Origin: Phoenix dactylifera
Lineage: Eukaryota > Streptophyta > Magnoliopsida > Arecales > Arecaceae
DNA: 64,000 nt
Assembly (NCBI RefSeq): GCF_009389715.1
Contig: NC_052399.1
Coordinates: forward strand, 13,581,646-13,645,645
Direction: 5' to 3'
The stretch's first letter is position 1. Every line of letters begins with the position of its first letter. The position numbers and the translations under genes were made by a program. Below the pieces are notes generated by a model. That model ran no database searches. It saw nothing but the letters and a program-made list of their open reading frames with translations, and was not told where the DNA came from. Shown here piece by piece: positions 1 to 64,000 of this stretch.

Positions 1-330
1 TTCATTCTGTTGCAACTTAAAAACTCATAATAATTGTTGTCAGCTTCTATGTTCATGATATCACCTACCAATGTAAAAAAAAAAAAAAAAATTCAGGAGA
101 GCAGGGTCTACTTCTTAAAATTGACTTCAAGGAGGCCTTTTTTTTGACAATCTTAGCCGGGGCTTCCTACTCTCTCTCTCTCTCTCTCTCCCCCTCCCTC
201 TCTTTCTTTTCATAGAGGCTTTACTATTATCTGAATTAATTGGCTCAAAAATATTATCTGAATGATCTGCTCTTACTTCTTATTGTAAGCTGTCAAGAAC
301 AACCACAGGCAACAAAGCTGAGCACGAGAA
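1..330. other. 3' flank of the dehydrogenase gene
   Basis: There is no gene here. The stretch lies downstream of the dehydrogenase stop codon and should include its 3' UTR. It holds an A-run near 76-90 and a (TC)n microsatellite at about 171-190. Nothing else is recognisable. Confidence 0.6.
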
Positions 331-3300
331 TTAAACAACATTATTTTGCTCTCCCAAATTCTGAATTTTGTAAGACAATCTTATGGTGTTCGCCACATCG
401 ATAACGAATCGGAATCTCACGTCGCCCTTCTGAAGCCGCTCCATTGCAGTGTTCACATCGTCCATTCCAATGACCTCAACCTCTGCTGTTATGTTATGCT
501 CCTCAGCGAAGGACAACATATCCTGCGTACCCTTCACCCCACCAATTATACTTCCAGCCATAATTTTCCCTCCTGCAAGATACTAGCTGAATAACGTAGG
601 TCCCTCCAATCCAAAGTATGATATATAAAATTTATCAAACTAGCTCAATACCTGCCATTATAGGGAAGAGAGATATCTCTGTAGGCTTGGTCATCCCACC
701 AAGAGCAATAAGTTTACCACGAGTCTTCAGCAATGCGAACAGGGGCATAAGTGAGTGATCAGCTGCAATGGTATCAAGAATACCATCCATTGTGCCCATG
801 GCAGCCTATTTCAAAAAAAAAGATAGCATGACCTGAAGAGGATGATGACAACAATCCATGTTAGTGAAAAGTTCTACCTTCATTTGCTCAGGGTCTCGAC
901 TGACTATGAATGAGTCAGCTCCCAACTTCTCAGTAGCTTCCTTCTCCTTGTCAGGACTTGTGCTGATAACTGTAACTTTCACCCCAAACGCCTTGGAGAA
1001 CTTTACAGCTAAATGGCCAAGCCCACCAAGTCCAACCACTCCCAAATGCTTCCCAGGTTCACTGAGTCCATGCTCCTTCAGTGGGTTGTACACTGCGATC
1101 CCCGCACACAGTAGAGGTGCAACCTTGTCTACAGGCAACTTGGTGGGGATCCTGACGGCAAAATGCTCATTGACAACTAACTTATTGGAGAATCCTCCAT
1201 AGGTCGGCGTACCGTCGGGGTGGGAGGAGTTGAAGGTTGGCACAAGTTGGGGGCAGTAGTTCTCTGAATCCTGCTTGCAGTCGTCACAGGAAAGGCAACT
1301 GCTGATGAAGTATCCTACACCCGCCTTGTCCCCAACCCTGAACTTTTGGACATTGCGACCTGCTTCAGTGATGACACCCACAATCTCATGCCTGCAAGGA
1401 ATTGCACAAAGGAAAGAATTATTATAAGCTTTCATTCTGGACATCTGTTTGGCTTTAGACCATTTTAAAGATCACTGGCTGGCCATTTTCATATTATGGA
1501 TCATGGAAGATTATAAATATAACGAAGGTTGCAGCGAATTTGCTGCAGCGAAGAATTAAAGAGTTTAAAATAACTGCTCTTGCTTCTTGTAGAATGCAAA
1601 TTTTTGTTCCGTCCTGTAGTCTGAAAATATTCATGAACTAATGAAAAACACAATTGCATTGCCTGACTGTCTTGACAAAATCCCAAACTTGAGAAAATTA
1701 TATTTGAATCCTCTTCTCTTCGAGGAAAGTTTACGTGCATGGATTTCATGCATAATCTATATCCTTCTGACGGCAATAGTGATTTTTATTTTTCAGTAGG
1801 AGATTGTAATAATTATTTCATAAATACTAATTGCAGTGGCATTTGTTACGAAGACATATGATTGCAGTTGTCAGCAGCTTATTATTTCTTTTCACAGTAA
1901 GGAAATACGGAAACTACGATTAAATTTGCAAGCATGAGATAGGATACTTTACTTGACAGTAGGAACAGTTTTAAAAAGCAAACATATCTGAAACTTTAAT
2001 TTTTTTTTTTCTGGGGTTTAAATCCCACTCTCAACACCAATATATTTATTTTATCAAGAAAAATATACCGAATTATCCATTCATAATGGAAATATCTTGA
2101 TCTTGATTTGTATGTGTAGTTTACTGCTTCTGTATAAACATACACTGTTAATTATACAAATTGCTATGTGTCAATTAGTTGACTAATATAAAACTCTGAA
2201 GTACTATGAATGCAAATTATTGCACAAAAGGAGACCATTGTTCTCTCATCATAGCTGCGTTCTTTTTTTCCTTTTCTTTTCTTTTGTTTTTTCCATATAG
2301 AGAAGAACTCTCAAAGCTCTGTAACATGACACTAGAGTAAGGTAATAATCTTTAAATCCGCTAGGCATTCATATCACGTCTTAGGTATTAAGCAGGGAGT
2401 GTCAGCAAAATGCGCAAAAGATTAAAGTTTTCCAGGGAGAAAAGTTGAACAACAAGAAATTTAATAAATAAGGAATCATCACTAAATGCAGTAGAAATGT
2501 CGTATGTAGTTTATATGTGCTTAAAATGTTGTAACATTAAAAACATAAAGTTCTTATAATTAGATAAGCTTACAATAATCTAATTACAATTCATCTGCAA
2601 TACATTTGAAATATTTAGAGTACCTTAACACAAACAAATAACATTATGGGTTCATGAGAGGTATTAAACAACGGCACACCATATAGCACTCGACAGTGTT
2701 TGGAAGCTTTTACTGACAAACTCTAGTTTCACCTGCTTGCAAAAAGGAGGAAATGTGGCTTCAAAAGAGTGCTTCAATGACCATTCCCAAGTACCTATAC
2801 ATTTTTGATGGAAGGGGACGGTGTTAATCCACCCTCACAACACTTACGTGTTGACATGGCAGCAAGTGACTGGCTAGATCCAAACTTTTGATGTTTTTAG
2901 GAGGAAATGTTGTGTGAAAATATCTTAATGCGCTAGCTGATAATACAATGCTGAATAATAATGACATATTTGTGTCTCTGACCTTGGAGAATTTGGTGGC
3001 ATCTTTATTTGTCACATAATCAACAAAAGTGTTTCTTATTTCATTGCTTTCAAATCAAAGCATAGAAATATCATGCACAGAGAATTATAATGCTAAACTA
3101 GCTCATGACAATTATGAAGAAAAATATTCAAATGCAATCAGAAATCCTTTAATATTGGTGAAAGAAAATTTAGATCAAGCTACTAATTCTGTAGGTTCAT
3201 ACCCGGGGACAACTGGGTATATAGCATTTCTCCACTCATTTTTGATGGTGGAAAGATCAGAATGACAAATCCCACAGTACAATATCTTCAAGGTGATGTC

Positions 3301-4447
3301 ATCATCTCCTTTAGCCCTGTAGAATATAGTGGCACATCAAATTATATAAAATAAGATCGCTAGTAACCTTTAAAAGTAAATATATTCTGAAATAGGTTAA
3401 TCAAAAAAAGGTAATGGATATAAAAAGTATTATTTAGTATATATACATCCATTATTTGTTCGTTCTAGATCACTAAGATGATATAGATTGAGAAATTTTT
3501 CTCATTCAGCTTTTACATAAAGTGTAACAACTCTTCTTAGTTCCATGTAAGTATTCAAGATCTTTCCAGCACACAACCAATATAGGACTAAACGTCGCAG
3601 ATACTATAATATACACCCGTAAAGATCCTCTAATCCTAGATACTAAGATCAACCTATGGCCAGTCTCAAAAGGGCGCATGCTTTAGTATTTCCTAGTCTA
3701 CATTGGCCATGGACTAGGCCAAGTCTATACCATTTGTAATGATTCAGAATTTCACAAAAAACTAGCTGGAAGGCATTATTTGGATTCTTTGACATTGTTT
3801 AAGTATCACAATCAATGTGAGAGTAAATATACGCCCATACAAGTCTTCATGTAAAGTGTATTTATCAAATGTATCCACTACATACAACTATTAATTTAGA
3901 GTTTTTTAGATCACGATTCTTTTGTTATATTACCATTGCAAATACTCTTAGTGGTTATATTTTTTGGGAATAAACAAAAGATATAACCTGAGAAGAAGAG
4001 AGGGAGGGGGGGTGTTGGTGTGCTCGTGTGGCATGTTAGACCTCATTCCCGTTACACAAAGACGAAATTAACCGGATAACAGCTAAATAACATCTGCTAT
4101 GACATAATTACCCTACAATTCAATACGGACCTCAAGACCATCACAAGGGTCAAACCTTTAAACCTTGAAGAAGAGAGAGTACTATCGACTGGAACTAAGA
4201 GAAGGAAGACAAACCGTGAGTATCAATAACAGAGGAGACATTTCACATGAACTTAACACTCAGACATCTATTTTTTTAAATTAAAAAAGGGAAGGAAAAC
4301 ATAGCAATACAATAGAGTAACCAAAAACATGCGCGCGGGGCGAGAGAGAGAGAGAGAGAGAGAGAGCCTTAAGGGGAAGGAGAAGGGGGAGAGGACTCCA
4401 GTTGCATCCCTTGCTGCCAATCCAAATGCCATGTTTGATTGCCCCAT
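331..4447 (-). CDS. Cinnamyl alcohol / mannitol dehydrogenase-like (zinc-dependent medium-chain dehydrogenase), 5 exons
   Basis: This is a zinc-dependent, NADP(H)-using alcohol dehydrogenase of the CAD/mannitol dehydrogenase class, which reduces cinnamaldehydes or oxidises related alcohols in the cytosol. Exons on the minus strand are 4368-4447, 3203-3316, 878-1391, 652-805 and 331-572. The phases join into 367 aa, a normal family length. Visible motifs are CGICHSDL (about residues 41-48, first catalytic zinc ligand), GHE (65-67), structural zinc cysteines 97/100/103/111, Cys160, and the nucleotide-binding GLGGLGH (185-191). The C-terminus reads RFVIDVANT and then a short tail. The start is uncertain: ATGs at 4447 and 4432 fit family N-termini, and one at 4516 is also in frame. 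The intron 1 donor is odd: homology and phase place it at AG|GC running straight into a (CT)n microsatellite, not at a GT. Intron 1 (3317-4367) holds a TRIM fossil. The first-exon sequence (FGLAARDATGVLSPF) suggests a SAD/MTD-type member and not the main lignin CAD. The exact substrate cannot be told from sequence. Confidence 0.9.
3533..3850 (-). mobile_element. TRIM-like LTR retrotransposon fossil in dehydrogenase intron 1
   Basis: Two related terminal segments (about 3533-3630 and 3735-3850) flank a short internal part. They carry the family hallmarks seen elsewhere in the window: a TGTAACAA-type terminus, an 'aggactaaa' block, and next to one repeat a 'tataccatt' that resembles the initiator-Met tRNA primer site read in reverse. 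The element is non-coding, old and degraded. Boundaries are approximate. Confidence 0.5.
4341..4366. repeat. (AG)n microsatellite at the exon 1 / intron 1 junction
   Basis: An AG dinucleotide run directly abuts the end of dehydrogenase exon 1. On the coding strand it reads as (CT)n from the second or third base of the intron, so it forms the 5' splice site context. Confidence 0.9.
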
Positions 4448-4768
4448 CACCCTCTCAAACGCTGTCTTGGAGATGACAAGAGAATAATGGTCGTTTCCAA
4501 GAGTCCTACCTTCCACTTTGTAAGGCGGACAGAGCTTATGGACCTTTTAATGATTAAGATATCCACTAAGTGTATCTTCTGGATGAGTGCACTCAATAAT
4601 AATATATTCAACTTTCAATTCCCTGCTGCACAATCCTCGCATACTCTCTTCATTTAAGTCTTAAAATTTTCAATAAACTACAAATTTAAATCCATTTAAA
4701 TTTAATTATAAATACCATAAATTCAATTTAGACCTATATTGCAGTATCTACTAATCTGCATCAACCCG

Positions 4769-4917
4769 CTCTGACACCATTTGTAACAATCTAGGATTTC
4801 ATTTAAAAAGACTAGCAAAAGGTATTATTTGAGTTTCTTAGTCTAGTATAAGTATCTAAGATATACCCAGTGCATTACTAATACAGGACTAAATATATGC
4901 CTACACGAGTCTTTACA
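4769..4917 (-). mobile_element. TRIM-like solo LTR with primer-site remnant
   Basis: An LTR of the same family as at 39981-40406 lies here in reverse orientation. It begins TGTAACAATC at 4782, has the 'tacaggactaaat' block, and carries a reverse primer-binding-like 'ctctgacaccat' just outside at 4769-4780. It is old, diverged and lacks a second clear LTR. Confidence 0.5.
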
Positions 4918-5964
4918 TTTTTTGTTTTCTTCTTTCTTCAAAGTGGATATAAAAATGATGTATTAAATTTTAGCCCTTACACAACTTGATTTATGAAAAA
5001 AAAATCTAACGCTTTCAAATAACGATGTCAGAAAACATATAGAATTAATATTGTTTCAAAAACATAAAATATCATATGGAAATACATAGTAACTAAATAG
5101 GTATATAGGACATGACATGCATGTAAAGAACCCTTCAATTCAGTCCCTACCTTATTTGAAAAAAAAAAGACACACTTATAAGATGGGTGGGGTAAAGAAA
5201 ATCTGAAGGGGCAAAAGAATTTTTTTTTTTTTTTCCAAAAAAAATTCAGCAAAGCAACTGAAGATTCCAAGAAACTTAAAAGAGGCCTTCACATAGATAA
5301 AAATAGGAGGAGGAGGATGGGTAATTAAGGAGGGGTTGACCGAAGAGAAGGTGAAGAGGAGGGAAGGGATAGATGGGGATGTGGGGTATTAGTTTTTTTA
5401 CTTTTAAAAATTTGGAATAATGATTAGAGAATGGCACAAGTGACATATTAAATTATAGTTAGTGCACTAAAAGAGAGATTGAAACTTTAAAAGAGAATAT
5501 CTCATAATTTTAATTTAAAAATGATGGCAGTTTCAAAACAATTAAAGATAAATACAAGTCATAACTGATTTTTTTTAAATATGCGAGCTTAATATATTCA
5601 GTAATACAAAATTAATAGGTTAATTAATAAAAGGATTATTTTGATAATTTTGCGAGGACAACTAAAATCTAGATTATTTGCTCCCCACCCCTTTTTTTTA
5701 TTATTTTTTTCTTGGTTGCCGTGAGCTGGGTAGCTACTGGCCATGCACAGTTTTTACTCGTAGGCAATGGTGATCCCCATCTACAGACGAACAACTAACA
5801 TAGAAGCTGTTTTCATCTTTGTTGTCAACCAAATTAAGCTGGTGTAATATAGTAGTTAACAGTAGGGATTTATTGCAAACAACTTGATTCAACAGGGATG
5901 TAAGGGTAATAAAGAAACTGAATCATTTTATCTGCCTAAAGTTGAAAACCGGTGGGTGGGGCTG

Positions 5965-5993
5965 CTTCCTTCCTTCCTTCCTTCCTTCCTTCC
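5965..5993. repeat. (TTCC)n microsatellite
   Basis: About seven tandem TTCC units in the spacer, with no associated gene. Confidence 0.9.
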
Positions 5994-6865
5994 AATCCCT
6001 GGCCCGTTTTTCCACTCAGTAGTGGGGAGCGAATGGTGAGAAAGATGCTCCATTTCAGCAAAAAAAAGGAAAGATGCTACATCATCATTAATTAAGTTTT
6101 GATAGAAAGGTACACCACTTGCATCTCCATCTCTCTCCACCCTCCTTTCCTTCCATCCTCCCATCCTCGGCCTCCCACAGATCTCAGAGTCAATAGATTC
6201 AAAATATCTCAACAAATACTCCATAACGATCTCAGTCTAAACCTTTTCTTTTTTCTTTTCTAATGATAAAACACTTGTCTAGATTGGGATTTATAACAGA
6301 GTGCTCGCAGGTAAAATAACCTGATTGCTCCCATGCAACCACTCGGTTTTGGTGGTAGTTGTAGAGCTATAAACCAGGCTTTTGATGCATTAAGTTTGGA
6401 CCGTACCAGAGATTTCAAGCTTGGAGGTTGGTTGGGTGGCCTTGTTGTACTAGGCCATATGAGCTCACAATAATATAAGAAAATAAAAAAGAACATAATT
6501 GCATGCGCTCCGAAAGTTTTGGAGCTGGTTTTTCACAGCAAAAGAGGATGAAAATCTTGGTTGCTCATTAAGTTGTTAGGTCCCTGGAGGCATGAATTCT
6601 CGCATCTAGTTTAAAGAATCCAGAGCACTGGTTATGCAAATATGATCCAGCGTTTGAAGAATAGCAAAATCAAATAAATTTTGTTTCTGTTCTTTTCCCC
6701 TTGATGACAGAACCACAGATGAGACTGGAACTGTATTTTTGGTACATATTTAAGTCGAACATATGTACCATGCCAAGATTCAGAGGACCATAACACAAAT
6801 CCAGCTGGCTGAACAAAATGAGATAGGGAATTCAAGACATATTTTATTGGTTCATCTGCTCTGAT

Positions 6866-25019
<18,154 letters not shown>

Positions 25020-25335
25020 TTTCTCCTCCCTTCTGCAGCTCGAATCGAGATCGAGATGGAGAGCGCGAGCAAGACGTGGGGAAAGGAAACGGAACAAAAA
25101 AATTAAAGAAAGAAAGAAAGACAGGCGGCAGCGACGTGAGGGGTGGCGTGGCGTCGAGAAGCGAGCGTTATATGAGGCGGAGAGGCGGGTGGCGTTGCTT
25201 CCAGAGGCCACGCGTACCATTCCATGTTGTGGGACCCAGAAGAGGAGTGAGCTGGAGACCGTTTATCACAAGCCTAGTTCACCGAGGGCCGTTCGTTTCT
25301 GCTCCACATTTTGGAGCACTCATTTACATTATGTG

Positions 25336-25382
25336 AAACGGATCGTATTTCCAGCAAAAAAAAAAAAAAAAACGGATCGTAT
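25336..25382 (+). mobile_element. Minimal poly(A) retroposition scar
   Basis: A 13-bp direct repeat AAACGGATCGTAT (25336-25348 and 25370-25382) brackets only TTCCAGC followed by a run of A (25349-25369). A target duplication around a poly(A) tail is the mark of target-primed reverse transcription, so this looks like an extremely 5'-truncated LINE or SINE. Confidence 0.7.
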
Positions 25383-27516
25383 GAGTTGACAGTTACAAAC
25401 AAGCCTACGTTTTCTTAGAAACTTTCGAATTATAAATATGGGAAGAAAATATTTCGACAAAGAGTTAAAAAGTTGGCCGTTGTTATCGAGCAATTAGACA
25501 TTGTTTGGCAAGCTAGAGCTTTTAGAAATAGTACTTTTATAAAAAAAAACTATTTGTTGTATGGCAAGAAAGAAAGCTAAGTTCAATTAAGATTATTTTT
25601 TGGTTGGAGCTCCATTATGGTATAAAAGAGCACTTTCTATAATTATATATTTTATCATTGATATTTTGATTTAAAAAAATTATAAATCTAAAGTAACTTT
25701 CCGATATACGTTAAAAGTATTTTTTTGAAGAAATTTTATTTTAGAATTTCTTTTCAGAATTCCTATAAAGCTAAAACGGTGTTTCAATTTTTTACTAAAC
25801 ACTACTATTCTATCCAAAAGTTTTTTTTGGAGGGTCAGAAAGTGTGTTCTGACCAACCAAAAGCTCTACCAGAAGGAGCCTTATTTCTCCCATTTCATGG
25901 CTACTTGGCCTTTTTTTGATTTGATAAATTAGAACATATGAGAAGGCTTCATTAGAAGTAAATGGCCCTCACATAAATTTTTTTTAATCTTCATATATAG
26001 AAGAGCAGACAAGTATATTCTTCTGTCAAGCATTCATCATTTAGTACCAATTCGAGATATTAGGACAAATTAACATTGCTAGTAATAGATTTTTGTTCTT
26101 GAAGTGCTGTTAATTACAAAACATTTATGCAATTAGAATACTTGATAATAACTAATGGAACGTTGTTGTGTTTTTGTTTGTTCAAGAGTTTGCATTAGCC
26201 TGGAATGCAAGGGAAATAATGCAAGCTAGACATTTCTATCCCAACCTTACTGTCTCGGGCCATATCTTCAAATCGGCCCTCTTAAAAGTACGAATTACTC
26301 GGCCCATTTACTGGTTGTGTTTAAACAATAGTAGCCTTCCAGCCCTTTTGTTATAGAAGGCAAACACCCCAGTCCTCTTGCCACCAATAATTACATTTAC
26401 TACTTCTCAACAAGTCTGACACCAAGAACCACCCGGTCATCATATTTCTCAGTCAGCATGCTCTGCTCTAGGGATGTAATTTGGCATTTGATCCTTATTT
26501 TAGCAAAGTTCCCTAAGTATCTTGTATCCAGATGAGAGGGAGATGGAATAAGAACTGAAGACCATATAAAAAAATTGTGAATCCCGCACGGACACGGAAC
26601 TCGGGATGCGTATTCTAACGGTCCTTATTTGCAATGCTCTTCGGTACTTTGGAACTCTAGGGTGGGCTTTGGGTAGATGCCCGATAGTTGGAGGTGCAAT
26701 GAAGAATTTATTCCCTACTTCGACACCATGTCTACCGGAAGGTTTTGATATAAAGTTCGATCATATGTATCATGAGGCAGATCTCACGGACTGATGGATG
26801 TGTCTATGGGGAACTTAGCCATCCTTTCCTTCCTCGTCCAAAAAAATTTAGCCAAACATCTCAAGTAGTGGAACTCATGTTCCGTAAACATGTGGATACC
26901 AAATATTTGGGCTAAGCTTTGGTTGGTAACGTGAATTAAAGCACCAAAGAGTCGGTTGCTTCTGTTCAATTTCAGAACTGTGGATGGAATTCTCCTTTTT
27001 ATTCCTTTTTTGATGAAAGGATGGTAAACCTACTTCGCTTTTTCATTCGGTCCTCTTCGTCGAAGGTGTCGCCAATGCGCAGCATCTCTACCGACCCTTC
27101 ACTTTAATCTTTATCTCTTTTGCTTTGTTTTCAACTTTCGCTTCTTTCCGCAATGAAAACAGCTTTGTTTCCACTTCCCACTAATACACTTCTCAACTAC
27201 GTTGACGGCATTATACTCATCTTCTCTTTGCGTTAAAGTTCAGCTTCATTTGAAAAGAGAAACCATCTCCCTCTGATAGTGGCTGAATTTGAGACTAGAA
27301 TCTGAGAGTCGTTTTCCTTCTAACGTCAATAAACTAGTAGGTCAATGCATCCTATCATAAGCCAAATGTATATAACTAGTTGTGAATGTCAAAGCTCGAT
27401 TAAATGGTGATAGACCATTGGGACAAAATGGCCAGTTTGTCTTCATTCCAGGATCATCCGTCACCCGAAACAACAAACAAGTCCATCCCTTTCTGCTTAG
27501 TCTCTTGTTGTTGTTA

Positions 27517-27596
27517 ATAGGCACGTATTTTTTTTTTTTTTTTTTGATACAACGATAACTCACACCAGACGCGCATGAGTACATGATAGGCACGTA
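27517..27596 (-). mobile_element. 5'-truncated LINE/SINE tail with target duplication
   Basis: An 11-bp direct repeat ATAGGCACGTA (27517-27527 and 27586-27596) brackets 58 bp. On the minus strand the insert ends GTTGTATC followed by about 18 A, a poly(A)-tailed retroposon end. The remaining body is too short to assign to a family. Confidence 0.7.
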
Positions 27597-28422
27597 CTTG
27601 AAAGATATTAGATAGGCTTTGGTTGTTCTAAGATTAGGTAGAACGTAATGCATCAGATAGGGCATTATATATTGCCATCACGATCAAAGCACCCTGTATT
27701 AAGGGTAATGGTGCCTTACTTCGAATTTCTGAATGCTTATGGAAACACCATGAGAAACACAGGCTAACTGGGCAGTGCCTATAAAAGAATAAACAATACA
27801 AGCCAGATCATTCCTTCGGTAGGATCTCCTATATAAATTCCTCAACTAAAATATTGAACTCACCTGAATTTGATTCTAGTAGGTACAGAGCCATGGAGGT
27901 CGGTCACCAGCCACCATTATCAAATGCAATCCACCATTAAGGTCTTCAACACCTAGATGGCGACATCGCTACCATTGTTAGTTCACCAAACAGAATAAAG
28001 AGAGGCCCCCCCTTCACATTCCAATTGCTACTTGACCAGCGAACAACCGACTGAAATTTCCAATTCAACAACAAACCTCCAACAATAAAAAATAAGTGCT
28101 AATTACATCGATAACCAACCCAACCTGCGTCGCTTACACATCCTAATCACCAAAAAAGATAGAAGGGAAGAAGAAAAAAGGATTCCTTAAGAAACATTAT
28201 GAATAACATCAACACAAGGTACTCATCCTAGACACAAACATCAATCCCCCCCTCTAAAAGAACAAAGGAAAACAATAACTTGCTGTAGAATGGAGAAAAT
28301 GAAAACAGCATGCACAGTTTGCTTAATCATAAGAAATGAAAGAAGAATAACCACCTCCCAGCTCCCCCAGACAATTAGATACCAGATTCATTTACCCATG
28401 AATCCATGCTAGCTGCTTCCGG

Positions 28423-31392
28423 TCATATAGCTAAAGTCTCGGACCCAGTGGGCTTAGCCCCCTCAATGGAATCAGTCCTCCTTGAGGACTGGTCATCACC
28501 GTCGTCGATGCTCTGGGGGTCTTGCCGCCGGCCAGCTTCAACACTTGATCGGCGGATCTCCTCGATCCGGACCACCACCTCAGATATCGTGGGCCGCCTG
28601 TCAGGATACTGAGCAGCACAGTCTATAGCAAGCTGCAGGAGCTGCACCATCTCTTCCTCCACATTCTGATACCTCAGCAGCTCCAGATCAAACACCTCTG
28701 CCGTCCACTCCTCCCGAACAACCGACTGTACCCACCTTGGCAGGTCGACACCGTCATCATTGAGGAGGGCCTGCGCCGGGGCCTTGCCGGTGAGCAGCTC
28801 CAACAGGAGCACACCAAAGCTGTATACATCAGCCTTCTGGGAGACCTTTCGGGCATCGGTGACCTCAGGAGCACGGTAGCCGGCAACACGGGCAGGGGTG
28901 GAGGTTGGACCTACAAGGTGGGCAAGCCCATGGTCTGAGACTCGGGCTTCATACGATTTGGTTAGCAGAATGTTGGATGACTTGATGTTTCCATGCGAGG
29001 CTGAAGGGCCCGTCGAGTGGATGTACTCGATGCCACGGGCTGCTGCAAGAGCGATTCCGGACCGTGTCTCCCAGTCGAGAGGGGTCCGACCAGATCCCCT
29101 GTTCCCTGCATCATTGTAGAAAGAAATGGAGATCGCAGCAACAGTCCTCAGAATTCCCATAAAAATATCGAGCAATTTCATGCATGTATATATTGCAAGC
29201 AAATACAACAGCTTGTGTAGCTTGAGAAAATGCATATTAAATCATGCAAAGATTGAATGGATTTGCATATAAAAAATGTCGCCAAGAACAATGGTTAAGG
29301 AATGATCCTCATATTCTTCCAAACGGCATATACTCATTACGCATAATCCAATCACCAAATGAGAAGGATTAAAAAGTTCTCCTAAAATCTTCCAATACAT
29401 ACAAACACCTAATTGTCCAGCATACCGTTTCATATATACCCATCATCAAAAATCATGGCTGCAATACAAGATAAAAAGAATGGTATAATTCAGACATAGT
29501 AGAACTAATGTTCTCAAACCTATGATGGAAGAGTGTGTGTGTGTGTGTGTGTGTTATATCTACAAACACGAACTACACACCACCAATATCTAATATTTGT
29601 ATTGAGAACAAAAAGTATTTAACCCTACAGAACACTTCCAGCGAACTTGAGACATGAAGAATGACAGACTCAAGGATGATTCACAATTCAAATCCAATCA
29701 CATGACAACAATACAAGACAGAGATGCAGTAATGTCAAAAATCCTCCAAATCCTTGAAAACATTCTGTCCCCATAAATAAAGCGAGATCGAATTCATAAC
29801 ATACAGCCATCCAAGCAAAAAAATCATCTAAAGTAGCACATTGCCAATTAAAGAACAATTGACCCTTAATCAATTGGAAGAAAACAAAACAAAAAAAAAA
29901 GTCTATAATCACTCACGTTAACCAACCATCCAAATGTAGATTAACAATATCCATTTCATTGGCGAAAAATCAAAACCCCGTCCAAACGGACACACCTTTC
30001 CTTTGCCCACAAAAGGAGTATATAAGTTTCTAGCAAAATTGTAATATATGAAAGAAAACTAAGTAGGGGAAGTGGGAGCTCACCATGCAAGAGGGCGGAG
30101 AGGCTGCCCATGGGCATGTAGTCATAGACAAGAAGCTTCTCGTCCTTGCTGTAGTAGTAGGCCCGCAGGGGCACCAGATTGGGGTGGTCCATCGCACCGA
30201 CGGCCTCGATCTTCTCCCGGAACTCCTTCTCGGGGAGGTTGACGTCCTTGAGCCTCTTCACCGCCACCGTCGTCCCCATCTCCAATACCGCCTTGTACGC
30301 CGTCCCGAACGTTCCCTTCCCTAGTACTTCCGCTGAGGCTCTTAATAGATCCTCCAGATCGAACGGCCGCGCCCCGCTCCCGAAGAATACCAGCTTCTTC
30401 CCCGCCGCCTCCCCCTTCGCCGCCGCCGCCGCCCCTTTCCCGTTCCCTCCCTCCCCGGCACCCATATCCCTCCCCGCCACGGCCGATGCCGGAGTCTCCG
30501 GCGGCTTATCGCTCACAGCCACCGCCTCCAGCGAACTCGTCTTGCCCGCGCCGCTCCTCCTCTTTCGGCAGAGGAGGGCCACCAGGATGAGGATGATTAA
30601 GACTCCGACGGCGGCTCCGATCGCGATGCCGGCGATCGCCCCGCCGGAGAGCTTCTTCTTCTTGTGCGTCGCCTCGGCCGCTCCGCCCGCCGGCCCCTCC
30701 GTCGCCGGCGATGGCGCGATCTCGCCGGGGCAGGGGCCCAGGGGCCCGCCGCAGAGCCCCGTCTTCAAGAACGCCTCGGCCGGCATTTTCCGCAGCTTGG
30801 ACGGAATAGATCCGTTGAGCTGGTTGAATGAGACGTTGAACTGGACCAGGCCCGGAAGGTTCAGCTCCGGGATCTCGCCCGACAGCCGGTTTCTCTCGAG
30901 GTAGAGCGTGCCGAGGTGGGTGAGGTTGTTGAACTCAGGCGAGATGTTACCGGAGAAGTTGTTTCCAGCGAGGTTGAGGCGTATGAGGTTCTGAAGTGAG
31001 AAGAGGAATGCAGGGATCTCCCCGGATAAGCGGTTATCCTGGAGGTAGAGGTTCCGGAGCTGGGAGCACTCGGCGAGGTCCGACGGCAGGCTGCCGGAGA
31101 GTGCATTGAAGCGTAGGCTGAGCGTCCGGAGCGCCGTCAGGTTGCCGACGGTGCCCACCGGTATCTGGCCAATGAGACCCACGGCGGGGAGACGGAGGAC
31201 GGTGACGCGGCCGGCCTCGCAGACCACGCCCCTCCACGAGCACGGCGTCGCCGAGTCGTTCCACCGCAGCACCAGCCGGCCGACGGCGGCGCGGAATGCG
31301 AGGAGCGCCGAGCGGTCCGAGACCAGATCCGGTGCTCCGCCAGGGAGCGAGGAGAGGAGAAAGAAGAGGAGGAGGAAGAAAGGGGAAGCCAT
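28423..31392 (-). CDS. Leucine-rich-repeat receptor-like kinase, probable pseudokinase (RLK902/RKL1-like), 2 exons
   Basis: A plasma-membrane receptor-like kinase of the LRR-III type. Exon 1 (30084-31392) encodes a hydrophobic signal peptide (about 1-20), an LRR N-terminal cap with CSWRGVVC (about 51-58), about five leucine-rich repeats ([13 protein letters not shown] and similar), a Gly/Ala-rich transmembrane helix near 255-280 followed by CRKRR, a low-complexity Ala/Gly juxtamembrane region, and the kinase N-lobe. That lobe has the loop [11 protein letters not shown] and a VAVK lysine at about 379. Exon 2 (28423-29105) encodes the C-lobe. The join G|GG is in phase and the total is 663 aa, normal for the family. 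The catalytic HRD is HGN (474-476) and DFG is DHG (494-496), so phosphotransfer is unlikely. Relatives with HGN are called 'probable inactive'. The gene is strongly GC-rich, unlike its AT-rich surroundings. The signal peptide and repeats suggest apoplastic ligand sensing; the ligand is unknown. Confidence 0.95.
29533..29552. repeat. (GT)n microsatellite
   Basis: A short GT run in the single intron (29106-30083) of the receptor kinase gene. That intron holds nothing else recognisable. Confidence 0.85.
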
Positions 31393-33676
31393 GGGGGCGC
31401 GGTGGCCGGAGTCCGGAGTGGCTAGAAACTAGCTCAAGGACAGCTCGCCCATGTGGAAGGGAAACAGGAGAGAGAGGCGGAGGACAGAGTGGCAGAGTGT
31501 GGGTGGGATTTGTCCTGGTGCTTTAGAACTCTCGCTTTGCTTCTTTACTAACTTTTATACGTGAAGATTAAATTACTTAAAATTAAAGCTAGACACCAGG
31601 AGAAATAATCTAAGGTTTCATTTTCAATTACAGCTATGCCCTGTGCAGGGTGCGTTGGACACTGTGCTTCTAGGTAGTAGGTACAAGTATAATCCTTTTT
31701 CAATATTAAATTATTAAATGTAACCAAAACCTTGCAAATTAAAATTTATTTGAGATTCCTCTTGTAGTATTTTATGTTACTAGTTGTAAGTCAAACTGTT
31801 ACAATTAGAAAAACCTTTTTGATAGATTTATATCCTATGAAGTATGAAGATATAAATAATATCATTTTTAATAATATAATTAAATATAATTGAAGTTCTC
31901 AATTATAAACAAATAAATATAAAATTTTATTTTATTGGAATTGTAAACCCGCTAAAACTAGCGAAATATAGTTACAAATATAATTACTACAACCATGTGG
32001 GTTTATAGTGAAAGAACTAGAGCAAGTTTCATAACATTGTTTATTCTTTAGATTTTTGAAAATAATATTATTTATATAAAGACCTGATTAGATCACTGTA
32101 TCTTACTTCTATTTAGCTAAATAGTTTGTTGCTTTTTTTTTCTTTCTTTCTTAAAGTTAGCTATCTGCTCATGCTGAATAGACTTCAATTATTCGACGAA
32201 GTAGGGTCCATACGAAATAGTTCCAACACTTGAAGCTTTTAAACAATTTATCTTTCACTACATTGGATCTTTTATGAATCTATATATTCAACAAATTTTG
32301 CTGAAATTTAAAACATTTCTGGCATATTCAATCCATGGTTTTGGATGGAATAGAACAATTAATGAAAATGGTGTTGTCGTAAAGGAGGGGAGCGTCAGAT
32401 ACGCCCACTCAGATTGAGGAAGCTCCGTTTCTTTTGGTCTTCTCTTCACGTGCTATAACGGTTAAAAAGAGAAAATTAATGCCGGCAGGGCGCAGAGTAA
32501 TTTAATCACGCTAGCTTCGCGCTCCCTTTTGAATTCTTTACCGTCCGCCCTTTATGGATAAAAACGGCGTCCCTTGTCCGTTGTCGTTTCACGCAAACGG
32601 ACCCGGCCGGAGAATTATTAGCCTCGGAGATTCGGGACACCATCGCCATTCTTGATTTCTTTCCCTTGAGGCTAACAGCAGCGGCGAGATGGCGATTCGA
32701 CCGTGCAGGCTGCCGCTGGATTCGAGCATAATTTCTTTTTTTAAAAGCCGGCCCACGACACAGCTGTGCTACTATAAAATTATTATCATTATTTATTGAG
32801 ACATATAGCTTATATTATTTTATTTATTTATTTTGATAATTAAGATTGTTATGATCGAAAAGTTTGACGTATTTTAGAATTTAAAAAATTAAATATCAAA
32901 TATTAAAATTTTAGTAGCTTGATATCATTCTGATAAAACTTATTGTGATATTTATAAATAAAATTGTTGATTTTTATTATAAATTTTTAAATGACTTTAT
33001 ATTATTATATGTATATATTTGCAATTGTATGTATATATTTATTTTTATGGGATAAAGGCCACGTCCGCAACCCGGGGCGGGGGAGTTGCCGGCGCCAACT
33101 GATGGGGTCGGCGATTGGCCGCCCACCCGGCCATGAGGAGGGAGACGGCAGAGTCCCAAAAAAAAAATCGCCGATTAGTTTATTAAGCCTCGGACCGTGG
33201 GACTTCTAGAGACTAGTAGGGATACATGTCTCTCGTGAGGCGCACGTCTGATGGAGATCAGAGGGATATTATGGGACAGGCGAACAACCCAGGATGGCAA
33301 GGAGGCGAGGTGGGCCACCACGTGCGACAGCCAACCAACCATGGCTGTTTTTTTTATGGGGCGGGGTCCACGAGTCACGTGGAAGGGTCACCGCGAACAG
33401 CTGTTCCGAATCCCGTTGGACGGCCATGATGGTGGGGCTCAGCGTGGGTACTTTTCTATTGAAAATTTTCAGTTTTTTAAAGGAAAAAAAGAGAGTAGTC
33501 TTTTAAGAATGAATTGCGATCACTAAAATATTATTTTTTTGCTCAGCTAAGAATGAATCTACTGGTAAAATATATTGTTACTTGCCATAGAAAATTAAAA
33601 AAATTAAGAATATGATTTTTAAAAAAAAGTATTTTCCAGTACTACTCTCCTCTTCATTCTTTGGATGCTTCGCCCG

Positions 33677-33950
33677 GAACCATAAGTAGATTTGCATGAA
33701 TTTAGTGAAGGCAATGTGCTGCAATATCTTTTTTGCAATAATCTAGCATACACTTTATAGATTTAAATCTATAAAATTAAAGATACAGCTCGGCTAACAT
33801 ACTTTTCAGTACACTCTCTTTTAAGCAGAATCATAACTAGATTTGCATGAATTTAGTGGAGGCAGTGTGCTGCAAATTTTTTTTTTTTTTTGCAATAATA
33901 TAGCATATACTGCATAAATGCAAAATTATAAGGTTGAAGATACACCTCAA
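33677..33950. repeat. 151-bp-period tandem duplication
   Basis: 'agatttgcatgaatttag' occurs at 33688 and again at 33839. Similarity extends over the flanking 'gtgctgcaa...tttgcaataat.tagcata' words and 'gaagatacac'-like ends. It is non-coding. Confidence 0.8.
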
Positions 33951-34076
33951 AATAGAAAAGTTTAGCAGTTACTTAGGAAATGCAAAAGCATATATCTACA
34001 TAATTAATCATGATCTAGCAGTTACTTAATTTTCACTTTATATTTTTTGTACTTGGATTCAAAACAATCTTGAACA

Positions 34077-34543
34077 TAATTTTTAAATTTTTTTTTATAT
34101 GAATACCCTCCTAAATATCAAATTTTGCATTAATATCTTCCAAAATTGATACTTGCATGTATATATCCTCATTAAATACTTGTTTTCTATTTTATCCTTT
34201 TTTATCTTCATTTTTGTATGCGTACCCACGCTATCTAATGCCGTTAAAAAATTAACGGTTTCAAATTAAAATAATTAAAGTATTTTGAATGGATAGATGT
34301 GCAAAAAAAATATTTATAAAGTGATCGCAATGGGGTGCAAAAAAAAATTCAAAATTTTATTTTATTTTTAATTAAAATAAATATGATTTTTATTAAATGT
34401 GTTAGAAAAACTGTTATATTAGGAGCATTTATACAAAATCTATGTTTTATAAGGGTACATAAATAAATATAAATTTTAAAAGGGTATTCATACATATTTG
34501 AATTTTTAGAAGGGTATTTATGCAAAAAAATCTTAATTTTTAT
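34077..34543. mobile_element. Foldback/long-TIR MITE (Mutator-like?)
   Basis: Arms of roughly 90 bp at the two ends are inverted, diverged copies of one another: 'gaataccctcctaaatatcaa' style on the left and 'ttttagaagggtatttatgc' style on the right, each with repeated GGGTAT words. The centre carries GCCGTTAAAAAATTAACGG. I did not find a clear target duplication, so the superfamily is a guess. Confidence 0.45.
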
Positions 34544-35189
34544 GGTGGTGGCTGCAGTTTCTTGGTCAATGGAAAGAAACACACACATAATTACTTATTA
34601 AAAATCAATGAAAAATAAAAAGCAAAAAAAAGATAATTTGGATTAGAAATCAATTATCGTATTTAAATATAGTATTGGATCTAAACTACAACTCTCGACG
34701 CGCGCTTCGTATTCTCTCACATACATTGCCACCTAGTACATGCATGGCCCAGGATAATCAAGGATAATCAATGAAATGAAAAGAAAAAAAGTACAATATT
34801 CCTATGCGATTTTTTTAGCAAAACAGCATTCACAAGCAAGTTCTCCAGCTGCAAGTGTCCCTTTTGAAAGGGACGAAAAGAGGAAACGTACGATAAATTA
34901 TTTGAATTGAGAAGCAATCTGCTATAGTTTCTGGTTTGATGTAGCTAGCTAACATCTGCTCCATCAAACCAGAGTTCCAAAACTTAAGCGTGACTGCAGG
35001 GTCAACTGCAACATTAAGTTGGTAAGAATGGTTTCACCTGTGTGCTGGAAAATGATGCTATTTTTTTATGTTTATTTTTATTTTTGAAACGGATGTATCA
35101 TATATATCGGATACGAATACATCTAAAAAAACAAAAGATAACAAGTTCCAAATTGTACTAAGTAATCTTCTCTTTCCTAACCTCACGGT

Positions 35190-36773
35190 TAGGGCTGGAA
35201 GTGGGCCGGGCCGGGTCGGGCCAAACCCCTACCCAAGCCCGGCCCGAATTTTTTTCCGGGCTTCGGGCCGGGCCGGGGCCCGAAAAATTTTTAAGGAACA
35301 AGGCCCGAGCCCGGCCCGAGCCCGGCCCGAGCCCATTTGGGCCGGCCCAGTTGGGCCCTAACCTGGGCCGGCCCGTTTGGGCCAGCCCGATCCCTAGCCC
35401 GGCCCAAAAAGGAAAACAAGTCTTTGAACAAGCAAAACAACCTATAATATAAGAAAAAGAAGGCATGCCTACAATGCTGCATCAAAAAGGATAAAGAGAC
35501 TAACCAAGATGTTAGGAAGCTTTACAGTAACTTTCTCTCAGTTTTGGTAGTAAGAAGGGCCACCAAGATGATTTCTTGATTGCTAGATATAGTTAATATG
35601 TGTAGACAAAATCTCAAGAGACTAACCATCTGGAGGAATTCATTCCAGGAATGCACTTTCACTCCAGAGTTAGTGGCAGCATCAATCTGTTCCCTTGTTG
35701 TTGAAGCAAATGAAACAATCGCTGTGATCAGATAGAAGTCAGCAAGATGTCAGCCAAAGACGTTTAAACAACTGGGTTACTGGAGTACACAATATCACTA
35801 TTCAGAACTTTTAATTCACACATTTCAGTCGCTGAGCAGATTTGCAATCGGCAGATAGAATCTGCAAAACGAGAGTTGGTTTAGAGTTCAAGAACAGAAC
35901 ATATGGATATGGTCGAAAAATAATGCTCAATGCCAAAGGAACCAGAATATTGGAAAGAAAGTACTAGATGCTTACTTCTTTCATGTTCTTATCTTGGACA
36001 AAAACAACATCAACTTCAGCATGCTCTAGAATCAAAACAAGAGCTTTCCCACAGCACTCCTCTCCAAATCAACAAGAGCCGGGTAAGACTGTAACTCTGT
36101 AAGAGGGTAAGAGGGAGAGAGAGAGAAGAGAGAAAGATAGAGAGAGAAACCCTAGCACAGTAGCACTCGAAAACAGCAAAATCGGAAGTAGGGAGCCTAA
36201 CCTGAGAGCCGACGACGACGAGCCGACGACGACGACGAGCGGAGAAACCCTAGCACAGTAGCACTCGAAAACCACCACCGACGAGCCTCCCCCGCTCTCG
36301 TCTCGCCTCTGCACTCGACGAGCCGATGACGACGAGCCGACGACGACGACGATGACGAGCCGACACCGAACCGTAGCCGACGACGACGACGATGACGACG
36401 GTCTCTTCCGGCTCCGGGCTGGCCCTCTGCAAATCCCCAAATCGGCAACGGCAAGCAATGAAGCAATGAAGCAAATAGGGAAATCGCGATTCGGCTACAA
36501 AATAGGGCTAACAGTAACAGGTTACTTATGACTTATGGAGTTATGGGAAATCGCTTCGGGCTTGGTTCGGGCTGGCACTGGGCTCGGGCTTGGTCCGGGC
36601 CCGGGCCGGGCCAATGGGAAATCCGAGCCCGGCCCGATTAAAATTTGGGTTTAAGTTCCCAGCCCGAGCCCGGCCCGATACAAATTTGGGCTCAATTTTC
36701 TAGCCCATAGCCCGGCCCGCGGGCGGCCCGGCCCGATGGGCTTCGGGCCGGCCCGAGCCCACTTCCAGCCCTA
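35190..36773. mobile_element. Non-autonomous hAT element carrying a captured host gene fragment (Pack-hAT)
   Basis: A 1584-bp element flanked by the perfect 8-bp duplication CTCACGGT (35182-35189 and 36774-36781). Its terminal inverted repeats are identical for 17 bp, TAGGGCTGGAAGTGGGC. Both subterminal regions (about 35210-35405 and 36550-36760) are packed with GGGCC/GGCCC motifs, as in many hAT elements. It has no transposase. The interior holds a captured acyl-CoA synthetase fragment (35627-36061) and a GA-/GAC-repeat-rich region (36100-36480) with 'gaaaccctagcacagtagc' present twice. Confidence 0.93.
35627..36061 (-). pseudogene. Captured fragment of a long-chain acyl-CoA synthetase gene (LACS1-like), three exons with introns
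   Basis: Three minus-strand exon pieces with splice sites still visible: 35976 to about 36061 (encoding LILEHAEVDVVFVQDKNMKE), 35822-35861 (ILSADCKSAQRLK) and 35627-35721 (IVSFASTTREQIDAATNSG then VKVHSWNEFLQM). They join in phase and in order match the N-terminal part of plant long-chain acyl-CoA synthetases. The parent is probably LACS1-type, from family memory. Because introns are retained, capture was at the DNA level and not through mRNA. The start, AMP-binding motif and C-terminus are absent, so no enzyme can be made. The fragment sits wholly inside the hAT element at 35190-36773. Confidence 0.8.
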
Positions 36774-36781
36774 CTCACGGT

Positions 36782-39700
36782 CTTCCTAGAATAATTAGCT
36801 ACATAAAAGGCTACTCAATCTGCTGTCTCGTTGGTCTTATAATATACGTGTTTTTTATTAAAAAGTAGGTAGATTACAGCCCACGACCTCCTCCTCGCAA
36901 TTTTTTTTTTTTTTTTTTTTTTTTTTTGAACCTTTTCCCAGTTCTTCTGCAGGGTAGCCGGGGGGATGAAAAAGAGAAGCCCGTGGGCTCCAACGCCATA
37001 AACCCAGCTTCACCGGTTCCTATAAAGATGAGGCTCAGGGGTTGGTTGGTTACTTTATTCTTTTTTTCCCGTCTACTCCCAAAGGAGACATTAATGTATT
37101 AATGGTACCATAGGATGCTCTCTCGTGGGATAATAATGATGCAATATGGTCCACCACCGCCTCCACTGTACCATCTGTGCACATGATTCGAGATCATAAC
37201 CATTCACCTGATGGACTCCTTTTTTTGGTTAAGCGGAGTACAAAAAGTCCCAACGATGCATGGTCTCCCACGCCACCTTGTAATTGCAACGTACATCAGT
37301 GCAAGCATCAGAAAAGCTGAGCCCGAGAGTGACATCGCCACTATTACAATACTAATTATTTTTAGAGCCATTATTCTCGATCTGAAGCAAGCTTTTTATG
37401 CATTTCTTATGGTTAATGTAATAATTTAATTGTTTTTTTTAATTTAGTTTTCTGAAAAATTAGAAGCTTATCAACTGATGGAGAGGATACAGAAATCGAT
37501 TCTTCATCTTGTGCGCAACGAACCTGAAATGCGGCAGAAATAGTGCCGACTCTCCTTGAGATTCTCGCATGATCATATCAGGTTCTACGGCTTTTTTTTT
37601 TTTTTTTTTTTTTTTGGGTGGGGGGGGGGGGGGGGGTTGTTTCGCCGAATAAGTTTCGGATAAATTGACAATTTCAATTCGAATCGAATAATTCAACATA
37701 TTCTATAACTGTTGATCAATACCTCATTTGCTAAGCATACAATATCAACAACACTGCATGAACAAACGAAAGACATAGATAACATTGCGACCTAATACCG
37801 TACTAAGCTACTAATTTGCACTATATGAATGTGGTATATGATGTGATGCTTCCTTGATTCACATCATCGCGCATATTGGACACGCATGATAAACACGATT
37901 TACAAGATCTGATCCACATCCTTCCAATTAGCCATGAGCACCTCATCATTGTTGAGCTTGCATGTCGCGAAAAAATCGTAGCAATGCCATTGTTGAGCTT
38001 GCATGTCGCCTTGACTTCCACGCACAAGCCTTGCGTTGGGTGTAATTTTACCTCAACCCATGTATGGAAGGAGATGTCGCACTCACGTGGTGGACCACGG
38101 AAATTTAATAGATTTGCTTTTCTTAAGTGCAGGATGTTCCACCTTACATCGCCGTCACTTTGGGCCCTTGCGGTGGCCCTTATTCTTACCAAAACAAGAA
38201 TGGCCCTTCTCATTTGAAGTTCCAAGGCAAGATAAAAGGTTGGTCCACCAAGATAGATTCCTCTCTCCCTTGTCTTCCCCCTCTCCTCCCCTTGGGTTGG
38301 TCGGGCCTTCCCACTCCTACGCGGTGCGTTCACATATTCGCAGGTCTTCCTCGTCTGAGTCTCGACAATGATCTTTCTACAGATTCACCTATAGAAATTT
38401 TGCTACGACTTGTCCTTCCTCTAAATAATAAAGTCCAGTGGACTTCTCACGACGTCTCCTTCCTCGTCTTCCTCCGCTCGATTCAATTAAATCTAAATAG
38501 ATAATAATTAGGGTCGACAATTCAACGATTTTGCAGCAGTAGGCCATTTGGACCCAACGGCATACGATGATTTTGCAGCATTCATGCGTGATTGGTGCAC
38601 CTGAACCTGTTTAACTTCCTGGTGGTCCAACAAGCTTGACCAAACGACTCCTGCAGGAAAATGAGTAAATTTAAAACCATGGTTCGTAGGCTAAAATTGC
38701 CACTTGAAAGCTGCACCATGTAAAGATCGCAGCCTAACAAGAGTAGCTACTTAGTCATTGTCTCTAAATAGTAATGTGATTGCTTACAAAGCAACCATTT
38801 GTAACTAAAGTGTCATTACTATTCCTAAAACATTATATCTTTGCTATATGTAATCGTAATATAGCATTCGCCTCCATATTTTATACAACTTTGCCATATG
38901 GCAGTTATTTTGCTTGTCAAGATCATTATTCCATTATTGTGCTGGGATTTAACAAGCCAGAAAATGCTGTACCAAAATTAAAAAAAAAAAAGAAGTTGCA
39001 ATCAGAGGAGCTCCATTCTCGAATGGGCATGTATTTAATACGCGTTCGCCAGTACAGGCTAATCCAAAACAAGCTAATCGAGCATTGTACTCTATTATGC
39101 ATGCACCTAAATAAGCTTGCAACACACAGGCCTTCAACTCAAGTCTAAAACAACCAAACTTCCTAAACCGTAACTAGAATGCTAATAAACCAGCCTCGAG
39201 GATGAACTTTGTACTGAGGCGTCCAGCTTTGAATTCAGCCAAATAGTCCTTTATTTCTCTTTTATTTCAAGGCTAAGAAACCTACTAAACATTTTGAGCT
39301 ACTAAACTAAACTGACATCCACAAAAAAAACTCAATGCCAGGCTGCAATAGGCTGCTGGCATTCTGTCTGGCCAATTATCTTATCTCACTAAAGATGGTG
39401 CCAGGGCTTATCGGCTGGTGATCTGTGATCCATTTTTTTTTCTGAAAACAGTCTTCGCTCCATTTCAAACATAGGAGTCCACCACCACAAGAGAAAATAT
39501 CACAGCAACAAACTGCAATTGAGTGCACATAATTGTCATCATCTCATTTTGCTTTAGTTTTCAGTATGTTCGGTGCGTCGATCTCGAGAATTAGCAAATG
39601 TTTCTATTACAAGTAAACCATTATCTCAGTGGTTCCCTGTTTTTGGGAGAATGGAAAAAGGAATTTGACTCCGAGACGAGAGCATAATGGAGAACAGAAT

Positions 39701-39826
39701 CGCAACATCCACTGCTCAACAGCGGATCCACCTCCAAAGCCAATTACAGACACGACAGAGAGAGCAGGACATCCCAGACTGGACTCTTTATGCAGTATTT
39801 GATATGTCGAAGCTGCTCAAATTACA
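36782..39826. other. Spacer without a supported gene
   Basis: This holds a long T-run (about 36900-36927), an adjacent T-run plus G-run (about 37593-37637, suspicious as a sequencing artefact), and overlapping open frames at about 37820-38510 in several frames on both strands. None of those frames shows a domain I recognise. A 21-bp direct repeat ('attgttgagcttgcatgtcgc') occurs twice near 37950-38010. The right end includes the 3' UTR of the DUF4787-like gene. Confidence 0.5.
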
Positions 39827-42800
39827 TTAATAATCGAAGGCTCCCTTTACGCCATCCAGGCTCTCTCCTAGCGATGCCCTGCAACAAATGAATATCAAAA
39901 TTAATCATGTAAAGTACACTAAAAAAACATGTCTTAAAGAGCGTAATATCCACGTAAACAAATGTGAATCAGTTATAACTTGTGAGGACTCGTGCGGGCG
40001 TGTTGGTTATTCGCCGAGAAGATCTTGGATATTTATATAGGATTAAGGACCAAAAAAAATACCTTCCGACTAGCTTTTTTTAGGTGAGGTACTGAGTTGT
40101 TACAAATGGTATCAGAGCAAACTCGGCCCATAGCCTCTCTGTACTAGGGGACACTGCAGTATAGGTTCATAGAGGCTGACCACAAGCCGATCGTGGTCGT
40201 TGTGATTAGATTTGAATGGATTTAATCCTTTAGCCTGACGAGGATGTTATGGTTTGAATGGAAAGAGTATGTGAAGATCTGTGCAGACGTGTATTTAGTC
40301 CTACGTCGGTTATTCGCTGAGAAGATCTTGAATATTTATACAGGACTAAGAAACCTAAAAAATAGCTTCCAGTTAGTCTTTTTGGGTAAGATCCTGGGTT
40401 GTTACACAACTGACAGTTTTCACAAAGATAAGTGGCTCATCATATGCTCCAGAATTAAGAAAAGACAGGTTGCATTCACGCATGTAGATTATTTGTTCTT
40501 TTCCTAGTTATTTTACTTTCCTGTGTTTCGATCAACAACATCAAATAAGAGTTGGAAGGATCAGCACTAGAAGCAACTAGCACAGAAAAACAAAAGATAT
40601 AAACAAAGCAATCCTATATGTTTTATTTTAGTCATCAGCAGCTTCATGAACATGCAAAGCTCTGGGTAGTGAATATAGTTAATTCCGGGAAGTAAACAAC
40701 TGCAAACGGTAGCATCAATCAACATGACTAAAGATCCTATTCCCTCTGCTCGTTCTCAAGCCTGAAATGCCACACTCACGTGCACAATATTTTAGTGGCA
40801 AAATAACCAATGTCTATACTACTTAATTCTGACATTTTAACACATTAAGATTGTCCCAATAGGATAGGTCTCATGCAAGTGGAAATCCTTTTTCCCTTCT
40901 AACTTTGGATATAGGTACAAGTTTCTAACCATTGTAATCAGAAGGTCAGGAATCTGATTTGCTTTACATTAAAGCCATCTAGAGACCATGCTACAAACTA
41001 TTCAGATTTCCAGTTAAGAAGGATATTTTTCTTGGCTATGCAGATGCAATAGCAAAAGCACCTTCCGTGCAGATTTGAATGCTCTATATTATTGGTTGCC
41101 ATCTGCCTTGTCTACTTAGGTCAGGCTTAGGAACATATAAATGAAGTGTGTATTTCTCCAAGTATTTAATGGGGATGCATGAAGGAATTTTAACAAGTTT
41201 ATGGAACTAGACAGAGGGGGATGCAAGGTTCATCTTCCATTTTTGGATATTCAACACTTTCATCAAAAACCAAGGACCATAATACCACATAACTGATTTG
41301 TACTTAACCATCTCAAACATTAAGCTTAACAACTTACTATACACAGCAAGCAAATACAACAATTTACATGACCACAAGGAAGATATGTTTTCCATAAGAG
41401 CATTAAACCAATCTTAGGACCTAGAACTTTTGACATGTAAAGTCCTATCATCACTTTCACAAGGTTTTCTGAATGACTAGATCATCCATGTAATGGTCTC
41501 ACTGGTCCAACTAAAGATCATTTGGCGGCAATATAAGGTTAATTACTTGACCAACTAAGACCAAAGTTCGCCGTTTTGGTACTAGACTCCATACCAGTAT
41601 CATCCTATTACAATATTGGTACAAGGTATGTTACAAGACGGAGAGACATACCGAGTGTTGGTACGATACGAGATTGCATACCGGTACAGTACCGGTACGG
41701 CAAAACCTTGACTAAGACTATAGTATGATTGGGGTTGAGATGCTCGCTTTTTATCTGCTTTTGTGTTTAGATTTTTCTAAATTGGTCCATGCAAAAAACT
41801 CCTCAATACTTCAGCCACAAGATTAAGAGGCGGTCCCTTTCCAGTTGTTGCTTCCCCTTTCCAAGTGTCTCCTTCAAAAGCTCTTGTGGATTGCCCACAA
41901 TCCCCATCATCTAAAACATACCCATCACTGCCTTTCTCAGTCTTGCAGTTACAATTTCTCAGCATAAAGTTCCCATTTCTATAAGATTGTCTTCTTAATA
42001 AGTGATTCCAACATTCCTATTCATACAACAATATTGGCCTCGTTGTTGTTATATAAGTCTCTTAACTTTCACCAATATGCGGTGAGACAATTTTGACTCC
42101 TCTAAAGGGAAATAGAATGGATCTGAAATTTGACTTGGATTTATCAAGTCTTAGCAACTTTGGAATGCTGAAAAGTGCTTAACATTAATATGACTCGTTC
42201 ATGGAACATTTTGAAGTCGGGATATAACTTTAAAGCCTTCATTTAAACTGTTGTAGAATAATACTCCAAGAAAACATATTTTACCCTTCAAAGTGATGAT
42301 AATTTAGTTACGAGGTAGTTTTGTCCTCTTACTACCAGGTAGTTACCCAGTAGAAATGGTTATCTGAAGTCATTCTTATCTCAACAGACAAAATTACTTC
42401 CAGATGTTCCCTTTCAGATGCAATCTATGACTCTTCCAATCCAAAACCTCAATGTTTTCTCTCTTTAAGCCTCTTCTCTCTTTCTCTATTCACTCCTAAA
42501 TCTTCTCCTTTCCTAGCTTTTAACATGTGGCCCCCTATAAATTGTAGCTGTTTGAAGTCTGAGCATCATCTAAACATATAGCAGTTATGCACTGATCCTT
42601 TTCATTTAGAAGTTAGAATACCAAAATTATATTCTAGTAGCCATAAAAGCACATCCAACTAACTCTAGCAATGGTGAGTCTTTGTTGGTCTAGTCATTAT
42701 GCCTGTTCTTTTAGATAACTGGTTTATAGACATTGATCACCGAGATATTTTAACTTCAATTTTTTCTATAATTTAGTAACATTTGGCTCACTTTATATTC

Positions 42801-44056
42801 AATTTTGAAGTCATCAATAACTGTACTGTGCTGATACCTTAACTATCTGATACCAACCAATACTTGTGTATTAGAAAGTACAAATTCCAAATTCAACAGA
42901 ATCACTTGCTTCAGCGATGTAGCATTTCATTTGAAGCATAGCTCAAGATCCATTAATAGAGGTGATGTAAATAAAGGTAGAATTAGAAATGAATTATCCT
43001 ATTATGTTTGTTGGTGGGTCCGACTTGTTGAAATTATGATATGGTCCCATAAGCTTCATTTTATTAAAAATCATTGAACACCGAAGGGCAATTCCTATCA
43101 CTTCCCACCTCCAAACCCAATTATCGCGCCTAAGCATTGCCCCTCAAGTGCCAATAATAACTAAACATTCCAAAACTAGACAGATAAACTTGGACACCAT
43201 TGCTAAGGCACGATCGACATAATTTTTTCCCCATGTCTAATAACTCTCCAGCTTTCGATGCAAATTAAGAACAACAAACCCAGTCCATCAAGATGCCTTC
43301 AACTTACGAAGAAAAACGTGAATCAACGAAGGTTCCACAAATAGATGACTACTGGCCATCAGTGCTGGCATCAACCAACTAACGGATTTCTCCAGCTAGG
43401 TTAATTAGTATTGCGAGCTTTTGATGCCAACGCCGCAAACTAACTAAAAATACTTCAATATTGAAATTTCAATGTTAATAACAAGAAAAAGTTTAATGAG
43501 ATACAGATGAAATACTTCAACAACAAGAGTAACGCTAAGCAACATCAAGTTTAGGGAATTCCTCTTACTTGTGCAGGCAGTATTTGTACTCCTGGGCCCT
43601 AACGAAGTCTTTCTCTCCTTCTTCCAGCTGACTCAAAGAAAATTTTAACGAACGTAAGTTACGGAAAGCAAGAGATTACTGCTAGAATGAATAGAAAAAA
43701 GAGAGCTTTAATCTTTTTTGGGCCTCACCGGATCGCTCTCGTATATGAGTTCATAGCAGACCGGAGAAAGGCATCGCAGCGCACAATTTTCCTTCTCGAT
43801 CATCGAAGACTTACACTTCCATCCCCACAACCCACTTCTCCAGCAAAAATCGCACAAAAGAAAAAAGTCCTTTTATCAAATTAAAGAACGGGAGAGCTAG
43901 AGACAAAAAAAAATTCCATAAAGGAGACCGCAAGAGGGGGCGTTACCTTTCGATGTCGGCGTAGCAAGCGTTCTTCTTCTCTCTGATCTCACTGTCCTGC
44001 AGCGAATTCCGGACGAGAACCAAATCAAGAGAGCAATTGAAGCCCTAAGCGGAATT

Positions 44057-44090
<34 letters not shown>

Positions 44091-44211
44091 TTACGGTGAT
44101 GGGGCGAGGAGAAGATTTGGCGAGAGCGGGGGAAGAGAGGGAGCAGAGAAAAAGGGTGACCACGAGGCAAGCGATGAGGGCTGGAGGAGGGCGAGGTGGA
44201 GCTTCCGCCAT
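39827..44211 (-). CDS. Small secreted Cys-rich protein, DUF4787-like, 5 exons
   Basis: A 128-aa protein of a conserved plant family without known function; the family name is from memory. Exons are 44095-44211, 43947-43996, 43729-43837, 43569-43627 and 39827-39878. All junctions are GT-AG, the phases agree, and the sum is 387 nt. Exon 1 encodes a signal peptide (basic/proline-rich start, then LIACLVVTLFLCSLSS, cleavage after ALA). The mature part reads DSEIREKKNACYADIE, then GLWGWKCKSSMIEKENCALR, CLSPVCYELIYESDP, EYKYCLHK, and ends ESLDGVKGAFDY. Six cysteines suggest disulphides in the secretory pathway. Intron 4 is 3.7 kb, far longer than the others, and has a TRIM fossil and a hAT MITE inside it. 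A (GA)n tract directly follows the exon 1 donor (gtaagg). A Dart-like hAT element begins about 470 bp upstream of the start codon, within promoter range. Confidence 0.88.
39981..40406 (+). mobile_element. TRIM (terminal-repeat retrotransposon in miniature), whole-looking
   Basis: Two LTRs (39981-40104 and 40270-40406) begin TGTGA and end GTTACA. They share 'ggttattcgc.gagaagatctt' and 'gagttgttac'-type blocks. Immediately after the first LTR is AATGGTATCAGAGCAAA, the primer-binding site for initiator Met-tRNA. The internal domain is about 165 bp and non-coding. Flanks TAACT and CAACT may be an imperfect target duplication. The LTRs differ noticeably, so the insertion is not recent. It lies in intron 4 of the DUF4787-like gene. 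Confidence 0.75.
41562..41710. mobile_element. GTACCGG-rich hAT MITE, copy 3
   Basis: A 149-bp element with the exact 8-bp duplication ACTAAGAC (41554-41561 and 41711-41718). Its termini are inverted repeats: CAAAGTTCGCCG on the left and ...CGGCAAAACCTTG on the right. The interior has 'accggtacagtaccggtac'. It lies in intron 4 of the DUF4787-like gene. Confidence 0.9.
44058..44088. repeat. (GA)n microsatellite beside a splice donor
   Basis: An AG run follows the exon 1 donor of the DUF4787-like gene by a few bases in intron 1. Confidence 0.9.
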
Positions 44212-44838
44212 GGATTTCGCCAGAGGAACCCAAAAATTGGTAGGATAAAAAAGTTTCATTGCAACAAACACGGAAACACCTGCCTTGTCTTTAATATTTG
44301 TGAATACGATGATCATCCAACGAGGTTGCCAACTGGAATTTCTACTCTTTTTTTTGGATTAAGTCCTAAAGTTTATAAGAAATATTTAACCTTTGCTTCA
44401 AGATACTATTTTAAATGACACCATTTTTTTTTATATTGTAAATCCCTTCACAAGTGGCACGTATTGGTACAAGGGATGTCATTATGTAAGAAAATAACTC
44501 ATTGCGCATGCACAAGAACAGGTTGTACAACGTTTTTTTTTTTTTAATGGCAATTATATATCCCATGTAGTTTAGTGATATTTGAATAATAATTAAAAAT
44601 TTTAATAACACAATATAGCTGCAAGTTAGTTTTTATATTAACAATGGTGTTTTTTATAGCCAAGTGAGATAACATATGTAGAGGTGGGCAACGGGCCGTG
44701 CCGGGCCGGCCCGGCCCAGGCCCCCCGGGCCCAAAGACTAAACGGGCCGTGCCTGGCACGGCCCGTCCAGCACGGAAGGCCAGCCCGGCCCGGCCCCAGG
44801 CCCCTCTATTGGTGGGCCGGGCCGGGCACGGCACGCCA

Positions 44839-44969
44839 CGGGCCGTGCCAGGCACGGCCCGTAACGGGCGCAAACGGGCCGTGCCAGGCACGGCCCGCAA
44901 CGTCTCCAAACGGGCCGTGCCTGGCACGGCCCGTAACGGCTCCAGACGGGCCGTGCCAGGCACGGCCAG
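44839..44969. repeat. 36-bp tandem array of 23-bp palindromes (hAT subterminal)
   Basis: Four units start at 44839, 44875, 44911 and 44947. Each contains CGGGCCGTGCC, one central base, then its reverse complement. The last unit is imperfect at its end. A fifth copy lies at 44743-44765. Known hAT biology suggests transposase-binding sites. Confidence 0.9.
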
Positions 44970-45097
44970 TCTGGAGAGGGGGGAGGAAAATAGCCGTTTC
45001 CAACGGCTATTTTCGTGAAAATGACCCTTTTACCCCTCCCAACAGTCCAATAACGGCTGAATTGAGGGGTATTTTGGGAAAAAAAATTTTGGGCTTC

Positions 45098-45105
45098 TAT
45101 AAATA
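45098..45105 (+). promoter_or_regulatory. TATA box of the hAT transposase gene
   Basis: TATAAATA lies 268 bp before the ATG and directly after the subterminal array and an AT-rich run. This is the expected position for the element's own promoter. Confidence 0.6.
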
Positions 45106-45373
45106 GCCCATTCCTCCCTCATTCTCACCACACCAAACCTCTCATTCTCTCCTTCTCTACTGCTATTATTTCTCTCTTCTAAAGTGCTCTTCTAGCAATT
45201 TAATTTTTAGTTTGTTCAAGTGCTACACAAGAGGAGGTTCCTGTTGAGAAGAGAAGGTCGCTTCTGTTGAGAGCACAAGAAGAAGCTCGGAATCTCGGCT
45301 CTGCCTCTGCCCTCCGACCCTCTACTCAATTCCTCCTTGCGGTTAGTTTTTATTTTTTGAATTAATCATAGAT

Positions 45374-47398
45374 ATGTCATCTTTTGAGGAAAGTCAGTTT
45401 GGCATTCCTGTTTCTGAGGGAGAAGAAACTAATCCCCAACCCCCTGTTCCTAGTTCCTCTAGAACTGGTGAACCGAGTGAAGGTCAAACCTCTTCTCGTA
45501 AGAGGACTAGTACTGTATGGAATGAATTTGATAGAGTTATGGTTGAGGGAGTCTGGAAAGCTAAATGTAAAAAATGTGCCAAACTTTATAGTTGTAGTAG
45601 TAGTGGGGGAACAGGGCATTTAAAAAGACATCAAGAGAGTCATAGGATGCATGATTCTCATGCTCAAACTCAAAGTACCCTTAATATACAAGGGGGATTA
45701 CTTGTAGGTAATTTTGCATATAATCATGAAAATCAAAGAAAAGCACTTGTAAAATGGATAGTTAAGGATGAATTACCTTTTAGTTTATGTGAATCTTTTA
45801 ATTTTGAAGAATATGTTCAATTAAACCTACAACCTGCTTACAAAAGAACTAGTAGGCGTACATTTAGAAGAGTAGCTATGACCAATTTTTTAGCAATGAA
45901 ACAAAATTTAATTGAAACACTTTCTACTTTAAATGTAAAAATTTCATTAACTTCTGATATTTGGTCAGCATCTGTAGGTAGTAATTGTTTTATTGCCATT
46001 ACTGCTCATTATATTGATAATGATTGGCAATTAAATAAACGTATTCTTGCTTTTCGTACTTTTGATTTTCCACATTCTGGGCAACAAATTTCAAATATAA
46101 TTTATCAAACTGCATGTTCATATAATATTAATGATAAAATTATGTCTATTACTTTTGATAATGCATCTAATAATAATTTTGCTGTTGTATTATTAAAAGA
46201 CTCATTGCATCCCATATTAGATGGAAATTTACTGCATATTAGATGTGTATGTCATATCTTAAATCTTTCTGTTCAAGCTGGCATGGGCATGATTCAAGAT
46301 GTGATTTCAAAAATTAGAAATGCAGTTTCTTTTATTCATGCTTCTAGATCAAGACTTCAAGAATTTAAGGAATTATGCATAAATCATGGTAAACGTTTTA
46401 AAAAATTTAAACTTGATGTAATTACTCGTTGGAACTCCACATATAGCATGATACATGATGCATACCCATATAAAAATTTATTAAGTGCATATATTAATGA
46501 TCGTGGATTAGGATTTACATTGACTGAAACTGATTGGAATAAAGGAAAAATTTTGGAAGATTTTTTGCTTAGTTTTTATAATGCTACCAATGTTCTTTCT
46601 GGTATTTATTACCCTACTGCATGTTCATTTTTACAACAAGCATATATAATTAGTCAAAAATTTGCAGAACATAGATATGATGATGTTTTAATGCCTATTA
46701 TTGACCTAATGGAATCTAAATGGAATGAGTATTGGGACAGGATATGTCCTATGCATAACTTAGCTGCTGTATTTGATCCTAGAGTTAAATTAAATGGCGT
46801 GCTAATTTTACTTGATGCATACTCTGAAAATATGAATCAAGATGCTGAATCTGCTAAAGATGAGGTAAAAAAACTTCTTTATGATATTTATGCTATATAT
46901 GATGAAAAAATTCGTGGATCTAGAACACAAATACAAACCTCTATTTCTCCTTCTAGTAGTTCTCGTTCGTCATCTATTTTTTCATTCATTGCACAGAGAA
47001 GATACACACATGCTTCAAGTTCCTCTTCATCTTCTTCATCTTTAAGTAGTGAACTAGAATTTTATTTACGAAATGATCTTCATTCTGCATATGATGAAAA
47101 TCAAATAGAGAATCTAGATGTATTATCTTGGTGGAAGAGTGTTAGAAATCAATATCCTGTTATGTCTGCAATTGCACGCGATATTTTAGCTGTGCCGATG
47201 TCCACGGTAGCATCGGAATCCGCTTTTAGTGCAGGTCGGCGTGTTCTTGACGAAAAGAGAAGTAGGATGACGGGCGAAACGGTGGAGATGCTTCTCTGCT
47301 TCAAGGATTGGCTGGATGCTGAGGCAAGACTTCAAGATAAAGGTAGACATAATACAACATCCTCTGATGATGATGATACAAACACTACTGAAGACTGA
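45374..47398 (+). CDS. hAT transposase, 674 aa, intact
   Basis: Catalyses cut-and-paste transposition of the surrounding element, and possibly of non-autonomous relatives, in the nucleus. The N-terminal BED zinc finger (about residues 49-92) reads VWNEFDRVMVEGVWKAKCKK then a cysteine pair (CKKC) and paired histidines (HLKRHQESH). The RNase-H-like catalytic core shows the first Asp in LTSDIWSA, the second in ITFDNASNN, then RWNSTY. The hATC dimerisation domain near the C-terminus has WWKSVRNQYPVMSAIARDIL, then AVPMSTVASESAFSAGRR with the likely third acidic residue, then RSRM. The length is typical for plant hAT. The start at 45374 is the first ATG of the frame, after the TATA box and a 5' leader. 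Codon use is AT-rich, unlike the GC-rich element ends. The C-terminal tail ends in a D/T-rich stretch next to 'gaagact' tandem copies. Confidence 0.96.
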   Translation: MSSFEESQFGIPVSEGEETNPQPPVPSSSRTGEPSEGQTSSRKRTSTVWNEFDRVMVEGVWKAKCKKCAKLYSCSSSGGTGHLKRHQESHRMHDSHAQTQSTLNIQGGLLVGNFAYNHENQRKALVKWIVKDELPFSLCESFNFEEYVQLNLQPAYKRTSRRTFRRVAMTNFLAMKQNLIETLSTLNVKISLTSDIWSASVGSNCFIAITAHYIDNDWQLNKRILAFRTFDFPHSGQQISNIIYQTACSYNINDKIMSITFDNASNNNFAVVLLKDSLHPILDGNLLHIRCVCHILNLSVQAGMGMIQDVISKIRNAVSFIHASRSRLQEFKELCINHGKRFKKFKLDVITRWNSTYSMIHDAYPYKNLLSAYINDRGLGFTLTETDWNKGKILEDFLLSFYNATNVLSGIYYPTACSFLQQAYIISQKFAEHRYDDVLMPIIDLMESKWNEYWDRICPMHNLAAVFDPRVKLNGVLILLDAYSENMNQDAESAKDEVKKLLYDIYAIYDEKIRGSRTQIQTSISPSSSSRSSSIFSFIAQRRYTHASSSSSSSSSLSSELEFYLRNDLHSAYDENQIENLDVLSWWKSVRNQYPVMSAIARDILAVPMSTVASESAFSAGRRVLDEKRSRMTGETVEMLLCFKDWLDAEARLQDKGRHNTTSSDDDDTNTTED

Positions 47399-47484
47399 AG
47401 ACTGAAGACTGAAGACTGAATACTGATTCACTGAATCACTGATGATTAGTAAGATTTCTTAATTTTTTATAATTGTACATTTTT

Positions 47485-47575
47485 ATTGTATTCTGGAGGT
47501 CAGACCAAGGTCCAAACCTCGGCCCTTTCTTAGTTTCTTATTGTATTCTAGAGGTCAGACCAAGGTCCAAACCTC
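47485..47575. repeat. 55-bp-period tandem duplication in the transposase 3' region
   Basis: 'ggtcagaccaaggtccaaac' occurs in two copies, each preceded by 'attgtattct' (starting at 47485 and 47540) with one difference. It lies before the AATAAA at 47603. Confidence 0.9.
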
Positions 47576-48031
47576 CCTTCATGTACCATTTTGATTTAAA
47601 TTAATAAACTGGTAGGGGTCTATGCCAAACCCCCCACCATTAAGGTGGCTTTATATTCATAAATCATAAATTCTTAGTGTTCAATATTTATTAATTTATT
47701 AAAAAAATTTATGAAGCATTAATTTTTATCGGGCCGAGCCGGGCCCAGGCCCGGACCGTGCCAGGCCCGCGTGCCAGCCCGGCCCAGGCCCTTATGGGCC
47801 GTGCCGTGCTGGCCCGCGGGCCGTGCCGTGCTTGGCCCGCGGGCCTAGACCGGGCCGTGCCGGCCCAGGCCCGAAGCGGGCCGTGCCAGCACGGCCCGCT
47901 TGCCAGGACCCTCTAGCCCAGCACGGCCCTCTCAAAGGGGCCGTGCCAGGCACGGCCCGGCACTGTAGCTGGCGGGCCGTGCCGTGCCGGGCCGTGGGCG
48001 GCCCGGCCCAGTGCCCATCTCTAAACATATG

Positions 48032-50249
48032 TGCCCTATTATGATATATGGTGAGGGTAGGTAATACTACGAAGTTATCTTTTATAATTAAATGTTGCAG
48101 TTATGGAAAGCAATTGTTCAAAACTCGTTCGCTTAATATTTTGAAAAATATTGTGATATATATATATACACACACATAGCTTGTTGTCATCATTTTTTTA
48201 TGACACAATTCAAAGTATATGTGTGCTATATTTTTTTGGGTAAGACTAAAGTGTTATTTTATAAATGAAAAAAATGCAGATGTTATTCGATGCTACTTCT
48301 ATTAACCTAAATGTTGCTTATGTCCGCAGAGATTTAAGAGCGAAAAATGATAAATATCCAATTCAAATTGATATTTTGAAGAAAACAAATCGATATTAAA
48401 TTTTTAGATATCGCTAATTTAAAATAAGTTCAGATGCTTAGTAACATTAAAAAAAAAAAAAACTTGGGATCCACTAATGGACTGATATAGATAGCTTTTC
48501 CTTATATTTCAGTAAGCTTTGCACAATATATTCTATTAGCGTAATAATTTTAGAATTTGAATATTCTGCCGCACAAGGACAGTTGTAATCTCATGAACAC
48601 AAATTATAAATCTGCAAGCACAATCGTAAGAAATTGGCAGGGAGGATTTTTCCCCTCCGGTTACAGCAGGGAGGCCAAGCCTTAAGAAGAACGAAAAAAA
48701 TCTGGAGTGTGATGTATTCACAGCCATAGTCACATCAGGTTGGCAAGAACTGTGCTGTGAAGGCCCCATTCTTGGGAAGTTGAAAGGTCAATCAGATTGA
48801 TTACCTTCTCTTTACATGTGGGGCACCCTGAATTCTTCAGATGCTGCTACTATAATGCAGTTATCTCCGAGTGTCATACAGCGTAATATATTTATTAATC
48901 GTTTGCACCACAGCAGTAGAGCCTCCCTCCGCCTTTATTTTTGAAGCTTGTAAACTATAATGAGCTAGCTATTAGAGTCCCCTCCCAAGCATCATGAAGT
49001 TCAGCAGATGGTACTCTAATGAAGAGCATAACGATCCCAGATGATGAAACCAGTTACAACACCATTATATTGGGAATCTATAAGAGCTTCAGCAGCATTT
49101 GGCGTGTGCTGTTTACTTGAGAGATTACATAACTCCCCAGCTCCATGATTGGCCGCCTCTTAATTTCTTTGAGAATACCAAAGATATTTTGCGGACATAA
49201 ATAATGTGGAGGCAAGAAAAGTGAACTGACCTCTCCACCGTGGAGATGCTCTCAAGTGTTTGAATTATCTTCCTACATGCAGCGAGCTAAAATTCTCGGC
49301 CACAAATTGCATGCACTGCAAGATTACAACAATCATGCACGAAGTATGCTCGAGATGTGAGGTTGCTCTTTAATTTTTCAGAGTACAACAAACGACCATC
49401 CAGCAAGACTCAAAAAGGATAATTGCTCTTATCAGTTATCGAATCAAAGAGAACCCTCTCTCCATCCTTACTGATCAGTTTGTAAGGTGAAAAAACAATA
49501 TCAGCATTCAAATTTTTTTTTTTTAATTCTGCGAGGAGGAAAGAGAAACTCATTCGGCATTATAATTATCCAAATATAATTTCTTTTGAGAATTCACCAT
49601 CAAAGAATCGAACCTTCACTAAACAAAGGGTCTAACCACTAGGACAAAACCTAGTTCAGAACAAGTAATAACAGTATTGTATTCAGATCATCTATTACAT
49701 GTTATGAAAATTTTGATGCATGAATCTGCAAGTGTCAACAAATTTATACAGACATGTATTTCATGCATATTTAGTGGATAGAAAAGAAGAACACCAAAAA
49801 AAAAAATTCTTGACATACAGGAACCTCACAGCTAACTGCTATGTTTACCATGGTTATCAAGAAAAAACAGAACAGAATGGTAAACCCATTTGCCATCCAT
49901 CCCTTCTCTCTTTGGACAGCGTATTTTGACATTGGTTACATGTTGATTTTTACAGTTATGGAAACGATACAATCATTTTGTATTCCATTTTGTAAAGAAT
50001 AGGGAGGCCCCGATGATAGGCAAGGTGGCTTGCACGGGGGCCAACTTAAGCATTTCCTCCAGGGCCAGTTGGACTCTTCAACTCTAGATGAATAAAAATT
50101 TCATTGCTAGGATCAGAATATAGCCAAATTGGGAGTGTCGTAGAGGAAGAATCAAAACTTTATCCTCCTGAGTTGGGAAAGATCAGACTGTTGGGCATGA
50201 TAATTCCTGCCCATTCAGAATATTTATAATGATCAGAGGGACAACATAT
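48032..50249. other. Spacer, 3' flank of the DnaJ gene
   Basis: AT-rich DNA with a tRNA-derived SINE at about 49513-49657 and several A/T runs. No gene is supported. The right part probably includes the DnaJ 3' UTR, if the terminal exon at 50250-50457 is right. Confidence 0.5.
49513..49657 (-). mobile_element. tRNA-derived SINE
   Basis: On the minus strand an A-box-like 'gtcctagtggttaga' (49631-49645) precedes a B box GGTTCGATTC (49605-49614), and the element ends in an A-run (T-run at 49513-49524 on the plus strand). This is the layout of RNA polymerase III SINEs. It is not a tRNA gene because no cloverleaf folds around the boxes. I did not find target duplications. Confidence 0.55.
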
Positions 50250-53200
50250 TCATCTTCCTTTTATCATTCTATCCTGAGTAGACACATTGCTCTGCCGTGA
50301 AAATGAACTGCAACCAGTTCTACAAACCACGGATAAGATGCATGTTACTACAACAACACTTAAAGAAATCGCAAGTGAAGGATCAGCTCCAGGGGTCCAT
50401 GCTGGTGCTAAAGGTTGTACACTAAATGATGCAAACCCTGTCCGGGTTTGATTTCCTCTGCAAAAATTAGAGATGGTTAGAATAATCAGAAAAAAAAAAA
50501 AACGTTACTAGGAAATCTCCAATCACCGAACTTAATTATCTAGCCGTAAACTGCTGGCATAAATGAGATGCTGTTTATTATTCCATGAGAGAATAATATA
50601 AATGATTCTGCAGGAATCTGATGATTTGCATCATGATGCCCAGAAGGAGATCAACCGATTATGCATTTATATGCTTCTGTTTTCTTTGGGATTGAGTTGT
50701 ACATGGCATGCTAATGACAAATGTTGTCCTAGGAATCACCTCCAATGTCTTGAAGCATCACTCAGGACTCGTACAATGCATAAATTACAAATTATGTTTG
50801 AGATATAGCTGCTGTTTATGCACGAAATATTCAACACATGTTACAGCCAGAGTTCTACTTTATGGATCACTTTTCCCTTGACAGAACATCAAAGCTGCCA
50901 TGATGCATGCAATATTAAATTTCGAAAACTGATGCTGTTTGCACACTAAATGTTTCAATACACAGTACAAGTTAGAAAATAACAATAACTGTCAAAGTTT
51001 TATTTTATTTTATTTATTTTTTATCCTTCCAAAGGAGACTAGACCATGCCATACCCACAAGTCCTTTGGCAGAAAACTTCAACCTACAGAAACTTGTAAG
51101 ACCATCTGCTTAATCAGTTCAGCGAAAAGTGGTCATCAATTCTGACACAATTTAAGTGCCAATAGTGAGGTTGACATATGACGCAATGCATGCAGGGTTG
51201 ACAAGAGTTGTTTACCCATGCTTATTTTTTTTATAAAAAATAAAAGAAAAATAAAAAAAAGAATGCTCAGCATCAACGAGTACCAAGCCAATATCATCTA
51301 CACAAAATAACCCTGGGATACAGAGGGTATTGCAGCAGCATGCATGCCCAATGCCAGCATCAGCCCAGCATGCATGCCCAATGCCAGCATCAGCCCAGCA
51401 TGGTCAGAATGGACCAGAACTTGAATCCTCTATAGTCATTAAGGTGATAAAAGAATAACAAGCAACCACCCAGTTTATGGATGTTAGCTCCCAAAGGAGA
51501 GAGAGACACACTGAACATCTCAAATTTAAGACTCAAAACGCTACTATTTAATAGTTAGATGCCAACAGCAAAAGTCAAGACTTAAGACAGTAATTCCCTA
51601 TTACTTTCTTCCTTATGGCCTTCGATGGTAGCATACCAAATACTTTCTCCAAACCAAAACCTTCTTTTTTTCCCCTTTCTTTAGAATTTTATATCAATTG
51701 CAAAAGGGAGAATAATAGCCATCATTTTAGACTTCTTGACATAAATCTAAATTGGCTACCATTTTTTTATTTTCATTGATTATCATCTCTTTCCATAATG
51801 TAACAGTGAGCTATCAATTGAGTTCCACAACCGTTGGTGAAGATATCTACATGATCTTTACTTTATAGAAGCAGTACCATAAGACTCTTTAGTCAATAAA
51901 GTGTTTTCAAGTTCTTGTTAAATAAGCTAGCTGATCACATCAACCTGACTTCTATGGTGAATTTTTTAAACCTTGGTATCTAATGTCCTACTGTTTCTAT
52001 TCTTACCAAAACTTTGACTGTCTTAATTGAATAAAGAGACAACTAGAGACTCTCTAACTGCATCTCTTTTGAATAAAAATCTGCAACAGAATCCTTATTT
52101 AAGAATCTCTACAGGTAACCTTTTATTTTGTTCAATCTCAACATCTTCAAAAAAAAATCTTATCAAAATATGAAGTTCCCTCCCTCGCTAGTAGATACAT
52201 TTCTTCCTCACATTCTTTCAAACCTAGGGTACCTTACACATGATCATAAGTTGCATATTCTTGCTGACTAGCATTTCTAAGTCCTCGAAGTCATCTGTTT
52301 TTATATATCCTTGAAAGCATGCTCTCTTTTCCTTGGTGGACTTTCAGGGCTTGATTTCCAATTTTTTCCAATATTATATCACGAAACATCATTTTGTTTT
52401 GCTTAAATTTTATCACCTTATCCTTGGGCATTCATTCTAGAGCTATCAGCCTAATGCTGTGTGGTTAGGCATTCTATTGATATCACCGAACTTTTGCACA
52501 TTGAACTCTGTTTTCTTCTTAGGAAACACCAATACATACATACATACATACATACATATGTACATATGTAAATACATGCATGCATACACACATATACATA
52601 GGTAAGTACATATCTAAATATGTACATACACACATGTCCGTGTATGGGGTAAACAAAATTCACTTCTCATTTAGAATATGTATTTGCTATTGCAATATCA
52701 TAGGTCACTGAGAGGCCTAGAATGGAACCAACTTATATCGTATAGCTATATCCTCCAGCTGCATTTGGTTGCGGAAAATTATTTGCCCAGGATAAGGCAA
52801 AAGTGAGGAATAAAAACGGGGTTCAAACACAGGAATAATGAGGAGTAAGTCTATTCCACCATTTTCTCAGAAAAATTCTGTTGTCTTGAAGAGATAAATG
52901 GGAAGAAAGTATCTTGAAACTGCCAAAAAGTACCCCTATGTCAACTTGTCTGCTCTGGCAAAAAAGTAATGTTGTTTGACAGAATGGGCAAAATAAATAG
53001 GAAAAAGTTATCCAGTAAGTTCTTCAAGTTTATCCTGCCTGCATGAAAATGTAAGCCACCATTTACAAGTATCCTTTTTTCCCTTTGAAATTTCTTACAT
53101 TAGTCCATTTACCTCTTTCCAGAACAGCTTCTAAACTTTTCTTCATGCTTGTAGTACATGAAGCGCTCTCTCCACAATGATTTCCTCATCTGAATCCAAC

Positions 53201-56200
53201 TTAGGAGCTACCAGTCCATTACTTAACCTTCTTAACATCTAAGATCTTATCCATCATTTCTTAATCCACCAGTATAAGGATCCATGTAGATGTAGCCATC
53301 ACAATTTCCTAAGAATTTGTTCATCTCCATTTAATCTTTTATAAGAACAAGCAAATAATAAGTCTCCTCAGTGTAATATCCAATATCCACTAACTCTCTG
53401 CTGACTGCTCTTTCCATTTTCAGGACCAGTTTCTTTGCTTATCTTTGCTCAGTATTTCTAGGAGACAACCTAACTCTAGCCACCGAGCTTTGTTAAGTAA
53501 TGCTCTAACTCCTATCTGTTGCACCAAAGAATTACATGGCCGTGCAACACCTACACCTCATTGTTGCAACAGCTACAAATAAATTTGTTAAACTAACCTG
53601 AGTCTTGTTCCCATACATCCAACTCAAGGTCCGCAATCTCAGTATCGGATACCATATTGATATCTTATCGGTTCAGTTCGGTATGATATGGTATGGTACA
53701 CCTCTGTACTGAACTAGCTCTCTAACCATTTTTCACAATTTTTATCTCGGTACGCCTTGGTACAGGTTGGTACGCCTCGGTACACATCGGTACGCCTCGA
53801 TACAAGTCGGTACACCTCGGTATGGGACAATAAGCCTCGTTACGGGCAATACAGGGCTTGTACGGACTTGAAGTTAAGTTTTGTACAGTTCCCCTCCTAG
53901 TACGGTACAATACGCACTATATCGGATAGTACGGGGCGACACCGCAAACCATGATTTAAACTAAAGCTGTATCTCTCTCACATGCATTCTATATACTTGG
54001 ATTCTATATTATCCAACATTTTGATCCATGTCATGCTTACTGCTAACTTTTAAAACATCCATTACATGTCAAAGGCATGTGGGCATCGCGTAACAGTGTC
54101 GAAACACCTTATTACAGTCTCTATCTCAATTATCTTGCCTTTATTTTATTGGACATGACCCCATTACTCCATCTATCTCTCCAATCATTTAGTAAAAAAA
54201 CAAGTTATGATCGAGTTAGAAAGCTATTAATGATGTTAAGCACAGAAAATTCAAGACACCGAAATCCTTCTTGATTTTATTCCAAGAATTTGCTAAAACA
54301 AAAATTATATGCTACCTATACTACTTTTACAAACTAAATACCTTTCCAAATTCTGTGAAAAATGATAATGCTAAATTAAAGACTTTCATTTTGCTTTATA
54401 AGAATTCAACACTTTGATTCACTAAACACATATTACATATGAAAGCATCAACTAGCTGCTCAGTTTTAAGATAGCCCACCAATTATGGCATGGACTACAC
54501 CTGCTGGCCTCATCCACAATTAAAAAATGTGAAAATTGCACTATCATTTATATATTAAATCAGCGACGTTCCACCATCCAACTTCCTTGAAGATATTGCA
54601 TTCAAATAAAATAACTTCTCCTCTCTTGTCTACACATTTATTTTCATTCAACAGTCTTGCATACCCATGATATTCAACAATTACAATATAGCAGTTAAAA
54701 TTGCAGGTCAACCTTTGGTTTATTTAATAGAAAATTGACATTTAAGCATAAACAGAGTATCTGATATACTTGACATCATTTAAGGAAAAGTTATTGCAAG
54801 CAAAGAATATAATGAATCCCATTGAATGATTGCAGCAAAATATATGATCATATAAAACAGGAACATACCCAAACAAATTCCTGATAGAGCTCCACAAGGA
54901 ATCTTTGGTCCTTTTTCGTGAAGAATGGTTTTGCCTCTTTCTCGTTTTCTGTTTCTTAATATCATTGTTGCGCATCCCTACAGAACGATGCACAAAAACA
55001 ATGTATAGAGTTATAACAGATACTATGAGGCAGCCCCTCATGAGGAGAAAACCAATTACCTCTCGATCGGATTGATGAAAACTCAGTAGCCCTGAGAGAT
55101 GCCAACTCTTCAACTAGTGAGCGCTCCGCATCACTGTGCACATTAAACGTAATTTAGCAAGTAAAACTGAATATGAACTAGAAAATTTATGACCGACAAA
55201 TTTTTTTAAGAAAAAAACAAAGAGGCGAAGTACCAAACAATTCTGGAACCAGAGGGGGATCCCCCCCCCCCCCCCCCCCCCGCGCGCACTTCCAATTTTC
55301 CTTTGTTATGCAATAGTAGCGTGCATACTTGCCCCTCTTTGTAGCTTATGTTTCTAGAGTACTCTCTGATGCTGTTAAAGTATATCAGAATTTCTTTTGG
55401 AAAGAATGTTGCATCCACGAGATCTTATGAACTATTCATCCATGGATCACTCCTAAAATTCTTGTTTCTTTTTAGAGTATATCAAAACTAAATAACCTGT
55501 TTAACTCAAATATTTTCTACTCAAATAGAATTTCAATAAAAATAAAAGACCTACTAAATCGAGAAAGATTTCTATAGTTTAGTCCCCCCTTTTTCCACTC
55601 TCTATCCAGGTATTCAAGGAAATATAGGGTCCAAAAACCCACCAAAAGAGCCTAAAATTTGCACCTAGTTCCTCTTCCTTCGTTCTATAGAGCCCTCAAG
55701 TATTTTGAGTGTAGACCGAAATATATCTATCTATATTCGTTTTCGTATCCGGATCTATCCATATATCGATAAAAAAATTGAGCATCCGATTAATATCTGT
55801 ATCCATATCCATATCTATCGAAGAAAAATGGGTATGGATATGGATAGACAACTATCCAATTCTTATATAAATATTTGATTCTATTTGTAATCCAATTTAA
55901 TTTTATATAGCACTTATGAATTTTTAAAGAAAATAAATTACCAAATTAACATACTATTACCTTGATTTACCATCTACTTATATCTTTGATTTTGTAGTCA
56001 TAAAGTTTAATCTTATATCCGTATTTATATTCATGATTTATATCCATATCCATTTAAAACAACTATGGATATAAATTTTTTATATCCAACTAACATCTAT
56101 ATCTGTATCTATATTTATGAAACAAAACGAATATGGATATGGATATACTGGTATCCAATCCATATCCGGTCCGATTTCAGCCCTAATTTAGAGTCTATTC

Positions 56201-59200
56201 CAATTTTTTATATAAAAGATTGTTTCCACATTGCCATTTGAACCCCTACTCATTCCCAAAAACAGTTCTCCTAATGCTTTGAGTGCTTATTTCATATTGA
56301 ATTCATCCTTTTTTTACATTAATGAGAACAAATAAATTTTGATGATTGCAAAGAACTAGAACATATGCAATGTGATATCAATGGCGGCCCTTCAAAATTT
56401 CCTAATTGCTCCACTTAATTAAGACCAAGGAATATTGAACCAGCCAGTACCGAACCGATTCAGTTCGGTGTTAAAAAATGGTACCGGCCGGTATCGGCTA
56501 GAATTGGTGCGAACCGACCAGTTCGCACCGGTTTCAAATTCTTTTGGATTTTTGGATGCGTGAATCAGGCCAAACCAGTGGTACCGGTTCGGCGATCCTT
56601 GATTAAGACAAAAACTACACTTGACTCCAGTCCAATGTTTTTCATTCAGCAGAAAGATATGATCCCAACTTAGATTTTGCAACTTTAAAAGGCAAGATGA
56701 GACAACACTAAGTAGATCACCAATTTTCAAAAATTAAAATTATAGGTATATTTCTAAAACATAGCAATATATAACAATTCAAGACCTCACCAAAAAAGAA
56801 TAGCCAAGAGTGTTATTTGGGTTTCTTGACCCTATATACCCAAGATATGCCCAATGCATAACTAATGTGGGACTAAATACACATCTGCATGATTCTTCCC
56901 ACACTCGCCTCATTTAAGCTCAGACTAATGTCCAAATTCAATCACAAACATTATGAGCGGCATGTGGCCAATCCCAAATAGAACTCTTCTGCAATATCCC
57001 CTAGTCCATATAGGACATGGATCGGGCCTACTCTGATACCATTTGCAACAACCCAGGGCCTCACCATGGGTCCATTGGTTGTGCATTGGGCAAATCTTAG
57101 GTGCTTATACAAGGGCAAGATATCCAAATAACATCTTCTGGCTAGCCTTTTTAGGTAAGATCTTGTATTGCTATAAATAATATCAGAGTGGGCTTAACCC
57201 ATGATATGGGACACTGCAGCATGGGCTCTTTTAGGACTGAACACAATCATGGTATTTGTGATTGGATTTGGACCTTTAGGCTAGCTAGAATGCCAATGCT
57301 TAAGCAATGGGGAATAATTAGGACCTGTGAGAGCATGTGTTTAGTCCCACATTATTTATACCATGGGTAAATATTGGATACTTATATAAGGCTAAAGAAC
57401 TTAAATAATACCTTTATGGTAGCCTTTTTCGGTGAGGTCCTTGATTGTTACAAATGGTATTAAAGCAAACCAGGCATATGGCCCATATAGACTAGGCATG
57501 AGCATTTTTGGAATGACCACAGGCTGATCGTGGTGTTTGTGATTAGATTTTTTGGTGCTTGCGATTGGATTTGAATGGAATTGAACCATTAGCCTAGTAA
57601 GGATGCCAGGATTCTAATGAGGAAAGTATATAAAGATCCATGCATGTGTGTGTTTAGTCCCACATTGGCTATGCACTAGCTAGATCTCGAATCCTGGATC
57701 GTTATAAATAATATCAGAGCAAACCCAACACATGACCCATATAGACTAGAAGACACAATAGCACAGGCCCTTTTTCGAGCTGACCATGATTGTGGTGTTT
57801 GTGATTGGATTTGATTAGATTTGGACCTTGACCTGGCGAGGATGCCATAGCTTAAACGGAGGGAGAGCATTACGACCTACGTGAGTGTATTTAGTTCTAC
57901 ATTGGTTATACACTGGACATATCCTGGATACATGCACAAAGCTAAAAAATCTAAATAATACCTGTGGGATAGTCTTTTTAGATGAAGTCTTGGTCTGTTA
58001 TACAATGATATAAAAAAATATCTATTTTTAAGTAGTTACCTATGATAACATCTAAAGCTTTATAAAGTGTTGCTAAGCTTGCTATTTATAAGAAAATGGT
58101 AAACAAAAAATTAAAACAATATTTTTCCATAAGATTTTTTTTCAATTCTTATTATTTTCATAAGAAATTTTCTTTTTATTGTAACAGAATTTTTAATGGC
58201 TTCTGAATGTATAGACCAGCCACAAGCAATAAAATACCCAAAAGCAAACCTAAATGGATTGTATAATCATCATATACTATTTTCACACAAACCATGTTCT
58301 CTTTTTGGGTGGGAAACTTTGAAGAAAACCATTTCTCACCTAAAATCCATGGATTCTTAGCTATATTCATGCAATTAGATCCATAACATCAGCCAATAGA
58401 CATAGAAATATAGTATATCATGCAAATACATAAACGAAAACCTCCATATATACCAAAAAAAATAATCATGGACCAAAACCCAGAAAGAAAGAAAGAAACA
58501 GAAGTGTCCTCTTAGAAAGAAAAAAGAAAACTTGGTTGCCTATTCAAATCGTTGATTAAGGTATTGCGCACTAACCTAGCAATGGCACAATATGTACCAT
58601 GCCCTGTTAGTGCTTAAAATGCATTGGCACTGCCTTGCGCCAAGCTATCATGCCAGCCAGCACTTCAATTATAATTCAAATGGAAACCACACAATTCACT
58701 ATCATGTCCACATAATTGGATTATTCACCAAAGTCAAAAGCAGGTTTTGGGGTTTCCATAGGCCTGCAGATCATCATGAACTACCCGCAAAAAAGAACAG
58801 AATGTTTGGGACTACGGGCTGTGTTTTAACAATCATGGCTGAGCTGTTAAGCATAGAACTATACTCCAATATACCAGGTCAATATGGCACCATAAAATGG
58901 ATACATAATCAGACTAGCAAGCGGACCATGTACCTTCCCTGCAATGTATTAATAGGTGGCCACAATGGTGTGCATCATACAATTGTGTACCGTTTGCTGT
59001 TGGTCTTCATAGAATCTAATGGTAAGTCATAACATATGGAAAACAACAAAATTACGGTAAATCATAACACATGAAAAACAGTAAACAATAAAATAAAAGG
59101 AACAACATTTTTCATGAAGTTAACAATAAACTTAACATCTGAAAAGATTTGTATTAGTGAACTCACTTTGTAAGGACCTACCATATGGATTTTGTAATGT

Positions 59201-62200
59201 TAAAACAAGGAAAAGATAATGGAAAATAAGCAACTTACTGAGCAACCCATTGCTACAAGTTATTGAATATTATCATAAAAGTTAAAATGTTAACATAAAA
59301 GTGATAAAAGGAAGAAAGAGACTTGAACCTGATATTTTTGGGGATCTCTACCCTTACAGTAAAATGATGATCACCTCGAACTGAAGGTCTCTTGATGTTT
59401 GGAACTCCCATGTTAGAAAGCTTTAGTGTCTCTCCCGGTTGTGTACCAGAGGGAATTTGAAGATCTCGGTATCCTTGAATTGTCTCCACCTGAGATGGCA
59501 TTTGACTTTTCATTGCACATATGAAAAATTATTTTAACCAATAAAATTAATTAATTATATAGTGGTATCAAATTCTAAGAAAAGGAATCATACATCAATG
59601 TGGAATTAGCATTCAGACTTGATACAGGTACTTAAAAACAAATACATTACTCCTAAATGGCAAAACTGACCAATCAATTTGACAAATTTTTTTATTGAAC
59701 TTCTCCAGTTAACCTTAAGAAATAGCAACAAAATATTGTTAACATCTAGAACAATGGAAACCAGTCTAATTAGTTATTAATAAATTAGCCATGGCTTAAG
59801 CTTAATAGGTAACCTTATTTCAAAAAATAATTCTAGATTTAGACAATATTAGCTACTCATTTTTATGCATTTGTAGGATTGGGATACCTATCCTCAGGTC
59901 CTCAAAAAAGATGAATCTCTGACGATAAATTGTTTTGCATGGTTCTCACCAAGGTTGCAACAGACTCAAAAGTAGCTTCACTGACAGCTGACCAGCCAAG
60001 CACGCCTAAGGGTCAGTCTGGTTTTCTACTACATCAGTATGTGGAATCCTTTCAGAAGACAATCAGACTCTTCAATGATTTGTCTTCTGGCAGGCCTGAC
60101 ACAGCACTCTGATACTAATAACCAATAAAAAAAGCAACAGATTCACAGAAAGATGAAAGACAGACTACAACAGTCTAAACTACTACGAAGGCAGAGGTAA
60201 AGGGATCTTCTTTCCTTTTAGATCCCATATGAGGGATGTCTTAATTACTTTTTATTAGAAATAAAATTTAATGGACATAAGATTTGAAAAGGATTTTATT
60301 AGCTGCTAGAAGGATGAAAAATATAAAGCAACTTTTTGAAGGTTTGGAACAATTAGAAAAGAAGCAATGTTGAGTGCTGACACTGTTACCTTTACTGTAG
60401 TTCCTAGAATTGCTTCAGTGTAATCTATACTGACATCTGAGTACAAATTAAGACCCTTCCTCTGAATTCCTGGTTTCTCATTTACACGAATGAACAGATA
60501 AAGATCACCAGCTATACCCCTGCATAATAAATTACCTGATGATCAATACAATTCCACAGTAACTAGGAGTATCTACACTTATTCCAGACAAGAAGAAATA
60601 AAATAGTTATCAAAAAAATACAGAATTTAGTATTTCATGAACAAATGGATAACCAAGAAAAATAATGTTCCCTCAGTGCAAATTGAGTCAAGGTCACAAT
60701 TTCCAGACAAGGAATATATGCATGATAGAATATTTAAATGCTAAAAGTTTTTCTTTTAAAAGAAAAACTACTTAAATGTTACATTGAAAAATATATTTAT
60801 GTGTATAGGGCAGAGATTGTATAACAACATCCAAGCAGATGTAACTTTACTCTTCATATGAAGCACTCGCTGCAACAATTTTAGAACCCGACATCTCAGT
60901 CACCTCAGTGGATAGCAGATATACAATGATCTGAGATCTTTGTTTATCTTTGTAAGATGGAAGGTTGAGAAAATTCAAAAAGGACCAATATTTTCGGAGA
61001 CGTAGGCCTCCATAACATAGGATATGAGATATATAAATATTGGCCAATACAGTAAAATCAAGATCAATTGTCATCTTAAGGCATTGATTTTAATATTAGT
61101 AACAAAAACAACCCATTTAAGGTTGTAAAAGTAAGCTTGAAAATTCTCAGCTGATCTATTGATATCGTGCCAGCCGATATCCCAGGATATATTGCCTCAT
61201 AGGTTGAAATGATAAAAGCCAATGTTTTTCATATATATCATATTTAATGAAGGCTTAATACCATGGTATGCTGAACCGGCACGTATCGGACCGGTCCGAT
61301 CCCTGACAGGTTCGGTTCAAGCATGGAAAATGATTCCGGCCTTCCGCTGCGTATGGTGCGAACCGAACCGGTTCGCACCGGTACTAGTATTGTCCCAGGC
61401 GGTTCTGTCTGGTATCGCTCCGATAGGCGACCAGTACCCCTACCGGTACTAGTTCAGCGTACCTTGCCTAATACTAAACGAACTAATATACCGAACGAAA
61501 CGATAACTTACTTTTTTATTTTGAACTATGACCAACTCGACCTTAAGGGAGAGGGGACCTCATCAAAAGGTAAGAAAATCTAGGCTAAGTGAAATGCTTT
61601 TTTTATTGTCTAGTAGGTGTCATAGAGAATCAAAAGCCCTCCCCAACCCCAAGATGAACATTGAACTTTACCTCTCACATGCATTGATGGACGAGGGCTT
61701 TTCTCCCTTTGCTTCTCAGCCAAGATAGTGCCAACAAAGAAAATTTGCTTTTCTAGATTTAACAATTGAGTTAAGAAATATCTCAAAACTCCTACATTCA
61801 AATAAAAACATAAAAATAAAAATAACAAGTAAAAATAATGAGAAAAACTGAAATATACATTGCAACCCCTCTCAAATATTAAAAGTTCATCTCCGAGCAA
61901 CAATTTCTTTGCTTGTCTCTCACTACAAAAACCTTGCAATTTTTCCTTTGTTAGTCTCATGAGTATGGATCCTTGTCCTTGTCCAAGCCTTTTCCCATCA
62001 AATATGGTATCACTTATAGCGCTGAACTCCATGTTAAGAAGGCTCCATATAAGGATTGAGCAGATTTCACAACCAGCTGTCAACAGTTGTGGGTTCTCTA
62101 GAAATTGGGGCCACAATTCCTAGAAAACCCAAATTCAGGCAAGAAAGACCTACCATGAAACCTATAAAGCTAGCTGTTGGGATTGAAGGCCTACCTACTA

Positions 62201-64000
62201 GCTGTAATCCAAGCCCCTATATACTTTTAATTCCACAATAGTTTTAGATTTCAGACTATATATTTAATTCCACAATAGTTGGTACAGCATTGAAAATCAT
62301 ACTAATATGATAAAGCTGTAGAGGAACAGTCGCTCATCTACTTCTTACAAACAAAACAAGGCAAAAGATTAATTGAATAAATTGGAGAAATACAAAAGTG
62401 ATTAGGAAAAAGGATGGCTAATATATGTTTACATATGGTGTAGCAACTAGGAAAAATACACTGACCACATCAGTGAAGATGCATACTTGTATAATGAAAT
62501 TGTCAAAGAGTTTCAAAACTCCAAATATCAAAAATGTGTGATGATGGCATTTATGTTGTGATTAACAAACTTTACCATAATTATGATTATTGTCAGATGC
62601 TTACCTTTTCTTATCAATGCTTCCTTCACCCTGAACTTGAACAGTATATCCATCATTAACACCAGCTGGAATATCTACTCTGACACATCGCTTAGTCTGC
62701 ACTCTTCCATCACCACTACAGCTTTTGCACTGATCAGTGATTGTTTTGCCATCCCCACCACATTTTGAGCAAGTAGACACCTACAAATCATATAAACCGT
62801 CAATATAGATAATGGCACAGAGCCACGTGATTTTTTCTTCTTCTTTTTTTTGGGGGGGTGTTTTTGGTTGGGGGGGGGGGGGGAGGGGGGGCTGTGGAAC
62901 TTTAAACGTAGTAAAAAACATAAGAACAGAAAAGCTTGAAATTTTCACCTCAGGGTATCCAGGAACAAGTTCATAAAATTTCAATGTACTTAACACTACA
63001 ATTGTAGAGGAGTAAAAGGCATAGATGTCCGCATCAAAAAAGAACTAGCCAATGTTAATGATTACCAAGGAACTATGTTTTCATTTAGAGATAAAAATTG
63101 CTTGCACTATTTTCGGTTCAACAATATACAATGCATCTTTAGAGCATAGAATTTCTAAGTAACTGTGCATACTAATCTTGTTTGTTTTATTGGCATTGCA
63201 TATTTTATTATAATCTAATCCTTTGATAAAGAGAGAATTATAAGATACATATATTACTGATTTACAAAATATTTTTTATTCATTTACAAAACATATGTTC
63301 ACATTGTCCTTGATAATATTGTTTTAATTGGTTAGCAAAACATTTTTATTGATAATAATGCTCCATGTTAGGAAAAGAAAGCAAGTGAACATAAGAAAAA
63401 GAAAGGTCATTTGCCTTCCCTAACGATAAGCAAGTTTTTTTTCCGACCACCAAAAACCACAGAGCTACCATCTAAAATAAGTTAATTTAAAGATTTTATA
63501 GTGTTACGTGAAATATAAACCCAAATGAAAATAGAGAAAATACCACTTAGGACTTAGGATACAAGTAAAGAATCAGGAAAGGAATCTAAGAGCAACATAA
63601 GAAAATGAGGCATGCTCAGCCTAGTTTCAATTCAAGAAGTCTTCTAATACAATAATCACCTTACCTGAGACACTATTCCAAACGGTGTTCTCTGGGTTTT
63701 CATCACTCCACCCCTACCTTTGCACTCAGTACATGTCTTTATGCAATTGCTAGATTTTGCACCAGTCCCATTACAATTGTCACAAGTTTCAAAGCGAGTG
63801 ACATTTAGTTCCCGTCGTCCTCCAAAAATTGATTCTTCAAAACTCAAAGAAAGATCATAACTGCAAGAGATAAAAGTTGTAAATTATACCATCTAATATT
63901 TCAGAGAAAAAATAAATGGTATCATCCTGTCCGGTGAAACAGCAAATTATGGTTTCCAAGATGTTGCCATCAATCATCTAGAGAATAAAGTGTGAGAATT
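50250..64000 (-). CDS. DnaJ/Hsp40 (type A) co-chaperone, probably chloroplast-targeted; 3' part, runs off the right edge
   Basis: An Hsp70 co-chaperone. Exons in the window, coding order: 63665-63860, 62605-62780, 60390-60519, 59329-59489, 55060-55133, 54869-54977 and, by inference, 50250-50457. Phases agree throughout. The zinc-finger domain has all four CxxCxGxG repeats (CDNCNGTG, CTECKGRG, CSKCGGDG, CKSCSGDG). The C-terminal substrate-binding domains follow (GDLYLFIRVNEKPGIQRKG, QIPSGTQPGETLKL, RGDHHFTVRVEIPKNI), then SDAERSLVEELASL. After that comes a basic linker (KKQKTRKRQNHSSRKRTKDS) and LWSSIRNLFG. The last exon would add 69 codons with a hydrophobic stretch (LAISLSVVVVTCILSVV). The J-domain and any transit peptide lie beyond 64000, so plastid targeting is inferred from similarity to plant chloroplast DnaJ proteins. 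Introns hold hAT MITEs and a TRIM array. Confidence 0.9.
51332..51400. repeat. ~30-bp tandem duplication
   Basis: 'gcatgcatgcccaatgccag' followed by 'catcagcccagcatg' is repeated back to back in the large DnaJ intron. Confidence 0.85.
52531..52560. repeat. (TACA)n microsatellite
   Basis: About six to seven TACA units followed by degenerate TACATATGTA sequence. Confidence 0.9.
53625..53953. mobile_element. GTACCGG-rich hAT MITE, copy 4 (ends uncertain)
   Basis: The family's GTAC/CGG words fill this stretch. The left end reads CAAGGTCCGC and the right end ...CGCAAACCATG, similar to the inverted termini of other copies, but I could not find a matching 8-bp duplication. It contains a 10-bp-period array at about 53748-53847. 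Confidence 0.6.
53748..53847. repeat. 10-bp-period array of CGGTACGCCT-like units
   Basis: About ten successive decamers related to CGGTACGCCT or CGGTACACAT follow each other without gaps inside the MITE. Alternate units are more alike, giving a 20-bp higher-order period. Confidence 0.75.
55700..56184. mobile_element. ATATCCATATCC-rich MITE (hAT-like?)
   Basis: A stretch dense in 'tatccatatcc' and 'atggatatggata' words that can fold on itself. The right end is ...GATTTCAGCCCTA, like hAT termini. Flanks ATTTTGAG and ATTTAGAG agree at six of eight bases. The left terminus is poorly matched, so the assignment is tentative. It lies in a DnaJ intron. Confidence 0.45.
56426..56601. mobile_element. 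GTACCGG-rich hAT MITE, copy 5
   Basis: A 176-bp element with the exact 8-bp duplication ATTAAGAC (56418-56425 and 56602-56609). Termini are CAAGGAATATTGAACC and ...GGTTCGGCGATCCTTG. It contains 'gcgaaccgaccagttcgcac'. It lies in a DnaJ intron (55134-59328). Confidence 0.9.
56772..58004. mobile_element. Concatenated TRIM array
   Basis: An LTR plus internal part in reverse orientation (56772 to about 57055) meets, head to head, a forward series of about four LTR-like segments separated by three internal segments, each introduced by a Met-tRNA primer-site-like ATATCAGAG or GGTATTAAAGC (near 57180, 57455 and 57710). The LTRs share 'tttagtcccacatt' and 'ttgttac'-type ends. It is a non-coding, old and degraded fossil. 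The structure suggests unequal recombination between LTRs plus insertion of a second copy. Confidence 0.65.
61262..61466. mobile_element. GTACCGG-rich hAT MITE, copy 6
   Basis: A 205-bp element flanked by CTTAATAC (61254-61261) and CCTAATAC (61467-61474), 7 of 8 identical. Termini are CATGGTATGCTGAACCGG and ...TAGTTCAGCGTACCTTG. It lies in a DnaJ intron (60520-62604). Confidence 0.85.
62855..62891. repeat. G-rich homopolymer stretch
   Basis: Runs of G up to about 15 interrupted by T and A, in a DnaJ intron. They may be real, or an assembly or sequencing artefact. Confidence 0.7.

Follow-up and report, generated by a model that had tools for sequence, protein, structure and literature searches.

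Phoenix dactylifera Pack-hAT with acyl-CoA synthetase exons and its probable descent from transposase-bearing relatives

The element at positions 35190-36773 of the window (the whole 64,000-nucleotide stretch of Phoenix dactylifera DNA that was analysed) is a complete non-autonomous hAT transposon of 1,584 bp, that is, a Pack-hAT, and contains part of an acyl-CoA synthetase (LACS) gene. The original prediction of a Pack-hAT with acyl-CoA synthetase exons is borne out by a parent gene, in which the full 754-bp stretch captured by the family lies at C3:5883374-5884127, by sister copies inserted independently elsewhere in the assembly, two of them with open transposase frames, and by related empty sites. 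Our explanation of its history, to which we assign a probability of roughly nine in ten, is that the element was moved by a transposase supplied in trans, and that it descends from a transposase-bearing relative which would have taken up the gene piece during repair, spread it by transposition, and given rise to short forms through internal loss and recombination.

Structure and insertion site of the element

Both ends carry the perfect 17-bp terminal inverted repeat (TIR) TAGGGCTGGAAGTGGGC, and the 8-bp sequence CTCACGGT stands in exact copies on either side of the element, at 35182-35189 and 36774-36781, which confirms the exact duplication and the identical inverted termini claimed earlier; an 8-bp target site duplication (TSD) and short TIRs are features of the hAT superfamily. 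A third copy of CTCACGGT lies at 4213-4220 on the opposite strand. With up to three mismatches, TAGGGCTGGAAGTGGGC has four matches in the window against 0.10 expected, the two that are not ends of the element having three mismatches. In the 773-Mb assembly, the exact 17-mer was counted 151 times in forward and 146 times in reverse orientation (297 exact termini), and the reversed 17-mer, taken as a control, occurs 0 times in either orientation. No transposase was found in the element by tblastn with six family transposases at E values up to 1. The features of the element are as follows:

35182..35189, no strand: left TSD CTCACGGT; one copy only in each of the 5 related empty sites that were fetched
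35190..35206, plus: left TIR, 17 bp, perfect; from terminus comparison and genome-wide 17-mer count
35190..35389, no strand: left end of the hAT (element 1-200), where G+C-rich subterminal repeats lie; 93-98% identical to the LACS-free elements C1, C231, C3b and C4b
35415..35495, minus: enolase-locus fragment, 81 bp; 97.5% identical to L041:1402-1482 (C17)
35507..36028, minus: captured acyl-CoA synthetase segment, 522 bp; 98.7% identical to L009:4375-4895 (C3:5883374-5883894)
35627..35721, minus: LACS exon 3 of the fragment; from parent comparison and splice sites
35822..35861, minus: LACS exon 2 of the fragment; from parent comparison and splice sites
35976..36028, minus: LACS exon 1 of the fragment, only the 3' 53 bp of the parent's 78-bp exon; from parent comparison
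36026..36028, no strand: fusion of LACS and hAT right end with a 3-bp overlap (CTA on plus); from element comparison
36026..36773, minus: hAT-family right end, taken as the 5' (leader) side in view of the transposase orientation
36757..36773, minus: right TIR, 17 bp, perfect; from terminus comparison and genome-wide 17-mer count
36774..36781, no strand: right TSD CTCACGGT; single target in all 5 of the related empty sites fetched

Over longer matches, the right end is 84-89% identical to LACS-free elements, and 98% identical to the copy C570. It also contains an exact 31-bp duplication (36144-36174 repeated at 36242-36272) and GAC-rich repeats.

The two flanks of the element were joined and searched against the same assembly, and 40 of 219 first-look candidates were scored. 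Two of these matches are the element locus itself and 38 lie elsewhere; all but one of the latter (37 of 38) cross the joint, at 73-78% identity, the single exception being C18:5877454, where the match ends at the joint. Five of the 37 joint-crossing sites were fetched; all five run on without a break, and each shows one target and lacks an insert. The element therefore sits in a dispersed repeat whose other copies serve as empty sites; these related empty sites are copies of the flanking repeat in one assembly, as distinct from the orthologous site in a relative, and on that scale the 8-bp repeats conform to a target duplication. The acyl-CoA synthetase exons do not continue beyond the element, since its flanks match the dispersed repeat and not LACS. 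This host repeat is about 200 bp long and spans approximately 35060-35189 and 36782-36854.

Pairing of plus and minus termini was examined for the first 100 listed of the 297 exact 17-mer places, among which 70 form 35 pairs and 30 are unpaired. Twenty-three pairs span 0.67-1.64 kb and 12 span 4.6-27 kb, the wide pairs not necessarily being single elements; four of these 12 were covered in full by the analysis. An exact 8-bp TSD is present in 16 of 18 elements with both ends paired, the exceptions being L019 (8 mismatches) and L025 (2 mismatches). At L019 (C11:14030224-14060399), four similar short family members stand about 9.6 kb apart, a spacing that may reflect tandem duplication of a larger unit; the one that was read is without a matching TSD.

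A second complete hAT, of a different family, occupies 44679-48023 of the window (3,345 bp), with AACATATG as TSD on both sides, imperfect termini (TAGAGGTGGGCA/TAGAGATGGGCA) and an open 674-aa transposase frame at 45374-47398. It was considered as a source for the Pack-hAT and rejected, its transposase being only 33% identical to that of the Pack family and its termini different. About 3.8 kb from the Pack-hAT, the minus strand at 28423-31392 carries what we take, from its translation, to be a leucine-rich-repeat receptor-kinase-like gene.

Captured acyl-CoA synthetase segment and its copies

The captured segment comprises two whole exons and part of a third, together with two introns and part of a third. 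GT donors are found at all three exons and AG acceptors at 35822-35861 and 35627-35721, and the three exons, when spliced, are open in a single frame. The claim of three in-frame exon pieces with introns is upheld in this respect, and corrected at its right border: 36029-36061, considered as LACS exon, is hAT sequence matching the LACS-free element C1, and the first exon is reduced to its last 53 bp. From 36029 onward, the sequence of the element is common to LACS-free elements. Because the introns were kept, the source was DNA, and RNA-mediated capture is ruled out. The 81-bp enolase-locus piece contains no recognised exon; in L041, an Enolase_C exon is located some 0.6 kb downstream of it.

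The search for a parent gene, advised at the outset, led to the C3 locus, which matches the segment at 98.7% over exons and introns. Further acyl-CoA synthetase-like exons follow there in order on the minus strand, as judged by eye, and the three parent exons that were tested match Pfam AMP-binding, one of them below the curated cut-off. A search for other copies with the same termini and segment was likewise productive. The 522-bp segment is present at six places (all six candidates were scored), namely the window, C570, C11, C10, C19, where only 86 bp are left, and the parent; a query with the 754-bp parental stretch returned the same six, the full length being present only in C3, C11 and C10. 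Identity to the parent is 98.7-99.1% among the captured copies.

C11 and C10 are elements of 5,438 bp, 99.8% alike, each of which combines the 754-bp capture with an open frame of 660 codons, and their TSDs are CTAAGGAT and CTCCCCGA, respectively. The window element is 98% identical to C570, and the TSDs of the two differ (CTCACGGT versus GTTATTTC), so that one and the same capture has been mobilised as a unit. Over 521 parental bases, three differences from the parent, all intronic, are common to the window element, C570, C11 and C10, and the window element and C570 have one further related small insertion in the segment. Differences held in common in this way point to one capture, preceding internal loss and recombination. 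The 1-kb flanks of the five LACS-bearing loci are unrelated, except for those of C19 and one of C570, which have a repeat in common at 68-71% identity. The C19 derivative (L021) lies in repeated sequence, its two flanks being 76-81% alike. Palms have a substitution rate of about 2.6e-9 per site per year, with which 7 differences in 754 would place the capture, only roughly, at 2 million years ago.

The short forms differ in their composition. In the C19 element, positions 1-418 and 3985-5438 of C11 are joined, the two parts overlapping by 5 bp. The window form resembles C11 up to position 839 (97-98%) and then continues, after a 3-bp overlap, as the right end of a different subfamily (89%). 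A C11-like left part joined to a right part of another subfamily leads us to read the short form as a recombinant descendant and not as the capturer; the view that the window element itself captured the exons gives way to one in which it is a shortened derivative of a transposase-bearing capturer. C570 aside, the right half of the window element is at most 89% identical to the scored elements, and the left half 97-98% identical to C11 and C10. Among the candidates scored (40 of 424), none was a full-size progenitor with both LACS and the window-type right end, and in such a sample one could be missed.

Transposase-bearing relatives and orientation of the captured pieces

The 660-codon frame of C11 contains the domains zf-BED (PF02892), hAT RNase-H-like (PF14372) and Dimer_Tnp_hAT (PF05699). 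Among the seven long copies with frames listed, five have this frame uninterrupted, and it is interrupted in C1 and C231. In C11 and C10 the LACS exons share the strand of the transposase frame (minus as drawn), on which the remaining three uninterrupted frames also lie; the LACS exons are therefore sense to the native direction. The fragment is antisense only to a hypothetical rightward transcript, and the proposal that it is an antisense piece is not supported as the default; a transcript initiated at the element's right end would include these exons in sense.

In other copies, the capture slot between the 3' end of the transposase and the left terminus holds different host pieces. C1563 contains pieces of the enolase locus (98.5%) and of a C6 locus (98%), two pieces of phospholipase D, namely an exon at 97.3% (matching PLD_C in Pfam and phospholipase D alpha 1 in PDB) and a scrap of 29 bp, and pieces of two further genes, one CBS-like (98.2%) and the other UVRAG-like (94.6% and 83.6%); the right end of this element was not found. 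Its CBS/UVRAG-like capture recurs at 100% in C2004:3623-4191, C351:89170-89738, C2:5701704-5702272 and C182:290951-291519. C256 and C13 hold pieces of the enolase locus, of the C6 locus and of a phospholipase D intron, a short UVRAG-like piece, and an exon that is named as aldo-keto reductase from its own sequence (Pfam E 4e-7), and C1 and C4b hold 1.1 kb of the UVRAG-like locus at 96%. The putative UVRAG name comes from a PDB match with E 0.0014, with no Pfam match; its donor was put at C3 from an 84-bp match, a second locus in C12 standing at 90%, and the C3 locus is 96% identical to the C1 element over 1.1 kb. The putative CBS name comes from a Pfam match with E 0.21, below the cut-off, and from two joined pieces with a PDB E of about 1e-6; Pfam and NCBIfam gave no match for the CBS-like donor locus. 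Pfam and NCBIfam gave no identification for the C6 locus, one NCBIfam match lying far below cut-off and a PDB match having E 0.17. The C6-derived piece of C1563 lacks 159 bp, for which removal of an intron was considered and rejected; since no GT...AG fits within the 3-bp overlap and the stretch is kept in C256 and C13, the loss is read as a deletion.

All six donors with some protein support (LACS, enolase, phospholipase D, aldo-keto reductase, CBS and UVRAG-like, the support being weak for the last two) are in transposase sense, as is the C6 locus, judged from its longest frame. A two-sided binomial test gives a p of 0.03 for the six, 0.016 for the seven and 0.125 for the four with Pfam matches above the curated cut-off, and because the test was picked after the data had been seen, the sense bias is suggestive only. 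A wider reading, in which the family would be a serial collector of gene fragments with its transposase kept, and in which template-switching repair would have filled a single slot with pieces of at least seven host loci, only or mostly in transposase sense, is tentative, and we regard it as somewhat doubtful. If true, it would imply selection against antisense pieces, or copying tied to the direction of transcription.

The captured exons might also act on their parent, if element RNA containing them silenced the gene, whether as antisense or through small RNA derived from the sense strand. The close identity of the copies to the parent, with exon borders intact, agrees with this, and the position of the fragment on the transposase strand, downstream of the leader side, makes a sense chimeric transcript plausible. 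Silencing by antisense is opposed by the same orientation, however, and no frame was found that leads from the leader into the LACS exons, the frame at 36069-36458 meeting a stop before them, so that a translated leader-LACS fusion is not expected. We consider such an activity unlikely.

Proposed origin and significance

In the preferred explanation, the element moves by cut-and-paste with transposase provided in trans by full-size family relatives; common termini and different target duplications are the reason for proposing mobilisation by a C11-type transposase. Repair of a break or gap inside a transposase-bearing ancestor, with host genes as template, would first have placed the 754-bp LACS stretch downstream of the transposase, between the enolase-locus and UVRAG-like pieces; the order of the captures is one that we infer. 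The resulting 5.4-kb form would then have transposed (C11, C10), and short forms would have arisen by internal loss, C19 through deletion and the window/C570 form through fusion of the left 0.85 kb with a right end that belongs to another subfamily, the latter form now being at two places with different target duplications. Overlaps of 3-5 bp are found between LACS and the right end in the window, at the C19 deletion, between CBS and UVRAG and at the internal C6 deletion in C1563, and between enolase and C6 in C256, these short overlaps having been scored without a chance control; other junctions contain 2-28 bp of unmatched filler. Such junctions, together with separate donors and the keeping of introns, fit template-switching repair synthesis better than tandem insertion and re-mobilisation of adjacent elements. 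The excerpted text of PMC8903248 puts the latter model forward for Pack-TYPE elements in every DNA superfamily. Against it, no family end (TIR with at most two mismatches) was found in 29.8 kb around the C3 parent, and several separate donors meet at junctions with filler or short overlaps; as the route by which LACS entered this family, it appears improbable. That the exons are a decayed LACS duplicate later hit by a hAT insertion is refuted, as they lie inside the TIRs of four elements that each have a different TSD (a fifth element retaining an 86-bp remnant) and have the same boundary beside hAT and enolase sequence in the copies, and as the joined flanks match other copies of a repeat and not LACS; nothing was found in favour of this reading.

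Gene capture by hAT elements is less exceptional than first supposed, as the excerpts of four papers indicate (PMC2528002, PMC3260210, PMC8903248, PMC8277862); PMC3260210 itself calls it rare for hAT. The grapevine family Hatvine-6 (PMC2528002, in the text excerpted) has a common transposase sequence and TIRs with variable regions matching genic exons and introns. The present family resembles it in these respects, by description and not by sequence kinship, and differs from that account in that its history is traced from transposase-bearing copies to short Pack derivatives and its protein-supported donors share one orientation. Pack-hATs are named in maize and rice in the excerpt of PMC8903248, and share with the window element the non-autonomous hAT structure, the 8-bp TSD and the captured coding DNA; that paper favours tandem insertion, whereas repair synthesis is the mechanism proposed here, and its pipeline, as excerpted, calls any transposase-matching element autonomous, so that copies of the C11/C10 type would fall outside its Pack class. 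In maize, the excerpt of PMC3260210 reports gene fragments in two Ds2 and nine Ds-l4 elements, among which Ds2-22 and Ds-l4 are like the present case in superfamily, in filler replacing internal DNA and in an intron-bearing gene piece from another chromosome; here, unlike in those captures, copies with an open transposase frame also carry the piece. Animal Pack-TIRs, with 208 hAT-associated cases in the excerpt of PMC8277862, including Pack-hAT-N8_XT, offer further hAT captures with breakpoint microhomology and a few multicopy cases with distinct TSDs; the present family differs from those described in belonging to a plant, in having several donors per element and in keeping an open transposase frame in the same copies. 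Among the literature matches listed, in a search with most subscription journals outside its scope, there was no published report of this hAT family. Pack-hATs and transposase-bearing hATs with gene fragments are already published, and what is new here is a family member with a well-resolved history.

One genome thus documents a path from transposase-bearing hATs that acquired host DNA to the short Pack-hATs by which this DNA is spread, with both the parent gene and related empty sites identified. Surveys that drop transposase-positive copies can miss the very copies in which capture happens, and the uniform sense orientation of the captured pieces is a concrete, testable pattern.
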